Shown: one piece after another, positions 1 through 64,000 of the stretch
Layout: the number at the start of each line of letters is the position of its first letter
How positions within the stretch are numbered: position 1 is the stretch's first letter
The notes under the pieces: model-generated
What the model saw: only the letters and a program-made list of their open reading frames with translations
The model's database searches: none
What the model was told of the DNA's origin: nothing
Program-made: the position numbers and the translations under genes
DNA from: Sphaerobacter thermophilus DSM 20745
Lineage (GTDB): Bacteria; Chloroflexota; Chloroflexia; Thermomicrobiales; Thermomicrobiaceae
Assembly (NCBI RefSeq): GCF_000024985.1
Contig: NC_013523.1
Coordinates: 930,001 to 994,000 of the forward strand
Length of the DNA stretch: 64,000 bases
Reading direction: 5' to 3'

Positions 1-21
1 GGCAACGGAGGTGGGTGGACC

Positions 22-327
22 ATGATGACCGTGATCACCGAGACAACCCTCAAGCCGGGCCAGGAGCAGGAATGGGACCGAGCTTTCGAGGAACGGATAG
101 GCGCCGCGAAGAGCCAGCCGGGCTGGATCGACGCGCAGTTGCTCATCCCCGAGGATGAGCCGAACAAGCGCATCGTGGTCGGCACCTGGCGTTCCCGCGA
201 CGACTGGGAGCGCTGGCACCAGACATCGACCTTCCAGCAGACGCGCGAGCCCATGAACCGATCGACCGCCGATGACGGCCGACCGGAGTGGCACCAGGTC
301 CGGGCGCGCGAGGCGATGGAGGCCTGA
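22..327 (+). CDS. Antibiotic biosynthesis monooxygenase (ABM) domain protein
   Basis: Small single-domain protein of 101 aa. Its N-terminal MTVITETTLKPGQEQEW and the central VVGTWRSRDDWERWHQT are typical of the ABM/dimeric alpha-beta barrel fold, whose members are cofactor-free monooxygenases or haem-binding proteins working as dimers in the cytoplasm. GGAGG at 7-11 lies about 10 bases before the first of two consecutive ATGs. The C-terminus is charged and ends EAMEA. The substrate cannot be read from the sequence. The start of any upstream operon lies outside the window. Confidence 0.8.
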   Translation: MMTVITETTLKPGQEQEWDRAFEERIGAAKSQPGWIDAQLLIPEDEPNKRIVVGTWRSRDDWERWHQTSTFQQTREPMNRSTADDGRPEWHQVRAREAMEA

Positions 328-467
328 GCCAGCCGCTTCCCCCAGCCGCTATCCAGTGTGAGCCGGGCGCCGTCGATTGCCCCCGTCGCTGCACCTGCGT
401 AGAATGGCGCGCGCCGCGCCGGAGCCGGCGCGGCCTGTGCATCGGGGTGAACAGAGCGGAGGCGTGG

Positions 468-1295
468 ATGGCCGGGTTGAGCACCGCGGAGCTGGTCGAT
501 ATCGCGCTGGAAATGGCGGAGATGCGGACCTTGCCCGCCGACAGCGCGGTCTACGTCGAGAGCACTGACCTCAAGCGCGTGATGATGGGCATCGACATCG
601 GCCCGGCCGAGCTGCTCCTGGCGCGGCAGTTGGGCTGCGATGGGGTGATCGCCCATCACCCGGCCGGCGGCAGCGCAACGCTCAACTTCCCTGAGGTCCT
701 CACGCGTCATGTCGAACTGATGGTGGAGCACGGCGTGCCGGCCACCGCGGCGCGGGACGCCATCCAAGGGCTGCTCACCCGCTCGCTGCTCCGCGCGCAG
801 AGCGCCAACCACGATCACACGCCGTCGGTCGCCCGTCTCCTGGAGATGCCGTTCCTCAACATCCACCTGCCGCTGGACGAGGTCGGACGGCGGATCATGG
901 TCAAGACCATCCAGGAGGCGGTGGAGCCGCTGGGGGACGAGGCGCGGGTGCAGGACGCGATCGACGCGCTGATGACGCTGCCGGAATTCGCCGGTGCGGC
1001 GACGCGGATCATGGTCCCGGTCGGCGCGGTGGATCAGCCGCTGGGGAAGATCGCGGTTGTGCACGGGGCGGGGACCAACGGCGGGTACGCCGTGGCCCGC
1101 GCCTACTTTGACCACGGCGTGCGGACTGTCCTCTACATCCATATCGCCCCCGAAGAGGCGGAGCGCCTGCGCCGCGAAGGGGGCGGGAACCTCATCGTCA
1201 CCGGTCACATCGCCAGCGACCTCGTCGGCATCAACCGCTACGTCCAGGCGCTGGAGGAGCGGGGCGTCGAAGTCGTGCGCATGAGCGGGCTGTGA
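468..1295 (+). CDS. NIF3-like (DUF34) metal-binding protein
   Basis: A 275 aa protein of the NIF3/YbgI family, which bind a dinuclear metal site and are often annotated GTP cyclohydrolase I type 2 homologues, although their real reaction is poorly settled. Visible ligand motifs are VIAHHPAGG near residue 55 and VTGHIASDLVGI near the C-terminus, both at the family's expected places. The ATG at 468 was chosen because GGAGG (458-462) sits 5 bases upstream. The open frame extends back to 288 but that part overlaps the preceding gene and reads as low-complexity noise. The stop is followed directly by a long inverted repeat. Confidence 0.8.
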   Translation: MAGLSTAELVDIALEMAEMRTLPADSAVYVESTDLKRVMMGIDIGPAELLLARQLGCDGVIAHHPAGGSATLNFPEVLTRHVELMVEHGVPATAARDAIQGLLTRSLLRAQSANHDHTPSVARLLEMPFLNIHLPLDEVGRRIMVKTIQEAVEPLGDEARVQDAIDALMTLPEFAGAATRIMVPVGAVDQPLGKIAVVHGAGTNGGYAVARAYFDHGVRTVLYIHIAPEEAERLRREGGGNLIVTGHIASDLVGINRYVQALEERGVEVVRMSGL

Positions 1296-1301
1296 GACGT
1301 G

Positions 1302-1404
1302 GTGCGTGTTCCGTGTTGCGTGGTCCGTGCTCCGTGGCCCGTCGCAGCGGTGATTCACCCGCTACCGACTGCGCGACACGGACCACGCAACACGGAACAC
1401 GCAC
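1302..1404. repeat. 28-bp perfect inverted repeat with CGTG-rich arms
   Basis: Positions 1302-1329 and 1377-1404 are exact reverse complements (28/28) around a 47-base loop, and pairing resumes just outside at 1298-1300 with 1406-1408. Each arm is itself built from loosely repeated CGTGTTCCGTG/CGTGGTCCGTG units that continue into the loop. It fills the space between two convergent genes. It could act as a bidirectional terminator, but there is no T-tract. It may instead belong to a dispersed intergenic repeat family. Confidence 0.85.
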
Positions 1405-1410
1405 TACGCT

Positions 1411-1983
1411 TCACTCATCCCGCTCGCGCTGGAGTCCGCGGATGAACGCCGTGAGGAGCCGGTGGTAGGACTCGTCGACGTTCACCGGGAGGCCGAAGCC
1501 ACCGGCCAGTTCCAGCGAGACGAAGCCGTGCATAAGGCTCCGCAGCCCGCGTATGGCGTGGATCTGGTCCTCGGGTGAGAGCTGGTATGGCTCGAGCACC
1601 AGTCTCAGGACATCCAGGATCTCCTCGCTGGCATCGATCAGCGCCTGATGATCCGGGTCCGGTGCGCGCAGCGAGGCCTGGTAGAGCCGGGGATGCTCGT
1701 GCGCGAACAGCCGGTAGGCGTGCCCGATGGCAAGGATGGCATCCTCCCCGGTGCGGCCGATCGCCGCGCGCGCAATGCGGGCGCCGAGCTCTCGTACTGC
1801 GAAGACGGCCAGTCCGCGGCGCAGGTCGTCCTGACCGTCGATGTGGTTGTAGAGGGACGGCGTGCGTACCCCTAGCGCCGCGGCGATCTGGCTGAGCGTC
1901 ACCTCCCGCCCGTCCGCTTCGTCCAGCAGGTCGGCGGCGGTTCGGACGATGAGGCCGCGGCTCAGTCCGGGTCTAGGCGCCAT
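1411..1983 (-). CDS. TetR-family transcriptional regulator
   Basis: A 190 aa repressor-type protein. The N-terminal helix-turn-helix spans about residues 26-50 (EVTLSQIAAALGVRTPSLYNHI), followed by a ligand-binding helical domain resembling the TetR_C_33/WHG class (YRLFAHEHPRLYQASL). Its start overlaps the last 11 bases of the upstream MBL-fold hydrolase gene, so the two are one operon with the regulator last. A perfect palindrome lies exactly between the -35 and -10 of that operon's promoter (2765-2793), so autorepression is the likely mode. The ligand is probably the substrate of the neighbouring hydrolase, which is an inference. Confidence 0.85.
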   Translation of the reverse strand: MAPRPGLSRGLIVRTAADLLDEADGREVTLSQIAAALGVRTPSLYNHIDGQDDLRRGLAVFAVRELGARIARAAIGRTGEDAILAIGHAYRLFAHEHPRLYQASLRAPDPDHQALIDASEEILDVLRLVLEPYQLSPEDQIHAIRGLRSLMHGFVSLELAGGFGLPVNVDESYHRLLTAFIRGLQRERDE

Positions 1984-2701
1984 GCGGAACCCCGCCCGCC
2001 AGTTTGCGCTGGGCTACCGCGATTGCGCGGTCCATGGCCGCCAGGGGGTCTTCCAGCACGGGACCGTGTCCGGTCGCCAGCCGCGACGGCTCCAGCGAGC
2101 GCAGGAGCCGCGCCGAGTCAAGGGCCGCCTCCTTGTCCCAGGTAAAGAGCGAAGGGAACGGAAACGTCGGGACGATCGTGCCCGCGACCGCGACATCGCC
2201 CCTCGTCTGGAAGGCGTCACCGGCGATGAGGGTATGGTCCCGCGTGTCAAGGAACGCGACCTGATCCGGCGCGTGCCCTGGGGCGGCGACCACCTGCAGC
2301 GAGCCCACCCGGTCTCCCGGCTCGATGGTGTGCGTCGGCCGGGTCACGCGGCGCGGCCACCTGCCGGGGATGGTGACGTGTTCACCGTCGATTTCGAGTG
2401 TCCTTTCGCCGCGGAGCAGCCGGGCGCTGCGGTCGGTCATCAGCACCTCGGCAGCGGGCAGCGCGCCGCGGAGCTGGTCGAGCGCGCCCACGTGGTCGGA
2501 GTGCGCGTGCGTGAGCACGATGCGGCGGATGGTCGCGCCAAGCGCGGTCGCGGCGGCCAGGATGCCCGGTCCACTGCCGTTTGCTCCGGTATCGATCAGT
2601 GTGAAGCCGTCGTCCTCGCGGACCAGATAAACGTTGACCGGGAACAGGAGAGGCCAGCGGGTCACCTGGATGAGGTAGTCGCCATGGGTTGTGACCTTCA
2701 T
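1973..2701 (-). CDS. MBL-fold metallo-hydrolase
   Basis: A 242 aa metallo-beta-lactamase-fold hydrolase. The metal motif THAHSDH is at residues 64-70 (H65, H67, D69, H70), further ligands are in APGHAPD and IAGDAF, and a late His is in LATGHGP. All are in the usual order for glyoxalase II/lactonase-like members. No signal peptide is seen, so it is cytoplasmic. It is the first gene of a two-gene operon with the TetR regulator, transcribed from a promoter at 2765-2793. The substrate is unknown. A lactone, thioester or xenobiotic sensed by the regulator is plausible but not shown. Confidence 0.85.
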   Translation of the reverse strand: MKVTTHGDYLIQVTRWPLLFPVNVYLVREDDGFTLIDTGANGSGPGILAAATALGATIRRIVLTHAHSDHVGALDQLRGALPAAEVLMTDRSARLLRGERTLEIDGEHVTIPGRWPRRVTRPTHTIEPGDRVGSLQVVAAPGHAPDQVAFLDTRDHTLIAGDAFQTRGDVAVAGTIVPTFPFPSLFTWDKEAALDSARLLRSLEPSRLATGHGPVLEDPLAAMDRAIAVAQRKLAGGVPHGA

Positions 2702-2764
2702 GCTCGTTCCCTTCCGGGGGATAGGCGGGACGCCTCGCTCCCGCTACGGGGCTAATATGCATCC

Positions 2765-2793
2765 ATCATAAACTAATGAGATTAGTTTTGCAA
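2765..2793 (-). promoter_or_regulatory. Sigma-70 promoter of the MBL-tetR operon
   Basis: Read on the minus strand: -35 TTGCAA (2788-2793), exactly 17 bases, then -10 TATGAT (2765-2770). The MBL start codon is about 64 bases downstream. The whole spacer is occupied by a dyad (see the operator entry). Confidence 0.75.
2770..2788. promoter_or_regulatory. Putative TetR operator (19-bp dyad)
   Basis: AAACTAAT (2770-2777), spacer GAG, ATTAGTTT (2781-2788): an 8-bp perfect inverted repeat with a 3-base centre, standing out as A/T-rich in a G/C-rich region. It lies between the -10 and -35 hexamers, where a bound dimer would exclude RNA polymerase. Assignment to the TetR protein encoded in the same operon is inferred from position. 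Confidence 0.7.
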
Positions 2794-2804
2794 CCCCCGG
2801 GGAC

Positions 2805-2841
2805 GACAGAAGCGGGCGTCGCAGTGACGCCCGCCTCTGTC
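2805..2841 (-). terminator. Hairpin terminator after the aminotransferase gene
   Basis: GACAGAaGCGGGCGTC (2805-2820), loop GCAGT, GACGCCCGCcTCTGTC (2826-2841): a 15-bp stem with one mismatch. It sits between the end of the aminotransferase gene and the MBL-tetR promoter. No T-run follows. Confidence 0.6.
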
Positions 2842-2883
2842 GTGGTCTCCTAGCTCGTACCTGTGGCCAGGTGGCTGGCTCGG

Positions 2884-4053
2884 CTAACCTCCCAGGACGC
2901 GCGTGATGCGCTCCAGGGAGCGCTCGATGATGTCGTCGGAGTTGGCGAAGCTCAGGCGGATGTGGTTTGCGCTGACCTCGCCGAACGCATCGCCTGGGGT
3001 CACGCCGACCCGCGCCTCGTCGATCAGCAGGCGCGCCACTTCCTGGCCGGTCATCCCGGTGCCGCTCACGTCGGCGAAGGCGTAGAAGGCGCCCTCCGGC
3101 AGCGGGCAGTGCACGCCCTTGATCGCGCTCAGGCCGGAGGAGATCAGGCGGCGACGGCGGTCCCAGGCCTCGACCATCGTGTCGATGAAACCCTGCGGGC
3201 CCTCCAGTGCCGCGACGGCGCCGTACTGGGCGAACGACGTGGCGCAGGTGACCGAATGGCTGTGGATCTTCGCCACCTGCTTGATGATGGGTGCGGGCGC
3301 GGCCAGATAGCCGAGTCGCCAGCCGGTCATCGCGTAGGCCTTAGAGAAGCCGTTGACGGTGATGGTACGCTCGGCCATCCCCGGCAGTGTCGCGATGCTG
3401 ATGTGCTGGTGGTGGTCGTAGACGATCTTCTCGTAGATCTCATCCGAGATGACGATCAGGTCGCGCTCCTGCGCGATGGCGGCCACCACTTCCAGCTCCT
3501 CGCGGGTCAGGACGCGCCCGGTCGGGTTGTTGGGGCTGTTCACGATGAGCACCCGGGCGTTCGGCGTGAGGTGCGGCTCGATGACCTCGCGGGTGATGCG
3601 GTAGTTGTCGGCGGGATCGAGCGGGATGCGGGCGATCCCGGCGCCGGCGATCGTGGTCATCGGTTCATAGGAAACCCAGCCGGGGTCGAACATGACCACA
3701 TCGTCGCCGGGTCCGACCAGGGCGAGGATGGCGGAGAAGAGGGCGGACTTCCCACCCGGCGTGACAATGATCTGGCTGGGGTCGACGTCGATGCCGTTCT
3801 CGTCGCGGAGCTTACGGGCGATGGCCTGGCGCAGCGGGAGGATGCCGGCGCTGGCGACGTAGTGCGTCTCGCCGCGAGCCATGGCTTCGGCCGCGGCGCG
3901 GCAGATGTGTTCGGGGGTGGCGAAGTCCGGGTCACCGCCGCCCAGGTCGAGGACATCGTGGCCCTCCTGCCGGAGCGCTCGGACGCGATCGGAGACGGCG
4001 ATCGTCGGTGAGGGCTGCATACTGGTGACACGGGCTGCGAAGTGGTACGTCAC
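2884..4053 (-). CDS. Pyridoxal-phosphate class I aminotransferase (aspartate aminotransferase-like)
   Basis: A 389 aa fold-type I aminotransferase. The PLP-binding lysine is in NGFSKAYAMTGWRLGYL (K238), the substrate/cofactor motif SPNNPTGRVL is at about 173-182, and VISDEIYEKI around 201-210 carries the PLP-binding Asp and Tyr. Length and motif order fit the Igamma/AspC-like subgroup that transfers amino groups between aspartate or aromatic/branched amino acids and 2-oxoglutarate. The exact donor is not deducible. It is a single gene flanked by a terminator downstream and by the divergent groESL promoter region upstream. Confidence 0.9.
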   Translation of the reverse strand: MTYHFAARVTSMQPSPTIAVSDRVRALRQEGHDVLDLGGGDPDFATPEHICRAAAEAMARGETHYVASAGILPLRQAIARKLRDENGIDVDPSQIIVTPGGKSALFSAILALVGPGDDVVMFDPGWVSYEPMTTIAGAGIARIPLDPADNYRITREVIEPHLTPNARVLIVNSPNNPTGRVLTREELEVVAAIAQERDLIVISDEIYEKIVYDHHQHISIATLPGMAERTITVNGFSKAYAMTGWRLGYLAAPAPIIKQVAKIHSHSVTCATSFAQYGAVAALEGPQGFIDTMVEAWDRRRRLISSGLSAIKGVHCPLPEGAFYAFADVSGTGMTGQEVARLLIDEARVGVTPGDAFGEVSANHIRLSFANSDDIIERSLERITRVLGG

Positions 4054-4301
4054 GCTCGATCCTCCTCCAGGTTCAAAGCACGGCCGGCGTCCACTGCGTC
4101 CGGCACCGGCACAGGCACTGGAACGCGTCGATTATGCCGCATTGGGGGCCGGTGCGTACCCTCCTTCCGGGCTAAGATCAAGGAGTGCTGACGGCCGATC
4201 ACAACCCCGTTTCCCGAGGTGCGCGCGGAGGGCGAGATCAGGTGGGGTGGCGTTTCTCCGAGGGATTGACCCGGGTGTCGGCGTGGACGACACATTGCCC
4301 C
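4054..4301. other. Divergent intergenic region upstream of groESL
   Basis: About 250 bases between the start of the minus-strand aminotransferase gene and the groESL promoter. The aminotransferase promoter must lie here but no convincing hexamer pair was found. Short open frames on both strands have no ribosome site or family resemblance. Confidence 0.4.
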
Positions 4302-4330
4302 TTGCAGGTTGCACACGTCTTGGCTAAGAT
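4302..4330 (+). promoter_or_regulatory. groESL promoter
   Basis: -35 TTGCAG (4302-4307), 17-base spacer, -10 TAAGAT (4325-4330). Transcription would begin near 4337, which places the CIRCE operator immediately at the start of the transcript. Confidence 0.7.
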
Positions 4331-4338
4331 ACGCTCAG

Positions 4339-4365
4339 TTAGCACTCAAGAGTCGAGAGTGCTAA
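4339..4365. promoter_or_regulatory. CIRCE operator (HrcA site)
   Basis: TTAGCACTC (4339-4347), nine-base spacer, GAGTGCTAA (4357-4365): a perfect match to the CIRCE consensus. HrcA binds this element and represses chaperonin genes until heat stress. hrcA itself is not in the window. Confidence 0.97.
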
Positions 4366-4431
4366 ACTGGAGACGCAGGAACAGGGCGGCGGCGCGACCC
4401 GCCGCGTTCGTCAGAGGGAGGTACCTCGAGG

Positions 4432-6422
<1,991 letters not shown>

Positions 6423-6454
6423 TCGCCTGCCCCACGGCAACGTCAGGCAATAAG

Positions 6455-6488
6455 AGCGGGGGCGCGATCATTCGCGCCCCCGCTTTGT
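6455..6488 (+). terminator. groESL terminator
   Basis: AGCGGGGGCGCGA (6455-6467), loop TCAT, TCGCGCCCCCGCT (6472-6484), then TTGT: a 13-bp perfect stem 32 bases after the groEL stop. Confidence 0.85.
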
Positions 6489-6549
6489 GCTTGCCTCTGA
6501 TGCGCATCCGGCAGCTTCCCGTATCCAGGTGATGCGTTCGTCACCTGCG

Positions 6550-7108
6550 TCACCGGATCCAACGCAGCGCCCGGACGACGTCGGAGTAGTCGTCGGTCCA
6601 GACGCGGGTACCCGGCTGGGCAGGAAGCGGTTGCCAGCGAGGGTCGGTCGCCAGTGGGCCAGGATCAGAACGGCGGGGTACTCGATCACCGAGGTGAAGA
6701 CGAGCGGCGCGACCAGCTTGTTGAACAGTCCGCCCAGCATCCCGCGCGCCACGTGGCTCACGGCGTCTTGCGCCTGCGTGACGAGCGCCAGGGCGAGGAG
6801 GGGTGGGAGGGCCAGACCGCTCACGCGTGCTGCGGCGGGGCCGTGCCGTGAGAAGGCCACGCGTAGGAATAGCCGAGCAACAGGAGCGTCTGAAAGACGA
6901 CGACCGAGGTATTCCAGACCGATGGACTTCCCCCGTAGCGTGAGAGTGCCATCTTGGCGATCATCGGCTCGACGAAGAAGATGAGCCCGGCGCCGAGCAG
7001 AATCACACCGCCGAAAGCCGCGACCACCAGGCCCCCGGCGGTCCGCGCCCGTGCCACCGGTCGCTCGCTGAGGCCAACCATACCCTGCGCCAGGGCGGTG
7101 TCGGTCAT
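6550..7108 (-). pseudogene. Decayed fused MFS/spermidine-synthase-like membrane protein
   Basis: Three pieces of one protein family are spread over different minus-strand frames. From 7108 the reading starts normally and contains FVEPMIAKMALSRYGGSPSVWN and FQTLLLLGYSYA, typical of the N-terminus of spermidine-synthase-fold membrane proteins of the SpeE-like fused class. It then runs into a stop near 6821. A second frame (about 6860-6650) gives ARVSGLALPPLLALAL and VAPLVFTSVIEYPAVLILA, like later membrane segments. A third ends with WTDDYSDVVRALRW and a stop at 6550, like the family's C-terminus. Most of the usual 500-plus residues are missing. Frameshifts and internal deletions are the simplest explanation. 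Confidence 0.65.
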
Positions 7109-7315
7109 GCTGTGCGCCCTTTGCCTCTCCGTGCCGGTCGTCGATGGGCTACCCCGATACTACGAGTCGGCGTGAGGGAGACGAGTGAGCCATGGGTTCC
7201 GAAAGTCGCGGGGCGGTCATCCGGTCTGGACCCGTTGACCGAACCGCCGCTCCGGCGTAGCATGGCGCGCACGCAGGACCGTGAGAGTGGCGAGAGGCTT
7301 ACGGGGGAGGTCGCG

Positions 7316-8656
7316 ATGAGCAGCGGCAGCCGACGAGGTGGGAACGTTTACCGGGAGCCGGGGTCGGCCGCGGCGGACCTGTTCGAGCGAGCACGCCGGG
7401 TGCTCCCTGGAGGCAACACCCGCACAACCGTCTACAGCGCGCCCTACCCGCCCTACGCGGCCCGGGGCCGTGGCGCGGTTATCGTCGATGCCGACGGGGA
7501 GGAACGGCTCGACTTCGTCAATAACTACACCGCGCTCATCCACGGCCACGCCGACCCGGACATCAACGAGGCGGTCATCCGCCAGCTCGCGGACGGCGTG
7601 GCCTTCGCGATGCCGACCGAACACGAGATCGCCCTCGCGGAGCTGCTCACGGAGCGCGTGCCGTCGCTGCAGCAGGTGCGCTTCACCAACTCTGGTACCG
7701 AGGCGGTGATGATGGCGATCAAGGCGGCGCGCGCTTACACGGGTCGGCCGCGGATCGCGAAGTTCGACGGCTGCTACCACGGTTCCTACGACTTCGCAGA
7801 GGTGAGCACGCAGTCCAGTGGGAAACCCGGGGAAGACGGGTTCCCTGTGGCGACGCCGTACACCGGCGGCACACCTCAGGCAGTGCTGGACTCGGTGGTG
7901 GTCCTCCCCTTCAACGACATCGACGGGACCGAGCGGCTGATCGAGCAGCACCGGGACGAGCTGGCGGCGGTGCTGATCGACCCGAACCCGCGCAGCCTCG
8001 GGCTGTACCCGGCCGAACCGGCATTCCTCCAGCGGCTGCGAGAGATCACTCGTGCCTACGGCATCGTGCTGATCTTCGACGAGGTCATCTCGCTCCGCTC
8101 GGACTACGGCGGGATGCAGTCGGTGCTCGGGGTGACTCCGGACCTGACGGCGATGGGGAAGATCATCGGCGGTGGCTTCCCGGTTGGGGCAGTAGGAGGC
8201 TCGGCCGAGGTGATGTCGGTCTTCGACCCAACCGGCGGACCGCCGCGGGCGCCGCACGGGGGGACGTTCAATGCCAACCCTGTGACGATGGTCGCCGGGT
8301 TGACGGCGATGCGCAAGCTGACACCTGCCGAGTTCGACCGGCTCGCTACCCTGGGGCAACAGTTACGGGCGGGCGTCGAGGAGGTGCTGCGCGAGGCTGG
8401 CGTGCCGGGACAGGTGACGGGATACGGCTCGCTCTTCCACATCCACCTGCACCAGCGACCGCTCGCGGATTACCGCAACAGCGTCCTCTCGGCACAGGAG
8501 CGCGCTTTCGTCGGGCGCGTCCACGAGGCGCTGATGGGACGCGGCATCTTCATCACCCCGGCGCTGTTCGGTTGCCTCTCGACGCCGATGGGCGTGCCGG
8601 AGGTGGAGGCGTTCGTGGACGCCTTCGCCGCCGCACTCCAGGACGCGCGGGGGTAA
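7316..8656 (+). CDS. Class III aminotransferase, glutamate-1-semialdehyde aminomutase-like
   Basis: A 446 aa PLP enzyme. The catalytic lysine is in MGKIIGGGFPVGAVGG (K282), the PLP-ring Asp in IFDEVISLR (D255), and FTNSGTEAVMMAIKAAR (about 123-139) binds the cofactor phosphate. These match the HemL-like group closely, but the N-terminal PGGNTRTTVYSAPYPPY differs from classical HemL. It may therefore be an omega- or beta-amino acid aminotransferase rather than the tetrapyrrole enzyme. ATG 7316 is preceded by GGGGGAGG at 5 bases. The in-frame ATG at 7262 and earlier starts have no such site. No haem genes are adjacent. Confidence 0.82.
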   Translation: MSSGSRRGGNVYREPGSAAADLFERARRVLPGGNTRTTVYSAPYPPYAARGRGAVIVDADGEERLDFVNNYTALIHGHADPDINEAVIRQLADGVAFAMPTEHEIALAELLTERVPSLQQVRFTNSGTEAVMMAIKAARAYTGRPRIAKFDGCYHGSYDFAEVSTQSSGKPGEDGFPVATPYTGGTPQAVLDSVVVLPFNDIDGTERLIEQHRDELAAVLIDPNPRSLGLYPAEPAFLQRLREITRAYGIVLIFDEVISLRSDYGGMQSVLGVTPDLTAMGKIIGGGFPVGAVGGSAEVMSVFDPTGGPPRAPHGGTFNANPVTMVAGLTAMRKLTPAEFDRLATLGQQLRAGVEEVLREAGVPGQVTGYGSLFHIHLHQRPLADYRNSVLSAQERAFVGRVHEALMGRGIFITPALFGCLSTPMGVPEVEAFVDAFAAALQDARG

Positions 8657-8752
8657 CACCGGCCGCCGACTCAGCCTCCTCCGTAGAGCGCTCCTGACCA
8701 GCCTCCGCCAGGGCCGTATAATCGCGGCGGCCGCTGGAGGGGAAGGAGCGCA

Positions 8753-9934
8753 ATGAGCCAGCCTGCGGCGCGGCTGCTCTACGTCGGCACCTACGAGCGA
8801 GACTATCCGCGCAACGCGCTGACGATCGCGGCGCTGCGCCGGGCGGGGTTCGACGTGGAGGAGATTCACGTCCCGGTCTTCGAGCGGACGCGCGACAAGA
8901 CCGGGGGATTTCTCCGGCCAGGCTCGCTGGTCCGGCTCGGGGCGCGGTTGGTGCTGGCCTACACGCGGCTCGCGCTGCGGCTGATACGACGACTTCCGCA
9001 CGCTGATGCGGCGATCTTCGGGTACATCGGACAGGGCGACGTGCTGGCGCTGGCGCCGCTGACGCGGTTCCGCGGGCGCCCCGTCGTATTCAACCCTCTG
9101 GTGACGCTAACCGACACGCTGGTCGAGGATCGCGAACTGGTGCGGGCCGGAACCCTTCCGGCGCGGGCGATCGCCGCGCTGGATTGGGCCGCACTGCGAT
9201 GCGCCGACCTGATACTCGTCGATACGCCGCAGAACGCGGACTACCTCGTCAGCCGATTCGGCGTGTCCCCGGCGCGGGTCACGGTGGTGCCGGTGGGCGC
9301 CGACGACCGGCTCTTCCAGCCGCGCGAGATGGCTGGGACGCCTGCTGGTCCGCTCCGTGTGTTGTTCTACGGGAAGTACACGCCGCTGCACGGCGTCCCC
9401 ACGATTGTCGAAGCAGCGGCGCGGTTGCGCGGCGAGGACGTTCGGTTCGAGATGATCGGCGTCGGACAGCTCGCAGCCGAGACGCGAGCGTTGGCCAAGC
9501 GCCTGGGATTGGACTCGATCGACTTCCACGACTGGGTGCCGTTTGCAGAGCTGCCCGAGCGCATCGCGGCAGCGGACGTGGTCCTCGGGATCTTCGGAGA
9601 CACCGACAAGGCCGCGCGGGTGGTGCCGAACAAAGTCTTTCAGGCGATGGCGATGGGTGCCGCGATCGTGACGCGGGACAGCCCGGCTGTTCGCGAGGTA
9701 TTGCAGCACGACGTATCCGCGCTGCTCGTCCCTCCCGCCGATCCCGAGGCGTTGGCCGACGCGATCCGCACACTGCGCGATCCGGGTCGGCGACGAACCA
9801 TCGGCGCGGGTGCGCGGGCCGCGTTCCTGGCCACGGGGAGCATCGATGCGCTGGCGGATCGCCTGCGTGCGATGCTGCGACCGGTGTTGGCCCAGCGGAA
9901 GCCGCGGGCGGTGGTGCGGGAGCGGGAGGCATGA
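8753..9934 (+). CDS. Family 4 glycosyltransferase (GT-B)
   Basis: A 393 aa GT-B enzyme that transfers a sugar from a nucleotide donor to a lipid or glycan acceptor on the cytoplasmic side. The C-terminal half shows the Glycos_transf_1 pattern: LRVLFYGKYTPLHGV, then ARVVPNKVFQAMAMGAAIVTRDSPAVREVL with the E-x7-E-like donor-binding region replaced by N-K-x-F-Q. GGGGAAGGAG lies just before the ATG. It is first of a five-gene run (8753-14419) in which every stop overlaps the next start, so expression is coupled. Donor and acceptor are unknown. Confidence 0.85.
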   Translation: MSQPAARLLYVGTYERDYPRNALTIAALRRAGFDVEEIHVPVFERTRDKTGGFLRPGSLVRLGARLVLAYTRLALRLIRRLPHADAAIFGYIGQGDVLALAPLTRFRGRPVVFNPLVTLTDTLVEDRELVRAGTLPARAIAALDWAALRCADLILVDTPQNADYLVSRFGVSPARVTVVPVGADDRLFQPREMAGTPAGPLRVLFYGKYTPLHGVPTIVEAAARLRGEDVRFEMIGVGQLAAETRALAKRLGLDSIDFHDWVPFAELPERIAAADVVLGIFGDTDKAARVVPNKVFQAMAMGAAIVTRDSPAVREVLQHDVSALLVPPADPEALADAIRTLRDPGRRRTIGAGARAAFLATGSIDALADRLRAMLRPVLAQRKPRAVVREREA

Positions 9935-10896
9935 GCGGTGAGGCAACGCGGGCAGCCGGTGGGCCGCGCCCGCGCTGGCGATCGCTTTTGCTGGTGTGGG
10001 GCCCGCTCACTGTGGCGCTCCTGGCTCTGGTGGCCAGCGGGCAGGCGGGGGCCGTCGCACGGGCCATCGGCGACGCCCGGGTCGGGCCGCTGCTGGCGCT
10101 GTTGGTGGTAGGAGTGGCACTCCCGGTCGTCCACGCGAGACGCTGGCAGACGATGCTACGCTCCGTTGCGGCCGAAGTCCCGCTGCCCCACGCAGTGGAG
10201 ATGACCGTGACCGCTTCGCTGGTGAACTATGCAGTGCCCGGCTACGCCGGCTCGCCGGTCAAGGGAGTGCTCGCCCGCCAGCTCCACGACGTCGGTTTCG
10301 GTCGCTCGTTGCCGACGCTGGCCGCGGAGCAGGTGTTGGACGCGGCGGCGCTGACACTCGGCGCGGCGGCCGGGCTGGCACTGGCGGGTCCATCCGCGCT
10401 CGCCTGGGTCGGTGAGCTGGACGGCCCGTCGTGGCCGGCGGTGCTTACGGGTGGAGCGGTCGCGCTGGGCGGAGTGGGAGCCGCTGTCCTGGTCGTGCGC
10501 CGCTACGCCGCGCGGTTCGTGGAGCGCGTGTTGGCGAGCGGGCGGATGCTCGCCGCCGACCGTGGCCGCTGGGTGCCGGTGCTATTGCTGACGGTGGCTT
10601 ACTGGGGCCTGAACATCGCCGCGGTGTGGCTCGGTGCTCGGGCGGTCGGGCTGACGCTTGGCCCGGTGGCGCTGCTGCTTCTGGCGAACGTGCCACTCCT
10701 GGTCGGGCTGGCCTCGCCGCTGCCGGGCGGCCTCGGCCTACGTGAGGGGGCGATGGCGGGAATCGCAGGAGTGATCGGGGTACCGGTGGCGGCCATCGTG
10801 GCGGCGGCGGTGCTGCACCGGGGGGTGCTGGTGGCGGCGCTGCCGCTCGCGCTCGGGGGCGCCCGGCTGGCACGGGGGTATGGACGGTGGCGGTGA
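9931..10896 (+). CDS. Lysylphosphatidylglycerol synthase TM-region family (UPF0104-like) membrane protein
   Basis: A 321 aa polytopic membrane protein with roughly eight hydrophobic helices. The family signatures are visible: LVNYAVPGYAGSPVKGVLARQL at about 90-110 and LASPLPGGLGLREGAMAG near 260-277, the P-G-G-x-G-x-x-E motif. Members are the membrane (flippase-like) part of MprF and stand-alone proteins often found beside glycosyltransferases. The ATG overlaps the preceding stop (ATGA). The context suggests moving or handling a lipid-linked glycan, which is an inference. Confidence 0.8.
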   Translation: MSGEATRAAGGPRPRWRSLLLVWGPLTVALLALVASGQAGAVARAIGDARVGPLLALLVVGVALPVVHARRWQTMLRSVAAEVPLPHAVEMTVTASLVNYAVPGYAGSPVKGVLARQLHDVGFGRSLPTLAAEQVLDAAALTLGAAAGLALAGPSALAWVGELDGPSWPAVLTGGAVALGGVGAAVLVVRRYAARFVERVLASGRMLAADRGRWVPVLLLTVAYWGLNIAAVWLGARAVGLTLGPVALLLLANVPLLVGLASPLPGGLGLREGAMAGIAGVIGVPVAAIVAAAVLHRGVLVAALPLALGGARLARGYGRWR

Positions 10897-12227
10897 CGGC
10901 GAGCGCGTGGCGCCGGCTGCCGCGCCCGGCGACCCGGCAGATCGCCCCCGGACTGGCCGCGATCTGGGCGGCGGGCATCCTCATTCGCCTGGTGCTGGCG
11001 CCGTTCACGGTGCACTTGGACCTGTACCACGTCTACTCGCGCGCGGCTCAGGCGGCCTACCATGGCGAGTGGTTCGTCTGGACGAGCCAGCTCGCCATCC
11101 AGACGGTGCACAACATCTGGCTCTTCCTCGTCAAGCCGCTGCTGCCGGGGGCCGAGACGATCTGGTCGCCCACCGCGGCGGTGTTCGGACTCGGGGCGCA
11201 ACCCTCGGAGTTCCGTGATCTGTTTCTGGGGTATCCGCACCTGTTCCGGGCGCTCCTGCTTCTCAAGCTGCCGTATCTCGTCGCGGACCTTGGGACCGGT
11301 TATCTCCTGACCCGCCTGGTGGTGCCTGAGCGCCGACGGCGTGTGCTGGCGCTCTGGCTGCTCAACCCGATCGTGCTCTACACCAGCGCGGTCTTCGGGC
11401 GGCATGACAGCATCGCCGTGCTCCTGGTCGTCGCGTCGCTCGTCGCGGCGGCCCAGGGGAGGCGCTACCTCGGCCTGGGACTGCTGGGGCTGGGCGCTGT
11501 GACCCGCTTCTTCCCGTTCTTTCTGGCGCCGTTCTTTGTCCTGGCCTATCGGCGGTCGAAGCGCGACCTTGCGCTCTTCGCGGGTGGGCTGGCTGGAGTC
11601 TGGCTGGCGGTCGAGGTGACCGCGCTGGCCGCCACCGGTAGCAGCCCGACGCTGACCCTGCTGTCGCGCTACCAGCATGTCGACTACCTGACCGATCTCG
11701 TCCTGCCACTCCGCTTCGGCGACCGGCTCTTCGTCTTCCCGCTGGCGTACGGGCTCTTCCTGCTCTGGTTCTTCGAGCGCAGCGACCGCGGCGCGCGGGG
11801 CACGGACGCCTACGTCGCGGCCGGGGCAGCCATGTTTCTGGGGATGTTCGCGCTCACGTTCTTCCATCCGCCGTACGCAATCTGGCTCGTGCCCTTCCTG
11901 GCGCTGACGATCGACCGTGATGGCCGGCTGATCGCCTACCACCTGGCGCAGGCGACTCTCTTGATCCTGTTCGCACTGCACTGGGACACCCAGATGACGA
12001 CCGACCTGTTCCTGCCGCTCGACCCGGACGGCGTGGCCACGCTGCCGAACCCGCGGACGGTGTTGGCAGCGCAGGTGCCGGTGCCACTCTTCCTGGGCGT
12101 CGTGCGCAGCCTGTTCGACGCGCTCGCGCTGTGGATGGCGTACCGCATCGTCCGCGAGCGGCTGTGCAGGGCTGAGCAGGAGGTGTCGCTCGGTCCTGAC
12201 GGGGAGGCGGGCGGTCATGGCGCGTAG
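10887..12227 (+). CDS. GT-C type membrane glycosyltransferase (mannosyltransferase-like)
   Basis: A 446 aa multi-spanning protein with about 10 hydrophobic helices. Early D-L-Y-H (LDLYHVYSR) is the kind of acidic loop used by GT-C enzymes for a polyprenyl-phosphate sugar donor. WLLNPIVLYTSAVFGRHD is the conserved N-P...G-x-x-D segment of GT87/PIG-M-like mannosyltransferases. GTG 10887 overlaps the preceding stop by 10 bases, and GTG 10893 is an alternative. It probably adds sugars on the outer face of the membrane in the same pathway as its neighbours. Confidence 0.7.
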   Translation: MAVTASAWRRLPRPATRQIAPGLAAIWAAGILIRLVLAPFTVHLDLYHVYSRAAQAAYHGEWFVWTSQLAIQTVHNIWLFLVKPLLPGAETIWSPTAAVFGLGAQPSEFRDLFLGYPHLFRALLLLKLPYLVADLGTGYLLTRLVVPERRRRVLALWLLNPIVLYTSAVFGRHDSIAVLLVVASLVAAAQGRRYLGLGLLGLGAVTRFFPFFLAPFFVLAYRRSKRDLALFAGGLAGVWLAVEVTALAATGSSPTLTLLSRYQHVDYLTDLVLPLRFGDRLFVFPLAYGLFLLWFFERSDRGARGTDAYVAAGAAMFLGMFALTFFHPPYAIWLVPFLALTIDRDGRLIAYHLAQATLLILFALHWDTQMTTDLFLPLDPDGVATLPNPRTVLAAQVPVPLFLGVVRSLFDALALWMAYRIVRERLCRAEQEVSLGPDGEAGGHGA

Positions 12228-13629
12228 GTGGAGCGTGCATTCTCGCTTGCCGCGGTGGCAGGTGCCTCGGGCCACAGCCACCGGGCGGGACATGCTCCGG
12301 CGGTGTGCTGCGGGCGCGGTGCTGCTGCTCATGTCTTGGCTCCTCGCGGGGTGCCGGGTCGAGCACCTGCTGACGGCCGAGTTGCCCGGCGCGGCGGGAA
12401 GCCTGATGGTCGGAGGCACGGTGAGCCAGGTGTTCCTGTCGCCGAGCGACGGCCTGGATCGGGTCAGCCTGGGCGTAGTGCCGCCGGGCCCCACGGTCCG
12501 CCGTGCGGTGGACAGCCTCGCCAGCGGCGCGACGCTGGAGATTCACTACGCGCCGGAGGCCGATCCGGGGTACCCCGACGGGCACTTCCATGACTGGCCC
12601 GCCGAACACGCCTGGCTCGGAGAGCTGGTGGGCGATCGGGAGATCGGGCAGACGTTTGTGTCGCGCTACCCGAACCTGGATGGGATCACGCTGAGGGTGG
12701 CCACCTTTGGTGCCGACCTGAGTCCGGGCGAGGGGCAACTGCGGGAGGGCCCGGCGGTGCCGGTGCGGCGCCTACCGGTCGACGGCGAGCGGATCATCGA
12801 GTTGCCGGGTGGGAGCACCGTGCGGGTCGAAGGGAGCGCCGAGGGCTGGGCGCAGGTACGGCTGGAGGACGGGCAGGTGGGCTACGTTGAGCTGTCCCAG
12901 TTCAGCCGGCTCCCGGCACCCAGCCGCGTTAATGACCGTGACGTGGTGCTACACCTGTACCGTGAGGGAGAGGCGGAACCGATCCGGACGGCGACGATCA
13001 ACGCCAGTGAGATGCACGACAACAGTCACGTGACCTTCCGCTTCGAGCCGCTGCCAGACTCCATGGGCGTCCGTTACCGCTTTACCGTCGCGTCGCCCGA
13101 GTCCACGCCGGGAAACGCCGTCACCTTCCGCTATGCGGATGGAGATGTCTATCCGGATGGGACGCGCCTCGAAGGTGGCGATCCGGTCGAAGGCGACCTG
13201 ATCTTCCGCCCGGCGTACTCAGAGGGCGAGCCGCTCGTCCAGGTCGACCTCGACCGCGCGGTGCTGTCCGGGCAGACGCAGGCGCTGGAGGCTTCATTCG
13301 CGCCGGTGCCGGACACCGCGAGCCGCGCCCTGCGGCTGGTCGTCCGGGCGGGGCACGCGCCCTTGCCCGTGACCTGGACGGAGCAGCTCCCCGAGGGGGG
13401 CCACCAATTGCAGCTCTCGGGCGGCCAGGAAGGACCGCCGGGTGCCCTGGTGTTCAACGTCGGGTACCGGGCCGACCTCGACGTGGGGGCGCTGGTAGCC
13501 GGGGTCGTGCACCACGTCGGACGGGCAGCGCGGCACGATCCAGCCTTCTTCGCACTGTACGGCGTTGCGCTGGTGGGGACCGGCGGCTGGCTCGGCTGGG
13601 CGGCATGGAGGTGGCGGGATGGTCGTTGA
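12217..13629 (+). CDS. Membrane-anchored lipoprotein with SH3-like segment
   Basis: A 470 aa protein of no recognised family. The sequence AAGAVLLLMSWLLAGC is a lipoprotein signal with Cys46 as the likely lipidated residue. An internal ATG at 12292 would give a signal of ordinary length and may be the true start, whereas ATG 12217 overlaps the upstream stop and has GGGAGG before it. Residues about 185-232 resemble a bacterial SH3 domain (VPVRRLP...GWAQVRLEDGQVGYVE). The rest looks beta-rich, and a transmembrane helix closes the protein (FFALYGVALVGTGGWLGWAAW). It is the fourth gene of the envelope operon. Confidence 0.65.
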   Translation: MARRWSVHSRLPRWQVPRATATGRDMLRRCAAGAVLLLMSWLLAGCRVEHLLTAELPGAAGSLMVGGTVSQVFLSPSDGLDRVSLGVVPPGPTVRRAVDSLASGATLEIHYAPEADPGYPDGHFHDWPAEHAWLGELVGDREIGQTFVSRYPNLDGITLRVATFGADLSPGEGQLREGPAVPVRRLPVDGERIIELPGGSTVRVEGSAEGWAQVRLEDGQVGYVELSQFSRLPAPSRVNDRDVVLHLYREGEAEPIRTATINASEMHDNSHVTFRFEPLPDSMGVRYRFTVASPESTPGNAVTFRYADGDVYPDGTRLEGGDPVEGDLIFRPAYSEGEPLVQVDLDRAVLSGQTQALEASFAPVPDTASRALRLVVRAGHAPLPVTWTEQLPEGGHQLQLSGGQEGPPGALVFNVGYRADLDVGALVAGVVHHVGRAARHDPAFFALYGVALVGTGGWLGWAAWRWRDGR

Positions 13630-14419
13630 TCGGTCTGAGCGGTCGTGCCTGCTCTGCGGTGCCCGGTTTACCGGCCGCGCCTTCCTCTGCCGAAGCTGCG
13701 CCGACGCCTACCGCCACGGACCGATCCCGGCGGAGGTACGGCGGCGCTTCTACGAGGCGATCGACCGTGTCTACCCCACCTGGTCGAATACCTATGAGGA
13801 GTACAACCCTCCCGTCGGGCTGCTCGCGTTCCTGGCGACGCTGCCGCGGACGGTGCGGGTGCTGGAGATCGGAGCCGGAGGCGGCTTCGCGCTGCGGGCC
13901 ATGGAGCGGATGGGGTTCAGACGGCTGGTCGGGCTGGACCTCACAGCGACCAGCCTTGCTGAGGCCCGGCGGCGTGTGCCGGGCGCGCGGTTGATCGCGG
14001 CCGACGCCGAGCGGCTGCCGCTGGGGGACGGCAGCGTGGACGTGGTGCTGTCGAGTGACCTGCTAGAGCACCTGCCAGATGTGGACGGGCACCTGGCCGA
14101 GGTCGCGCGGGTGCTGCGGCCGGGTGGCCACTACCTGATCAAGACGCCGAACCGCCGTCCAGCCGAGGCGTACTACCGCCTGCGGGGGCTGTACGACTAC
14201 CACTTCTGGCACCCGTCGATGTGCACGCCGGGCGAGTTGGAGCGCAGGCTGGCGCGGCAGGGGTTTGAATGCACCTTCGTGTCGCCCGCGAGGCTCACGC
14301 AGGCGCAGGTGCGGAAGATCCCCGTGGCGCGCCTGCGCCCCCTGGCAGCGCAGGTACCGATCGGCTGGCTGCCTAACGGACTGCGGCCGCACCTGGAGGT
14401 AGTGGCGACGCGGCGGTGA
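13619..14419 (+). CDS. Class I SAM-dependent methyltransferase with N-terminal zinc-ribbon
   Basis: A 266 aa protein. An N-terminal CLLCG...CRSC pair is a small zinc-binding ribbon. The Rossmann methyltransferase core follows: VLEIGAGGGFAL (SAM motif I), AADAERLPLGDGSVDVVLSSDLLEHL (motifs II-IV), RVLRPGGHYLIKTPN. Several sugar and glycan O- or C-methyltransferases have this layout. ATG 13619 has GGAGG 7 bases upstream and overlaps the previous gene by 11 bases. It is the last gene of the operon, so methylation of a glycan made by the upstream enzymes is the likely role. Confidence 0.82.
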   Translation: MVVDRSERSCLLCGARFTGRAFLCRSCADAYRHGPIPAEVRRRFYEAIDRVYPTWSNTYEEYNPPVGLLAFLATLPRTVRVLEIGAGGGFALRAMERMGFRRLVGLDLTATSLAEARRRVPGARLIAADAERLPLGDGSVDVVLSSDLLEHLPDVDGHLAEVARVLRPGGHYLIKTPNRRPAEAYYRLRGLYDYHFWHPSMCTPGELERRLARQGFECTFVSPARLTQAQVRKIPVARLRPLAAQVPIGWLPNGLRPHLEVVATRR

Positions 14420-14501
14420 GAGTGGCGCGGCCAGGGTTCAACGGCTATGCTGGCAGCGCCCGAACGCGAGACCGGTGAACGCACGAGGAGGAGGTCGTTT
14501 C

Positions 14502-16133
14502 GTGACGCGAGGCGAGGGAACGCGGCGCGCCGTGGTGATGGCGCGCGAGGGGATGGTGGCGACGGCCCACCCGCTGGCGACGGCGGCGGGGCTGGACGTC
14601 CTGCGACGGGGCGGCAACGCCATGGACGCGGCGATCGCCGCGGCGCTCGTGACCGGGGTGACGCTCCCGGCGATGTGCGGGCTCGGCGGCGACGCTTTCA
14701 TGATCTACTATGACGGCCGCACTGGCGAGGTGACGGCGATCAACGGCTCGGGCATCGCCCCACAGGCGGCCAGCCGCGAGTACTTCGTGGAGCGGGGCTA
14801 CGAGAAGATGCCGTTCACGGGGCTGCTCTCGGTCGCGGTGCCTGGCGCGGTGCACGCCTACTTCACCGCCATGGAGCGCTTCGGCACGATGGAGCCGGCC
14901 GACCTCTTCGCCCCGGCCATCCGCTATGCCGAGGAGGGCTTCCCCCTCACGACCGAAGGCAACCAGACGATCGCCGCCTACGCGGAGGGGATGAGCCGCT
15001 TCCCGACATCGGCTGAGATCTACCTGCCCGGCGGCGCGCCGCCCAAGCCGGGGCACCTGCTGCGCAACCCCAATCTGGCGCGGTCGATGCGCCTGATCGT
15101 CGAGGGCGGACCGGAGGTCTTCTACCAGGGCGAGATCGCGGAGGAGATCGCCCGGTTCATGGCCGAGAACGGCGGGCTGATGACCGTCGAGGATCTGGCG
15201 GGCCACGAGTCGGTGGTGTACCAGCCGCTCCAGACCGAGTACCGCGGCTACACCGTCTACCAGACCAGTCTCCCAAGCCAGGGCATCATCATGCTGGAGG
15301 AACTCAACATCCTCTCTAACGCCGACCTGGCTGCCATGGGTGCAGGCAGCGCCGACACCATCCACCTGATGGTCGAGACCAAAAAGCTCGCCTTTGCCGA
15401 CCGGCTGGCCTACTGCGGCGACCCGAAGTTCATCCAGGTGCCGCTGGAAACCCTGCTAAGCCCTGAATTCGCCCGCGAGCGCTTCAAGGCGATCGACATG
15501 AGCCGGGCGATGGAGCGGTGCGATGCCGGGATCATCCCCGAGCAAGTGGGCGACACGACCTACCTCTGCGTGGTGGACCGCGACGGCAACGCCGTCTCGC
15601 TCATCCACAGCCTCTCGGCCGCCTTCGGGAGCCAGGTGGTGGCGGGGAACACCGGCATCCTGCTGAACAACCGGGCGGGCCGTGGCTTCACCCTGGAGGA
15701 AGGCCACCCGAACGTCATCGCCCCCGGCAAGCGGACGATGCACACGCTCAACTGCTACCTCGTCACCCAGGGCGGGAAGCTGCGCTGGGTCGGCGGCACG
15801 CCGGGCGGCGACGGCCAGCCGCAGTGGAACATGCAGGTGATCACGAACCTGATCGACTTCGGCATGAACGTGCAGGAGGCGATCGAGGCCCCGCGCTGGC
15901 TGAGCTTCCCCGGCACCGACCCGGCCAACCTGCCGAACGACTTCGTGCTCCGCATCGAGGGCCGGGCTGGGGCCGAGGTGATTGAGGACTTGCGGCGGCG
16001 TGGTCACCGCGTCGAGGTGCTGGGCGACTGGGCTGCCGGCGGGGCGGCACAAGTCATCGAGGTGGACCCCGAAACCGGGACGCTCTTCGGCGGCTCGGAC
16101 CCGCGCACTGAAGGCCTGGCGCTGGGGTACTAG
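14502..16133 (+). CDS. Gamma-glutamyltransferase family protein
   Basis: A 543 aa N-terminal nucleophile hydrolase. These cleave gamma-glutamyl bonds (glutathione and relatives), or related acyl bonds, after autocatalytic splitting. The nucleophile should be Thr352 in VGDTTYLCVVD, equivalent to the T of TTH in classical GGT. GNAMDAAIAA and CGLGGDAFMIYY near the N-terminus and LLNNRAGRGF...PGKRTMHTLN in the small subunit are diagnostic. GTG 14502 is preceded by GGAGGAGG at 8 bases, and a GTG at 14475 is less well placed. There is no signal peptide, so it is probably cytoplasmic, unlike periplasmic GGTs. Confidence 0.88.
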   Translation: MTRGEGTRRAVVMAREGMVATAHPLATAAGLDVLRRGGNAMDAAIAAALVTGVTLPAMCGLGGDAFMIYYDGRTGEVTAINGSGIAPQAASREYFVERGYEKMPFTGLLSVAVPGAVHAYFTAMERFGTMEPADLFAPAIRYAEEGFPLTTEGNQTIAAYAEGMSRFPTSAEIYLPGGAPPKPGHLLRNPNLARSMRLIVEGGPEVFYQGEIAEEIARFMAENGGLMTVEDLAGHESVVYQPLQTEYRGYTVYQTSLPSQGIIMLEELNILSNADLAAMGAGSADTIHLMVETKKLAFADRLAYCGDPKFIQVPLETLLSPEFARERFKAIDMSRAMERCDAGIIPEQVGDTTYLCVVDRDGNAVSLIHSLSAAFGSQVVAGNTGILLNNRAGRGFTLEEGHPNVIAPGKRTMHTLNCYLVTQGGKLRWVGGTPGGDGQPQWNMQVITNLIDFGMNVQEAIEAPRWLSFPGTDPANLPNDFVLRIEGRAGAEVIEDLRRRGHRVEVLGDWAAGGAAQVIEVDPETGTLFGGSDPRTEGLALGY

Positions 16134-16267
16134 GGGGCGCGACAGCCGATCGTCGCAACTGGTTGCGGTTGCGCGTGGGGCCTCGGGCCTAACGGGGAGG
16201 GCGGAGCGCGACCTGGCGCCCCCGACCCTCTCCCGATTGGCCGGCGGAAGAATGACCACGCGGAGAT

Positions 16268-16287
16268 GCGGCGGTCGCGACCGCCGC
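16268..16287. repeat. Perfect 20-bp palindrome
   Basis: GCGGCGGTCG followed directly by its reverse complement CGACCGCCGC, with no loop bases. It is the first of four dyads within 125 bases between the GGT gene and tRNA-Glu. Confidence 0.8.
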
Positions 16288-16293
16288 ACTCCC

Positions 16294-16318
16294 AAGCCGG
16301 CTCTAGCCGGCTTTCGTT
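16294..16318 (+). terminator. Hairpin terminator downstream of the GGT gene
   Basis: AAGCCGGC (16294-16301), loop TCTA, GCCGGCTT (16306-16313), then TCGTT. It lies 160 bases after the GGT stop and is the first hairpin with a T-rich 3' side. Confidence 0.6.
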
Positions 16319-16320
16319 GT

Positions 16321-16346
16321 GAGCCCGGGGGTTCACCCCCGGGCTC
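16321..16346. terminator. Strong GC hairpin, possibly bidirectional
   Basis: GAGCCCGGGGG (16321-16331), loop TTCA, CCCCCGGGCTC (16336-16346): an 11-bp perfect stem with a tetraloop between convergent transcripts. Confidence 0.6.
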
Positions 16347-16359
16347 TGGCTGCTGCCGA

Positions 16360-16388
16360 ATACAACAAGCCCCGGTGCAATCCGGGGC
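16360..16388 (-). terminator. tRNA-Glu terminator
   Basis: On the minus strand GCCCCGG, loop ATTGCA, CCGGGGC, followed by TTGTTGT. It begins 12 bases after the 3' end of tRNA-Glu. Confidence 0.7.
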
Positions 16389-16399
16389 CTGTGTCGTTG

Positions 16400-16473
16400 T
16401 AGCGCATACGGGATTCGAACCCGTGATCTCCGCCTTGAGAGGGCGGTGTCCTAGGCCACTAGACGAATGCGCC
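16400..16473 (-). tRNA. tRNA-Glu (anticodon CUC)
   Basis: On the minus strand the acceptor GGCGCAT pairs with ATGCGCT (one G-U). The D-arm resembles other bacterial tRNA-Glu genes (GTCTAGTGGCCTAGGAC). Anticodon stem CCGCC/GGCGG holds loop CTCTCAA, giving anticodon CTC. The T-arm is ACGGG TTCGAAT CCCGT. CCA is not encoded. Confidence 0.93.
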
Positions 16474-16568
16474 ACGTTTCGATTGTCGGCCAGAGAATAC
16501 CCCATTTCCCGCGGGGTGTCAAGGCGAGCGAAGGATCGGCGCCCATGCCCCCCTCAAGCGGCAAAAAC

Positions 16569-16598
16569 TTACCATAACATAGATCCAGGTGGTACAAT
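16569..16598 (+). promoter_or_regulatory. Candidate promoter of the HhH-domain gene
   Basis: TTACCA (16569-16574), 18 bases, TACAAT (16593-16598), 33 bases before the ATG at 16632. The -35 is a moderate match and the -10 is good. Confidence 0.5.
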
Positions 16599-16631
16599 TG
16601 AGTTGACGGAATCGACGCACTGGAGAGCATC

Positions 16632-17141
16632 ATGAACCGATCGACCGTGACCAACCATGAGGCGGCGCTGATCCTCCTCAACATCGCCACCATCCTGGAG
16701 ATGACCGCCGGGAACCCCTACCGCGTGCGAGCGTATCGGCGTGCCGCTCGCCGGCTGCTGGCGCTGCGAGAGCCAGCGACCGAGTATCTGACCCCTTCAG
16801 GGGAACTGGCGTTGCCGGGGCTGGGGACGCGGCTGCGGCGTAAGCTGGGCGAACTCTTCACCGAGGGCGAGATGCGGTTCTACCGCGACCTCTACCACAG
16901 CCTGCCGGAGGAGCTGCTGCGGCTGATGGAAGTGGAGGGGATCGGGCCGCGCCGGGCGCTGCGGCTCCATGTCGAACTGGGGCTCGGCTCGCCGGAGGAC
17001 GTGGTCCAGGCGGCAGAGGCAGGCCGCATCCGGAAGCTATACCGCTTCGGGGAGAAGCTGGAGGCGAACCTCGCTGAGGCTGCGCGAGCGGCGATCGCCG
17101 CGCGGCGCACTGAGCCCGTGGCACTACCCCAGGCTGCCTAG
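16632..17141 (+). CDS. Stand-alone PolX N-terminal/helix-hairpin-helix protein
   Basis: A 169 aa protein resembling only the N-terminal part of bacterial family X DNA polymerases. ILEMTAGNPYRVRAYRRAARRL (about 20-43) is the 8-kDa domain, then a helix-hairpin-helix LPGLGTRLRRKLGEL and a second one, LMEVEGIGPRRALRL, near 97-111. Palm and PHP domains are absent, so there is no polymerase activity. A DNA-binding or end-recognising role in repair is possible. The stop is followed by a UUCG hairpin. It may be a natural short paralogue rather than a truncation, because the ORF ends cleanly before its terminator. Confidence 0.7.
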   Translation: MNRSTVTNHEAALILLNIATILEMTAGNPYRVRAYRRAARRLLALREPATEYLTPSGELALPGLGTRLRRKLGELFTEGEMRFYRDLYHSLPEELLRLMEVEGIGPRRALRLHVELGLGSPEDVVQAAEAGRIRKLYRFGEKLEANLAEAARAAIAARRTEPVALPQAA

Positions 17142-17169
17142 TTCCAAACGTCCACCACGCGACGGGGAG

Positions 17170-17204
17170 GGAGCGGCTCGATTCGTCGAGCCGCTCCCTG
17201 TCCT
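17170..17204. terminator. UUCG-tetraloop terminator between convergent genes
   Basis: GGAGCGGCTCGA (17170-17181), loop TTCG, TCGAGCCGCTCC (17186-17197), then CTGTCCTTCT: a 12-bp perfect stem with an extra-stable tetraloop. It serves the HhH gene and, on the other strand, the amidohydrolase. Confidence 0.85.
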
Positions 17205-17205
17205 T

Positions 17206-18204
17206 CTAGGCGACAAGTGGCTGAGGCGGGGTCGTGCGCAGCGTCTCCAGGTCGATCCCGTACAGCTTGGCCGCGTTCTCAGCCAGGATTTTGCGCTTGG
17301 TCGTGTCCGTCACGCTGACGCCGTAGTCGCGAGCCAGATCCTCCGGCATCTCGAAGTCGATGATGGCATCGATCTCCCAGGCCGGGTGCCAGATGTTGAA
17401 GTCGGAGCCGAACATGATACGGTCTTCCCCGAGCCACGCCAGCAAGTTGGCCATGATCTCGGCGAAGAAGCGCTTCCGCTTCCCGGCGAAGGCGACGGCC
17501 ACCGAGAGCCCGGCGTAGACGTTGGGCTGCTTGACGGCGATCCAGCAGAACTTGTCCAGCTTCGGCAATCCGACGTGGTCGACGATGATGTTCAGCTCCG
17601 GGAAGGCGATCGCGACCGCGTCGACGTCGCCGACGTCGAAGCCGTCGAGCGTCAGCGGGTCGATGCCCGGGCCCTTGTGGAAGTGGATGTTCTTGATCCC
17701 GAGCTTGACGCACTCCGCATAGACCCGCATCGCCATGTCGTCGTCCGCGCGCCAGCCATGCGGTATGCCGTTCCACCATTCCGCGGTGTAGAGCTTCAGC
17801 CCCTGGATCCCGTACTCCTCCTTTTGCCGGTGCAGCTCCTCGATGGCCTTGCTCCCGTCGCGTGGATCGACGCGGCCGTTGAGGATGAACCGTCCCGGAG
17901 CGGACTTGGCCATCGCTGCGTTCTGCTCGACCGTGTTGAAGCCGTGCTTGTAGAAGTCGTAGAGGTAGGTCGGCTGCAGGATGGCGATGTCCACGCCGCT
18001 CTCCTCGAAGAGGGTGCGGCGATACCAGTCCGGCTCCGGCTTGCGGAAGAACTCGAGATCCCACTCGTACTCAGCCGTCGGAGTCAGGGCGGTGTGGTAG
18101 GCGTGGAAGCACTTGATCCAGCGCTCGCCGAGATCGTTGGCGTTTTCCCGGCTGGCGTCCCAGAAGTGGACGTGGTTGTCGATGACCAGGTAGCCTCGGC
18201 GCAT
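17206..18204 (-). CDS. Amidohydrolase family (Amidohydro_2) protein
   Basis: A 332 aa TIM-barrel metal hydrolase or decarboxylase. DNHVHFWD at residues 9-16 supplies the HxH pair, NIHFHKG (middle) and IIVDHVGLP the further histidines, and IMFGSDF the final Asp before the C-terminal helices. This order fits the ACMSD/TIM-barrel 'amidohydrolase 2' group that includes decarboxylases and dicarboxylate lactone hydrolases. It starts 3 bases after the upstream MIP18-like gene ends, so the two are co-transcribed. The substrate is not deducible. Confidence 0.82.
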   Translation of the reverse strand: MRRGYLVIDNHVHFWDASRENANDLGERWIKCFHAYHTALTPTAEYEWDLEFFRKPEPDWYRRTLFEESGVDIAILQPTYLYDFYKHGFNTVEQNAAMAKSAPGRFILNGRVDPRDGSKAIEELHRQKEEYGIQGLKLYTAEWWNGIPHGWRADDDMAMRVYAECVKLGIKNIHFHKGPGIDPLTLDGFDVGDVDAVAIAFPELNIIVDHVGLPKLDKFCWIAVKQPNVYAGLSVAVAFAGKRKRFFAEIMANLLAWLGEDRIMFGSDFNIWHPAWEIDAIIDFEMPEDLARDYGVSVTDTTKRKILAENAAKLYGIDLETLRTTPPQPLVA

Positions 18205-18207
18205 GGC

Positions 18208-18906
18208 TCACCTCCCGTCGTGCGGCACGGACGAGTCGGACGGAGCAACCGGGGGCGCATGGTAAGCGTCGCGGGTGTCCCGACAGATGGCGCCATAGGT
18301 CCGCTGACTGAGCAGGGCCAGGCGAGCGGCGCGGCGCCAGCGGGGCAGGTCGGTGATCGGTTCGCCGGCGGCGTCGACGAGCACCGGGCCGGACTCCGGG
18401 AGCCCAATATCGCGTCGCCAGTGGCGAAGCGCGTCGAGCATCCGGCTGGAGAATGACCCGCTGTTGACCCGCGCGGCCAGATCGGCCATGTCGAGCGTGG
18501 CGATCTCTTCCTCGGCAAGCCCGCTTGCCTCAAGCTGGCTGAGGACGGTGAGCAGGCTGACGGTGTAGCTCCGGGTCCACAATTCACGGAGGCGGGTGGG
18601 GTCTTGCTCGACGTCGTCCCCGACCATCTCCCGCAGCTCCGCCTCCGGCAACAGCATGACCGGCTCCAGCTCGATCTCGGCCTGGAGGCCGTGGTCGGCG
18701 GCGAAGCGACGGATGCTGCGGGCGATGCCCGCCATGGCCAGCGGCCAGCAGTCCGGGGTACACGGCTGGATCCGAACCGTCAGGCGGTCCCCGGCGAGTG
18801 TGACGTCTCGGATGATCCCGAGCTCGCCGATGGTGAGGTTGACGGCGGGGTCGCGGATGCGCGCCGCGAGCTGCTGGCGGATCTGCTCAGCGTCGATGGC
18901 AGCCAC
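18208..18906 (-). CDS. MIP18/DUF59-like N-terminal domain protein
   Basis: A 232 aa protein. The first 75 residues (IRDPAVNLTIGELGIIRDV, then DRLTVRIQPCTPDCWPLAMA) resemble the MIP18/DUF59 fold used in Fe-S cluster assembly and PaaD-type proteins, with Cys49 and Cys53 near the usual cysteine. The remaining 150 residues are mostly helical and unrecognised. It is the first gene of a pair with the amidohydrolase, which suggests it may help mature or load metal on that enzyme. That is an inference. A promoter overlaps the end of the upstream methyltransferase gene. Confidence 0.6.
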   Translation of the reverse strand: MAAIDAEQIRQQLAARIRDPAVNLTIGELGIIRDVTLAGDRLTVRIQPCTPDCWPLAMAGIARSIRRFAADHGLQAEIELEPVMLLPEAELREMVGDDVEQDPTRLRELWTRSYTVSLLTVLSQLEASGLAEEEIATLDMADLAARVNSGSFSSRMLDALRHWRRDIGLPESGPVLVDAAGEPITDLPRWRRAARLALLSQRTYGAICRDTRDAYHAPPVAPSDSSVPHDGR

Positions 18907-18966
18907 GGGTCTGTCCCTTCCGGTGATCGAAGGGCGCGGCGTTTTGCGGCACTCGGATGTGTGGAC

Positions 18967-19950
18967 CTATTGTCTGCCTGTTGCCATCAGTTTGTCAAGA
19001 TCCCGTGCCGAACACTCGCCTGTTCGGTGCGCAACGACGAGGATTCGGCCGGCATGGCCGGTGAGCGCGGCCGCGGCGGAGAACGGGGTGAGCAGCGCGG
19101 TGAGCGCAGGGTGGAAGGCCGCGAAGGCGCGGTCGAGCCGGCCGCGACCCCAGCGGCGACGCGCCCACAGGCGCAGCCCCCAGGACCACTCCAGGCCGAG
19201 CCACTCGTGGCGAATCTCAGTCACGGTGAAGCCATGGCGGGCAAGGAGCGCGCCCAGGGTTGCGGGCGTGAACGCGTACAGGTGGCGGGGAACGTCGTAG
19301 CCGATCCAATTCTCCCTCCAGAACCGCGCTGCCCAGGAGGCCGCATTCGGGAGCCACAGGATGAGCGCGCCTCCGGGCCGGAGCACGCGGGTGATCTCCG
19401 CGAGCGTGGCCGAGGGAGAGGGGAGATGCTCGATGACGTGGGAGAGCAGGACCGCGTCCACGCTCGCTGCAGGAAGCTGGACGGTGTGGAGGTCGCCCTG
19501 GCGTACGTCGAGATCCCAGCGCTCGCGGGCGATCCGTACCGCCTGTGGGCTCGGCTCGATGCCGAGCACCTCCGGATTCCCACGGTCTCGGATGGCGCGC
19601 AGGAGGTCGCCGGTGCCGCAGCCCACGTCCAGCACCCGTGCCGGCGGCCCCAGGTAGCGCCACAGAGAAGCCACATCGCGCCGGCGCTGCCAGTCGCGCA
19701 CGCGGGCCGCGATCCCGCGCCGGGTGAAGGGCGCGTAATCCTCCGGGTAGAAGCGCGCCAGCTCCTCAGCCACAGGACGGGGATTGAGGTAGCGCAGGCC
19801 GCAGCGCCGGCAGCGGACCAGGCGGAAACGGTCGGGCGTGGTTCCCGCCAGGATGTCGTCGAGATCGAGCAGGGGCTCGGCGTCGTCAGCGCCGCAGAGG
19901 TCGCAAGCGACCTGTTCCAGCCGGACCGGGACGGTGACGTGGTCAGTCAC
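18967..19950 (-). CDS. Class I SAM-dependent methyltransferase with zinc-ribbon
   Basis: A 327 aa protein. N-terminal CDLCG...CRRCG is a zinc-binding ribbon, then VLDVGCGTGDLL (SAM motif I), GDLHTVQLPAASVDAVLLSHVIEHL, and RVLRPGGALILWLPN. C-terminal residues 250-300 are hydrophobic and may lie against the membrane. This is the layout of methyltransferases in glycan and secondary-lipid clusters. It overlaps the upstream GT2 gene by 8 bases and is co-transcribed with it. Confidence 0.85.
   Translation of the reverse strand: MTDHVTVPVRLEQVACDLCGADDAEPLLDLDDILAGTTPDRFRLVRCRRCGLRYLNPRPVAEELARFYPEDYAPFTRRGIAARVRDWQRRRDVASLWRYLGPPARVLDVGCGTGDLLRAIRDRGNPEVLGIEPSPQAVRIARERWDLDVRQGDLHTVQLPAASVDAVLLSHVIEHLPSPSATLAEITRVLRPGGALILWLPNAASWAARFWRENWIGYDVPRHLYAFTPATLGALLARHGFTVTEIRHEWLGLEWSWGLRLWARRRWGRGRLDRAFAAFHPALTALLTPFSAAAALTGHAGRILVVAHRTGECSARDLDKLMATGRQ
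18969..18998 (-). promoter_or_regulatory. Candidate promoter for the MIP18-like/amidohydrolase pair
   Basis: On the minus strand TTGACA (18993-18998), 18 bases, GACAAT (18969-18974). It overlaps the last codons of the upstream methyltransferase gene and lies about 63 bases before the start of the MIP18-like gene. Confidence 0.5.
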
Positions 19951-21007
19951 GAGGGATGTCTCTCCGTGCCGGGTCGAGCGGGGTGTCGTGGCGCAGGTGA
20001 CGACGGATGCTGAACTCGCGCTGGGCCGAGGTGTGGGCGATCATCTCGGCCAGGAGCCCGAAGACAACGAACTGCGCGCCGATGATCATCAGCAGCACGC
20101 CCAGCGTCAGAAGCGGCCGGTGGCCGATGGGGTTGCCCAGGAACCAGAGCGTGGCCAGGTAGGCGTTGATGCAGAAACCGACCAGCAGCGTGATCAGGCC
20201 GAACCAGCCGAAGAAGTGGAGCGGGCGGCGCCGGTACTGCGTCAGGAACAGAACCGTAAGCAGGTCGAAGAAGCCACGGAAGAAGCGGGCGGCACCGAAC
20301 TTGGAGCGGCCGAACTGTCGCGGCCGATGCCGCACCTGCACCTCGCGCACCCGGAATCCCCGGAAGTGGGCCAGCACCGGGATATAGCGGTGCAGCTCAC
20401 CGTAGAGGTGGATCTCGTCCAGGACCTCGGCGCGGTAGGCCTTCAGACCGCAGTTGAAGTCGTGGAGTCGGACCCCGGTCATGGCCCTGACCACGCGGTT
20501 GAAGACGGCCGACGGCAGGCGCTTGCTGGGTGGGTCGTGGCGCGGGTACTTCCAGCCGCTCACCAGGTCGGCGCCCTCCTCCAGCGTCGCGAGCAGGTGC
20601 GGGATCTCCGCCGGTACGTCCTGGAGGTCGGCGTCCAGGGTTACGACGGCGTCGCCACGCGCCGCGGCGAACCCGGCGGCGAGCGCGGCGGACTTGCCGA
20701 AGTTGCGTCGGAACTGGATCACCTGCACGCGCTCGTCGGCTGCGTGGAGCGCGCGGAGCACCCGGCTGGAGCCGTCGGTGCTGCCGTCGTCAACGAAGAT
20801 GATCTCGTAGGGCAGCCCCAGCGGGTCGAGCGCGTCCACGATTTCCTGGTAGAGGGGCCGCAGGCTCTCGGCCTCGTCCAGGAGCGGGACGACGACTGAG
20901 ACTGAGTTGATCGGCGGGTCGTCGTCGATGACCAGGGCAGGGCTGTCCGCCTCGACGGCCACCCGTGGTCGCCTGATCTCCTCGGTTCGACTGGCTGGAA
21001 TCTGCAT
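19943..21007 (-). CDS. Family 2 glycosyltransferase with C-terminal membrane anchor (DPM1/GtrB-like)
   Basis: A 354 aa polyprenyl-phosphate glycosyltransferase. SVVVPLLDEAESL, EIIFVDDGSTDGS and VVTLDADLQDVP form the GT-A nucleotide and metal site (D-x-D type). HRPRQFGRSKFG is the motif common to GtrB/ArnC/DPM enzymes. Two hydrophobic helices near the C-terminus (FFGWFGLITLLVGF and LLTLGVLLMIIGAQFVVFGLL) anchor it. The ATG at 21007 starts the conserved part, and the frame continues upstream as low-complexity sequence. It probably makes a polyprenyl-phosphate sugar for GT-C enzymes such as the one at 10887. Confidence 0.87.
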   Translation of the reverse strand: MQIPASRTEEIRRPRVAVEADSPALVIDDDPPINSVSVVVPLLDEAESLRPLYQEIVDALDPLGLPYEIIFVDDGSTDGSSRVLRALHAADERVQVIQFRRNFGKSAALAAGFAAARGDAVVTLDADLQDVPAEIPHLLATLEEGADLVSGWKYPRHDPPSKRLPSAVFNRVVRAMTGVRLHDFNCGLKAYRAEVLDEIHLYGELHRYIPVLAHFRGFRVREVQVRHRPRQFGRSKFGAARFFRGFFDLLTVLFLTQYRRRPLHFFGWFGLITLLVGFCINAYLATLWFLGNPIGHRPLLTLGVLLMIIGAQFVVFGLLAEMIAHTSAQREFSIRRHLRHDTPLDPARRDIPRD

Positions 21008-21144
21008 CAGCGCGCCCCCAGGACGACCCAATCCCCGGTCTTGGCGGCGGGAGCCTGCCGCGAGCGGTGCGTCCCCCAGCAGTGCCGGTATACACTCACC
21101 GGGTGGAGTGTAGCACGGTCGCACGGGGCAAGCGGAGGGCAGCG

Positions 21145-22317
21145 GTGGCCGGGGCTGCGGACAGGGCGAACGCTTGGGCCGCGGTGGTGGTGAACCGCGA
21201 TGCCGCGGTCTTCCTTGATGGCTGCCTTCGGGCGCTCTACGACGGCGCATGTCCTCCCACCGAAGTCGTGGTGGTCGATACCGGTTCGACCGACGATTCC
21301 GTGTCGGAGCTTGCCGGGTGGCCCCAGGTGATGGTGGAGGTCATCGGTCGCGACCTGGGGACGGCAGTCGCCGCGAACCGGGGGTTGGCGGTGACCGAGG
21401 CGCCGGTGGTGGCGGTCCTCGCGCCTGAGGTGGTGGTTGAAGCCGGGTTCGGGGAGGCGCTGGCCACGCTTTTCGAGGCGCAGCCGAATCTGGGCGCGGC
21501 GGCTGGGAAGATCATGGCGCCGGACGGCCAAACGCTGGTGAGCGCGGGCGGGGCTGTCGACGAGCCGACCATGATGGCGCGCCATCGTGGCCGCGGGCAG
21601 CCGGTCGAGGGCCGGTGGGACACGCCGGGGGAGGTCGCCTACGCACCGGCGAGCCTGATGGTGCTCCGGCGTCGCGCGGTCGAGGAAGTGGGTGGCTTCG
21701 ACGAAGCGTTCCCGCCTGGCGCCTACGCCGACGTCGACCTGTGCTACCGTCTGCGCGAGGCCGGGTGGCGTGTGCGCTACGACCCCTCCCTGCGGGCGAG
21801 CGGATTGCCGCCCGACACTCCCACGACATCGGGGCAAGTGGAGGACTGGCACCGCGGGCGCCTGCGCTTTGCGGTCAAGCACTTGCACGGTGAGGCGTGG
21901 TGGGGGCGGTTCGTACCGGCCGAGATCGAGCGGCTGCGCGGCGCGCTGCGCGGGACGGTGGAGCCGGATTGGCCCGCGGTGACCGGCGCCGGGGCGATCG
22001 AGGCGCTGGCACGGGCAGGCGCGCGGCCGCCCGGGCGGCCGCGCGGGCTGTTGGATGGTGAGCCGCTGGCCGCGTATGCGCGGGCGCTCGAGGCGCTGCG
22101 CGCGGCGTCCACAGCCCTGGAGGGTTCGGCACCGCGCTCCTGGCGGCGGTCGGGCGACAGAGAACGCGCGCGGGCGCAGCAGGCCTTCAACGAGGCGGTC
22201 GTCGCGGTACTGGAGGCGCAGGACCGCTTCAACCGGGAGGTGATCGCCGACGTGCTGCTCGCGCTCCTCGGCCTCGCCGCCCGGCCGGTGGTGGATGAGG
22301 ATGCCGGGGCGTCCTAG
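21145..22317 (+). CDS. Family 2 glycosyltransferase (rhamnosyltransferase-like)
   Basis: A 390 aa enzyme. AAVVVNRDAAVFLDGCL, VVVVDTGSTDDSV and PASLMVLRRRAVEEVGGFDEAF...DVDLCYRLREAGW are the successive GT-A motifs. The last is the acceptor/metal region of WbbL-like rhamnosyltransferases. The C-terminal 150 residues are helical and variable. GTG 21145 has GGAGGG 6 bases upstream. It is divergent from the DPM1-like gene, and its stop overlaps the stop of the convergent O-methyltransferase gene by 4 bases. Confidence 0.83.
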   Translation: MAGAADRANAWAAVVVNRDAAVFLDGCLRALYDGACPPTEVVVVDTGSTDDSVSELAGWPQVMVEVIGRDLGTAVAANRGLAVTEAPVVAVLAPEVVVEAGFGEALATLFEAQPNLGAAAGKIMAPDGQTLVSAGGAVDEPTMMARHRGRGQPVEGRWDTPGEVAYAPASLMVLRRRAVEEVGGFDEAFPPGAYADVDLCYRLREAGWRVRYDPSLRASGLPPDTPTTSGQVEDWHRGRLRFAVKHLHGEAWWGRFVPAEIERLRGALRGTVEPDWPAVTGAGAIEALARAGARPPGRPRGLLDGEPLAAYARALEALRAASTALEGSAPRSWRRSGDRERARAQQAFNEAVVAVLEAQDRFNREVIADVLLALLGLAARPVVDEDAGAS

Positions 22318-23339
22318 GCCGGTGCCCGGGCGATGAGCAGAATCCCGGTGGCGGGTGCGGGCAGGTCCAGCGTCTCGACCTCCGTGAACCCGGCCTCGCG
22401 CAGCCAGTCGGCCGTGTCCGCCACCTCGTGGGCAGCGCCGCCGCGCGTCGACAGGAGCATCTGCAGGTCGAAAAGCGCGCCGTTGAGCGACGGCTCGCCG
22501 CGGCGGCCGGCGTGGTGGCTGCGCACAGCGGCGACACCACCCGGTGCGAGGGCGTCCCGCACCGTCCGGAGAAGCCGGACGCTTCCCTCACGGTCCTCCC
22601 CAACGAGCACGCCGAAGACGAGTGCCAGGTCGTAGCCGGTGCCGAGCGGGTCCTGGTGGAAGTCGCCCGCGACGACGGAGACGCGGTCGCCAACGCCTGA
22701 TGCGGCGACGATCTCGCGCGTTACCTCGATGACCGGCGGCAGGTCGAAGACCGTGGCTTCGAGATCAGGGAAGCGGCGGGCGAGGTCGATGCTGTAGCCG
22801 CCGTGGCCACCGCCGACGTCGATCACCCGGGCCGGACGGCCGAGCCCTTCGATGAACGGGGTTAGCGCGGCAGTGATCCCGGGTGCCGCGATGCGGGCGG
22901 TGTCGTAGAGGGCCAGGGTGAAGTCGCGCACCCAGTTCGGGTCTTGCTCTTCCTGCAGGCTGGCTGCGGGACGGCCACCGATTTTCACGGCGTCGGTCAG
23001 GTGCGCCCATCGGCGGTAGAAAGCCGCCTCACGGCGAGCGAAGTTGAGCACCGAGGACGCGCCGCCGCTGGTCAGTGTGTCGGCGGCCAGCGGTGTCAGG
23101 CGGTACGTATCGCCGTCTTGTTCAACGAGTCCGAGGAAGCGGGCGGCGTTCAGGAAACGTGCGGTGGCGCCCGGATCGGCGCCGATGGCGTCGGCTACGG
23201 CTTCGGCTGACAGCGGGCCGTCGGCCAGCGCGTCGCCGATCCCCAGTTCGGCGAAGCTGATGAGGACGCGAGCCTCGCGGTAGCCGCGCAGCAGATCCAT
23301 GATGCGGCGCGAATGGTCGAAGGGTGTCGCCTGCTCCAT
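22314..23339 (-). CDS. O-methyltransferase (acetylserotonin O-methyltransferase-like)
   Basis: A 341 aa protein with the two-part plan of plant-type small-molecule O-methyltransferases. A dimerisation winged helix covers about residues 10-95 (LISFAELGIGDAL...LNAARFLGLVEQDGDTYRLTPLA). The SAM domain follows, with VIDVGGGHGGYSIDLARRFPDL, VFDLPPVIE and RVSVVAGDFHQDPL. GGGGAGG lies 5 bases before the ATG at 23339. The usual catalytic His/Glu region reads SHHAGRRGE. The substrate is unknown. Confidence 0.82.
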   Translation of the reverse strand: MEQATPFDHSRRIMDLLRGYREARVLISFAELGIGDALADGPLSAEAVADAIGADPGATARFLNAARFLGLVEQDGDTYRLTPLAADTLTSGGASSVLNFARREAAFYRRWAHLTDAVKIGGRPAASLQEEQDPNWVRDFTLALYDTARIAAPGITAALTPFIEGLGRPARVIDVGGGHGGYSIDLARRFPDLEATVFDLPPVIEVTREIVAASGVGDRVSVVAGDFHQDPLGTGYDLALVFGVLVGEDREGSVRLLRTVRDALAPGGVAAVRSHHAGRRGEPSLNGALFDLQMLLSTRGGAAHEVADTADWLREAGFTEVETLDLPAPATGILLIARAPA

Positions 23340-23463
23340 CGGTGCCTCCCCTCGTACGGGTGCCACCCCGCCTGCCCTCGGGCCGGGTGAGCCGGCCTGC
23401 GGCTAGTGTACTCGCACGGCGGGCGGGCGGCGTATGAATCGTGGCACCTGGAAGCACCGATGG

Positions 23464-23493
23464 TTGACAGTCTTTGGTACTTGTGACTATTAT
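23464..23493 (+). promoter_or_regulatory. Promoter with embedded dyad before the NrtR-like gene
   Basis: TTGACA (23464-23469), 18 bases, TATTAT (23488-23493). The spacer holds a spaced dyad, AGTC-N4-GTAC-N4-GACT (23469-23488), whose outer and central tetranucleotides are symmetric. A regulator binding here would block the promoter. The NrtR-like product of the next gene is the obvious candidate. Confidence 0.6.
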
Positions 23494-23526
23494 ACGCGGG
23501 ACGGCCTGAGGGAGGGCGCGGTCGAC

Positions 23527-24225
23527 ATGCGCGGCGACCTGTTACTGACGGTGGACATCGCTTGCTTTGCCCTGGTCGAGCGGGAGTTGCAGATCCTGCT
23601 GGTCCGGCGGTTGGAGGCGCCCTTCGCCGGTGCCTGGGCGCTCCCGGGCGGGCCGGTGCGGGCGGACGAGCCGCTGGATGAAGCCGCGCAGCGCATTCTG
23701 GTCGACACCACCGGGCTCTGGGGCGTGTACCTGGAGCAGCTCTACACCTTCGGCGACCCGGGCCGCGACCCACGCGGCCGGGCCATCTCAGTGGCGTACT
23801 ACGCGATCCTCCAACCGGGGGCCGCGGGGCACCCGCCGCGCCGGGCAACGCGACCGGGCAAGGGGGTTGCGGAGGCCGCCTGGTTCCCAATCGACGCGCT
23901 GCCGGGCCCGCTTGCCCTCGACCACGGGCGTATCGCCTCCTACGCCCGTTGGCGTCTGGCGCAGAAGATCAACTACACGCCGCTCGCCTTCTACCTGCTG
24001 CCCGAGCGGTTCACGATGGCCGACCTGCGTGCCGTGCACGAGGCGGTGGCGGGCGAGCGGTACGATCCCAGCAACTTCGCGCGACAGATGCTGGCTCGCT
24101 GGGATCTTGCGCCCTTGCCGGGCGTGCGCGACCGACGCTCGCGACGGCCGGCGCGGCTCTTCCACTACATCGGCGCCCGGGAGATCCCCGGGCCGCCGGA
24201 CAAACAGGATGGAAAGGATGCGTGA
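23527..24225 (+). CDS. nrtR: NrtR-like Nudix-domain transcriptional regulator of NAD synthesis
   Basis: A 232 aa protein. An N-terminal Nudix fold (LLLTVDIACFALVERELQILLV, WALPGGPV) has a broken Nudix box: the normal REUxEExGU reads QRILVDTTGL, so hydrolysis is unlikely and ligand sensing likely. The C-terminal winged helix (KINYTPLAFYLLPERFTMADLRAVHEAVAGERYDPSNFARQML) binds DNA. This is the NrtR layout, a repressor that senses ADP-ribose or related NAD products. nadA follows 85 bases downstream, which supports the assignment. ATG 23527 is used. The reading frame is open further upstream through the promoter. Confidence 0.82.
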   Translation: MRGDLLLTVDIACFALVERELQILLVRRLEAPFAGAWALPGGPVRADEPLDEAAQRILVDTTGLWGVYLEQLYTFGDPGRDPRGRAISVAYYAILQPGAAGHPPRRATRPGKGVAEAAWFPIDALPGPLALDHGRIASYARWRLAQKINYTPLAFYLLPERFTMADLRAVHEAVAGERYDPSNFARQMLARWDLAPLPGVRDRRSRRPARLFHYIGAREIPGPPDKQDGKDA

Positions 24226-24310
24226 GCGCCGGGGTGCCCGGCGTGGACGTGATTCGTGGTGAGTGGGGTGCCGGGAGCGGAACGCCGCCGGCACCGGAAG
24301 GAAATACTTG

Positions 24311-25321
24311 ATGAGCACCCTGAGCCTCGTTGACAGCCCCGTGATCGCGGGCAACGGCACGGAATCTCCGTCGGACACGTCCGCGCTGGTGGCCGAGATC
24401 GACCGGCTGCGCCGGGAGCGAAACGCCGTCATCCTGGCACACAGTTACCAGATTCCCGAGATCCAGGACCTGGCCGACTTTGTGGGCGACTCGCTCGGCC
24501 TGTCGCGCCAGGCGGCGACGACGGACGCCGAGGTGATCGTCTTCTGTGGCGTGCACTTCATGGCCGAGACCGCGGCGATCCTCAGCCCGGACAAGACAGT
24601 GCTGCTGCCCGATCTCGAAGCCGGCTGCTCGCTGGCTGCCAGCATCACCGCAGACCAACTGCGCGCCTGGAAGGCCGAGCACCCGGGCGCAGTGGTCGTC
24701 TCCTACGTGAACACGACCGCCGAGGTGAAGGCCGAGAGCGACTACTGCTGCACCTCAGCGAACGCGGTCGACATCGTCCGGAGCATCCCGGAGGACCAGG
24801 AGATCCTGTTCCTTCCCGATCTGTTCCTCGGCGAATGGGTGCGGCGCGCCACCGGCCGAGACAACATCCACCTGTGGCTCGGCGAGTGCCACGTTCATGC
24901 CGGGATCATGGCCGAGGACGTGGAGCGGGCACGCGAGGCCCATCCGGATGCGGAACTGTTGGTGCACCCCGAGTGCGCCTGCGGCTCGCGTTGCCTCCTC
25001 GATCTCCAGGCGGGGCGGCTCGACTCCCGGCGGACCCACGTCCTCTCGACCGAGGGCATGGTGCGCCACGCCGCGGCCTCCGATGCCGGCTCGTTCCTGG
25101 TCGCGACTGAGACCGGGGTGCTGCACCGGCTCCGCCGGCTGGCACCGGGCAAGCAGTTCTATCCGGTGCGTGAGGCTGCCGTGTGCAACTACATGAAGAT
25201 GATCACGCTGGAGAAGGTGTACCGCTCGCTGCGCGACATGGTCTACCCGATCACCGTCCCGCCGGAAATCGCGGAGCGCGCTCGCGTCGCCATCGACCGC
25301 ATGATCGCGGTCGGGCGCTAA
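24311..25321 (+). CDS. nadA: Quinolinate synthase
   Basis: A 336 aa [4Fe-4S] enzyme that condenses iminoaspartate with dihydroxyacetone phosphate to quinolinate, the first ring of NAD. Three cysteines match the cluster ligands in position and spacing: Cys106 (LEAGCSLA), Cys193 (GECHVHAG) and Cys292 (VCNYMK). Other motifs are ILAHSYQIPEIQDLADFVGDS and YVNTTAEVKAESDYCCTS. ATG 24311 has GGAAGGAA about 8 bases upstream. It is downstream of the NrtR-like regulator. nadB and nadC are not in the window. Confidence 0.95.
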   Translation: MSTLSLVDSPVIAGNGTESPSDTSALVAEIDRLRRERNAVILAHSYQIPEIQDLADFVGDSLGLSRQAATTDAEVIVFCGVHFMAETAAILSPDKTVLLPDLEAGCSLAASITADQLRAWKAEHPGAVVVSYVNTTAEVKAESDYCCTSANAVDIVRSIPEDQEILFLPDLFLGEWVRRATGRDNIHLWLGECHVHAGIMAEDVERAREAHPDAELLVHPECACGSRCLLDLQAGRLDSRRTHVLSTEGMVRHAAASDAGSFLVATETGVLHRLRRLAPGKQFYPVREAAVCNYMKMITLEKVYRSLRDMVYPITVPPEIAERARVAIDRMIAVGR

Positions 25322-25334
25322 CGCTGACGGATCC

Positions 25335-25360
25335 GGGGCCGTCGGCCGGCCGACGGCCCC
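25335..25360. terminator. 26-bp perfect palindrome terminator
   Basis: GGGGCCGTCGGCC followed directly by GGCCGACGGCCCC. It lies 13 bases after the nadA stop and 9 bases from the end of the convergent next gene, so it serves both. Confidence 0.75.
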
Positions 25361-25369
25361 GAAACCGCG

Positions 25370-25753
25370 TTACTCCGGCACGAACTCCGGTCGATCCAGC
25401 ACCATGCCGTCGAGTTCGTGGCGCGAGGCCGTCAGCCGTACCGTCTCGGCCTCGATATCGCCGATCAGGCGTGAGGGAAGAAAGAGGTCGCCGCGGAACG
25501 GGCCGCGGTCGACGTGGACGAAGATCTCCCAGTGATACGGTTCGTCCTGGTTGAGGCCGACCGGTTGGTAAACCCGTCTGACTGTCCCTAGCTTTTCCCC
25601 GGTCCGGGTGACCACGCGCATTCCGGGCTGGAGCTGCGCCGTGAGCTGGTCGGGGTCGAAGAGGATGAAGTCCGCATCCCAGCGGTGGGCGTGTGCTTCC
25701 ATCTCCCGCTGGATCTGCTGCCAGTCGTTCTCGCTGCCGGGTAGGTGATCCAC
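25370..25753 (-). CDS. PRC-barrel/DUF2171-like small protein
   Basis: A 127 aa protein. An N-terminal helix (WQQIQREMEAHAHRW) is followed by a small beta barrel: LQPGMRVVTRTGEKLGTVRRVYQPV, YHWEIFVHVDRG, DLFLPSRLIGDIEAETVRLTA. The pattern 'set value, tag, strand, then LPSRLI' is like PRC-barrel and DUF2171 proteins, which bind RNA or membranes or act as stress proteins. Its function is unknown. It is a single gene bounded by the palindrome terminator. Confidence 0.55.
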   Translation of the reverse strand: MDHLPGSENDWQQIQREMEAHAHRWDADFILFDPDQLTAQLQPGMRVVTRTGEKLGTVRRVYQPVGLNQDEPYHWEIFVHVDRGPFRGDLFLPSRLIGDIEAETVRLTASRHELDGMVLDRPEFVPE

Positions 25754-25917
25754 GGGTTCCAGTCCTTCCCCGGTTCCCTGCCGAGCCGATGCCCGATCTC
25801 TGAGGCACGTCCGGTGCCAGGCCGACCCTCAGCGGCGCCGGTACGTGGCGCCGGTCCTGCGGTTGGCGCTTTGAACCCGGGAGCAGCCCGGACAGGGTGG
25901 ACGCGAAGGAGGTCGGG

Positions 25918-26361
25918 GTGAAGGCACAGTTGATCCAGGAGGACGGCGGGAAGACCTACGCGGTGATCTTCGACAGCGGGGACGAGGTATTCGAGGGGTT
26001 GACCGAGTTCGCCCGCGAGCAGGGTTTGACCGCAGCCCACTTCACCGGCGTCGGCGCGTTCAGTGACGTGGTGCTGGGCTTCTTCGACCTGGACAAGAAG
26101 GACTACGAGCAGATCCCGATTGAGGAGCAGGTCGAAGTCCTCTCCCTGGTCGGGGACATCGCACTTGACCCTGTAGAGGGTGGCGGACCGAAAGTCCATG
26201 CCCATGTCGTTGTCGGGAAGCGGGACGGCACGGCCTACGGCGGGCATCTTCTCGGCGGGCACGTGCGGCCGACACTCGAAGTGATCGTTGAGGAGGCGCC
26301 AGGGCACCTCCGCCGCAAGCCTGACCCGACGACCGGGCTCACCCTGATCGACCTCCCGTGA
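25918..26361 (+). CDS. PPC (DUF296) domain DNA-binding-like protein
   Basis: A 147 aa protein made of one plants-and-prokaryotes-conserved (PPC) domain. TYAVIFDSGDEVFEGLTEFAREQGLTAAHFTGVGAFSDVVLGFFD and VHAHVVVGKRDGTAYGGHLLGG-type segments, with the paired histidines of the trimer metal site, are visible. Bacterial members are often single-domain trimers of unknown role. GTG 25918 has AAGGAGG at 5 bases. The frame's earlier ATG/GTG at 25897 is inferior. Confidence 0.82.
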   Translation: MKAQLIQEDGGKTYAVIFDSGDEVFEGLTEFAREQGLTAAHFTGVGAFSDVVLGFFDLDKKDYEQIPIEEQVEVLSLVGDIALDPVEGGGPKVHAHVVVGKRDGTAYGGHLLGGHVRPTLEVIVEEAPGHLRRKPDPTTGLTLIDLP

Positions 26362-26457
26362 GCGCTGCGGAGCTGCTCGACGCGAGGGCGGGCGAGCACC
26401 GCCACCGCAGGGTTCCTCACGCGTGCATCTGTTCGTAGGCCGCGCGGAAGATCGGGC

Positions 26458-27051
26458 ATGCCGGTGACCGACGATCGGGTCGATCTACAGCCTGTGGGAA
26501 CCCCAATCGGGCGCCTCTATACCTGGTGGCGGGGTGATCCTCTGCCCGACCTCCCGCCGGTTCCGGGGCTAGTCATCGAACCGGCGACCGACCTTGCGGC
26601 GCTCGCGGCAGTTGCGGAGCGCAGCCCTGCGGTGCTCCGCGCTCGGATGGAGGAGGGCCATACGCCGTACCTGGCGTGGCTCGACGGGACGCCGGTGGCG
26701 AGTGGCTGGTCAGCGACGCGCGAGGCAGCAATCGGTGAGCTCGGTCTGGTCTTCGCGCTGCCACGCGGCAACCGCTACCTCTGGGACTTCGTGACGCTCC
26801 CGCCCTGGCGGGGGCGTGGGATCTACCCCCGCATCCTGCAGAAGATCCTGCGGAGCGAGGCGACGGCAGCGCGCTTCTGGGTGGGCCACGACCTCGATAA
26901 TGTGGCCTCAGCGCGTGGCATCCTCAAGGCGGGTTTCTATACAGTGGGCGAGGTCACGCGGCTGCGCAATGCGGGCCTTGGATTTGTCCCGCGAGGTCTC
27001 ATCGAGCGCGGCCCGGTGGCCGCTGCCCTCCTCGGCATCCCGATCCTCTAG
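26458..27051 (+). CDS. GNAT-family N-acetyltransferase
   Basis: A 197 aa protein. The C-terminal half holds the acetyl-CoA site, WDFVTLPPWRGRGIYPRIL (motif A, R-G-x-G variant), followed by SARGILKAGFYTVGEV (motif B). The N-terminal 50 residues contain WWRGDPLPDLPPVPG of unknown role. No partner gene indicates the substrate. Confidence 0.75.
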   Translation: MPVTDDRVDLQPVGTPIGRLYTWWRGDPLPDLPPVPGLVIEPATDLAALAAVAERSPAVLRARMEEGHTPYLAWLDGTPVASGWSATREAAIGELGLVFALPRGNRYLWDFVTLPPWRGRGIYPRILQKILRSEATAARFWVGHDLDNVASARGILKAGFYTVGEVTRLRNAGLGFVPRGLIERGPVAAALLGIPIL

Positions 27052-27295
27052 CCCGGCGACGCGCAGCCGCTGAGCACGCCGTCGCCGTCCCCCGGTCCCC
27101 ATGCGCAATCGGACCAATCCTCTCCTGAGTCGCCCACTCGACCGTGCACCGACTTCTTGCAACGAATCTGTTACGGATCGTCGGCAGATGCTACGCATCG
27201 CACATGGGTTCAGTCATAATATTTTGGGGATGGGCAATCCATATGGTGCCCGTACGCGATATCGATGACATAGCGCTCGTGGAGAGGGAATCTCA

Positions 27296-28024
27296 ATGGC
27301 CCGGTCGTCCCGCGACGTCGACTCGAATGGGGTGCTCATCGTCGATGACCATCCGTTGTTCCGGCACGGGCTGCGCCGCCTCATCGAGGAGGAAGCCGGG
27401 CTGCACGTGGTGGCTGAGGCATCCACCGGTTACCAGGCTATGCAGGAGGCCTACACGCACCGTCCGGCGCTGGCGCTGGTGGATGTGCAACTGACGGGGG
27501 TGACCGGGATCAACGTGGTTCGAGCGCTCAAGGACGAGTACCCACGTATGCCGGCAATCGTGCTCTCGGCGGACCTCGACGACGATCTGATCCTCACCGC
27601 GGTTCAGGCAGGCGCCGCAGCGTTCGTGACCAAAGACGTAGCGCCGGAGCTGCTGCTCGACACGATCCAGCGAATTCTCCAGGGCGAGCGCCCGATCGAT
27701 GTGCTCATCGTGAGCCGGCCGGCTTTGGCGCGTCGGCTGCTCCTGGAGCTGCGCGCCGTTGCGCCGGGCGATCGCGCCTCTGCACCGCTGGCGCCGGGCC
27801 TGTTGCCGCTCTCGCCGCGCGAGATGGAAGTGCTCGACTGCGTGGCACAGGGGCTCTCGAACAAGGAGATCGCCAACACCCTCTACATCACCGAGCAGAC
27901 CGTCAAGAACCACATCACGGCCGTCTACAAGAAGCTCCACGTGCAGGACCGGGTGCAGGCACTCACGTGCGCGGTCCGACGGGGGTGGGTTCAGATCGGA
28001 TCGGCCAGGTCCACGGCTGTCTAG
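27296..28024 (+). CDS. NarL/LuxR-type response regulator (orphan)
   Basis: A 242 aa two-component regulator. The receiver has Asp17-Asp18, phosphoacceptor Asp63 (ALALVDVQL), the conserved Ser in IVLSADLDDD and Lys in FVTKDVAPE. The C-terminal LuxR helix-turn-helix reads LSPREMEVLDCVAQGLSNKEIANTL with TVKNHITAVYKKL. No histidine kinase gene is nearby, so its partner is elsewhere. GAGAGGGAA precedes the ATG. The 244-base upstream gap holds an A/T-rich patch with a weak -10 (CATAAT, 27215-27220). Confidence 0.93.
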   Translation: MARSSRDVDSNGVLIVDDHPLFRHGLRRLIEEEAGLHVVAEASTGYQAMQEAYTHRPALALVDVQLTGVTGINVVRALKDEYPRMPAIVLSADLDDDLILTAVQAGAAAFVTKDVAPELLLDTIQRILQGERPIDVLIVSRPALARRLLLELRAVAPGDRASAPLAPGLLPLSPREMEVLDCVAQGLSNKEIANTLYITEQTVKNHITAVYKKLHVQDRVQALTCAVRRGWVQIGSARSTAV

Positions 28025-28057
28025 TCCCGGCCGGCCGCGCCGCACCGGAACGAACCA

Positions 28058-28087
28058 GGGCCCGGAGGGGTGATCCCCTCCGGGCCC
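28058..28087. terminator. Hairpin terminator after the response regulator
   Basis: GGGCCCGGAGGGG (28058-28070), loop TGAT, CCCCTCCGGGCCC (28075-28087): a 13-bp perfect stem between convergent genes. Confidence 0.8.
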
Positions 28088-28121
28088 TCAGTGTCTTACG
28101 AGAAGGCGAACCCGCCGATCG

Positions 28122-28310
28122 CTAGCGGAAGCGTCGCAGGAAGTTGCGCAGTCGTTGGCGCGGGACCACCTCAGGTTTCAGGCGTGGGGTTGGGAGGATG
28201 AGGATCGCGACGGTGAGCCAGCCGATGGCCGCCACCTGGTTGAACGGGAAGGTCCAGGTGGCCAGTGCCGCCGCGGTCAGTGCCAGGATCTGTCGTGAAC
28301 GCCGGTTCAT
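28122..28310 (-). CDS. Small two-helix membrane protein
   Basis: A 62 aa hypothetical protein with a basic start (MNRRSRQ), two hydrophobic segments (ILALTAAALATWTFPF and AAIGWLTVAILILP) and a basic tail (PRQRLRNFLRRFR). AAGGGGAT lies about 9 bases before the ATG. The positive-inside pattern and the ribosome site support a real gene. No family was recognised. Confidence 0.5.
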   Translation of the reverse strand: MNRRSRQILALTAAALATWTFPFNQVAAIGWLTVAILILPTPRLKPEVVPRQRLRNFLRRFR

Positions 28311-28534
28311 TGATCGCTATCCCCTTACCGTGACGCGGTTGCGCGGGCGAACTGCCCTACGCTCCACTGATCAGGTAACCATGGGGCGCGCCACAACCGC
28401 GCGGCCGTTGGCCCCGACGGCGTTACAAGACCCTAACAGCTCCGGCGCGTCTGACCGGGAGAGGAAGGCTGGAGCGTGGCATCGGGAGCGGGGATCCCCG
28501 CCTCGCCCACGCCGGCAGGGCGGTATCGGGGTGC

Positions 28535-29425
28535 TCAGTGAACGCTCGGCTGGTAGCGGCTGTCGTCCCGCTTAGGCTCATCGGCTGCGGAGCCGAGTGC
28601 CCGACCCACCATGATGAGCAGCACGGCGAAGTAGAGGAGGCCGCCGCCCACCCACATGATCAGCCCGCCGATTTGCTGGTCGACTACTCCCGAGAGCCCC
28701 CAGAGGCTGTCCGGTGCCTGGTACCGCGGGTAGACAACGTTGTCGGCCAGCGTCAGGACGGCGCCGATCGCGCTGGCGGCCATGGACGTCAGAAACACGG
28801 GACCGAGCGCCCATGGGATTGGCACTCTCCGGTGCCGCGGCATCGGGTCGACGATCAACCACCAGCAGAGATACGAGGTGATGAAGAACGACAGGTGCTG
28901 AACGTCGTGGAGCAGCTCATTGTCCAGGACTGCCTGGTACAGGGTCGGGATGTGCCACAGCCCATGCACGATGTTGAAGAGCAGGAACGCGGGCACTGGG
29001 TGCAGCAGCCGATCAGCCCAGCGTCGCACCGTCCCATGACCGGCCACGATCTTCGCCAATCGACGGCTCTGCCGCGGGGGCAGCGCGCGCACGACCACCT
29101 GGAGCGGCTGGCCGAGCGCGATCAGCGGCGCCGCGATCTGAATCAACACCATGTGCTGCAGCATGTGCAGGAAGAAGACGGTGTCGTTGAAGACATCGAG
29201 CGGCCCAAGCAGCGCCACGATCAGCAGCGCCATGCCCGCGTAGTAGGAGCCGATCCGCCACCCGGCGGGTCTGCGCGCGCCTGCCCGCTGGAGCCGGACC
29301 AGGGCGATGGTGTAGGCCGCGATCAGCAGCAGGAGCGGCGCCATCACCTGCGGTCGGGCGACCCAGGCGGTCCAGAGCGATGTGCCGGGGGCGGTGTCGA
29401 GCACGGGTAGCAGCATGCGCGGCAT
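28535..29425 (-). CDS. ctaG: Cytochrome c oxidase assembly protein, caa3-type CtaG
   Basis: A 296 aa polytopic membrane protein with about seven helices. It has the CtaG (caa3) family features: HMLQHMVLIQIAAPLIALGQPL, FNIVHGLWHIPTLYQAVL...HDVQHLSFFITSYLCWW, and a late DQQIGGLIMWVGGG. Conserved histidines could carry copper. The family is needed for caa3 oxidase assembly in Gram-positive bacteria. No cox genes are adjacent here, so it stands alone. Confidence 0.88.
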   Translation of the reverse strand: MPRMLLPVLDTAPGTSLWTAWVARPQVMAPLLLLIAAYTIALVRLQRAGARRPAGWRIGSYYAGMALLIVALLGPLDVFNDTVFFLHMLQHMVLIQIAAPLIALGQPLQVVVRALPPRQSRRLAKIVAGHGTVRRWADRLLHPVPAFLLFNIVHGLWHIPTLYQAVLDNELLHDVQHLSFFITSYLCWWLIVDPMPRHRRVPIPWALGPVFLTSMAASAIGAVLTLADNVVYPRYQAPDSLWGLSGVVDQQIGGLIMWVGGGLLYFAVLLIMVGRALGSAADEPKRDDSRYQPSVH

Positions 29426-29624
29426 CCTCAGATCGTGCGACGCGGCCAGGGCTCGTGCCTGCCGTTCAGCAGTGAGCGAGCACGGCCGGGACTCCTCTCC
29501 TCATCCATGAGCATAGCATTCGGGCGTCAGCCCGCCCAGGCGAGACCGTTTCGGCACTCGCGCCACACCTGCCGGGCCGGATGGCGCTGCGAATCTGCGC
29601 TCGCCGGCGCCGAGCCGCGGCGAG

Positions 29625-31181
29625 CTACGGGGTGCCACCGGTGCCGCCGAGCAGCCAGGCTGCGAGGGTGACCGTCGTCAGGGTGATCAGGGCCGTTCCC
29701 AGCACGTTCAACCAGATCCCGATCGTCGCCATCTGCTTGATGGTGACGTACCCAGAACTGAAGACGATCGCGTTCGGCGGGGTTCCGACCGGCATCATGA
29801 AGGCGAAGGTTGCGGCCAGCGCGGCGGGCACGACCAGCAGCAGTGGCTCGATGTCACTCGCGACGGCGATCCCGCCGACGACGGGGAAGAACGTCGCGGC
29901 GAGGGCCGTATTGCTCATCAGCTCCGACAGGAAGGTCACGACCAGGCAGACGATGGCGACGAGTACAACCGGCGGCAACGTCCCAAGTCCCGCGACCCGC
30001 TCGCCGATCCAGATATCGAGACCGCTTGCCTGCATCCCTTCCGCCAGGCTCAGCCCGCCGCCGAAGAGGAGCAGGACGTTCCACGGCACCCGGCGGGCCG
30101 TCTCCCAGTCCATGGCCTGCACCCCGTTTCGCACATCGACCGGGATGGCGAAGAGGGCGATCGCGGCGATGACGGCGATGCCGGCGTCGGTGAGGCCGGT
30201 GATGGCCGGGACCCTCGCGACGAGCCAGTCCCAGTTCTGAAGCGGCTCGCGACCGATCCACAGTGCCGCAGTGATGACGAAGACGGTAGCCGCCACGCGC
30301 TCGCCGCGGGACATCGGGCCCATGCGCCGCAGTTCCTCCGCGATGAGTTCTCGCCCGCCAGGGATGCGGTCGATCTCCGGCCGGAAGAAGACCTGCGTCA
30401 GCAAGAGCCAGGTGAGGACCATGAACACAACGGCCAGCGGCACGCCGACGAGCATCCACTCGCCGAAGCCGATGACGATCCCGTACGTCTCCTCGAGGTA
30501 GCCTCGCATGAGGAGGTTCGGCGGTGTGCCGATCAGGGTGCCGACTGAGCCGATGCTGGCGGCGTAGCCGGTGCCCAGCATTAGACCGGTCGCAAAGCGT
30601 GGCGCGAAGGAGGTGGTCGCGCCGGACGGAGCGTCGGCGGTCGAGACCGGATTGCCATTCCCCCGGTGTGCAAGCTGTGTTGCCACCAGGTTGATAACGC
30701 TCGTCGCGATGGGGAGCATCATCAGCGTCGTGGCGGTGTTGCTGATCCACATGCTGATGAATCCCGTAGCAGCCATGACGCCGGCAGTGATCTGGGTCGG
30801 CCGCGTGCCGACCATGCGGATGATCCACCACGCGATCCGCCGGTGCAGCCCCCACCGCTCGATGGCGAGCGCGATGATGAACCCGCCCAGGAAGAGAAAG
30901 ATAACGTCGCTGGCGTAGGGCGCGGTGGCCTCGCTGATCGAGAGCACCCCTGCCAGGGGGAAGAGCGCCACCGGAATGAGCGCGGTGACCGGCAGCGGCA
31001 GTGCTTCGGTGATCCAGAGCACCGCCATCAACGCGCCGATGGCGGCGGTTGCCCGACCCTCCTCACCCAGATCGGGCGCCAGTGCATGCAGGGTAGCGTA
31101 GACGGCTATCGCCACGATCGGCGCGAGGAACCGTCCGCTCCAGGTGAGGCGTAGGGATCGTTCTCGCTCCTCCTCGGCCAT
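29625..31181 (-). CDS. SLC13/DASS-family anion permease
   Basis: A 518 aa membrane protein with about 11-12 helices, likely a sodium-coupled dicarboxylate, phosphate or sulfate importer. Both halves carry the family Ser-Asn-Thr motif: ISMWISNTATTLMMLPIA and ELMSNTALAATFFPV. LGTGYAASIGSVGTLIGTPPN is the first sodium-site loop, and MPVGTPPNAIVFSSGYV the second. ATG 31181 is preferred over the GTG at 31217 because the protein then starts MAEEERERS with a plausible ribosome site. Confidence 0.9.
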   Translation of the reverse strand: MAEEERERSLRLTWSGRFLAPIVAIAVYATLHALAPDLGEEGRATAAIGALMAVLWITEALPLPVTALIPVALFPLAGVLSISEATAPYASDVIFLFLGGFIIALAIERWGLHRRIAWWIIRMVGTRPTQITAGVMAATGFISMWISNTATTLMMLPIATSVINLVATQLAHRGNGNPVSTADAPSGATTSFAPRFATGLMLGTGYAASIGSVGTLIGTPPNLLMRGYLEETYGIVIGFGEWMLVGVPLAVVFMVLTWLLLTQVFFRPEIDRIPGGRELIAEELRRMGPMSRGERVAATVFVITAALWIGREPLQNWDWLVARVPAITGLTDAGIAVIAAIALFAIPVDVRNGVQAMDWETARRVPWNVLLLFGGGLSLAEGMQASGLDIWIGERVAGLGTLPPVVLVAIVCLVVTFLSELMSNTALAATFFPVVGGIAVASDIEPLLLVVPAALAATFAFMMPVGTPPNAIVFSSGYVTIKQMATIGIWLNVLGTALITLTTVTLAAWLLGGTGGTP

Positions 31182-31415
31182 GGCATCCAGACCCTTCAGC
31201 GCCGCGTTGGCCACCACTGCACTGCCGACGATTTCCCGGCGACAGGCCGGCCGAGCAGTGTTCCAGCACGGCCTAGTCTACCGGAGCCGGGGTTGACAGG
31301 AAGAGCGCCGACTAGTATCATTGGAATAGAACATTTGTTCGCCTCTTCGCACCCGATGGTAGTGGTTCCGCCGGCCGGTCCCACGAGCAGGTCGGAACCG
31401 CGAGAGGAGCCCCCG

Positions 31416-31628
31416 ATGCAGGCCGGAGCCCACGAGTCGATCGAGCTGGCCTACCGAGGCCACGTCTACACCATTCTGGCCGTCCCCATGGGTGCCCGCT
31501 GCTGGAGCGCGGTCTGCAGTGAGCTGGGGATCGTTCAGGGTCACTACCCAACCGCCCGAGATGCTATACTCGGCGGATTGCACCTGGTGCTCCAGTACCG
31601 CACACGGCGGGCAGACCTCGCCGCCTAG
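31416..31628 (+). CDS. Small protein, weakly HicB-like
   Basis: A 70 aa hypothetical protein. YRGHVYTILAVPMGARCWSAV and ELGIVQGHYPTARDAILGGL recall the strand-strand-helix of HicB/UPF0150 antitoxins, but the match is weak and there is no partner toxin or DNA-binding domain. GAGAGGAG is 6 bases before the ATG at 31416. It lies between the permease and the ABC exporter and is not obviously part of either. Confidence 0.5.
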   Translation: MQAGAHESIELAYRGHVYTILAVPMGARCWSAVCSELGIVQGHYPTARDAILGGLHLVLQYRTRRADLAA

Positions 31629-31765
31629 CGCCAGTTAGACCCGCACGACCAGCCGAACATCGGATGACCACCACCTCCGTCCGAGGCGGCGGTTCCGTCT
31701 CGGTTAGGGGATGGGTGCCATTCGACTGCACCGCGCGGTGTAGTGCGCGATAGGAGGTACAGCTC

Positions 31766-32749
31766 ATGGTGATCCGCTCCTCCCCGGCCGTCGCGATCGA
31801 GGCATCGGGCCTGGTCAAGTCCTTCGGCGAAACCCGAGCCGTGGATGGGGTCGACCTGACTGTACGGACGGGCACTGTCTACGGTGTGCTCGGACCGAAC
31901 GGCGCCGGCAAGACCACGACCCTGCGCATGCTCGCCACCCTGCTCATCCCCGATGCCGGAACGGCGCGGGTCCTCGGACACGACATCGTGCGGGAAGCGG
32001 ACGCGGTGCGCGGGAGGGTGAGCCTGACCGGCCAGTTCGCCTCGGTCGACGACGACCTCACCGGTGCAGAGAATCTCGTGCTGCTCGGGCGTCTCCTCGG
32101 ATACTCCCGCGCCCGGGCCAGGGAACGCGCGGCTGCGCTGTTGGATGCCTTTGACCTGGCCGAGGCTGCCGATCGCCAGGTGAAGACCTACTCCGGGGGC
32201 ATGCGTCGGCGGCTCGACATCGCCGCCAGCATCGTGGTGACCCCGGACCTCCTCTTCCTCGACGAGCCGACGGCCGGGCTCGACCCACGGAGTCGGAATC
32301 AGCTCTGGGATATCGTCCGTGCGTTGGTGGCCGAGGGGACGACCGTCTTGCTGACAACCCAGTACCTCGATGAGGCCGACCAGCTCGCCGAGCGCCTCGC
32401 CATCATCGACCGAGGTCGGGTCATCGCCGAGGGCACCGTCGACGAGATCAAGGCGTCGGTGGGTTCAGGCGTCCTCCATATTCGCCTGGGCGATCCTGCG
32501 CGCCGGCCGGAGGCGGAAGCCGTGCTGGCGCGCTCACTCGATCTGACGACCTATTCGGAAGGCGACCCGGCAAGGCTGTCAGCCCGCGTGTCCGAGGGGG
32601 AGGAGGTTGCACGCGCGCTCGCCGTGCTTTCCAGCCACGGCATCCCGGTCACCACGTTCTCATTCGGGCAACCGAGTCTCGATGAGGTCTTCCTGGCCCT
32701 GACGGGTCACCCCACCGCTGACGACGCTGCCGAGGAGGTTACCGCATGA
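31766..32749 (+). CDS. ABC exporter ATPase (DrrA-like)
   Basis: A 327 aa ATPase. Walker A is GPNGAGKT (43-50), the signature [14 protein letters not shown], Walker [17 protein letters not shown], and the C-terminal 80 residues ([16 protein letters not shown]) are the DrrA-type extension. It pairs with the downstream membrane protein to export a hydrophobic compound or drug. The last four bases (ATGA) are shared with the permease gene. Confidence 0.92.
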
Positions 32750-33582
32750 CCGTACAGGCGCCCCTCCGACCCCCCGGGATCGACGAACGCGTTCGCTCGG
32801 CGCTCTCGAGTGACCGGCCGCGGCGCCCGAGCGCGCTCGCTGTGTCGCTCACATTCGCATGGCGAGCGCTCCTGAAGATCAGGCACGTCCCCGAGCAACT
32901 GTTCGACGTCACCGCCTTCCCGATCATGTTCACGCTGATGTTCACCTACCTGTTCGGCGGTGCGATCGCGGGATCCACCCGCGCCTACCTGCAGTTCCTC
33001 CTCCCGGGGATCGTGGTCCAGACCGTGGTCTTCATCACCATGTACACCGCGGTCGGCCTGAACACCGACATCTCGAAAGGGATCTTTGACCGGTTTCGGT
33101 CCTTGCCGATCTGGCGACCGGCGCCCCTTGTCGGGTCCCTGCTGGGCGACGCAGTGCGCTACACGATCGCCTCGATGATGGTCATTGGGCTGGGTCTGAT
33201 ACTCGGCTTCCGTCCGGATGGCGGCGTGCTTGGTGTGGTGGCGGCCGTAGGGCTCCTGCTCGTGTTCGCCTTCAGTCTCGGCTGGATCTGGACCCTCTTC
33301 GGCCTGGTCATGCGCACACCGAACGGGGTCATGATGTCGAGCATGATGGTGTTGTTCCCGCTCACGTTCGCGAGCAACATTTTCGTTGACCCGCGGACGA
33401 TGCCGTGGTGGCTCCAGCGCTTTGTTGACGTCAACCCCATCACCTTGATGGTGACGGCGGCGCGCGGCCTGATGTCAGGCACGGCGACGGCAGGTCAGGT
33501 CGGCGCGGTTCTCGCAGTGAGCGCCGTGATCGTGGCGATCTTCGCGCCGATCACCATGTACCGCTACCGCAACCAGACCTAA
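32746..33582 (+). CDS. ABC-2 type permease (DrrB-like)
   Basis: A 278 aa permease with about six helices. After a cytoplasmic N-terminus, [35 protein letters not shown] and [20 protein letters not shown] are typical of DrrB/ABC-2 proteins, the latter being the cytoplasmic coupling region. VDVNPIT precedes the last helices. The start overlaps the ATPase stop by 4 bases. The cargo is not known. Confidence 0.92.
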
Positions 33583-33605
33583 TGCCGGCGCACCCGTGAC
33601 TAAGA

Positions 33606-33640
33606 GCCGGCCGGCGCAATGGCGCCGGCCGGTTGTGTCT
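33606..33640 (+). terminator. Terminator of the DrrAB-like operon
   Basis: GCCGGCCGGCGC (33606-33617), loop AATG, GCGCCGGCCGGT (33622-33633), then TTGTGTCT. It lies 24 bases after the permease stop. Confidence 0.85.
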
Positions 33641-33923
33641 ACCTCGTCGAAAGCTCCCCGATGCAGCCTCTCACGCCGTCATCGTCCTGGTAGGCGGCGG
33701 ACGTCGGTGCTCCGCCTTGGGGATGCGGGATGGGCGCGATCCGCGCGGTTGCATGCTGCGTCCTTACCCTTCACGCGCGAGCATAGCGCGCACCTGGGAG
33801 ATCCTGCCTCCGTGCTCGACGGCGGGCCGAGTTGGGGCCACGGTTGGGGGAAATCGCGAGGCCGGGATTGACCCGCGCCGCCGGGCTGCCTCAAATCTCG
33901 TGTCCGTGCCGCGATCTCGGGGG

Positions 33924-33978
33924 GCGGGAAGTGAGATTTCAACCCACATAGTTCGGGGCAGCGGTCCTGCCGTTTCGC
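33924..33978 (-). pseudogene. tRNA-Leu relic
   Basis: The minus strand shows a T-arm and acceptor-like 3' end that matches the intact tRNA-Leu at 43355-43437 in 21 of 26 bases, with T-loop TTGAAAT instead of TTCGAAT. It also shows a D-arm-like part sharing AACGGCAG. The anticodon arm is missing and the acceptor no longer pairs. The orientation is the same as the intact gene. Confidence 0.5.
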
Positions 33979-34343
33979 GGGGCTGGACACTGGTGGTCCG
34001 AGGCGGACGAAAATCCGCACTCTGACGTGGCAATGGTCCGGTACGATCCGCGACGGTCAGTGACCCTCCGGCGCCCCAGGCACCGTCTCAGCCCTGACCC
34101 CCGGCGACCGCTCGACGCCCGTGGCCTGTCGTCCGGCCCCGTCCACGTTCGGCCTCACGCCTCTCATCGCGTGCCATCTTTCCGACGCCCTCCTGCACGT
34201 CGTCGGTCGCCTCCGTGAGCGTCCCTCTGGCGCCATCGCGCTCGTCGGCCGTGGACTGATCCGCTCTTACGGCATGGACGACACCTCTACAGACACGGCT
34301 GCATCGATCTGCAGCACGATGCGTGGCTCACTTGCGCAGATAG

Positions 34344-34368
34344 GTAATATAGGCGTCGTAATATTACG
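34344..34368. promoter_or_regulatory. A/T-rich repeated and palindromic site upstream of gvpA
   Basis: GTAATAT occurs at 34344-34350 and again at 34358-34364, and the second copy is inside a perfect 12-bp palindrome CGTAATATTACG (34357-34368). It is about 135 bases before gvpA in otherwise G/C-rich DNA. It is a candidate operator for the gvp operon. No clear -35/-10 pair could be fixed. Confidence 0.45.
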
Positions 34369-34503
34369 TCTCTAGCATAGTCCGCGGCACGCTACTTGCC
34401 CTTAGGGTGTGTGAACGACGGTATTAGAGGCGCGTCGGCCGCTAATGGTCTGAGTGGCCGGGCCCGAGCATCATCGGGAAAACCTTGGAAGGGACTAGCA
34501 CAG

Positions 34504-35019
34504 ATGACCGTGCCACGCAACGCAGTAGCACCGGCGCAGCGAGGACGCCCCGTTCAGCGCACCAGCAGCTCCTCCAGCCTGGCGGACGTGCTCAATGTGA
34601 TCCTCGACAAGGGCATCGTGATCGATGCCTGGGCGCGCGTGTCGGTGGTCGGGATTGAGATCCTGACGATCGAAGCGCGTGTGGTCGTGGCGTCGATCGA
34701 TACGTACCTGCGCTATGCGGAGGCGATCGGCCTCACGGCGCTCGCGGCGGCTCCTGCGGAGCATGGAGCCCAATGGCAGCAGAATGGACGCGGCCCAGGA
34801 GGAGAGCGCCCATCCGAGGACGAGGTGTACGCATTCGTCGCTGAAAACCGGGGTGGTGTGAGGCTGGGCGAGCTGGAGGCCTACTTCGACGTATCACGGC
34901 AGGAACTGGAGGACATCGTCGACCGCCTGACTGAGGAAAATCGACTGCAACGGGACGAGGAGCGTCGGCTCTACTACGTTGCCGAAGAGAGTCAGATCGA
35001 GGCAGGTGGTAGCGACTAG
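34504..35019 (+). CDS. gvpA: Gas vesicle shell protein GvpA with winged-helix-like C-terminal extension
   Basis: A 171 aa protein. Residues 24-80 are a clear GvpA/J core: [19 protein letters not shown], then [22 protein letters not shown]. This forms the ribbed hydrophobic wall of the gas vesicle. After a Gly/Pro linker, residues 103-161 look like a winged helix: [55 protein letters not shown]. Typical GvpA is only 70-80 aa or has a simple tail, so this fusion is odd. GGAAGGG is 10 bases before ATG 34504. It is first in the gvp cluster. Confidence 0.88.
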
Positions 35020-35188
35020 GGTCGACGGGAACAATGGCCGGGCACCACAGCGCGTTGCGCAGAGGACGTGAGAGGCGCGACCCGCCGAAACACGGCCCCT
35101 TCCCGCGACGATGCCGGTTTGGTGCCCGCGTTGCCGTGGCGGCAGTTGGATGGACCGGTGCTCGGCGGTAGCGATGTGGAGGACATGA

Positions 35189-35962
35189 GTGAACGTCGTT
35201 GCTGGCACCTACGTCTACTGCGTCAGCTCTGCCCAGTCGTTCGGCCAAGGCAGCCCAACGTTCACGACACCAGGCATCGGAGGTCATGGCGCGGTGGTGC
35301 GCATCATCGCGGAGGGAGACCTGGCGGCAGTCGTGAGTGATTCGGCGGCGGTGCACTACGACGTCAGCCGGGAGAATCTCCTGGCGCACCAGCGGGTGCT
35401 TGAAGAGGCGATGGCGCAGTCGGATATCCTCCCCGTCGCGTTCGGCACTGTCGCAGCGAACGACGACGAAGTGCGTGAGGCGCTCCTCCGGCGCGAGGCC
35501 GACCACCTGCACGCGAATCTCGACTACATCCGAGGCTGCGTCGAGCTCGCGCTCCGCGCACTCTGGCAGCCCGAGCGTCTCTTCGAGGAGATCGTCGCTG
35601 AAGACGACGAGATCCGCGCGCTGCGTGACGGCATCGCCAGCTACCCGGAGGCGGCTACGGAGTTCGATCGCATTCGGCTGGGCGAGCTGACTGAGTGGGT
35701 CATCAACGCGAAGAGCGACGTGGAAGCCGAAGCGATACTCGGCGAGCTGCAGCCGATTGCCGTGGACACGGTCCTGAACCCGATCGTCACGGAGATGATG
35801 ATCCTGAATGCAGCGTTCCTGGTGGAGCGGACAAGGGTTCCCGAGTTCGACGTGGCCGTTCAGGAGATCGGTGCATCTCATGCTGAGCGCCTGAGCTTCC
35901 AGTACGTCGGCCCGCTGCCGCCCTTCAATTTCGTCGATGCCAGCGTGAATTGGGAGGACTAG
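35189..35962 (+). CDS. gvpF: Gas vesicle protein GvpF/GvpL (first copy)
   Basis: A 257 aa protein of the GvpL/GvpF family, which bind GvpA and help nucleate vesicles. GTYVYCVSSA at the N-terminus, ILPVAFGTVAANDDEVREALL in the middle and YVGPLPPFNFVD at the end are the three family hallmarks. GTG 35189 has GGAGG 8 bases upstream. gvpG follows after 4 bases. F and L cannot be told apart from sequence alone. Confidence 0.88.
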   Translation: MNVVAGTYVYCVSSAQSFGQGSPTFTTPGIGGHGAVVRIIAEGDLAAVVSDSAAVHYDVSRENLLAHQRVLEEAMAQSDILPVAFGTVAANDDEVREALLRREADHLHANLDYIRGCVELALRALWQPERLFEEIVAEDDEIRALRDGIASYPEAATEFDRIRLGELTEWVINAKSDVEAEAILGELQPIAVDTVLNPIVTEMMILNAAFLVERTRVPEFDVAVQEIGASHAERLSFQYVGPLPPFNFVDASVNWED

Positions 35963-35966
35963 CCCA

Positions 35967-36251
35967 ATGGGCCTGCTCTCCGGCCTGTTGCTCTTTCCCA
36001 TTGCCGGGCCCGTTCGTGGGCTTCGGTTCGTGCTGGAGCAGATTCGTGAGGAGGCGGACGCGCAGTTGTTCGACGAGAACGCCGTACAGGCGGAGCTGAT
36101 GAGCCTCGACCTCCTCTACAGGCAGGGCGAGATCTCCGACGAGGAGTACGAAGCACGTGAGGCCGAGCTGTTCGACTACTTGAACGCCATCCGTGCGTCC
36201 AACGAGGGCCGTGGAGAAGGAGACGAATATTGGGAGGGTGACGCATGGTGA
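35967..36251 (+). CDS. gvpG: Gas vesicle protein GvpG
   Basis: A 94 aa helical protein with family pattern MGLLSGLLLFPIAGPVRGLRFV and LYRQGEISDEEYEAREAELFDYL. GvpG is a small accessory protein of vesicle assembly usually encoded beside gvpF/L, as here. It overlaps the next gvpF/L gene by 7 bases. Confidence 0.9.
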   Translation: MGLLSGLLLFPIAGPVRGLRFVLEQIREEADAQLFDENAVQAELMSLDLLYRQGEISDEEYEAREAELFDYLNAIRASNEGRGEGDEYWEGDAW

Positions 36252-37114
36252 CGGAGAGGTCTCAGAACGCACCGCAGCCGACACCAGAAGCAGGAGCGAC
36301 GGTGGGTGGCGACCGTGCCTGGTATCTCTATGGCGTCACCCGGTCTGACTCCTTGATCCACGACCTGCTCGAGCGGACACGTGCAGACGTGAGGGATGCA
36401 GGAGAAGCCCTGCAGGCGTTGATCTGCGGCGACCTGGCGGCGATCGTCCGACCGGTGTCGTCGGAGGAGTTCGGCCCCGAGCCACTTGAGAAGCACCTCC
36501 AGGATGTCGCGTGGCTGGAGGCGGTCGTCCGGGCGCACAACGATGTCATCGCTGTCTTCCATCGCGGCCGAGCCATCCTGCCCGCCAAGTTCGGATCTGT
36601 CTTCCGCTCGCAGGAGGATCTCCGAGCGGCACTGACGGAGGCACACGACGCCCTCGTCCGGCAGCTCGACCGCCTGACCGAATGCGACGAGTGGGCCATT
36701 CATCTCTACGTTGATCGGGATGTGGTGGAGCAACGCGTCGGCGAAACGTATCCGGAACTACAGCGGCTCAGGGAGGACGTGGAAACGGCACGTCCGGGCC
36801 GTGCATACCTGCTCCAGCGTCAACTCGATGCAGAACTCGCGTCGGCCACCGACGCGATGCTGAGCGACGTGGCCCTGGCGGCTTTCGAGCGTCTGCAACG
36901 GCACGCGGTTGCCGGTGAGACCACCTCTCCGGTGCGTGCCGATGACCCCGACGCCGAGATCCTGCGCGCGGCCTTCCTGGTCAGGCGTCATCATCTGCCG
37001 GCCTTCCTGTCCGAGGCAGACAGTATCACGGATTCAGGCACGGGCGTGCGCTGTGAGTACAGCGGCCCGTGGCCACCCTACAGCTTTGCAGCCCCCAGGG
37101 ACGAGGTACCGTGA
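36245..37114 (+). CDS. gvpL: Gas vesicle protein GvpF/GvpL (second copy)
   Basis: A 289 aa member of the GvpL/F family: WYLYGVTRSDS at the start after a 25-residue disordered lead, AILPAKFGSVFRSQEDLRAAL, an extended helical middle (VETARPGRAYLLQRQLD is the usual 'GRAYL' region) and YSGPWPPYSFAAP at the end. It is longer than the first copy. Its stop overlaps the start of the next gene by one base. Confidence 0.88.
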   Translation: MVTERSQNAPQPTPEAGATVGGDRAWYLYGVTRSDSLIHDLLERTRADVRDAGEALQALICGDLAAIVRPVSSEEFGPEPLEKHLQDVAWLEAVVRAHNDVIAVFHRGRAILPAKFGSVFRSQEDLRAALTEAHDALVRQLDRLTECDEWAIHLYVDRDVVEQRVGETYPELQRLREDVETARPGRAYLLQRQLDAELASATDAMLSDVALAAFERLQRHAVAGETTSPVRADDPDAEILRAAFLVRRHHLPAFLSEADSITDSGTGVRCEYSGPWPPYSFAAPRDEVP

Positions 37115-37335
37115 TGAGTAACGTCGTATCCGACACGCGCGAGGTGGGCCTGGTTGAACTACTGGACCGTGTCCTCGATCACGGGGTCATCCTGGTCGGG
37201 GACATCACCATCTCGGTGGCTGAGGTCGACCTCGTCTACCTCGGGCTCCGGGTCATGCTCTCCTCAGTCGAACGAGCCGATGAGTTACGTCGCAGCGCGG
37301 TGCCGTTGACCGCAGGCAAGGTGACTGATGTCTAG
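37114..37335 (+). CDS. Short GvpJ/GvpS-type shell-like protein
   Basis: A 73 aa member of the GvpA/J/M/S superfamily: GLVELLDRVLDHGVILVGDITISVAEVDLVYLGLRVMLSSV. The 'GD-ITISVAEVDL' version rather than 'DAWxRVSxVGIE' marks a minor shell protein (J/S-type), thought to act in nucleation or tips. ATG 37114 overlaps the upstream stop, and its own end overlaps the next gvpF/L gene by 8 bases. Confidence 0.82.
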   Translation: MSNVVSDTREVGLVELLDRVLDHGVILVGDITISVAEVDLVYLGLRVMLSSVERADELRRSAVPLTAGKVTDV

Positions 37336-38086
37336 CGCTCGCTACGTGTACGCCATTCTCCCACGCGATGCGCATCCGCCGGCCGGGCTGACCGGATGGG
37401 GCGGCACTCCTCTGACCACTGTGACCTGGTGCGACCTCGCGGGGATGACGAGCGCCGTCAGCCCGGGCGAACCGCAGCCGACACCGGACAACGTGCTGCG
37501 CCACGCGGCAATCGTCGAGCGACTGCGCGAGGTCGGGCCAATCCTGCCTGTACGTTTTGGGACCGTGCTCCGCGATGGTGACGCGGTCAAGGAGGCGCTT
37601 GCCCAGCGCTGTCACGTGCTGGTCGCCGATCTGGAGCGGTTGGGCTCCAAGATCGAGCTCGGCCTCACGGTGTTGTGGGATCCGCCCGACGTGACCAGCG
37701 AGGAAGTCGCGAGCGAGCGCCATGCTGGGAGCGGCGATGGAACGCGCTATCTCCAGGCGCGGCTCGTCGAGCAGCGCCGTGAGGCAGTGCTACGGCGCAA
37801 CGCCGGGAAAGTCGTGAGGGAACTGGAAACTGCGCTCGACCCCCATGTGCTGGAGCAGCACAGCACAATTCTTCCAACTCCCCGGCTGCTGCTGCGCGCG
37901 GCGTATCTTGTGGACCCCGCGCGAATCGGGTCGTTTCAGGACACGCTTGGAACGCTGCGCGCGAACCACCCTGAGCTGCGCTTCCTGCTGAGCGGTCCCT
38001 GGCCTCCGTACAGCTTCGTCTCGCAACCCAGCGAGGCTGACCAGGTGCACCCGACGAGACGAGGCCGGAGGGCAGAGCCCATGTGA
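37328..38086 (+). CDS. Gas vesicle protein GvpF/GvpL (third copy)
   Basis: A 252 aa GvpL/F family protein: RYVYAILPRDAHPP, ILPVRFGTVLRDGDAVKEAL, a 'GTRYLQARLVEQRREA' helical region and LLSGPWPPYSF. Three different F/L proteins in one operon suggest heteromeric assembly factors. It is followed by a 94-base gap before the next gene. Confidence 0.87.
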   Translation: MSSARYVYAILPRDAHPPAGLTGWGGTPLTTVTWCDLAGMTSAVSPGEPQPTPDNVLRHAAIVERLREVGPILPVRFGTVLRDGDAVKEALAQRCHVLVADLERLGSKIELGLTVLWDPPDVTSEEVASERHAGSGDGTRYLQARLVEQRREAVLRRNAGKVVRELETALDPHVLEQHSTILPTPRLLLRAAYLVDPARIGSFQDTLGTLRANHPELRFLLSGPWPPYSFVSQPSEADQVHPTRRGRRAEPM

Positions 38087-38180
38087 CGTGTCGAGCCGTG
38101 TGGGAGACGGCGGCTACACCTTTGCACCTTGGGCGACGCACGCTGGAGTCCATCGTGGCAGACGATGAGGAGCGACTTTT

Positions 38181-38660
38181 ATGAGTTCATCGGACAAGGA
38201 ACGCAACCAACGCGCGAATGATGAGAAGGCCGATCGCGAGTCTTCGGCGTCCCAGGCGTCAGGCCGCCGTCAGAGCCGGGCTGCATCGAAGCGCCAAACC
38301 CAGGAGACCAAACAGCGGACTGGGAAGGCGGCGGACGAGCGTCAGCGGGAAGAGCAAGCAGCCGGCAACGACGATCGTCGGTCCACTCAGGCTGGTCGCC
38401 GACCTGTCGCGAATGGGCAGGTCTTTGATCCGAGTGCCGCAATCAAAGTCGAGCGTCTGCGGCTCGTACGGCGCTGGAGAGAGGCTGGGCTCACATACTC
38501 GGCGATCTACGCCTACAGCCAGGTCATGGAACGCTATCCGTGCACAGGTGCCTCCAGAGCCGCCGCCGAGGAACTCCTGGAAATGGCGAAGGAACAGCTC
38601 GACGAGGATCGGTACTACACCGCCCTCGGCATCTTCAATCGGCTCGAGGAGCTGGCATGA
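38181..38660 (+). CDS. Unknown gvp-cluster protein, disordered N-terminus and TPR-like C-terminus
   Basis: A 159 aa protein of no recognised Gvp family. Residues 1-80 are charged and low-complexity (Ser/Gln/Arg/Asp). Residues 90-159 are helical, with a tetratricopeptide-like pattern: LTYSAIYAYSQVMERYP, then AAAEELLEMAKEQLDEDRYYTALGIF. The stop overlaps the gvpK start (ATGA), so it is translated with gvpK. An adaptor or scaffold role in vesicle assembly is an inference from position. Confidence 0.7.
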   Translation: MSSSDKERNQRANDEKADRESSASQASGRRQSRAASKRQTQETKQRTGKAADERQREEQAAGNDDRRSTQAGRRPVANGQVFDPSAAIKVERLRLVRRWREAGLTYSAIYAYSQVMERYPCTGASRAAAEELLEMAKEQLDEDRYYTALGIFNRLEELA

Positions 38661-39124
38661 CGCTCCACTCCGGGAAGAGTGACGACGTGGACTCGGTCAC
38701 GCGCGAGCCTCTGCCGCCGATCGACGAGCGGTTGAGCGGGGACCTTGAAGCGCTGGACCATTTCGCTCGCGAGCTGTCGCAGCTCAGGACTTCAGGACGG
38801 GCTCAAACCGTTCCGAGCACTGATCGACAGGTCAGCGGCGCAGGGATGATGCCGGATCGGATCGATGCGGACCCCGAAACCGCTGAGCAGGGCCTGGCAA
38901 AGCTCGTCCTTACCTTAGTCGACATCCTCCGTCAGGTGCTCGAAAAGCAGGCGATTCGACGCATGGAGGCCGGATCGCTCAGCGAGGCGGAGATCGAGCG
39001 GTTGGGTGAGACGTTCCTGAGGCTCAACCAGAAGCTGGACGAGCTCAAGGCCGCGTTCGGACTCGAAGATGACGATCTCAGGCTGAATCTCGGTCCGATC
39101 CGGGACCTGCTGTCGGAACCGTAA
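38657..39124 (+). CDS. gvpK: Gas vesicle protein GvpK
   Basis: A 155 aa protein. The C-terminal two thirds match GvpK: RIDADPETAEQGLAKLVLTL, LEKQAIRRMEAGSLSEAEIE, GLEDDDLRLNLGPIRDLL. The N-terminal 65 residues are variable. GvpK is one of the conserved assembly proteins of most gvp clusters. ATG 38657 overlaps the previous stop. Confidence 0.93.
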   Translation: MTLHSGKSDDVDSVTREPLPPIDERLSGDLEALDHFARELSQLRTSGRAQTVPSTDRQVSGAGMMPDRIDADPETAEQGLAKLVLTLVDILRQVLEKQAIRRMEAGSLSEAEIERLGETFLRLNQKLDELKAAFGLEDDDLRLNLGPIRDLLSEP

Positions 39125-39192
39125 TCGGTCCGCGTGTCGGAGCACATCGGTGCCGGAGGCATTGCGAGGTTCAGCCGTCAGAGGAGTAACCG

Positions 39193-39612
39193 ATGAGTAG
39201 CAGCGGCGATCGCCCAGCCATCACTCGACACCAGGACTCACCCTATCGTCCACGCCCTGGCAGTCCACGGGCTGCTGCCGGCGTCCAACCGACCAACCTG
39301 GCCGATCTCCTCGAGCGCGTGCTGGACAAGGGAATCGTGGTCGCCGGTGACATCACGCTGTCTCTTGGTACCGTCGAGGTCCTCTCGCTCAAGATCCGAC
39401 TGCTGATTGCGTCGATCGACAAGGCCCAGGAGATCGGCATCAACTGGTGGCAGTTTGATCCTGCACTTTCCTCGAACGCCAGGACACCCGAACTCGAGGC
39501 CAATGGGCTGGGCGAACGGCTCGACCGCATCGAAGCGCAGCTCGCCGCGCTCGCACGACAACCGAGCGAAGAGCCCGCCGAATCGCGAAACGCGGGTCCC
39601 GGCGAGGCATGA
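39193..39612 (+). CDS. gvpJ: GvpJ-type minor shell protein with C-terminal coiled coil
   Basis: A 139 aa protein. The core at 34-90 is NLADLLERVLDKGIVVAGDITLSLGTVEVLSLKIRLLIAS cut into recognisable J-type motifs, ending in INWWQFDP. Residues 103-125 (LGERLDRIEAQLAALARQ) look like a short coiled coil. GvpJ proteins are low-abundance wall or tip components. It belongs to the same transcription unit as gvpK, 68 bases away. Confidence 0.85.
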   Translation: MSSSGDRPAITRHQDSPYRPRPGSPRAAAGVQPTNLADLLERVLDKGIVVAGDITLSLGTVEVLSLKIRLLIASIDKAQEIGINWWQFDPALSSNARTPELEANGLGERLDRIEAQLAALARQPSEEPAESRNAGPGEA

Positions 39613-39730
39613 AACGTGCGTTTTGCGTAGCAGTTGCCAGCCAAGATATCCGCAGAGCGCTCGCTAGACCGCTTTCTCGATCCTGGTGCGGAGGACCTCG
39701 GCTGGTCGAGTCGCTCGAGGAGTACGGGAC

Positions 39731-40327
39731 ATGGAAGACGTGGAGATCGACGAGCAACCCCGAAGCGATGGTGAGTCGCAGGCATCGTCGAGCAGTGCGC
39801 AACGCACAGACGGCCCGGATGAGCATGAAGAGAGCGCGGATGTGGGACGATCAGACGGACAGACAGGCGCAACCGCTGAGACGGGCGTGAGCCCGTCGCT
39901 TCAGGAGCAGATCGCTCAGGCGATCCAGCCGATAGTGACCGACCTCCGCCAGCAGATTGCTCAGACCCTGCAACAGCAGATGCAACAGCCGTCGGAGCAA
40001 GGGCAGGAGCCTGGGGAACAGGCTGGCGGTGGACTACAGGCTGCGCTCGCGCAGACGGCTCAGGCGATACAGCAGGCGTTCGCCTGGGTGCGGCAGATGG
40101 CAACGACCATCATCGAAACCGTACGTGAGTGGATCGAGAAGGTCATCGCAGCCATTCGCCGTCTCGCCCTGTCGGCAGTGGCGCAGGGCATCAAGGCTGC
40201 GGCCAAACCGCTCTTGAAGACGGCTGTGAACAAGGGTGCTGGAATGGTCCAGGACCAAGGCAAGCAGCGGCTGGAAGCGCTGCGCCAGCGACGGCCCGAC
40301 GCCGAGCAGGCGACGGCCGCAGGCTAG
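39731..40327 (+). CDS. Gln-rich helical gvp-cluster protein with QP motif (1)
   Basis: A 198 aa unrecognised protein. The acidic, disordered first 55 residues are followed by LQEQIAQAIQPIVTDLRQQI (57-76), which aligns without gaps to the next two proteins. A Gln-rich stretch follows, then a long amphipathic and hydrophobic helix region (about 105-170: AFAWVRQMATTIIETVREWI, RLALSAVAQGIKAAAKPLL). It could coat the hydrophobic vesicle surface or a membrane. That is inferred from composition and place. The 118-base gap before it has no gene. Confidence 0.7.
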   Translation: MEDVEIDEQPRSDGESQASSSSAQRTDGPDEHEESADVGRSDGQTGATAETGVSPSLQEQIAQAIQPIVTDLRQQIAQTLQQQMQQPSEQGQEPGEQAGGGLQAALAQTAQAIQQAFAWVRQMATTIIETVREWIEKVIAAIRRLALSAVAQGIKAAAKPLLKTAVNKGAGMVQDQGKQRLEALRQRRPDAEQATAAG

Positions 40328-40400
40328 TCCAGGGTCCGTCGGTCCGGTAGCAGTGGACGTTCGTCCGCTGTTGTAACCCCCTTTCTGCGAGGAGAATGCT

Positions 40401-41501
40401 GTGATCGGTGGCCTGGACAAACAATCGCAGGAGCCGCGACGTCGGCACGTCCAGGCGCCAGGGACGAATCCCGGTGACCAGTCGGAGGGCGCTCCAGCGA
40501 GCGACAAACGGCTTGAGCAGCGGATTGCCGAGGCGATCCAGCCGGTCCTGCCACGTGTGCAGGAGCAGGCGGTTCAGGCATTGCATGCTCAGCTCCAGGA
40601 GTCCTTTCAGCCCGGCACCACGCCTAGCGAACAGAAACCCGCCGACAACGGAAATGGCACCGGGACGGTCGGGACCATCGTTCGACCGCTCGTGTCGACC
40701 ATTCCCGAGGTCCTGCGTGAGCAAGGGGAGCAGCCACTGCGCTCGCTGGTTCTCGATGCGCTGGACACGATCTTCTCTGACTCGGTACGTGCGAGGTTCC
40801 AGCACGATGCCGAATCGACGCTCCGCGAGCTGGTCGACATCACCCTCGAGGTCATTCCGGATACGGAGAGTCGGGATGATCTCAGGATGCACTTGCAGCG
40901 GACGCTCGATGAGCTATTACAGGAGACGCTGGACCAGATCTTCTCAGGTCCGCTGCGAGCCGACATAGAGGGCCATGCAGAGCGTGCCATCGATGCCTTG
41001 GTCGCCGGTGACAGTGCCGAGGCCGTCCGGCAGAGCAAGCTCGTCGTCCTGACGCTGGTCCACGATTTCTCCGCCGTACTGCAGGAGCACTGGCACCAGG
41101 TGCTGCGACTCCTCCTTAGGGTCGTCACAGCGGCGCTGCAGGAAGTCGTCACCTCAGCGATCAAGAAAGGACTTGAGTCCGTCGTGGCTGAGCCCGCTGA
41201 AGAGCTGGCTGAACAAGCGGATAGTGTGCAGGATCGGCTGCAGGAGAAGGGTGAGGAGCTCCGGGACGAACTCAAGCGCGCTGTCGAAGCCTTACGCGAG
41301 CTCATCGAAGAGGGCACGGAGGAACTGCAGGAGCGTATTCAGGAATCAGTACGCTCGTCAGTCACCGGCCAGGGGCGTCCACGAGGCGGCTTCGGTCATC
41401 CTCCCTCCGGCCGGCCACCGTCCGGCCGGCCACCCTCGGGAAGGCCACCGTCCGGGCGCGCTCCAAGGGGGCCACGAGCGATCGCCCCACCATCACGGTG
41501 A
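40401..41501 (+). CDS. Helical gvp-cluster protein with QP motif and PPSGR repeats (2)
   Basis: A 366 aa unrecognised protein. After a basic start comes LEQRIAEAIQPVLPRVQEQA (38-57), the motif shared with its neighbours. Residues 90-320 are almost wholly helical, with hydrophobic stretches (KLVVLTLVHDFSAVL, VLRLLLRVVTAALQEVVTSA) and a charged coiled-coil-like part (DRLQEKGEELRDELKRAVEAL). The tail carries four PPSGR repeats and a basic end. GTG 40401 follows GCGAGGAGAA. It is probably structural. Confidence 0.7.
   Translation: MIGGLDKQSQEPRRRHVQAPGTNPGDQSEGAPASDKRLEQRIAEAIQPVLPRVQEQAVQALHAQLQESFQPGTTPSEQKPADNGNGTGTVGTIVRPLVSTIPEVLREQGEQPLRSLVLDALDTIFSDSVRARFQHDAESTLRELVDITLEVIPDTESRDDLRMHLQRTLDELLQETLDQIFSGPLRADIEGHAERAIDALVAGDSAEAVRQSKLVVLTLVHDFSAVLQEHWHQVLRLLLRVVTAALQEVVTSAIKKGLESVVAEPAEELAEQADSVQDRLQEKGEELRDELKRAVEALRELIEEGTEELQERIQESVRSSVTGQGRPRGGFGHPPSGRPPSGRPPSGRPPSGRAPRGPRAIAPPSR
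41400..41459 (+). repeat. Four 15-base units encoding PPSGR
   Basis: Consecutive codons spell PPSGR four times. Third bases differ between units (for example TCC GGC CGG against TCG GGA AGG), so the repeat is kept at protein level rather than recently copied. Confidence 0.9.
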
Positions 41502-41676
41502 TCGTCGGATTGACGCGTGGCTCTGGCCTCTTGCATGCCCAGGACAACCGCTCGGGATGCTCGTGACTAGAGTGTATGCCCGTTCGTACCAGCGGGGACT
41601 GACTGCGCGAGGTGCCCAGACAGATGCCGCACACGGCGTCATCATGTTCGGAGCGGCTGAATGAAAGGAGAGGCCG

Positions 41677-42228
41677 ATGCCCGAGCAGACCCAGTCGGAG
41701 CAGGAGCCCCAGGAGCAACAGCAACTCGAAGGCAACGCGGAGGAGCAGTCCAGCGACGCAAAGGCGGAGCGGAAGAGCGGGACCAGCCGCAAGCGGAAGA
41801 GCAACCAGAAGAAGACGAAGTCGGCCCAGCCTGAGGCAGAAGAGCGCGCTGAGGCTCAGCCGGAGCCTGAGGCTGCGACGTCGCCGCAGAGTGACCAGGA
41901 CCTTGGTCAAGGGTTGCAGGACCAGATTTCGCAAGCCGTTCAGCCGGCGCTAGAGCAGGCTCAAGCGCTCGTCTTGGAGGCAGTGCAGCAGCAGGTCGAC
42001 CAGGCGCTGGAACCGGTTCGGCAGGAGTTGCAGCAGCAAGTCGACCAGGCGCTGGAGCCGGTCCGGCAAGCAATCCTCCAACAGGTCGAGCAGCAAGTCG
42101 ACCAGGCCCTGGAACCGGTCCGGAAGCAGGTACAGGAGCAAGTCGATCAGGCTCTCGAGCCCTTGCGGCAGGAGCTGCTGCGCCAGGTGGAGGAAGCGGT
42201 GCGCACCTCATTTCAAGCAGGGCGGTGA
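41677..42228 (+). CDS. Gln-rich repeat protein of the gvp cluster with QP motif (3)
   Basis: A 183 aa unrecognised protein. The first 75 residues are disordered (acidic, then basic, with Arg/Lys/Ser). From residue 80 it is one amphipathic helical array: ISQAVQP (84-90) followed by four VDQALEP[VL]R units at 107, 122, 141 and 156, spaced 15, 19 and 15. The first part aligns with the two preceding proteins. Helical Gln-rich repeats recall GvpC-type coat proteins by character only, with no sequence match to known GvpC. GAAAGGAGAGG precedes the ATG. Confidence 0.75.
   Translation: MPEQTQSEQEPQEQQQLEGNAEEQSSDAKAERKSGTSRKRKSNQKKTKSAQPEAEERAEAQPEPEAATSPQSDQDLGQGLQDQISQAVQPALEQAQALVLEAVQQQVDQALEPVRQELQQQVDQALEPVRQAILQQVEQQVDQALEPVRKQVQEQVDQALEPLRQELLRQVEEAVRTSFQAGR
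41995..42168 (+). repeat. Four coding repeats, VDQALEP[VL]R units
   Basis: Four imperfect 27-base units starting at 41995, 42040, 42097 and 42142 (for example GTCGACCAGGCGCTGGAACC). The first three are nearly identical in DNA and the fourth has diverged, pointing to fairly recent duplication of the first three. Confidence 0.85.
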
Positions 42229-42552
42229 CACGGGCGATCCAAGGACCTGCCGGGGGCACCGCGATTCAGTCGGCCGCGATGTGCTTCTCTTCTTTCAACG
42301 TGACGACCGCACGAGTGGGCGAGGAATACGGCCTGGAGACTGGTTCGTCATAGATGCGTCGACGCATTGCCGCGCATCCGGCCCCCAGGGAAGGTACCTT
42401 TCCCGGGGGCCGGACGCTGCCAGGACCCGCTTGTCATGGACGGCGCGATACTCGCCCAAACCGTGCACCGCCAGCCACGATGCACGCTGGCCCCACCATC
42501 GTGGAGCCCGTGTCCGTGTCCTTGGCGTCAGCAATAAGTGGAGCGCATGGTG
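42229..42552. other. Intergenic region at the end of the gvp operon
   Basis: About 320 bases without a convincing gene. It contains a long imperfect palindrome (42377-42414) that may end the gvp transcript. Confidence 0.5.
42377..42414. terminator. 19-bp stem palindrome, probable gvp terminator
   Basis: The sequence from 42377 to 42395 pairs with 42396-42414 with one A-C mismatch and one G-T pair. The centre is AAGGTACCTT. No T-run follows, so it may also be a binding site. Confidence 0.5.
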
Positions 42553-43113
42553 ATGAAGCAGGACGAGACCAACCAACGGATCACGTTGACGGACCTCATC
42601 CTCAGCGTGAGCACTGGTGAGGATGGCGCGCCAACGAGGCCGATCATCCGGTCTGCCACACTCGAAGTGACGGATCAGGTGTTCCGTGCCATTGTCGCAA
42701 CCATCCTCGGGCAAGAGCGGGCCACCCCGGTCGGGACGCTCCGCTTCCACGACGCCCAGTGGGTGGACGGCGGTGCCTTGATCAGCCTTCGGCTGAAGGC
42801 CGGACCCATGCCTGCCACGGTCACCATCCATGCCTCGCTGGAGGCAACGCCCTCTGGGCGCCTGCTCGTGCGCCTTAGGCGGGCGAAGGCAGGACCGGTA
42901 CCGTTCACACTGCTGCTGATTCCGCTTGTCGAGCAGCTCGCGGAGCGTCCAGGGTTCTACAAAGTCGACGATCTCGCCTTTGAGATCGACATCGGCGAGC
43001 AGCTACGAGCCCAGAACGTACCGTTGGAATTCAGCGCGTCGGTCCGCGAGGTTGCCATCAGGCCAGGACTGGCCAGGCTGGTCGCCCGCGACCACGGGGC
43101 CCACGTGCCCTAA
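42553..43113 (+). CDS. Unknown protein at the right end of the gvp cluster
   Basis: A 186 aa protein of no sure family. It alternates strands and helices: LTDLILSVSTGEDG, DQVFRAIVATILGQ, VGTLRFHDAQWVDGGALISLRLKAG, ATVTIHASLEATPSGRLLVRLRR. This is vaguely like DUF2993/lipid-binding (LmeA-like) proteins, a weak resemblance. ATG 42553 has GGAG at 9 bases, with ATG 42547 and GTG 42538 as alternatives. It is separated from the gvp genes by a palindrome, so membership in the cluster is uncertain. Confidence 0.6.
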   Translation: MKQDETNQRITLTDLILSVSTGEDGAPTRPIIRSATLEVTDQVFRAIVATILGQERATPVGTLRFHDAQWVDGGALISLRLKAGPMPATVTIHASLEATPSGRLLVRLRRAKAGPVPFTLLLIPLVEQLAERPGFYKVDDLAFEIDIGEQLRAQNVPLEFSASVREVAIRPGLARLVARDHGAHVP

Positions 43114-43290
43114 CCGGCATCCCCGGCCCAGCCACCCTGATGACCCCTGTATCCTCGCCGGCGGATTCGGTGACCGACAGCTACCCGATCCCCGTCGAGG
43201 CTGCGAGCACGGTGGACGCCTTGTGTGCAACCTGGTCGCGGCGTCGACAGCGTCGACTTTGGTCCTTTAGATAACTGTCAGGTGCGACGC

Positions 43291-43319
43291 ACCGCCCCGG
43301 CAGTACGGACCGGGGCGGT
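43291..43319 (-). terminator. Hairpin downstream of the tRNA-Gly/tRNA-Leu unit
   Basis: ACCGCCCCGG (43291-43300), nine-base loop, CCGGGGCGGT (43310-43319): a 10-bp perfect stem 36 bases beyond the 3' end of tRNA-Leu. Confidence 0.6.
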
Positions 43320-43354
43320 GGTGTTCTCCGCGTCTATATGCGGAATCTGCGGGG

Positions 43355-43437
43355 TGCGGAAAGTGGGATTCGAACCCACACGGGCGAAAGCCCAGCGGTT
43401 TTTAAGACCGCAGCGTCTGCCGTTCCGCCATTTCCGC
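43355..43437 (-). tRNA. tRNA-Leu (anticodon UAA)
   Basis: On the minus strand acceptor GCGGAAA pairs with TTTCCGC, discriminator A. Anticodon stem GCGGT/ACCGC encloses loop CTTAAAA (anticodon TAA). A long class II variable arm (TGGGCTTTCGCCCG) is present. The T-arm is GTGGG TTCGAAT CCCAC. CCA is not encoded. It lies 47 bases after tRNA-Gly in the same transcript, with its 3' end facing the gas vesicle cluster. Confidence 0.95.
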
Positions 43438-43484
43438 CTGAATGCAAGAAACCGGACCTCGATCCTGAGGCCCGGCTGACTCCG

Positions 43485-43560
43485 TGGAGCGGAAGACGGG
43501 ACTCGAACCCGCGACCTTCTCCTTGGCAAGGAGATGCTCTACCAACTGAGCCACTTCCGC
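43485..43560 (-). tRNA. tRNA-Gly (anticodon GCC), CCA encoded
   Basis: On the minus strand acceptor GCGGAAG pairs with CTTCCGC, discriminator T, followed by encoded CCA (43485-43487). Anticodon stem TCTCC/GGAGA with loop TTGCCAA gives GCC. The T-arm is GCGGG TTCGAGT CCCGT. Confidence 0.95.
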
Positions 43561-43701
43561 TTGCGCGGCGGTCATCCCGCCGCCGGATCGCCCATATTGT
43601 ACCCCGCTCGCGTGGGAGCGTCAAGGATAGTCGGCGTCCATGCAGAAGGGGACGGGACGGGGCGGGGCAGCGAGGGTGCGTTCGGACGCGGTCTGGTCAC
43701 G

Positions 43702-43731
43702 TTGACGGGCCCTTGACAACTCGACTATAAT
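43702..43731 (+). promoter_or_regulatory. Promoter of yqeY
   Basis: TTGACG (43702-43707), 18 bases, TATAAT (43726-43731, perfect -10), about 120 bases upstream of the start codon. Confidence 0.7.
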
Positions 43732-43853
43732 GCCATGAACCGCGGGCCAGACCGATGACATTGGCATGGCCTTGACGGTGCGTCCTGAGTGCCCGCGTGT
43801 TGTGGATCGCTCCGCGCGCACCGTAACGCGATCAGCAGTGGTGTCAATAGACG

Positions 43854-44327
43854 ATGAGTGAGCTTGCTACCCGGCTCCTCGACGATCTCAAGGCGGCTGT
43901 CCGCGCGTCCGACACGACGCGCCGGGAAGTGCTGCGCTATCTCCGAGCCGAGGTACACAACGTGGAGATCGAGCGCGGCCGGCCGCTGACAGACGAGGAG
44001 ATCGTGAGCGTCATCCAGCGGCAGATCAAGCAGCGGCGCGACGCCATTGAGCAGTTCGCGAAAGGCAATCGGCAGGATCTGGTCGAGGCGGAGACACGTC
44101 AGATCGAGATCTTGCAAGAGTACCTCCCGCCGCCCCTCACGCGGGAGGAGCTGCTGGCCCTGGCGCGGGAGGTTGCCGGGGAACTTGGCGCGTCCGGCCC
44201 GAAGGACATGGGGCGCGTGATGCCCGTGGTGCGCGAACGCGTAGGCGCCCGTGCCGAAGGCCGCGACATCGCCACCGCCGTCCGAGAGGTGCTGGCGGCC
44301 GAAGGGGGCTCATCCGCCGCATCCTAA
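43854..44327 (+). CDS. yqeY: GatB/YqeY domain protein
   Basis: A 157 aa all-helical protein related to the tail domain of the GatB amidotransferase subunit: TTRREVLRYLRAEVHNVEIERG, EEIVSVIQRQIKQRRDAIEQF, EYLPPPLTREEL, GPKDMGRVMPVV. Stand-alone YqeY is widespread and its role, perhaps in tRNA-linked metabolism, is not firmly known. It precedes the HD-phosphohydrolase gene by 78 bases and may share its transcript. Confidence 0.92.
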   Translation: MSELATRLLDDLKAAVRASDTTRREVLRYLRAEVHNVEIERGRPLTDEEIVSVIQRQIKQRRDAIEQFAKGNRQDLVEAETRQIEILQEYLPPPLTREELLALAREVAGELGASGPKDMGRVMPVVRERVGARAEGRDIATAVREVLAAEGGSSAAS

Positions 44328-44405
44328 GCGCTGGGTGAGAGTGGCGCGACGGTCGCTGGACCGCGACGCCTGGTGGCTATCGCCCAGCGTGTTCCTGGCG
44401 GAGCT

Positions 44406-46607
44406 ATGACTACATCATCTCTCCCGCCCGACAATAGCCTTGCACGCGGCGGCTGGTTGGCACGTCGAGGCGGCGCCGATGCCTCGCGTCGACGGCAGGC
44501 GCTCCAACTCGTGGCATTCGGGTTGGCGCTGCTAGCCATCCTCGTACTTGTCCTCTATGCCACCTGGGAGTCCGATGCCCTCACGCTCAAGGTCGGGCAG
44601 ATCGCTGACCGCACCTTGAAGGCGCCCCGCACGGCGACCTTCGTGAGCGAAACCAGGACGGAGGCCAAGCGCCAGGAAGCGTACGACGATGTCCGGAACA
44701 TCGTCCTGCGCACCGATCCCGCCGTGGCTCCCAACCAGACCGCCGCGCTGCGCCAGGCGCTCACGGCGATCGATACCGTGCGCTCCGATCGGAATCAAGA
44801 GCGCACCCGTGCGGTAGACCGGATTCGGGGTACGGTCGAGGGATTGACCGCCGAGGAGGCTCAGGCGATCCTGTCGCTCTCCGACGAGAGCTGGGCACGG
44901 GTCCGTTCTGAGGCGGAGCGGCTGCTCGACACCGCCCTGATGAACCAGATCCGCGCGGAGGACGTGGCTGAGGTCAAGGAGCAGATGCTCAGCCGCGCTA
45001 GCCTCTTCCTGTCCAACCCGGAGCGGCAGCTCGCCGCGGCCTTGAGCCGGCCGTTCGTCCAGGCGAATGTGCACGTGGACGAGGAGCGAACGCAGGCGGC
45101 GCGGGAGGCGGCCGCGCAGGCCGTCGAGCCGGTCTACGTCACGGTGCAGGAGGGCGAGGTCATCGTCCGTGACGGGGATCCGGTGACCCGCGAAGCGATG
45201 GAGAAGCTGGAGTACTTCGAGCTCCTGTCTCCCAGCGAGACGTGGGACCAGTTCTTCGGCGTCGTCAGCCTGCTGCTGTTGCTTACCTCCGCGCTGGTGC
45301 TCTATCTCTACCGTGTCGCTCCCGCGGATTGGCAGGCGCGGCATCTGATCCTGGTCGGGTTGGTGATCCTGGTCCCGGTGGTGGTGGGCCGGTTCGTGCT
45401 GGGCCACCCGGATCTGCGCTACATGTTCCCGGCGGCGGCCGCCGCGATGCTCTTGGCGATCCTGATCGACTTCCAGATCGCGGCGGTGATCGGCGGAGTT
45501 ATCGGGCTCTACCTGGGCATCATCTCGGGTACGTCGTACGAGATCGCCTTCATCACCTTCGTCGCCAGCGTGGCGGGCTCGGCGGTGATCTGGCGGGCCG
45601 ACCGGACAATGACCTTCCTCTGGGCCGGCGGCGCCGTGGCGCTGGCGACCGGCGCGAGTGCGACGCTCTTCGCGCTGGTATCAGGCAACCTCGACATGAT
45701 GCGGTTCGGCAGCCTGATGGTCGACGGAGCGGTGAACGGTGCGCTCGCGGCGAGCCTCACGTTTCTCTCCTTCAGCTTGTTCGGCCGCGTGTTCGGGATC
45801 ACCACACATCTCCAGTTGCTGGAGCTGGCGCACCCGAATCAGCCGCTGCTCTACCGTTTGGCTCGTGAGGCCCCCGGGACGTACCACCACAGCATTGTGG
45901 TGAGCAACCTGGCCGAAAGCGCCGTGGAGGTCGTCGGGGGTGATCCGCTCTTCGCACGCGTGGCCGTGCTCTACCATGACATCGGAAAGGTGCTGCGCCC
46001 CAGTTTCTTCGTGGAGAACCAGGCGAACCGAGCGAATGTCCACGAGGCGCTCGACCCACGCACCAGTGCTCGGATCATCCAGGAGCACGTTTCGGATGGT
46101 GTGCGGCTGGCGCGTAAGGCCCGCCTGCCCCAGCCGATCATCGACGTGATCCAGCAGCACCACGGGACGACGTTGATCAAGTACTTCTACAACCGCGCCC
46201 TCAACTCGGGAGAGGACGTGGAGGAGTCGGAATTCCGCTATCCCGGTCCGCGGCCGCAGACGCGGGAGGCCGGGATCATCATGCTGGCCGACAGCGTTGA
46301 GGCGGCGGTGCGCGCTGCGGCGCAGGCAGGGCGGCTGTTCGAGGAGGGCGCCGAGGGGAACGGCACCGGTGGGGAGCGGCGAACCGGAAAGCTGGCGGAG
46401 ATCGTCGACAGCGTGATCCGCGAGCGACTGGACGACGGCCAACTCGACGAGTGCGACCTGACCCTGAAGCAGATCGAACTGGTACGCCAGACGTTCATCT
46501 CGATCCTCGAGGGGATCTACCACCCGCGCATCGAATACCCGGAACTCAAGCGCGTAGCCGGTACATCGCTCGCCCCCGAGGCTACCGCGACGGAGGCGCC
46601 GTCGTAG
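44406..46607 (+). CDS. 7TM-HD membrane phosphohydrolase (PgpH/YqfF-like)
   Basis: A 733 aa protein. It has one N-terminal membrane helix (ALQLVAFGLALLAILVLVLY), an extracytoplasmic 7TMR-HDED domain of about 220 residues (LSRPFVQANVHVDEERTQAA; EGEVIVRDGDPVTREAMEKL), seven membrane helices, and a cytoplasmic HD domain (APGTYHHSIVVSNLAESAV, LYHDIGKVLRPSFF, QQHHGTT). Homologues hydrolyse cyclic di-AMP. ATG 44406 follows GGCGGAG. ybeY follows after 3 bases, as in many bacteria, though phoH is absent between them. Confidence 0.9.
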   Translation: MTTSSLPPDNSLARGGWLARRGGADASRRRQALQLVAFGLALLAILVLVLYATWESDALTLKVGQIADRTLKAPRTATFVSETRTEAKRQEAYDDVRNIVLRTDPAVAPNQTAALRQALTAIDTVRSDRNQERTRAVDRIRGTVEGLTAEEAQAILSLSDESWARVRSEAERLLDTALMNQIRAEDVAEVKEQMLSRASLFLSNPERQLAAALSRPFVQANVHVDEERTQAAREAAAQAVEPVYVTVQEGEVIVRDGDPVTREAMEKLEYFELLSPSETWDQFFGVVSLLLLLTSALVLYLYRVAPADWQARHLILVGLVILVPVVVGRFVLGHPDLRYMFPAAAAAMLLAILIDFQIAAVIGGVIGLYLGIISGTSYEIAFITFVASVAGSAVIWRADRTMTFLWAGGAVALATGASATLFALVSGNLDMMRFGSLMVDGAVNGALAASLTFLSFSLFGRVFGITTHLQLLELAHPNQPLLYRLAREAPGTYHHSIVVSNLAESAVEVVGGDPLFARVAVLYHDIGKVLRPSFFVENQANRANVHEALDPRTSARIIQEHVSDGVRLARKARLPQPIIDVIQQHHGTTLIKYFYNRALNSGEDVEESEFRYPGPRPQTREAGIIMLADSVEAAVRAAAQAGRLFEEGAEGNGTGGERRTGKLAEIVDSVIRERLDDGQLDECDLTLKQIELVRQTFISILEGIYHPRIEYPELKRVAGTSLAPEATATEAPS

Positions 46608-46610
46608 GTC

Positions 46611-47072
46611 ATGCCGGAGCACGGGGGTCTATCGGTCGAGCTCACCATCAGCCCGGGAGCGCCGTCCTTAGACCAGGGGCGGCTGCGAGCGGTGTTGGCC
46701 TTCGCCGCCCGCCACGAGGGGCTCAGCGGGACCGTGGGCGTCTGGATCTGCACCGACGCGGAGATCGCGGACCTGCACCTCCGGTTCATGAACATCCCTG
46801 ACCCCACCGACGTCTTGACGTTCCCCGCTGACATCACGAATACCGACGGCCCGTACCTGGGAGATATCGCGGTCTCCTTCGACACCGCGGCGGATCAGGC
46901 GGCCGATGCTGGGCACTCGCCGCAGCGGGAGATCGCGTACTTGGCGCTGCACGGTCTCCTGCACCTGGCGGGATACGACGACCTCACGCCCGACGAGCGG
47001 GACACGATGCTGCGGCGCCAGGATGAGCTCATTGCCGCGTTCGAACGGGAGGAACCGGGTGAGTGGGGCTAA
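46611..47072 (+). CDS. ybeY: Endoribonuclease YbeY (rRNA maturation)
   Basis: A 153 aa metal-dependent RNase acting in 16S rRNA 3'-end maturation and ribosome quality control. The zinc motif HGLLHLAGYDD (H-G-x-L-H-L-x-G-Y-D) is intact near residue 116, preceded by PTDVLTFPAD and GDIAVSFD. It overlaps the downstream GT2 gene by 14 bases. Confidence 0.95.
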   Translation: MPEHGGLSVELTISPGAPSLDQGRLRAVLAFAARHEGLSGTVGVWICTDAEIADLHLRFMNIPDPTDVLTFPADITNTDGPYLGDIAVSFDTAADQAADAGHSPQREIAYLALHGLLHLAGYDDLTPDERDTMLRRQDELIAAFEREEPGEWG

Positions 47073-48087
47073 ACGGTTGTCGGTCAGCCTGATCCTGACG
47101 GTGAAGGACGAGGCGGACAACATTGACGACCTCATGGCGTCGATCGCCAGGCAGACCCACCTTCCCGATGAGGTCATCGTCGTGGACGGCGGGTCGACCG
47201 ACGGCACCGTGGCGCGGCTCCGCGCATGGGAGGGCCGGCTGCCGCTGCAGGTGATCGAGGCTCCCGGCGCGACCATCTCCCAGGGCCGTAACGTGGCGCT
47301 GTCGCGGGCAACGGGGGATATCGTGGCCGTGACCGACGCCGGGGTGCGGCTCGACCCGGCATGGCTGGAGCGGCTGGTTGAACCCTTCTCCCGGGAGGGT
47401 GAGCAGCCCGACGTGGTTTCCGGCTTTTTTCGGGCCGACCCACGGACGCTGTTCGAGCTGGCCCTCGGTGTGACCACGCTCCCCGACGAAGAGGAGATCG
47501 ACGGGACACGGTTCCTGCCGTCGAGCCGGTCGGTCGCGTTTCGCCGGTCCTGGTACCTGGCCGGGATTCGCTACCCGGAGTGGCTGGACTACTGCGAGGA
47601 TCTGATCTTTGATCTGCGCCTCCGGCGGGCCGGGGCGCGCTTCGTCTTCCAGCCTTCGGCGTTCGTCTGGTTCCGGCCACGGCCCTCCGTGCGCGCCTTC
47701 TGGCACCAGTACTTCCGCTACGCGCGGGGCGACGGGAAGGCCGGTCTGTTCGCCCGACGGCACGCCGCGCGATACCTGACGTATGGCCTGCTGGTTCCGC
47801 TCGCCCTTTCCGGCAGGTGGCCGCGTGTGACACAAGCTGCGGCGGCCGGGGCGCTGTGGTACATGCGCCAACCCTGGCTGCGCCTCTGGCGCCGGCGCCG
47901 GGATCTGCGAGCGCGGGATCTGGTGGCCGCGGCGGCGCTGGCGCCACTGCTGCGCTTCATCGGCGATGTGGCGAAAATGGCTGGGTACCCGGTAGGACTC
48001 GTCTGGCGGGCGCGCCGGTACGGGTTGCGTGCCACCTGGCGAGACATCCCCGAGGAGCCGACCTCAGGCAGTCCCGCCAAGCTCTGA
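47059..48087 (+). CDS. Family 2 glycosyltransferase
   Basis: A 342 aa GT-A enzyme: SLILTVKDEADNIDDLMASI, EVIVVDGGSTDGTV, DIVAVTDAGVRLDPAW (DxD-like), then the W-x-x-x-C-E-D acceptor region (WLDYCEDLIFDLRLRRAG). The C-terminal 100 residues contain hydrophobic, arginine-rich helices likely to sit on the membrane. GTG 47059 has GGGAGG 6 bases before it. Its 3' end overlaps the convergent cinA gene by 24 bases. Confidence 0.85.
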   Translation: MSGAKRLSVSLILTVKDEADNIDDLMASIARQTHLPDEVIVVDGGSTDGTVARLRAWEGRLPLQVIEAPGATISQGRNVALSRATGDIVAVTDAGVRLDPAWLERLVEPFSREGEQPDVVSGFFRADPRTLFELALGVTTLPDEEEIDGTRFLPSSRSVAFRRSWYLAGIRYPEWLDYCEDLIFDLRLRRAGARFVFQPSAFVWFRPRPSVRAFWHQYFRYARGDGKAGLFARRHAARYLTYGLLVPLALSGRWPRVTQAAAAGALWYMRQPWLRLWRRRRDLRARDLVAAAALAPLLRFIGDVAKMAGYPVGLVWRARRYGLRATWRDIPEEPTSGSPAKL

Positions 48088-49296
48088 GCGGAGCACGACC
48101 CACAGGAACTCGGCGGCCCACAGCCCGGCGCGACGACGGATCTCCCGCGGGATGCCCTTGACCTGATGTTCACGGTGATGGCTACCGAATGGGCCGTCGA
48201 GGGCAAGCGCGATTTCGCCGCGTGTGTCGTCCAAGGTCTGGCCGGAGATGAGGCGCACCGCGATCGCGAGGCCGTAGTCCGCATGCAGGCGTTCGCGGAT
48301 CAGGCGTGCTTCCCGGTCGGCGAGCGCCGCGGGGCTGCCGGGGGCGTTGGCATCGATCCCGGCCTCTGCCGCCGCGTGTTCGAAGGCGCGGACGACCCCA
48401 CCGTCGTAGGCCACGATGGCCGCCGGTTCCTCGGCGAGGAGCCCGGTCATCCGGCCGCCGCTCCCATCCTCCGCGATCGCCAGCGAGTGTCCCTTGGCGG
48501 CCAGCGGTGCCAGGAGGGCGGCGCCGAGACTGGTGTCGTCCTCCCCATAGATGTACTCGCCCAGCACCTCACGGATCTCCCGCTCCGTCGCCTGGACCGC
48601 GGCCTCGGCCCGGGCACGGTCGGGCGCGCTGGCGGTGATGCGCACGTGGACGCCGTCGTTCTTGGCATAGGTCGCGATGATCGGATATCCCCGCTGGATG
48701 ATGTCCACGATCAGGCGCTCTGCGGCGGATTCCCCGATCCCGATGGTCTTCAGGGTGCGTGACACAACGGCCCGGTCACCGAGGTAGGGGAGGAGGCGCG
48801 GGACGACCTGCTCGCGCCACATGCGCATCATCTCCCGCGGCACACCGGGCATGCTGACGATCACGTGGCCGTCTCGCTCGACGAACCAGCCCGGCGCTGT
48901 CCCCATCGGGTTCGGCAGCGCCTTCGCCGAGGGGATGAGCCAGGCTTGCTTGGCGTTTTGCTCGGGCATGACCAGGCCGCGAGCCGCGAAGTATTCGGAG
49001 ATCCCGCGTAGTAGGTCGGGGTCGACCTCCACCGTCTCGTCGAGCAGCGCGGCAACACCCTCACGCGTCAGGTCGTCCTCGGTCGGCCCGATGCCGCCGG
49101 TGGTGACGATCAGGTCGGCGTCGTCCCAGGCTCGGCGCAGGGTCGTGAGGATACGCGATAGCGAGTCGCCGACCTGGCTCACGCCGACGAGCTCAATGCC
49201 CAGCGCAGCCATCTCCTGCGCCAGGAAGGTCGCGTTGGTGTCCGTGAGGAAGCCGTCGAGCAACTCCGACCCGACAGAGATAACCACCGCGCGCAT
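48064..49296 (-). CDS. cinA: CinA-family protein with altered C-terminal catalytic motif
   Basis: A 410 aa two-domain protein. The N-terminal MoeA/MogA-like domain is intact: VVISVGSELLDGFLTDTN, LIVTTGGIGPTEDDLTREGV, ALPNPMGTAPGWFV, MPGVPREMMRMW. The C-terminal PncC-like domain (from about 245) should carry the motif AESCTGG for NMN deamidase activity, but here reads AEDGSGG, so the catalytic Ser is replaced by Asp. Deamidation is probably lost. ATG 49296 has GGAGGG just upstream. Confidence 0.9.
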   Translation of the reverse strand: MRAVVISVGSELLDGFLTDTNATFLAQEMAALGIELVGVSQVGDSLSRILTTLRRAWDDADLIVTTGGIGPTEDDLTREGVAALLDETVEVDPDLLRGISEYFAARGLVMPEQNAKQAWLIPSAKALPNPMGTAPGWFVERDGHVIVSMPGVPREMMRMWREQVVPRLLPYLGDRAVVSRTLKTIGIGESAAERLIVDIIQRGYPIIATYAKNDGVHVRITASAPDRARAEAAVQATEREIREVLGEYIYGEDDTSLGAALLAPLAAKGHSLAIAEDGSGGRMTGLLAEEPAAIVAYDGGVVRAFEHAAAEAGIDANAPGSPAALADREARLIRERLHADYGLAIAVRLISGQTLDDTRGEIALALDGPFGSHHREHQVKGIPREIRRRAGLWAAEFLWVVLRSELGGTA

Positions 49297-49385
49297 GCGT
49301 CCCTCCGCGTCTGACGCGCCCGAGCTTGCGAACGGCATGATAGCACGTCGGCGCCGGCTGGGTGATCAGGGATGGGAGAAGCAAT

Positions 49386-49411
49386 AGCGGAGGGGTCGGT
49401 ACCCCTCCGCT
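49386..49411 (-). terminator. tRNA-Arg terminator
   Basis: AGCGGAGGGGT (49386-49396), loop CGGT, ACCCCTCCGCT (49401-49411): an 11-bp perfect stem just beyond the tRNA 3' end on the minus strand. Confidence 0.7.
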
Positions 49412-49416
49412 CATCG

Positions 49417-49489
49417 TACCCTCGGAGGGATTCGAACCCCCAACCCCTTGGTCCGAAGCCAAGTGCTCTGTCCGTTGAGCTACGAGGGC
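49417..49489 (-). tRNA. tRNA-Arg (anticodon UCG)
   Basis: On the minus strand acceptor GCCCTCG pairs with CGAGGGT, discriminator A. D-arm TAGCTCAACGGACAGAGCA. Anticodon stem CTTGG/CCAAG with loop CTTCGGA (anticodon TCG). T-arm GGGGG TTCGAAT CCCTC. CCA is not encoded. Confidence 0.93.
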
Positions 49490-49643
49490 ATGAGACCGCG
49501 CACAGCGGCGCTGTCGCGATGTCTCAGGAAAGTATAGCATAGCGAGGCGGGCGCACCGGGTCCGCGGCATCGATCCCGCTGTGGAGCGTCGTGAGAGGCG
49601 ACTGCTCGCTTCGACCCGTGTGATGGGTGCAGGGAGGTACGAC

Positions 49644-49970
49644 ATGACCCCAGATCGACGGTTTGTTCCCGTGTTGGCCGCAGTGGTGCTCGCGGCGGTC
49701 GGCTGGCTGGTGGTACGCCGTGGTATCGCCGGCGTCGGTGCTGACGTCGACCCAGAGCCTGAGGTCGAGCGTTCGGATGACACCAACTTGCTCGCCGATC
49801 TGTTCGACGAGTTCCCGGAGACGGACAACCCAGACGTGGTGCGGATGTTCATCGCCTGGCGCCTGGCCGAGCGGCTCGGGGGAATGTCGGATGGCAAACC
49901 CCAGGACATCGAGAAGCACCTCAAGCGCTTCGGCGAACTGTATCGCACCATCGCGCGGCTGACCCGCTGA
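49644..49970 (+). CDS. Small membrane-anchored hypothetical protein
   Basis: A 108 aa protein with one N-terminal helix (FVPVLAAVVLAAVGWLVV), an acidic stretch (DVDPEPEVERSDDTN) and a helical soluble tail (DVVRMFIAWRLAERLGGM, LKRFGELYRTIARLTR). GGGAGG is 6 bases before the ATG. It lies 52 bases before the translin-like gene and may be co-transcribed. No family was recognised. Confidence 0.6.
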   Translation: MTPDRRFVPVLAAVVLAAVGWLVVRRGIAGVGADVDPEPEVERSDDTNLLADLFDEFPETDNPDVVRMFIAWRLAERLGGMSDGKPQDIEKHLKRFGELYRTIARLTR

Positions 49971-50022
49971 TGGGCCATGGATCAGGCGGTGTGCGCCGGC
50001 TGGAGGGGAGGGATAGCGAAAC

Positions 50023-50691
50023 GTGGAAATAGATATCAACCGCATCGCGTCGATCGGGGAGGCGGTGATCGTTCGCCTGGAGGGGATCAACGCCGCCCGC
50101 GAGCGGGCGCTGGCGGAGAGCCGCCAGATCATTCGGCTCAGCGCGAACGCGGTGCGTGCGGTTCACCGCAACGAGTTTGATGTTGCGGAAGAGCTGCTGC
50201 GGCAGGCGCAGGAGCTCAAGGACGCGCTCGTGAGCCATCTGGCCGATTACCCGAGCATCTATTGGTCTGGCTACGTGCAGGACGCGCACAAGGAATATGC
50301 GGAGGCGCGGATCACGCTAGGGGTGATCGGCGGCCGAGCGATCCCCGATCCGGCGCAGCTCGGGGTGGAGGATGCGGTCTACCTGAATGGTCTGGGGGAA
50401 GCGGCAGGGGAGTTCCGGCGCTACTGCCTGGACGCGATGCGTCGTGGCGACCTTTCACGCGCGGAAGCGCTCCTCCAGGTGATGGACGAGATCTACGGAT
50501 TGCTTGTCTCGGTGGACTATCCGGATGCGGTCACTGGTGGGTTGCGACGCACGACCGACATGGTCCGGGGCGTCCTCGAGCGCACGCGCGGTGACCTGAC
50601 CCTGGCTCTCCAGCAGCAGGCGCTCACCGAGGCGTTGGGGCGCGCCGAGACGCTTCTCCGCGAGCAGCAGCGAGACAGGGAAGGCGCCTGA
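50023..50691 (+). CDS. Translin-like protein
   Basis: A 222 aa all-helical protein. The pattern ALAESRQIIRLSANAVRAVHRNEFDVAEELLRQA at the N-terminal third and RRTTDMVRGVLERTRGDLTLALQQ at the C-terminus matches the translin superfamily, single-strand nucleic-acid-binding proteins that in eukaryotes form C3PO with TRAX. The central part (AQLGVEDAVYLNGLGEAAGEFRRYCLDAMRRGD) fits the family too. Bacterial members are uncommon. GTG 50023 has GGAGGGGAGG upstream. Confidence 0.75.
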   Translation: MEIDINRIASIGEAVIVRLEGINAARERALAESRQIIRLSANAVRAVHRNEFDVAEELLRQAQELKDALVSHLADYPSIYWSGYVQDAHKEYAEARITLGVIGGRAIPDPAQLGVEDAVYLNGLGEAAGEFRRYCLDAMRRGDLSRAEALLQVMDEIYGLLVSVDYPDAVTGGLRRTTDMVRGVLERTRGDLTLALQQQALTEALGRAETLLREQQRDREGA

Positions 50692-50787
50692 TACTCTGGC
50701 GGCTCGACCGGAGTGTCATGGTTGTACTAGGAGAGCCGGTTTGTTAGCCTCTAGAACGCGATTCGGATACATAAACGCGGAGCGTTG

Positions 50788-53028
50788 ATGGTCCGAGCTC
50801 CCGTCAAACTCGTCTCGGTCTTCGTCCTGCTCGTCGCCCTGGCGGTCGCTGCGACGACCGCGTTGCCCGAACGGAACGGTGAGCCGACCCCGATGGTGCG
50901 CGAGGGCGTGCAGGGCTGGGACCCCGGTCCGGGAGCGGCGGAACTGGCTCCGGCGCGCCGGATGCTGGCCGAAGGGGACGCCGAGGCTGCGGCCGCGTCG
51001 GCGCGGCAGCTCGTGGGCGATGCGTCTCCGGAGCTGGACGCCGCGGCGCGGCTCGTGCTGGCCCGGTCGCTTCTGGCGGTGGGGGAGGCGGGCGAGGCGC
51101 TGGTAGTCCTGACCGCGCTGCGCGACGGAGACCGGTCGCCGGCAATCGCGGCAGCCGCGGATCTCCTGCTGGGCAGGGTGCACGCGGCAATGGGTCAGAC
51201 AGCGGAGGCCCTCGCGGCCTACCGGCGAGCCGCGGAGCGGGACCCGAGCGTCGAAGTGTACGCTGCGCTGCGCCGCATCGAAGTGCTCCGCGATAGCGGG
51301 CAGCTTGAGGCGGCGCAGGATGCTGCTGAGGCCGCGGCGGGGCTCCCGGCGATCCGGCGGACCCACGTAGCTGTGCTGGAAGCGCTGCGGGAGATCCAGT
51401 CGGAGCTGGACGACGGCAATGGGTACCTCGCGACGACGCATCGCCTCCTCGACGTAGCGACGCTCCCCCACTATCGGGCACAGTTGGCGTTCCAGGCCGG
51501 GCAGTTCGAACTCCAGATCGGCCAGCGGGAAGCGGCGATCCGCGACCTGCAGGCTGCGGTCAGTGCGGCGCCGGACAGCGCGCATGCGGTAGCAGCGCTG
51601 GACGCGCTCATCGCACAAGACGCGGCGGATGCTGTTGAACCGTATCAACGCGGGCTGGTGCTCTATCACGCCGGGCGAGATCAAGACGCGATCGTCGCGT
51701 TCACCGCTGCGCTGGAGAACGATCCAACCAACCACGAAGCGCGCTACTACCGTGGACTCAGCCGTGCCCGCGCGGGGAACGTGCCTGGGGGGGTGGAGGA
51801 CCTCCGCGAGGTGGCACGCACCGCGTCGGATCGCGAGCTGGCGGGGCGGGCGCTTGAGCAGGCGGCGAGGTGGCTGGAGAGCGCCGGCGATACGGCCGGG
51901 GCACGGGCCGTCTATCAGGAGGTGCTCGCGCGGTACGGGAACACCGGGGCTGCCGCATCGGCTCGGTTCCGCCTGGGCTTCATGAGTTACCTGGAGCGCG
52001 ATTTCGGGGCGGCGCTGACGATCTGGGCGGATGGCGGAGACGCCCGCGTTCACTTCTGGTTGGGAAAAGCACGGGAGATCGCGGGGGACGACGCGGGTGC
52101 CCGCGCCGCGTGGGAGGAAGCGGCGCGGTTGGAACCCGATGGCTACTACGGTCTGCGCGCCGCTGATCTGCTCGGCGGTGAGCCCGTCCCGAGCACCGGG
52201 CAGGCACTGGTTGGTGCGGTCATTGGGGATGCGGTCTGGCGTGAGCTCGCATCATGGTTCCCGGAGCGAGGGGTAGACCCGAATGCGGCTCGGGAGGCGC
52301 TGGAGGCAGAGCCTGGCTTACGGCGCGCGATGATCTTGCTCGATGCCGGGATGATGCAGGAAGCCGGGTGGGAGATCGACGCGCTGGCTGAGGAGCACGC
52401 CGGGGATGTGGAGCGCCTCGTGACACTCGGCGGTGTGCTGGCGGAGAGGGGAGAGACGACTGCGGCCGCGGAAGCAGTGGCTCCGCTGGTCAACGTCGAG
52501 GAGGGACAGGAGCGGAGCCTGCCCCCGATCCTAGAGCGGTTGAGCTATCCCATCCCGTATCTGGATCTGCTATCCGAGGCCGCGGAGCGCCACGGGGCTG
52601 ATCCGTTGCTGCTGGCAGCGTTGGTGCGGCAGGAGAGCGGGTTCAACCCGCAGGCACGCTCCTCGGCGGGAGCGCTCGGGCTTGCGCAGATCATGCCGGA
52701 GACCGGACGAGAGATCGCCCGCCGCCTGGGATGGCAGGACTTCAACCCGCGGGATCTGCTGCGGCCGGAGGTGAGCCTGGAGTTTGGTGCACGCTATCTG
52801 GCCGAGCGGATGGAACGGTACAACGGATACCTGTTCGCCGCGCTCGCGGCCTACAACGCTGGGGACAGTCCGGTCAACGAGTGGCTTGCTGCTCCGGGAG
52901 CGGAGGATCCGGACGTCTTCGCCGAGTCCATCCCGTACCCGGAAACGTACGACTACGTGCGCCGCGTCTACGTCAACTACCAGCATTTCCTGCGGGTGTA
53001 CGCTCAGCCGGATGCGGGAGAGCGGTGA
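50788..53028 (+). CDS. Soluble lytic transglycosylase with TPR array
   Basis: A 746 aa exported enzyme. A signal or anchor helix (VKLVSVFVLLVALAVAATTAL) is followed by about 550 residues of tetratricopeptide-type repeats and an SLT domain at the C-terminus. The SLT motifs are complete: LVRQESGFNPQ (catalytic Glu), GALGLAQIMPETG, AALAAYNAG. The architecture is like E. coli Slt70, with a helical ring plus catalytic domain that cleaves peptidoglycan glycan strands. A terminator follows directly. Confidence 0.9.
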   Translation: MVRAPVKLVSVFVLLVALAVAATTALPERNGEPTPMVREGVQGWDPGPGAAELAPARRMLAEGDAEAAAASARQLVGDASPELDAAARLVLARSLLAVGEAGEALVVLTALRDGDRSPAIAAAADLLLGRVHAAMGQTAEALAAYRRAAERDPSVEVYAALRRIEVLRDSGQLEAAQDAAEAAAGLPAIRRTHVAVLEALREIQSELDDGNGYLATTHRLLDVATLPHYRAQLAFQAGQFELQIGQREAAIRDLQAAVSAAPDSAHAVAALDALIAQDAADAVEPYQRGLVLYHAGRDQDAIVAFTAALENDPTNHEARYYRGLSRARAGNVPGGVEDLREVARTASDRELAGRALEQAARWLESAGDTAGARAVYQEVLARYGNTGAAASARFRLGFMSYLERDFGAALTIWADGGDARVHFWLGKAREIAGDDAGARAAWEEAARLEPDGYYGLRAADLLGGEPVPSTGQALVGAVIGDAVWRELASWFPERGVDPNAAREALEAEPGLRRAMILLDAGMMQEAGWEIDALAEEHAGDVERLVTLGGVLAERGETTAAAEAVAPLVNVEEGQERSLPPILERLSYPIPYLDLLSEAAERHGADPLLLAALVRQESGFNPQARSSAGALGLAQIMPETGREIARRLGWQDFNPRDLLRPEVSLEFGARYLAERMERYNGYLFAALAAYNAGDSPVNEWLAAPGAEDPDVFAESIPYPETYDYVRRVYVNYQHFLRVYAQPDAGER

Positions 53029-53034
53029 AGGCGA

Positions 53035-53067
53035 CGGCGGGTACGGCATACCGCGCCGTACCCGCCG
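53035..53067. terminator. Hairpin terminator between convergent genes
   Basis: CGGCGGGTACGGC (53035-53047), loop ATACCGC, GCCGTACCCGCCG (53055-53067): a 13-bp perfect stem serving the transglycosylase and the ferritin-like gene. Confidence 0.8.
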
Positions 53068-53094
53068 GATCGGTGCGATCGTCGGAGTGAGGTG

Positions 53095-53526
53095 CTAGAC
53101 GACGGCCGGCTGCTTGGCCAGGAGCTTCTCGACCTCTTCTTTGTGTCCGGTCTCATCGGACACGATGTCTTCGAGCTGCACCTTCAGGCCGGTGTCGCCG
53201 AACTCCTCCGCCTGCTTGATCCGCTCGTTATAGTTGGCAATAGCTTGCTTCTCGGCCTCGAGCACCGCCTCCAGCATCCCACGGCTGTCGGTGGCCGTCT
53301 TGACCGGGCCCGGCTCAGTGGTCGGCTGCCCGCCAAGCGCGGCGATCTTGTTCGCCAGGAACTTGGCGTGCCCCAGCTCATCCGGGATCTCGCTCTCGAA
53401 GAACTCGCTCAGTTGCGGCCGATCCAGCCCGGTGACGGTGGCGCTGAAGTGCAGGTACTGGATGATCGCGGCGAGCTCGCCGGCAAGGTCGTGGTTCAGC
53501 CCGTCAATCAACTTCTGCTTATCCAT
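53095..53526 (-). CDS. Ferritin-like (bacterioferritin-type) di-iron protein
   Basis: A 143 aa four-helix protein. Carboxylate and His ligands are recognisable in two pairs: LAGELAAIIQYLHF and IPDELGHAKFLANKI (E-x-x-H), then EKQAIANYNERIKQ and ETGHKEEVEKLL (E-x-x-H). No haem Met or N-terminal targeting is seen. It probably stores or detoxifies iron. It is a single gene. Confidence 0.85.
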   Translation of the reverse strand: MDKQKLIDGLNHDLAGELAAIIQYLHFSATVTGLDRPQLSEFFESEIPDELGHAKFLANKIAALGGQPTTEPGPVKTATDSRGMLEAVLEAEKQAIANYNERIKQAEEFGDTGLKVQLEDIVSDETGHKEEVEKLLAKQPAVV

Positions 53527-53696
53527 ACGCGTCTCCCCTTCATACTACGAACAACTCTGCGTGCTGATGCTCTCGGCTTTCGCACGCCAAATGCAGATCG
53601 CTCTATGAGGCTTACAGGCATGATCCGTGCCACCCAAGGGGTTCCGGTGCAGGGTGTGTCATACTCTGCCCGGCAGAGATGGGGTGAGGTGCGCGG

Positions 53697-54908
53697 GTGA
53701 AGCTCGACACAGGTCAGGGGACGGACGCAGGCCGGGTTGCGAGCGAGTGGTCGGTCCTCCGAGCGTTGATCGTCACGATGATCGTCAACCAGACGGGCGT
53801 GGTGATCATCAGTCCGCTGGTTGTGGACATCGCCGAGGCGTTCAACGTATCGGTATCGGCAGCCGCGCAGCTTCGGACTGCGTCGGCGCTGGTGTCGGCG
53901 GTCCTGGCGCCGTTCGTGGGAATCGCCTCTGAGCGACTCGGCAGCCGCCCGCTGATCATCGGCGGCCTGTTCGGCGTCGGGCTGGCCGGCCTGGGGAGTG
54001 CGCTGGCTCCCACATTCGGCGTCCTCCTGGCGGTGCAGGCTGCGGGCGGCCTGGGCATTGCCGCCCTCCTGTCGATGGGCTACGCCGCGGTCGGGGACTA
54101 CTTCCCACCGGGGCGGCGGGCCTGGGCGATCGGCATGGTCACGGTCGGGCAGCCGCTGGCCTGGGTCGTGGGCCTGCCGCTGATCGGCTTCCTGGCTGAC
54201 ACGTTCTCCTGGCGGGCGAGCTTTCTCGGGGTGCCGATGGCGTTCAGCCTTGTGGGCCTCGCCTTCGCGCTGCGACTCCCGGCACCGCGACGCGCGGCGG
54301 AGCGCGAGCCAGGAACGCGGCGAGGGCACGGCGGAGCGCTGGGGAGCCTGATCCGTGACCGCTCGGCCGTCATCTGGGTCATCGCAGAGTTGAGTGCGTA
54401 CACGGGGTGGGCCGGCACGCTCACGTTCCTCGGCGCCTTCTACATCTCGCAGTACGACCTGAGCGCGGGGTTGACGAGCCCGCTGCTGTCGCTGACGGCG
54501 CTCGGCTTCGTGGGCGGAAGTCTGGTTGCCCACCGGGTCAGCCAGGGGCGGCGGCTGCCGCTCGTTGTGCTGGTCTCCGCGGTGCTGTCCGGCGCGCTGC
54601 TGGTGGTTGCCTTGGGGCGGCCGATGTCACTAGCGCTGACCGTCGTGCTGCTGGTCGCGTTTGGGCTCAGTCAGGGCGTTCGGGGAGCTACGTCGAGCTC
54701 CCTCGGTCTCCAGCAATCGCCGACGCACCGAGGAACGTTGATGGCGCTCCGCGCAGCGGTGGTGCAGGCGGGGTACGTGATCGGTTCAATTGGGAATGCC
54801 CTGTTGCTGCCACTCGGTGGGTTCGGCCTCATCGGCTTGAGCGGCGCCCTGCTCCTCCTGGTCGGCGGGACCATGACGGCGCTCTGGGTCGAGGAGCGGC
54901 CCGGGTAG
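53697..54908 (+). CDS. MFS transporter
   Basis: A 403 aa major-facilitator protein with about 12 helices, split by a charged loop near 195-220. SERLGSRPLIIGG between helices 2 and 3 is the MFS motif A position (D/G-x-x-x-R), and QPLAWVVGLPLIGFLAD is the motif C-like helix 5. Substrate unknown, with drug or metabolite efflux likely. GTG start. Confidence 0.87.
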   Translation: MKLDTGQGTDAGRVASEWSVLRALIVTMIVNQTGVVIISPLVVDIAEAFNVSVSAAAQLRTASALVSAVLAPFVGIASERLGSRPLIIGGLFGVGLAGLGSALAPTFGVLLAVQAAGGLGIAALLSMGYAAVGDYFPPGRRAWAIGMVTVGQPLAWVVGLPLIGFLADTFSWRASFLGVPMAFSLVGLAFALRLPAPRRAAEREPGTRRGHGGALGSLIRDRSAVIWVIAELSAYTGWAGTLTFLGAFYISQYDLSAGLTSPLLSLTALGFVGGSLVAHRVSQGRRLPLVVLVSAVLSGALLVVALGRPMSLALTVVLLVAFGLSQGVRGATSSSLGLQQSPTHRGTLMALRAAVVQAGYVIGSIGNALLLPLGGFGLIGLSGALLLLVGGTMTALWVEERPG

Positions 54909-54977
54909 TACGGTGCCTCGGGGCACCTGCATGGTGAGGACAAGTAGGGCTGCGGTCCAAACCACCACGCACGCAAA

Positions 54978-55000
54978 CGGGAGGGCACATCGCCCTCCCG
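54978..55000. terminator. Hairpin terminator between MFS and gcvPB genes
   Basis: CGGGAGGGC (54978-54986), loop ACATC, GCCCTCCCG (54992-55000): a 9-bp perfect stem, with T-rich flank TTTGCG on the minus strand and CTGCTTGC on the plus strand. Confidence 0.7.
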
Positions 55001-55029
55001 CTGCTTGCGATGCGATTCCAGTGAGCTGG

Positions 55030-56499
55030 CTAGTCGGCCGCGGCGGGTGTCGACTCCTCCGGCACCCAGCGCAGATTCAGTTGCCGGTTGGCGCGCACCT
55101 CATCGAGCCGCTTGAAGAACGTGTTGTGCGGCGCCGCGTGCACGAACTCCGGCTTCTGCTCGGCCTCGTCCGCGATCTGGCGCATGACGTCGATGAAGTA
55201 GTCGAGCGTCTCGATGCTCTCCGTCTCGGTCGGCTCGATCATCAGGGCCTCGTCGACGATCAGCGGGAAGTAGACCGTCGGCGGGTGCACGCCGAAGTCG
55301 AGTAGGCGCTTCGCGATATCGAGCGCGCGCACCCCGCGCTTCTTCTGCCGGTTGGCGCTGGCGACGAACTCGTGCATGCACCGCCGGTCGTACGGCACCT
55401 CGTAGCGGTCCTTGAGGCGTGCCTGGAGGTAGTTGGCAGCGAGCACCGCGTCCTCGCTGATCTGCCGGAGTCCCTCTGCGCCGTGCATCCGGATGTAGGT
55501 GTAGGCGCGCACGTGCATGCCGAAGTTGCCGTGGAACGAGTGGATCTTGCCGATCGACTTTTCCGGCCACTTCCAGCGGAAAGTCGGCTCCTCGCCCTCA
55601 ACCCGTTCCACCACCGGGCCCGGCATGAACGGGATAAGGTGCGATTTCACACCGACCGGGCCGGCGCCGGGGCCGCCCCCACCGTGCGGGGTGGAGAAGG
55701 TCTTGTGCAGGTTGAAGTGCATGATGTCCACGCCGAGGTCGCCGGGCCGGGCGATGCCCAGAATGGCGTTGAAGTTGGCGCCGTCGTTGTAGACCAGACC
55801 GCCCGCCTTGTGGACCAGGCGGATGGCCTCGTCGATGTTCTCATCCCAGAGGCCCAGCGTGTTCGGGTTGGTGATCATCAGGGCCGCGGTGTCGGGGCCG
55901 ACCAGCTCGCGCAGCTTGTCGATGTCCACGTTGCCGCTCTTGTCCGAGGGCACGGTGACCACCTTGTAGCCGGCCATGGCGGCGGTCGCCGGGTTGGTGC
56001 CGTGCGCCGAGTCGGGGACGAGGACGGTGGTCCGGCCGGTGTCGCCGATGCTCTCGAAGTAGGCACGGGCGATCAGAATACCGGTCAGCTCGCCGTGGGC
56101 GCCGGCAGCGGGCTGGAGCGTCACGGCGTCGAACCCGCTGATCTCGGCCAGGTAGCTTTGCAGCCCGTACATCAGCTCCAGCGCGCCCTGCACCGTCTCC
56201 TCATCCTGGAGCGGGTGGATCTGGGCGAACCCGGGCAGCCGCGCTGCCAGCTCATTGATCTTGGGGTTGTACTTCATCGTGCAGGAGCCGAGGGGATAGA
56301 AGCCGGTGTCGACGGCGTGGTTGAACTGCGAGAGGCGCGTGTAGTGCCGAATCACGTCGACCTCGCTGACTTCCGGCAGGGGCAAGCTGTCGCGGCACAG
56401 GTCAGCGGGCAGCTCGGCTTCCGGCACGTCCAGCGGCGGCATCGACACGCCCTGCCGGCCCGACTTGCTCAACTCGAAGATCAATGGCTCCGTTCGCAT
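55030..56499 (-). CDS. gcvPB: Glycine dehydrogenase (decarboxylating) subunit 2
   Basis: A 489 aa PLP subunit of the P-protein of the glycine cleavage system, which decarboxylates glycine and passes the aminomethyl group to lipoyl-GcvH. The PLP lysine is in [42 protein letters not shown] and [18 protein letters not shown] are diagnostic of the split gcvPB form. ATG 56499 has GGAGG at 6 bases, and ATG 56505 is too close to it. The partner gcvPA and gcvT/H, usually adjacent, are not in the window. Confidence 0.94.
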
Positions 56500-56696
56500 C
56501 CCCATCCTCCATGTCACCCCGCGCCGGGCATCGGTTGTCCTCGACGGCGCGGGGCCAGGATAGCACTGCGCTTCGGGGTGGGCAAGCGGGTGCCCTCGGA
56601 CGAGACGCGGAGGGCGGTGTGGCGGGGTATACTCGGCTGCAGCCGGAAGTCGCGTACCCTGCCCCAAGCAGGACAGACTGGCCACGGGAGCGGCTC

Positions 56697-57332
56697 ATGG
56701 ACGACCATGCGCGAGTCAGCGACGCGGAACGGGAGCGTGCCCTTATCGTCCTTCGCCAAGCGGCCGTCGACGGGCGCCTGACGACCGAGGAACTCCTTGA
56801 GCGCACCGAGGCGGCGCTCACCGCCCAAACCCGAGGGGACCTTGCGGCGGTCACCCGTGACCTCGGCCGGAGCGTCCTGCCGGCGACCAGTCTGCCTGCA
56901 ACGAGGCGAATCCAGGCGATCCTCGGAGAAACCAAGCAGGCTGGGCACTGGCGCGCCGAGGGACAGGTCGACGTGCTCGCGGTCATGGCCGACTGCAAGG
57001 TCGACCTTCTCGACGCCGAGATCGTCGGCGGCGAGTTGGTGCTCCAGGTCAATGCGATCATGGCGGATGTGAAGATCTACGTGCCCGAGGACGTCCCGGT
57101 CGTGCTGGAGGCGGCGACGGTCATGAGCAGCGTCAAGGAGAACCGACGGGATGTCGTCCCGACCTCCGACGCGCCGACCATCCGCATCACCGGCTTTGCC
57201 CTCATGAGCTCGCTCCAGGTTCTCGATGAAGATCTGCCACTCATGGACCGGCTGAACGACATGTTGTACGGGCGCGAGCAGCGGCGAGCGCGGCGCCGGG
57301 CGGCGCGTACCACCCAGCGACTCGACCGCTGA
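56697..57332 (+). CDS. DUF1707/LiaF-like cell-wall stress protein
   Basis: A 211 aa protein. Residues 5-50 (RVSDAERERALIVLRQAAVDGRLTTEELLERTEAAL) are a DUF1707 domain. Residues 85-185 (VLAVMADCKVDLLDAEIVGG, VNAIMADVKIYVPEDVPVVLE) form the beta-helix-like repeat of the LiaF/cell-wall-active antibiotic response domain. No membrane helix is present, so it is cytoplasmic. It may sense or relay envelope stress, by family analogy only. GGGAG lies 6 bases before ATG 56697. Confidence 0.8.
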   Translation: MDDHARVSDAERERALIVLRQAAVDGRLTTEELLERTEAALTAQTRGDLAAVTRDLGRSVLPATSLPATRRIQAILGETKQAGHWRAEGQVDVLAVMADCKVDLLDAEIVGGELVLQVNAIMADVKIYVPEDVPVVLEAATVMSSVKENRRDVVPTSDAPTIRITGFALMSSLQVLDEDLPLMDRLNDMLYGREQRRARRRAARTTQRLDR

Positions 57333-57418
57333 ATCGCGACTCCGAGCAATCTCCCTCCCTCTGGTACAATCACCGGGCATGTCGGCCCGTGCTCACGCGG
57401 AACTGATGGGGAAGAGCC

Positions 57419-58432
57419 ATGTCGGATCGAACATCCTACGGCGGTCAGGCGGTCATGGAAGGCGTCATGATGCGAGGCCGTCGCGACATGGCTATTGCCG
57501 TTCGGGCCCCCAGCGGCGAGATCGCCGTTTACCACGAGCCGTTGTCCGGTAGTAGTTGGACCCAACGAGTGCGCCCACTCCCGCTCATCCGAGGTGTGTT
57601 CATGCTCTGGGACACGATGGTCCTGGGGATGCGCGCCCTCGTCTTCTCGGCCAACGTCAGCCTCACCGAGGGGAAGCTGGCGGAGCAGGAGCGGGACGAC
57701 GCCGGGACGTTGACCGGGGTCGCCCTCTGGGGGACGGTGGCGGTTTCGCTCCTCTTTTCCATTGGGTTGTTCTTCGTGGCTCCCCTGGCGGTCGTCGGGT
57801 TCGTCGACCGCTACATCAGCAGTAGCGTGCTCAGCAACCTGATCGAGGGCTTGATCCGCCTCGGGCTGCTGATCGGCTACATGCTGTTCATCGGCCAGCT
57901 CAAGGACATCCGCCGGGTCTTCGGCTTCCACGGTGCCGAGCACAAGGCGATCAACGCCTACGAGGCGGGTGACCCGCTCGACGTTGAGCACGTGCGGCGG
58001 CACAGCATCAGCCACCCGCGGTGCGGCACCGGGTTCCTGCTGATCGTCGTGCTTCTCTCGATCCTGGTGTTCGCGCTGCTGGGGAGGCCGCCGATGTTTT
58101 GGCGCGTCGTCTCCCGCATCGCGCTGGTGCCGTTCATCGCAGCGCTCGCCTACGAGTTCATCAAGTGGACGGCGAACCACATGGACAACCGGCTCGTGCG
58201 GCTGCTGGTCAGCCCCAGCATGGCGCTGCAGCGGCTGACGACACGCGAGCCGGACGACGGAATGATCGTCGCCGCGATCGTGTCGCTCAAGCGGGTGCTC
58301 CTGGCCGAAGGGAAGATCTCCGCAGACGAGGTGTACGGCCCTGGCGTGGTCCCGGTGGATGAGACGGGGCGGGTGCTGGAACCGGAGCGGATCCCGGTGG
58401 CGGCCGAGCCCGCGATCGAGGCGAGTTCGTGA
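57419..58432 (+). CDS. DUF1385 membrane protein (YqhQ-like)
   Basis: A 337 aa protein with the family start YGGQAVMEGVMMRG and IRGVFMLWDTMVLGM, four or so central helices, and the conserved FHGAEHKAINAYE...HPRCGTGF segment, which contains His/Glu/Cys that could bind metal. Function is unknown despite wide conservation. A TACAAT at 57365-57370 may be its -10. argH follows after 49 bases. Confidence 0.88.
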   Translation: MSDRTSYGGQAVMEGVMMRGRRDMAIAVRAPSGEIAVYHEPLSGSSWTQRVRPLPLIRGVFMLWDTMVLGMRALVFSANVSLTEGKLAEQERDDAGTLTGVALWGTVAVSLLFSIGLFFVAPLAVVGFVDRYISSSVLSNLIEGLIRLGLLIGYMLFIGQLKDIRRVFGFHGAEHKAINAYEAGDPLDVEHVRRHSISHPRCGTGFLLIVVLLSILVFALLGRPPMFWRVVSRIALVPFIAALAYEFIKWTANHMDNRLVRLLVSPSMALQRLTTREPDDGMIVAAIVSLKRVLLAEGKISADEVYGPGVVPVDETGRVLEPERIPVAAEPAIEASS

Positions 58433-58481
58433 GCGTGACGACCGGCCGCCGCACGGCCGGCGCGAGGTGGGGAGGGTTTCG

Positions 58482-59996
58482 GTGACCGAGTCGCAGCCCG
58501 GTGGCGCGGCAGGCAAGCTCTGGGGCGGGCGCTTCAGCCGCCCGACCGATGCGCTGGTCGATGAGTTGAATGCCTCGATCGGCTTCGATCGGCGCCTCTA
58601 CCGGCAGGACATCATGGGCTCGATCGCCCACGTGCGCATGCTCGCCCGCCAGGGGATCATCCCCAAGGACGACGCGGCGAAGATCGAGCAGGGCCTGCGT
58701 CAGATCTACGACGAGATCCGACGCGGGGAGCACGAGTTCCGGCTGGCGGACGAGGACATTCACCTCAGCGTCGAACGGCGGCTGCGCGAGATCATCGGGC
58801 CCGCTGCCGGGCGGCTCCATACCGGGCGGAGCCGAAACGATCAGGTCGCGCTTGACTTTCGCCTCTGGACGCGGGAGGCCCTGATTCGTCTTGCGGCGGG
58901 ACTCACCGACACCATCGGCGCGCTGCTGGAAATCGCGGAGCGCCATCCGGACGCAATCATGCCGGGTTACACGCACGTCCAGCGCGCCCAGCCCGTGCTG
59001 CTGGCGCACCACATGCTCGCCTACGTCGAGATGCTCTTCCGCGATCTGGACCGGCTGCGCGACGCCTACCGCCGCGTCAACCTGTCGCCGCTCGGGGCCG
59101 GCGCGCTGGCAGGAGTCACCTACCCGATCGACCGGCAGTTCGTCGCCGACCTGCTCGGGTTCGACGGGGTCTGCGCCAACAGCCTCGATGCCGTCTCCGA
59201 CCGCGACTTCGTGGTGGACCTGCTGAGCGCCTGCGCGCAGATCATGCTGCACCTGTCGCGGCTGGCTGAAGAGATCATCCTCTGGTCGAGCAGCGAGTTC
59301 GGTTTCATCGAACTCGACGACGCCTTCGCCACCGGCAGCAGCATCATGCCGCAGAAGAAGAACCCGGATGTGGCGGAGTTGATCCGGGGCAAGACGGGCC
59401 GGGTCTACGGTCACCTGATGGGAATGCTGACCGTCGGCAAGGGTCTGCCGCTCGCCTACAACAAGGACCTACAGGAGGATAAAGAAGGCGCGTTCGACAC
59501 GGTCGACACGGTGCTGCTCATCCTCCGCGTGCTACCGCCGATGCTGCGCACGACCCGGTTCCGCACCGACCGCATGCTGACTGCGGCAGGGGAGGGCTTC
59601 ACGCTCGCCACCGACGTGGCGGACCACCTCGTGCGGCATGGGCTGCCGTTCCGTGAGGCGCACGAGATCGTCGGTCGGGTGGTGGCCTACTGTGTCGAGC
59701 AGGGGAAGGACCTCCCAGATCTTACGCCCGAGGAGTGGGGTCGCTTCTCTCCGCTCTTGGTCGAAAGTCCCCCGCCGCTGACGCCGGCCGATGCCATCGC
59801 GGCACGGGAGATGCTCGGCGGGACGGGTGCGCGCCATGTGGCCGACGCCCGGATCGCGGCGGCCGCGGCGCGCGACGAATGGGTCCGCTGGGTCGACGGC
59901 CGCGCTGAGGCGCTGGCCGCCGTCTCCCGGCGTCTCGGGCTGGAGGACACTGATGACGGCCCTGAAGGGGGACCAGGAGACCGGAATCCGCGATGA
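58482..59996 (+). CDS. argH: Argininosuccinate lyase
   Basis: A 504 aa enzyme splitting argininosuccinate into arginine and fumarate, the last step of arginine synthesis. KLWGGRFSRPTDALV at the start, HTGRSRNDQVALDFRLW, YTHVQRAQPVLLAHH and the superfamily signature GSSIMPQKKNPDVAELIRGK are intact. The C-terminal 40 residues run past the usual end. GTG 58482 has GGGGAGGG 5-6 bases upstream. A GNAT gene overlaps its end by 44 bases. Confidence 0.95.
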   Translation: MTESQPGGAAGKLWGGRFSRPTDALVDELNASIGFDRRLYRQDIMGSIAHVRMLARQGIIPKDDAAKIEQGLRQIYDEIRRGEHEFRLADEDIHLSVERRLREIIGPAAGRLHTGRSRNDQVALDFRLWTREALIRLAAGLTDTIGALLEIAERHPDAIMPGYTHVQRAQPVLLAHHMLAYVEMLFRDLDRLRDAYRRVNLSPLGAGALAGVTYPIDRQFVADLLGFDGVCANSLDAVSDRDFVVDLLSACAQIMLHLSRLAEEIILWSSSEFGFIELDDAFATGSSIMPQKKNPDVAELIRGKTGRVYGHLMGMLTVGKGLPLAYNKDLQEDKEGAFDTVDTVLLILRVLPPMLRTTRFRTDRMLTAAGEGFTLATDVADHLVRHGLPFREAHEIVGRVVAYCVEQGKDLPDLTPEEWGRFSPLLVESPPPLTPADAIAAREMLGGTGARHVADARIAAAAARDEWVRWVDGRAEALAAVSRRLGLEDTDDGPEGGPGDRNPR

Positions 59997-60423
59997 CGAG
60001 GTGCGCACCTGGGTTGTGACCTCGCTGGCGGAGATGGCCGAGGTCTACGCGATCCGCCATGAGGTCTTCGTCGAGGAGCAGCACCTGACGCGCAGCGTGC
60101 GCGATGACCCGGACGATCGCTACAGTGTCCACGTGCTCGGCGCGGTGGGCGGGCAGACGGCGGGTACCGGCCGGATCACCTTCTACGGTGACGAGGCGCA
60201 GATCGTCTGGGTCGCGGTGCGGAAGCCGTACCGTGGGCGGGGCGTGGGCCGCGCGATCATGGAGCATCTGCTGCGTCTCGCCCGGGACCAGGGGAGCCGT
60301 ATCGTTACCCTCAACGCCCAAACCCACGCACTCACCTTCTACGAGGCCCTCGGGTTCCGCCCCATCGGACGCCGCTTCTTCATGTCCAACATCGAGCATC
60401 AGTACATGGCCAAGGAGATGTGA
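59953..60423 (+). CDS. GNAT-family N-acetyltransferase overlapping argH
   Basis: A 156 aa acetyltransferase of the ElaA/YjcF-like type: YAIRHEVFVEEQHL, IVWVAVRKPYRGRGVGRAIMEHLL (acetyl-CoA loop), VTLNAQTHALTFYEALGF. It starts within argH with GGAGG 6 bases before its ATG, so it is translationally coupled. A link to arginine synthesis (N-acetylglutamate production, as in argH-argA fusions) is possible but not shown. Confidence 0.8.
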   Translation: MTALKGDQETGIRDDEVRTWVVTSLAEMAEVYAIRHEVFVEEQHLTRSVRDDPDDRYSVHVLGAVGGQTAGTGRITFYGDEAQIVWVAVRKPYRGRGVGRAIMEHLLRLARDQGSRIVTLNAQTHALTFYEALGFRPIGRRFFMSNIEHQYMAKEM

Positions 60424-60446
60424 GGGGGCGTACCCCTCACCCCCCA

Positions 60447-60484
60447 ACCCCCTCTCGGACGGAGCCCACAAGGGGAGAGGGGGT
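60447..60484. repeat. C-rich intergenic inverted repeat
   Basis: ACCCCCTCTC (60447-60456) and GAGAGGGGGT (60475-60484), an 18-base loop, within a CCCTCACCCCCCAA-type context that recurs as an intergenic repeat in many bacterial genomes. It may act as a weak terminator of the argH unit. Confidence 0.6.
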
Positions 60485-60563
60485 GTGTGGCTTGGGTATG
60501 GACGGGTGCTGCCTGTCTATGGGTAGAGTGGTGGCAAGTCGTTCAGTTCGAGGGGAGGGTGTG

Positions 60564-60974
60564 ATGGCGACGCTGAAGATGGTGCCGGAGGAGCAAGCCC
60601 CAGAGGAGGTGCGCGCGGCGTACGAGCAGATCAAGGCTGGCTTCGGTGCCGGGCGGGTGCCCGCGATCTACAAGGTGCTGGCGAACAACCCGCGGCTGCT
60701 CGCGGCGGCGGTGGAGAACCGAGCGCGGATCATGGACGAGGGGGAGTTGGATCCCGTCCTGAAGGAGTGGCTGGCCTGGGCCACGGTCACGCTCGCGAAC
60801 AACGCTTTCGGAGTGAAGGTGCACACCGCGCGGTTGAAGAAGCTCGGGGTGACCGACGCGCAGATCATCGAGGGCCTGTCGGTGCTGCAGTACTTCACTG
60901 GCATCAGCGCCGTAATAAACGGGCTGGCGATGGATGACGACGTGGACCCGGAGGTGCTGGCGGCGCTGGGGTAG
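60564..60974 (+). CDS. Carboxymuconolactone decarboxylase/AhpD-like protein lacking the CxxC
   Basis: A 136 aa helical protein. APEEVRAAYEQIKAGFGAGRVPAIYKVLANNPRLL and VLQYFTGISAVINGLAMDDDV follow the AhpD-like fold. The segment that normally holds the redox CxxC before HT reads ANNAFGVKVHTARL, with no cysteine, so peroxidase/reductase activity is unlikely. GGGGAGGG is 4-5 bases before ATG 60564. Its role is unknown. Confidence 0.75.
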   Translation: MATLKMVPEEQAPEEVRAAYEQIKAGFGAGRVPAIYKVLANNPRLLAAAVENRARIMDEGELDPVLKEWLAWATVTLANNAFGVKVHTARLKKLGVTDAQIIEGLSVLQYFTGISAVINGLAMDDDVDPEVLAALG

Positions 60975-61028
60975 GGAGCCGGATTCCGCATCGCCCGCGT
61001 GCATGCAGCGGTGTCATCGGGGTCGGTG

Positions 61029-63917
61029 TCAGTCGCCTCGGTCGATCTCTGCCTCGTCGGCGGCGATGTCGTCGTCGACCGATCCGGACATCGACTGAGA
61101 GAGCGGCAGGAAGCCGATCGCGAGCGACTGCTCGACGATGTCGCGCTTGACCAGCGCCTCGGCACGCTCCAGCACGTCGCGCAGCGGGTGTTCGGGCATG
61201 GCGTGGGCGAGCATCTCACGGACCTGGCGCATCAGGTCGAGCGTCTTGTTGAAGGTGAGAACGAGGTCGCCCTCGCTCAACTCGATCTGCTCCAGGATGC
61301 GCGACACGGTGGCGCCATGGCACCACGCGCGAACCGCTCCGTAGAAACCGTCGTTGTGACCGGTCGTGATGAAGAGGTTGTTCTGGCGCTCGGCCATCAG
61401 GATCTCGCGCTCAAGGTCGTCCAGGCGGCGCCGGAGCAGGACGAGGCGGTTCGGCAGTGAGTAGGTGTTGGCGAAGCGGAAATCGCGGTCGTAGGCGAAC
61501 CAGGAGAAGACCTCGGCGACGTCGGCCGGGTTGAGCTTGTCGAGGAAGCCGCGGTCGATCATCTCGCAAATGACCAGGCCGTTGGTGTCGAAGACGTTGG
61601 CGAGCGTGTCCGCCTTGGCCGTCGGGTAACCGCGGTAGAGGTACCCGAACCGGTGGAGCACGTCGCGGATGCCGCGGATGAGTCGGCGTACCCGCTCTTC
61701 TTCGTTGGTTAGCTCGCGGCCGAGCTCGGCCTGGAGCGCGGCGCGCTCGCGTTCAAGCTGCGCCACGCGCTTCAGGTTGTTCTGGTGCTCCTTGCGGCGC
61801 GGGCAGGTGTGGCACGGGTGGTTTCGGCGTTCCGTGTTGATGGCCTGGAGCTGCTCGCGATGCTCGCGCAGCTCCTGCTCCAGCCGGGCGCGCTCCGACG
61901 CAAGTCGCGCCTCCTGCTGCGCGCGATGCTCCGCGAGCAGGGCATCCAGGTCGGGGAGTTCGAGGTCGGCGACCTGCCGCCAGATCTCGTCGAGGGCCGC
62001 CTGACCGATCAGCGGCCGAACGTCCTCGACCGGCTCTTCAAGCTCAGTCAACTGTGAGGGCACCTCGACGGCCGGCTCTCCCGCCGCGAGGTAGTCGATC
62101 TGGCGGTACTCGGCGAGGAGCACCACCTCGTGGCCGGTGAGGAAGAGACCAACCCCGCCGCTCGCGGCACGGCCAAGGTAGACGGCCCAGCCGCCTCGGC
62201 GAAGGTGGACGATGACCCCGGCCGGGAGTTCGCGGAAGGCGCGACGCAGCGCCTGCCGTCCCGGCTCAGGCCAGGGGCGCTGATCCAGGTTGAGCCGCAG
62301 TGCGTGCACCTCGCGCTGGAGGCGCCGCTCGCGCCCGCGGAGAGCATTGATCGTGGCGTTTAGGCCGCGGTATTCGTCAAGCAGCTCGTCCCCGCCGTCG
62401 AGGCCGATGAGGCACCCCTGGGGCACCGCATCGATCTCGCGGCCGACCTCGATGATGAGGTCCTCGATCTCGCGCACCCGCCGCGCCGTCTGGAACTGCG
62501 ACAGGCTCTGCTGGAGCATGTGCCGCACGCGGGTGCCGTGCGGCGGGTCCCACAGGTTGAGGACCGTGTTGTAGCGGATGGCGAACGAGCTTCGCACCGG
62601 CTCCAGCTCGCCGGTGGCGATCTCCAGCATCTCGCGGAAGCTCATCCAGGGACTGTAGGGGACCACGACCGAGCCGCGCTCGTCCATGCCACGCCGGCCT
62701 GCTCGCCCGGCCATCTGCTGGAACTCATTGGGGGTGAGCGGGCGACGGCGACGGCCGTCCCACTTGGTCATCCGGCCGATGACCACGCTGCGGGCCGGCA
62801 TGTTCACGCCGAGGGCGAGGGTGTCCGTTGCGAAGACGACCTGCATCAATCCCCGGCTGAAGAGCACCTCAACGAGCTGCTTCAGGATCGGCAGGAGCCC
62901 GGCGTGGTGGAAGCCGATGCCGAGCTGCGCCAACGACGCGATCTGCTGGACCTGCGCCAGCTCGCGGTCCTCAAGGCGCATCTGGCTGAGGTAGTTCTCG
63001 ACGACCGTGTTGATCTCCTGCCGGATCTTGTCGTCTTTGACCAGGTTAGGTCGCATCAGGGCGAAGCGCTGCGCATAGTCCTCGCAGTCGCGCCGGCTGA
63101 AGAGGAAATAGATCGCCGGGAGCATGTCCTGAGTCTGAAGCGCCCGGATGATCTCCCAGGGCGGCGGCTCGGCCTGCTCGGCCTGGCGCCGCTGCTCGGA
63201 GGAGAGCCCGCCGCGCATCATCTGGCGCCGCAACTCGCCGCCGGTGTTGGGGAAGTCCGCCACCTGGCGCCCGTGCTCGTCGATGACCAGGTGCAACTTC
63301 TTGTCGAGGAAGTAATAGAGCGAGAGTGGTACCGCACGCTCGTAGTGGGTCACCAAATGGATCGGGCGATGGGTGCGGCTGATCCACTGGGCGATCTCGT
63401 CGGCGTTAGAGACGGTGGCCGAGAGGCAAATGAGCTGAATGTGCTCCGGGCAGAGGATGATCGCCTCTTCCCAGGTGGTGCCCCGCTCCGGGTCGGCGAT
63501 GTAGTGGACCTCGTCGAAGATGATGCAGTCGACCGCGTCGAGTTCCCACGGGGTCTGCAGCAGCATGTTGCGGAGGACTTCCGTAGTCATCACGACGATC
63601 GGTGCGTCGGCGTTCTCGGTGATGTCGCCGGTGAGCAGCCCGACGTTGTCGCCGTAGATGACCCGCAGGTCGCGGAACTTCTGATTGCTCAGCGCTTTGA
63701 TCGGGGTCGTGTACATCACCCGGCCGCCGCGGCGGAACGCCTCGTAGACGCCGAACTCCGCGACGACCGTCTTGCCGGTGCCGGTCGGGGCGGCGACCAT
63801 CACGGAGTCGCCAGCCAGGAAGGTCTCGATGGCCTCGCGCTGGAAGGGGTCGAGCGTGAAGGGATAGAAGACGGAAAACTGCTCGATGATGCCCGCGACG
63901 TCGCTGGTCTGGTGCAT
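61029..63917 (-). CDS. Large DEAD/DEAH-box RNA helicase, Ski2/Mtr4-like (HelY type)
   Basis: A 962 aa superfamily 2 helicase. Motif I is APTGTGKT (43-50), motif II DEVH, motif III SAT (CLSATVSNADE), motif VI QMAGRAGRRG. The C-terminal part holds the DSHCT-like helical domain (VAEVFSWFAYDRDFRF), after an inserted charged coiled coil with CHTCPRRKEH, a possible metal site. Bacterial members are found mainly in Actinobacteria and Chloroflexota and their RNA targets are unclear. ATG 63917 fits the conserved start, and upstream codons to 63977 look non-coding. Confidence 0.88.
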   Translation of the reverse strand: MHQTSDVAGIIEQFSVFYPFTLDPFQREAIETFLAGDSVMVAAPTGTGKTVVAEFGVYEAFRRGGRVMYTTPIKALSNQKFRDLRVIYGDNVGLLTGDITENADAPIVVMTTEVLRNMLLQTPWELDAVDCIIFDEVHYIADPERGTTWEEAIILCPEHIQLICLSATVSNADEIAQWISRTHRPIHLVTHYERAVPLSLYYFLDKKLHLVIDEHGRQVADFPNTGGELRRQMMRGGLSSEQRRQAEQAEPPPWEIIRALQTQDMLPAIYFLFSRRDCEDYAQRFALMRPNLVKDDKIRQEINTVVENYLSQMRLEDRELAQVQQIASLAQLGIGFHHAGLLPILKQLVEVLFSRGLMQVVFATDTLALGVNMPARSVVIGRMTKWDGRRRRPLTPNEFQQMAGRAGRRGMDERGSVVVPYSPWMSFREMLEIATGELEPVRSSFAIRYNTVLNLWDPPHGTRVRHMLQQSLSQFQTARRVREIEDLIIEVGREIDAVPQGCLIGLDGGDELLDEYRGLNATINALRGRERRLQREVHALRLNLDQRPWPEPGRQALRRAFRELPAGVIVHLRRGGWAVYLGRAASGGVGLFLTGHEVVLLAEYRQIDYLAAGEPAVEVPSQLTELEEPVEDVRPLIGQAALDEIWRQVADLELPDLDALLAEHRAQQEARLASERARLEQELREHREQLQAINTERRNHPCHTCPRRKEHQNNLKRVAQLERERAALQAELGRELTNEEERVRRLIRGIRDVLHRFGYLYRGYPTAKADTLANVFDTNGLVICEMIDRGFLDKLNPADVAEVFSWFAYDRDFRFANTYSLPNRLVLLRRRLDDLEREILMAERQNNLFITTGHNDGFYGAVRAWCHGATVSRILEQIELSEGDLVLTFNKTLDLMRQVREMLAHAMPEHPLRDVLERAEALVKRDIVEQSLAIGFLPLSQSMSGSVDDDIAADEAEIDRGD

Positions 63918-64000
63918 GCAGGTCCTGTCCTCGATCGTTTCCCGCGTAGTACCGGAGCCTGTCCGAGCCGCGGCCACCGGGTGATTATAGCACCCGGCCT

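Follow-up and report, generated by a model that had tools for sequence, protein, structure and literature searches.

A predicted two-TPR protein of Chloroflexota gas-vesicle gene clusters

The window analysed here, a stretch of 64,000 nucleotides from the genome of Sphaerobacter thermophilus DSM 20745, contains a gas-vesicle (gvp) gene cluster in which a gene for a 159-residue protein (positions 38,181–38,660, + strand) lies directly upstream of gvpK. Relatives of this protein match the TPR_6 family, and AlphaFold predicts helices in its residues 84–158. In the Chloroflexota genomes that we searched, the family appears from its sequences to be linked to gas vesicles and confined to gvp clusters. 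The sequence-only reading of this DNA had taken the protein for a dedicated partner or chaperone of GvpK. The results described below led us to a broader proposal: the TPR protein probably helps gas-vesicle proteins to meet during assembly, not necessarily as a dedicated GvpK partner.

All genes of the cluster in the window are encoded on the + strand. A GvpA-domain protein stands at its head (34,396–35,019; Pfam Gas_vesicle, E 3.9e-14; NCBIfam GvpA, 4e-34), followed by a gvpF/L paralogue (35,189–35,962; Pfam GvpL_GvpF, 3.8e-72), gvpG (35,967–36,251; Pfam GvpG, 7.4e-22), a second gvpF/L paralogue (36,245–37,114; 5e-59), a GvpA-family protein that is GvpJ/S-like by position only (37,069–37,335; Pfam Gas_vesicle, 5.6e-15), and a gvpF/L paralogue directly upstream of the TPR gene (37,328–38,086; 9.8e-56). 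Downstream of the TPR gene are gvpK (38,657–39,124; Pfam GvpK, 1.7e-33) and another GvpA-family gene (39,193–39,612; Pfam Gas_vesicle, 2.3e-14). Three GvpF/L paralogues are thus present within 35,189–38,086. The protein at the head of the cluster has a C-terminal extension, which may be a winged helix (Pfam MarR_2, E 0.022, below the cut-off), and its relatives also head the clusters of two other genomes, G016 and G307 (the G numbers are our labels for genomes).

The G+C content by codon position of the open reading frame at 38,181–38,660 fits a coding sequence, with a weaker signal in the N-terminal half (0.70/0.57/0.66) than in the C-terminal half (0.66/0.44/0.73; 0.71/0.41/0.77 in GvpK for comparison). 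GAGGAG is found 5' of the ATG at 38,181 and also just 5' of gvpK. Only a single copy of the gene occurs in the Sphaerobacter genome (3,993,764 bases, 2 contigs), the next matches having E values of 0.06 and 1.0. The N-terminal half (residues 1–80; 38,181–38,420, + strand) is charged, of low complexity and lineage-specific, with 19 K/R and 13 D/E residues. Since only two of its 80 residues are V, I, L, M, F, W, or Y, it has no signal-peptide core. AlphaFold places one helix at residues 3–60 with low confidence (block pLDDT 44–79), and on this model the half is likely to be disordered. The charged, disordered half of the sequence-only reading therefore stood as regards charge, is likely as regards disorder, and is true of the window protein but not of the family: a charged N-terminal half is present in two of the 10 homologues, the window protein and that of G016 (149 residues), and the other eight (83 to about 102 residues) start near the repeats.

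The helical repeats read from the sequence in the C-terminal half (residues 84–158; 38,430–38,654, + strand) were borne out by prediction. AlphaFold gave four helices (84–101, 105–118, 123–141, and 145–158; pLDDT about 95) and no strand in a run of the full protein that used three sequences, and the identical four helices were obtained with the C-terminal half alone (mean pLDDT 91.6, pTM 0.80). The window protein alone matched no TPR model at E 1, no family above the cut-off in Pfam or NCBIfam, and nothing in PHROGs, and a sequence search of the PDB gave nothing better than E 0.02. The aligned relatives share a common core of approximately 74 residues with the pattern GxxxxAxxxYxxxxxxYP, and seven of the eight aligned members matched both Pfam TPR_6 and NCBIfam tol_pal_ybgF, with best E values of 3.5e-9 and 5.3e-9 and listing limits of E 1 and E 0.1, respectively. 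The family profile also matched solved TPR proteins, CpoB and YbgF. In leave-one-out scoring against the profile, the 10 members of the family reached 68 to 95 bits, indicating that their relatedness is beyond chance. In the structural comparisons, VIA-align returned designed helical repeats and TPR proteins in its best 50 rows, with Z scores of 7.5–10.7, a range that the program itself describes as common for helical folds (for example, 9.8 for IFIT TPR proteins and 7.7–8.2 for BamD or YbbN). Foldseek against the PDB found no significant fold match (E all above 0.2), its best matches being mostly TPR proteins, and the fold assignment thus rests on the family profile and the AlphaFold model, which together support two TPR hairpins in the C-terminal half. 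As far as profiles and modelling reach, we consider it extremely improbable that the protein is instead a MerR-type DNA-binding regulator. The window protein by itself does weakly match Pfam MerR-DNA-bind (E 0.086) and NCBIfam MerR (E 0.011), but the scores are far from the cut-offs (13.9 versus 25.4 bits in Pfam and 15.9 versus 150.85 bits in NCBIfam), it is the only one of the eight members to do so whereas seven match TPR models, and the modelled C-terminal half consists of four helices without a strand.

The repeats resemble the TPR_6 and YbgF (CpoB)–BamD repeats (PF13174, TIGR02795) in the two helical hairpins, in the sequence pattern, and in the profile matches. The family differs from them in being a stand-alone domain of approximately 75 residues inside gvp clusters, and the match to BamD and CpoB (YbgF) covers the repeat region only. 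MamA of magnetosomes is also a TPR protein of a bacterial organelle, but the likeness seen here goes no further than the shared TPR fold: the structural match was not significant (Foldseek E 0.46), and one family member weakly matched the NCBIfam model of MamA (0.045). In MamA the repeats are more numerous, and the protein forms a coat by self-assembly.

The fold itself is an old one, and it is as an accessory gvp gene that the TPR gene is new, as far as we searched. The view that it is not named among the Gvp families was upheld by the matches listed: no Gvp model was among the Pfam and NCBIfam matches of the window protein at E 1, nor among 25 of the 29 Pfam families or the 18 NCBIfam families listed for eight members. 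The scans of the window met the models Gas_vesicle, GvpL_GvpF, GvpG, GvpK, GvpA, GvpJ, GvpM, and GvpQ. In the openly licensed literature we found no TPR protein in gvp clusters; PMC2963123 makes no mention of tetratrico, TPR, or Sphaerobacter, and PMC11445434 makes none of tetratrico.

Among 400 Chloroflexota genomes, the family comprises 10 proteins in nine genomes with eight family codes. The sequence-only reading had named homologues lying mostly away from gvp clusters as the finding that would speak against it; all 10 homologues sit within gvp clusters. GvpK was found in 52 of the 400 genomes, including all nine with the TPR gene, so that the gene is present in nine of 52 GvpK-positive genomes and clearly in none of the 348 GvpK-negative genomes (Fisher p 5.6e-9). 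The profile sequences came from seven of the nine positive genomes, and p becomes 0.013 when only the other two, G011 and G170, are counted; both values treat related genomes as independent and serve as a guide only. No copy was detected in 43 of the 52 GvpK-positive genomes. Of nine genomes covered in the window's own family, none contained GvpK or, by profile, the TPR gene; one of them, G359, gave a weak match containing a stop (E 0.007) in the single-protein search.

The single-protein search of the 400 genomes yielded 24 rows, of which eight were kept (the window, G016, G169, G081, G314, G170, G307, and G015). The 16 dropped rows (E 5.1e-4 to 0.0087) came from 15 genomes, 13 GvpK-negative and two GvpK-positive (G171 and G250, in which they lie on contigs other than those with gvpK). 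Several of them align mainly to the low-complexity N-terminal half or contain stops, and none was recovered by the profile search at 1e-6. No gvp match was observed within about 1.5 kb of the dropped rows, a short flank, given that the G170 homologue looked non-gvp at this distance and was placed in a gvp cluster by longer sequence. The profile search matched 11 genomes, of which nine were counted. The matches in the GvpK-negative G047 (9.6e-9) and G046 (7.7e-7) are part of long open frames (796 and 866 residues), which we took to encode generic TPR proteins and left out; with them included, the family would be present in two of 348 GvpK-negative genomes. Among the rows shown, 9 of up to 77 candidates per genome were scored in the single-protein search and 14 of up to 77 in the profile search, so that absence here means not detected and is no proof; all candidates were scored for the 47 genomes of the class of G307. 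No further homologue was found in the classes of G307 (47 genomes), G016 (7), and G011 (1), or in a second draw from the phylum around G081 (369 genomes, largely overlapping the first). Beyond Chloroflexota, eight plasmid-borne gvp clusters were all negative for the family, with 7.7 bits as the best score. A scan of genome contigs was sensitive to near copies only, and single-protein scans of viral contigs and plasmids gave nothing useful.

A patchy distribution of this kind, together with fast evolution, would also be expected of a neutral passenger, in which case a generic TPR gene would have entered gvp clusters by drift without taking on a role in gas vesicles. We regard this as very unlikely, on the grounds that the gene is kept in the gvp clusters of nine genomes with eight family codes in two kinds of position, that it has undergone a tandem duplication in one genome, and that the family is not clearly seen outside gvp clusters.

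The first kind of position is that of the window. In six genomes (the window, G016, G169, G081, G314, and G307), the gene order is gvpF/L, gvpJ, gvpF/L, the TPR gene, and gvpK. The overlap between the stop of the TPR gene and the start of gvpK, which the sequence-only reading had correctly pointed out in the window (4 nt, ATGA), recurs in all six of these loci, representing five family codes. The overlapped codon, ATG or GTG, stands at the beginning of the GvpK frame and was assumed to be the true gvpK start; four of the six loci have another in-frame start further in. In a quick tree of GvpK (84 columns), the six adjacent loci and G196 form one side of a branch with an SH-aLRT value of 91. 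These two observations favour the idea of a partner or chaperone dedicated to GvpK, whose TPR domain would bind nascent GvpK and for which the overlap would ensure paired synthesis. However, an identical 4-nt overlap with a different upstream gvp gene was found in nine of the other 46 gvpK loci, by a count that chose the start nearest to the upstream stop, which favours overlap, and in which eight of the 46 loci had no usable start or upstream gene. The overlap is therefore a mark of a compact operon, not of a special partnership. In addition, the TPR gene does not adjoin gvpK in three of the nine genomes, which show the second kind of position. In G015 and G011 it is preceded by gvpG, and gvpK is about 8 kb away; in G170 it comes after an ArsA-like ATPase gene on the downstream side of gvpG, and gvpK is on a different contig. 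Together with the 43 GvpK genomes without a detected copy, these findings led us to give up the dedicated partnership of the sequence-only reading as the preferred explanation and to consider it unlikely. G196 itself has no detected TPR copy although all its candidates were scored and its GvpK belongs to the group of the adjacent loci. The mean identity among the six loci is 39% (range 27–62) for the TPR core versus 73% (range 60–79) for the GvpK domain; the faster divergence of the core is in keeping with an accessory protein and argues against a tightly conserved one-to-one interface with GvpK, while leaving room for one.

Two of the three non-adjacent loci have further features. G015 carries two tandem TPR copies after gvpG (L028, 10,966–11,645), which overlap each other by ATGA. 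In G170 (L027, 4,112–6,106 and 8,639–9,397), the ArsA-like ATPase gene lies 5' of the TPR gene, and approximately 2.3 kb downstream of the latter a frame of 253 residues encodes another TPR protein, which is longer and scores 12.8 bits against the family profile.

The neighbourhood of the gene raises a further explanation, namely that the protein is a partner of GvpF/L- or GvpA-type proteins, for instance guarding a hydrophobic GvpA-family protein in the manner of small TPR co-chaperones, and that adjacency to gvpK is incidental. Upstream of the TPR gene, the first gvp gene met is gvpF/L in six genomes and gvpG, itself after gvpF/L, in the other three, and two members weakly match the LcrH_SycD chaperone model (best 0.021). 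Nevertheless, gvpF/L is present in nearly all clusters drawn, so that this nearness says little, and most gvpF/L clusters have no TPR gene. We judge this explanation to be as improbable as the dedicated GvpK partnership.

The reading that we favour, with somewhat better than even confidence, is that the protein is a two-TPR adaptor, soluble and optional, which acts early in gas-vesicle assembly and most likely contacts the group of GvpF/L, GvpJ, and GvpK. It is described as optional because most gvpK clusters have no detected copy. The two C-terminal hairpins would offer another Gvp protein a small groove or edge to bind to, although a classical TPR groove is built from more than two repeats, which counts against an adaptor. 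The many GvpK-positive genomes without a detected copy, G196 among them, the three genomes in which the gene follows gvpG, the fast divergence of the core, and the lack of a significant Foldseek match weigh against it as well. The gene order places the TPR gene together with those of GvpF/L, the GvpJ-like protein, and GvpK, and they are probably transcribed jointly. The adaptor would then most likely hold these three proteins together or stop one of them from aggregating, and it would do so early, during seeding and ahead of the growth of the GvpA shell. The charged N-terminal half, found in the window protein and one relative only, might serve as a flexible tether or make a weak electrostatic contact.

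Published interaction studies provide a setting for this adaptor. With the operon of B. megaterium, contact between GvpA2 and GvpL requires GvpS, GvpK, and GvpJ, for which a seeding role was proposed (PMC11445434). In haloarchaea, GvpL attracts every other accessory Gvp, and GvpK bound only GvpL in split-GFP assays (PMC7688916). Haloarchaeal GvpI and GvpH are likewise small accessory proteins that are non-essential and yet alter the vesicles, GvpI has a basic N-terminus (PMC7688916), and the gene of GvpI lies upstream of gvpJ–gvpK, comparable to the TPR gene upstream of gvpK. No homology to them was found when the family profile was searched against the Gvps of H. salinarum (GvpI, −0.6 bits); at E 1000, six of seven Gvps were listed, with 0.4 bits as the best score and GvpH unlisted. 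GvpV, GvpW, GvpX, GvpY, and GvpZ of Serratia may also be counted among the closest known systems. A more specific version of our proposal, which we put forward tentatively and regard as possible but doubtful, is that the TPR proteins constitute an unnamed Gvp family of minimal two-TPR adaptors that link GvpL/F to GvpK and GvpJ within the complex seeding the gas vesicles of Chloroflexota, a role perhaps filled in haloarchaea by unrelated small proteins such as GvpH and GvpI.

Seeding is described in PMC11445434 as the least understood step of gas-vesicle assembly, and GvpK as essential in the systems studied, yet of unknown role. A small protein that is restricted to gvp clusters and in many cases coupled to gvpK would offer a convenient handle on this step and may extend the set of parts available for gas-vesicle engineering. 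Should it do no more than buffer expression, the result would be a minor annotation.

A scheme like that of Get4 and Get3 was also considered, in which the TPR protein would serve an ArsA-like ATPase as its adaptor, with hydrophobic GvpA as the client. This idea was rejected as a general one because, within the stretches fetched, ArsA-like genes are near only two of the nine TPR-positive clusters and are also near four TPR-negative clusters (two of these genes being about half-size); none is present in the window.

Downstream of the last GvpA-family gene in the window are three Gln/Glu-rich open reading frames (39,686–42,228), whose products are probably helical; the third contains tandem repeats of 45, 57, and 102 bases. 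Proteins resembling these are encoded after the gvp clusters in G016 and G307 and on the flanks of the G196 cluster, although low complexity may inflate the match. These open reading frames may encode GvpC-like shell proteins.

Follow-up and report, generated by a model that had tools for sequence, protein, structure and literature searches.

The stretch of DNA analysed here (the window, 64,000 nucleotides) belongs to the genome of Sphaerobacter thermophilus, which comprises 3,993,764 bases in two replicons, a size and replicon number identical to those given for strain S 6022T (PMC3035262). The window contains a gas-vesicle (gvp) cluster at 34504-42228 on the + strand, in which gvpA with a tail is followed by gvpF, gvpG, gvpL/F, gvpJ-like, gvpF2, a TPR-like gene, gvpK, a gvpA-like gene, and three further genes, here termed X1, X2, and X3. 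The first gene (34504-35019, +; PF00741, 53 bits) encodes the main shell protein with a C-terminal winged-helix-like tail (34813-34977, +), the same domain that ends GvpC in GvpC-bearing clusters. The genes from gvpF to the second gvpA-like gene, which is of the GvpS/J type, occupy 35189-39612 (+). The TPR-like gene, located before gvpK at 38181-38660, encodes a small protein that is conserved in the gvp clusters of genomes G021, G164, G419, and G222, and no Pfam or NCBIfam family matched it over the cut-off. Downstream of X3, a very stable hairpin (42377-42416, z -3.9, with no T run) may be where the gvp transcript ends; past this hairpin, a 189-residue protein with no Pfam match is encoded at 42544-43110. 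A search of the 60 nearest relatives, two of which belong to the same genus, found no gvpA-family gene; thus, the cluster in the window is patchy in its occurrence and perhaps acquired. No record of gas vesicles in S. thermophilus was found in the literature searched.

The three last genes of the cluster sit at the positions given in the original prediction, and a purine-rich stretch precedes the start of each. X1 (39731-40327, +; ATG start, 198 aa) consists of a putatively disordered lead, one 31-residue module (residues 56-86; 39896-39988, +), and a long hydrophobic/amphipathic helical region, and it has homologues in loci L103, L104, L105, and L042. X2 (40401-41501, +; GTG start, 366 aa) contains a disordered lead, one module (residues 37-67; 40509-40601, +), a helical domain (~94-256), an apolipoprotein-like amphipathic helix, and a PPSGR-rich tail, and its homologue in L005/L103 is 32% identical. 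X3 (41677-42228, +; ATG start, 183 aa), a GvpC-like candidate with homologues that are 43-53% identical, is composed of a disordered lead and one long predicted helix of 15-residue repeats, within which the module occupies residues 79-109 (41911-42003, +). Disordered leads had been anticipated for all three proteins; support is given for those of X2 and X3, whose N-termini are modeled with low confidence and are probably disordered. No Pfam or NCBIfam model exceeded its cut-off for X1, X2, or X3, and no family claimed them in a PDB sequence search, in which the best match for X2 was a designed helical nanopore (E 4e-4), with apolipoproteins next, and that for X3 was an apolipoprotein (E 0.01).

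The anticipated ungapped alignment of the three proteins over about 31 residues is beyond chance by both shuffles and profile comparisons. The three pairs of window modules share 12/31, 12/31, and 9/31 identical residues without gaps, and the best ungapped 31-residue BLOSUM62 scores between the full proteins are 69, 67, and 67, with none of 2000 local-composition shuffles matching the score of any pair. The X2-X3 module pair itself scores only 52; as is expected for a repeat, these two proteins align best in a different register. A profile built solely from the X3-type proteins of other genomes matched X1 of the window at 26.1 bits and X2 at 21.1 bits, scores that 5000 shuffles of each did not reach (maximum 11.0 and 10.5, respectively). 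Comparison of profiles with one another gave E-values of 6e-16 for X1/X3, 2e-7 for X1/X2, and 1e-5 for X2/X3.

These results bear directly on the explanation that X1-X3 are low-complexity Gln-rich helices that are alike by composition alone, or that they are out-of-frame artefacts. Glutamine makes up 26-29% of the X3 helix, weak apolipoprotein matches occur, and Leu-rich antisense frames are also open over X2 and X3. However, the local-composition shuffles never reach the observed scores, and the proteins are conserved over distant genomes, with codon position 3 being the most divergent and position 2 the least among the homologues of X1, X2, and X3. The antisense open reading frames were rejected because this substitution pattern fits the + frame. 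The explanation is refuted at the sequence level, and hardly any weight can be given to it.

The module is made up of a 15-residue repeat, [VI]xxA[ILVM]xP[VIL]xxx[LF]xx[QE], in about two copies, and the modules and the repeats of X3 are therefore the same thing. Across its relatives, X3 is a run of such units, each following the pattern hydrophobic-x-x-Ala-hydrophobic-x-Pro-hydrophobic. In the window, the four predicted VDQALEP[VL]R units are located exactly at residues 107, 122, 141, and 156 (41995-42186, +), and a fifth unit, ISQAVQP, is found at residue 84. Among 17 modules from the five clusters described below, one contig-edge case included, Pro12 is kept in 17/17, Gln5 in 15/17, and Ala9 in 15/17. 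The retention of these three positions besides the hydrophobic stripe suggests a specific partner, which would be either the GvpA rib or the winged-helix tail, the latter being found alongside the module in four of the five clusters. Outside the module, X1, X2, and X3 are dissimilar, which identifies the module as a common domain and the proteins as something other than full-length paralogues. Thus, the idea of three paralogues with a matching helix after each module gives way to one of three different proteins that have a short, repeat-derived module in common.

Based on a four-row alignment, X3 is predicted to form a single helix spanning residues 72-182, with pLDDT mostly 88-96, i.e., an amphipathic helical rod of ~110 residues and ~165 Angstrom encoded in a gvp cluster. 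In four homologues, the hydrophobic moment of X3 is 0.45-0.47 at 95-96 degrees (shuffle maximum 0.37) and the hydrophobic period is 3.75-3.79 residues, while the window protein is self-similar at lags of 15, 19, and 34 residues and the homologues at lags of 15 and 30. The model of X2 is of low confidence (pLDDT 60); its VIA Z of up to 11 is in a range common for helical bundles, and a fold search that included BAR domains and designed helical bundles gave no Foldseek match at E <= 0.001.

The amphipathic helix of X3 may also be a coiled coil, which counts against reading it as part of a coat. The module would in that case be a zipper that joins X1, X2, and X3, with X3 serving as a multi-site scaffold, and the complex would act off the shell wall, e.g., in vesicle clustering or membrane tying. 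Such an arrangement is consistent with the occurrence of the same helix in all three proteins, in many copies in X3 and in one copy in X1 and X2, with the strict 15/4 hydrophobic stripe, and with the hydrophobic helical stretch of X1. However, a plain coiled coil would not usually have conserved Gln and Pro positions beside its stripe, and a zipper by itself provides no account of the joint absence of GvpC and GvpN or of the GvpC tail on GvpA, which are described below. We regard the zipper as unlikely.

The spread of the set was followed in 400 Chloroflexota genomes. While gas-vesicle genes in this phylum are stated only for Viridilinea-related species in PMC7332563, a gvpK match (E <= 0.001) was detected in 53 of the 400 sampled genomes, with 52 over the cut-off, which represents a wider spread. 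The DNA around nearly all of these matches, together with G021, which was found via an X2 homologue, was searched with a module profile built from six sequences, of which the window and G021 contributed three each. Beyond the window, the module was matched in the gvp clusters of G021 (itself a source of the profile), G164, G323, and G419. Each of these four has X1- and X2-type proteins, and all have an X3-type protein, that of G419 being located on a separate contig end. Homologous X1-X2-X3 sets in five Chloroflexota gvp clusters, which represent four families over several classes, are a new observation.

A module scattered among proteins without gvp linkage would have been evidence against such a set. 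An X3 profile run over the 400 genomes matched only four (G000, G164, G323, and G419), all of them gvpK-positive, with G021 absent from the matches of this draw, and every match lay in a gvp locus except those on one contig-edge stretch. In the genome of the window, the module matched X1, X2, and X3 only, and among twelve whole genomes the module profile matched only the five module genomes. A pattern-based scan of limited sensitivity over the genomes of ~85,000 species found three loci, those of G021, G323, and G164, all of which are gvp clusters. No sets beyond those known were found in the classes of G323 and G164, no X3 relatives on plasmids, and no X1-profile relatives on viral contigs. 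A weak X2 match in G024 (L006, E 2.7e-5), where no gvp genes were seen, was dismissed as noise on the basis of its open reading frames. The linkage thus holds in five clusters and the proteins fall in no Pfam, NCBIfam, or PDB family, as had been proposed for an undescribed gvp-linked set.

The module is found at the head of other proteins of G164 as well, namely one with an ABM-like domain and perhaps the TPR-like gene product. In the former (L105:6334-6999, -), its fusion to the ABM-like (ferredoxin-like) domain resembles that of an address tag, and the Pfam match of this domain (E 0.012) is below the cut-off. Additionally, GvpA-like proteins with long Pro/Gln-rich tails are encoded at L041:11473-12084 (-) and L042:11858-12493 (-), in G323 and G419.

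The GvpC repeat protein and GvpN are absent from all five module genomes, one of which is 79% complete. GvpN was detected over its curated cut-off in 9/9 GvpC genomes tested and in 0/5 module genomes, and G222 and G299 possess GvpC and are devoid of the module. Elsewhere in the phylum, a 33-residue period is evident in the GvpC-like proteins of several loci, among them L050, L065, L066, and L084. A winged-helix-like domain of ~55 residues closes four of the 33-repeat proteins (L050, L065, L084, and L085). Of the loci searched, only the window, G021, G164, and G323 carry this domain at the C-terminus of GvpA. A GvpC profile (A7) run against the five module genomes recognized the GvpA tail alone in four, the genome of the window included, and nothing in the fifth. 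The domain at the C-terminus of GvpA and GvpC shows matches to MarR_2 and EutK_C that are below the cut-off, and no paper on a winged-helix domain on GvpC was found in the literature searched.

In a gvpK tree based on 88 columns, the five module clusters fall in one supported clade of eight (95/93), the inner order of which is not resolved; the other members are L054, L060/G299, and L065/G222. Within this clade, five clusters carry the module without the GvpC repeat and two carry GvpC and GvpN without the module, while L054 was assigned to neither group on account of its short contig and the 58% completeness of its genome. The gene order in G222 is gvpA, gvpC with the tail, gvpN, and gvpF, and the position of gvpA next to gvpC-gvpN suggests a loss of gvpC-gvpN in which the tail was transferred to GvpA. 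The simplest history would involve the deletion of the GvpC repeats and gvpN, the passing of the tail to GvpA, and the gain of X1-X3, with no order among the steps being implied. The mutual exclusion rests on one clade (5 vs 2) and hence amounts to little more than one evolutionary event; across the full 52 loci (5 module, 9 GvpC) it is not significant, as chance alone would give zero overlap in roughly one case out of three. Most of the Chloroflexota gvp loci examined, many of them cut by contig ends, carry neither GvpC repeats nor modules, from which it follows that a coat is not obligatory.

That GvpN is absent precisely where the module occurs also fits an alternative in which X1-X3 are assembly factors that replace the role of GvpN in vesicle growth and are not permanent parts of a coat. 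With their disordered, Q-rich leads and their amphipathic helices, they could act as chaperones of the hydrophobic GvpA. However, X1-X3 contain no ATPase domain, and the repeats of X3 are arranged in a way that would fit a long periodic partner; such a role is less likely still than that of a zipper.

We propose, with moderate confidence, that X1-X3 form a set of gas-vesicle surface proteins, which substitutes for GvpC (and GvpN) within a single Chloroflexota gvp lineage, and they are probably a different way of coating or handling gas vesicles. A GvpC-like role goes beyond mere analogy since the module clusters are without GvpC and GvpN, whereas their sister clusters have both and are without the module. 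The sequences establish the module and its gvp linkage, the lack of GvpC and GvpN in these genomes, and the presence of the GvpC tail domain on the GvpA of four clusters out of five, while the single helix of X3 is a prediction. The 15-residue proline-marked amphipathic repeat would be a putative docking element for the vesicle exterior, along which X3 would lie and, by analogy, reinforce it as GvpC does. X1 and X2 would be recruited to the same surface through one module (two units) each, where X1 may present its hydrophobic helical segment for vesicle-vesicle or vesicle-membrane contact and X2 its helical domain with the basic PPSGR tail. A further-reaching possibility, which we put forward tentatively and consider less probable than the surface set as such, is a second, independent vesicle coat, in which GvpC and GvpN were lost, the winged-helix-like domain moved to GvpA, and a modular 15-residue address tag brings the rod X3 and other proteins to the surface.

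GvpC is the best-established gas-vesicle strengthening protein and a common engineering target for ultrasound reporters. With a cluster type that is without GvpC and GvpN but has an exclusive, conserved three-protein set, the question of whether shell reinforcement evolved twice becomes testable. If the 31-residue natural docking tag works, it could also serve to display proteins of choice on thermophile vesicles in a straightforward manner.

Several known families display a partial likeness to components of this cluster. The amphipathic helix of X2 weakly matches GvpQ (NF041670; E 8e-5, 22.8 bits vs a cut-off of 100). Membership was rejected, since the score is far below the cut-off and the match lies in a generic amphipathic helix that also matches apolipoprotein and YtxH models. 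Membership in the apolipoprotein A1/A4/E repeats (PF01442) was likewise rejected, as X2 scores 31.2 and X1 18.9 bits against a gathering cut-off of 90. The likeness to this family, which consists of proline-punctuated amphipathic helices suiting a curved surface, is a works-like analogy only; the repeat length differs, and a lipid link for X1-X3 is not implied. The tail of the window GvpA resembles the EutK C-terminal domain (PF16365; E 0.05), a winged helix on a microcompartment shell protein, although at 14 bits vs a cut-off of 27.5 and in another shell system.

The closest comparison is with GvpC itself, and it raises the alternative that X3 is a highly diverged true GvpC whose repeat was borrowed by X1 and X2. 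The type of gene neighbourhood is the same, both have helical repeats, and length and Gln content are similar; moreover, 15 and 33 residues both give an ideal helix a net turn of 60 degrees, and the ancestry of short helical repeats can become untraceable. However, X3 gave no match to Chloroflexota GvpC with hhalign (probability 0.1%), which agrees with the expected lack of a sequence match to GvpC. Lag self-similarity revealed no 33-residue tandem repeat in X3, the period of which is 15/30/45 (34 in the window), whereas GvpC-like proteins of other loci show lag 33, and the hydrophobic period of 3.75-3.79 differs from the 3.30 of the Anabaena consensus. PF01304 was silent on X3, which is a weak test as this model also misses Chloroflexota GvpC. 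We consider descent from GvpC improbable.

In Anabaena, GvpC runs along the GvpA ribs with one 33-residue repeat per four GvpA (PMC10185304, PMC9994262), and the GvpA spacing is 12.1-12.7 Angstrom (PMC9994262). One 15-residue unit of X3 spans 22.5 Angstrom, ~11% short of two GvpA subunits (about 24-25 Angstrom); a simple commensurability of 15 residues with two GvpA was discarded as inexact, and the GvpC register is thus not carried over exactly. In the preferred reading of X1-X3 as a surface set standing in for GvpC, the X3 repeat of 15 residues with a proline contrasts with the 33 residues of cyanobacterial/haloarchaeal GvpC, and X3 is accompanied by two further module proteins while GvpN is absent. 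Analogous to GvpC, X3 is encoded in a gvp cluster, is rich in Gln, and consists of tandem amphipathic helical repeats predicted to form a rod, and it occurs where GvpC is absent.
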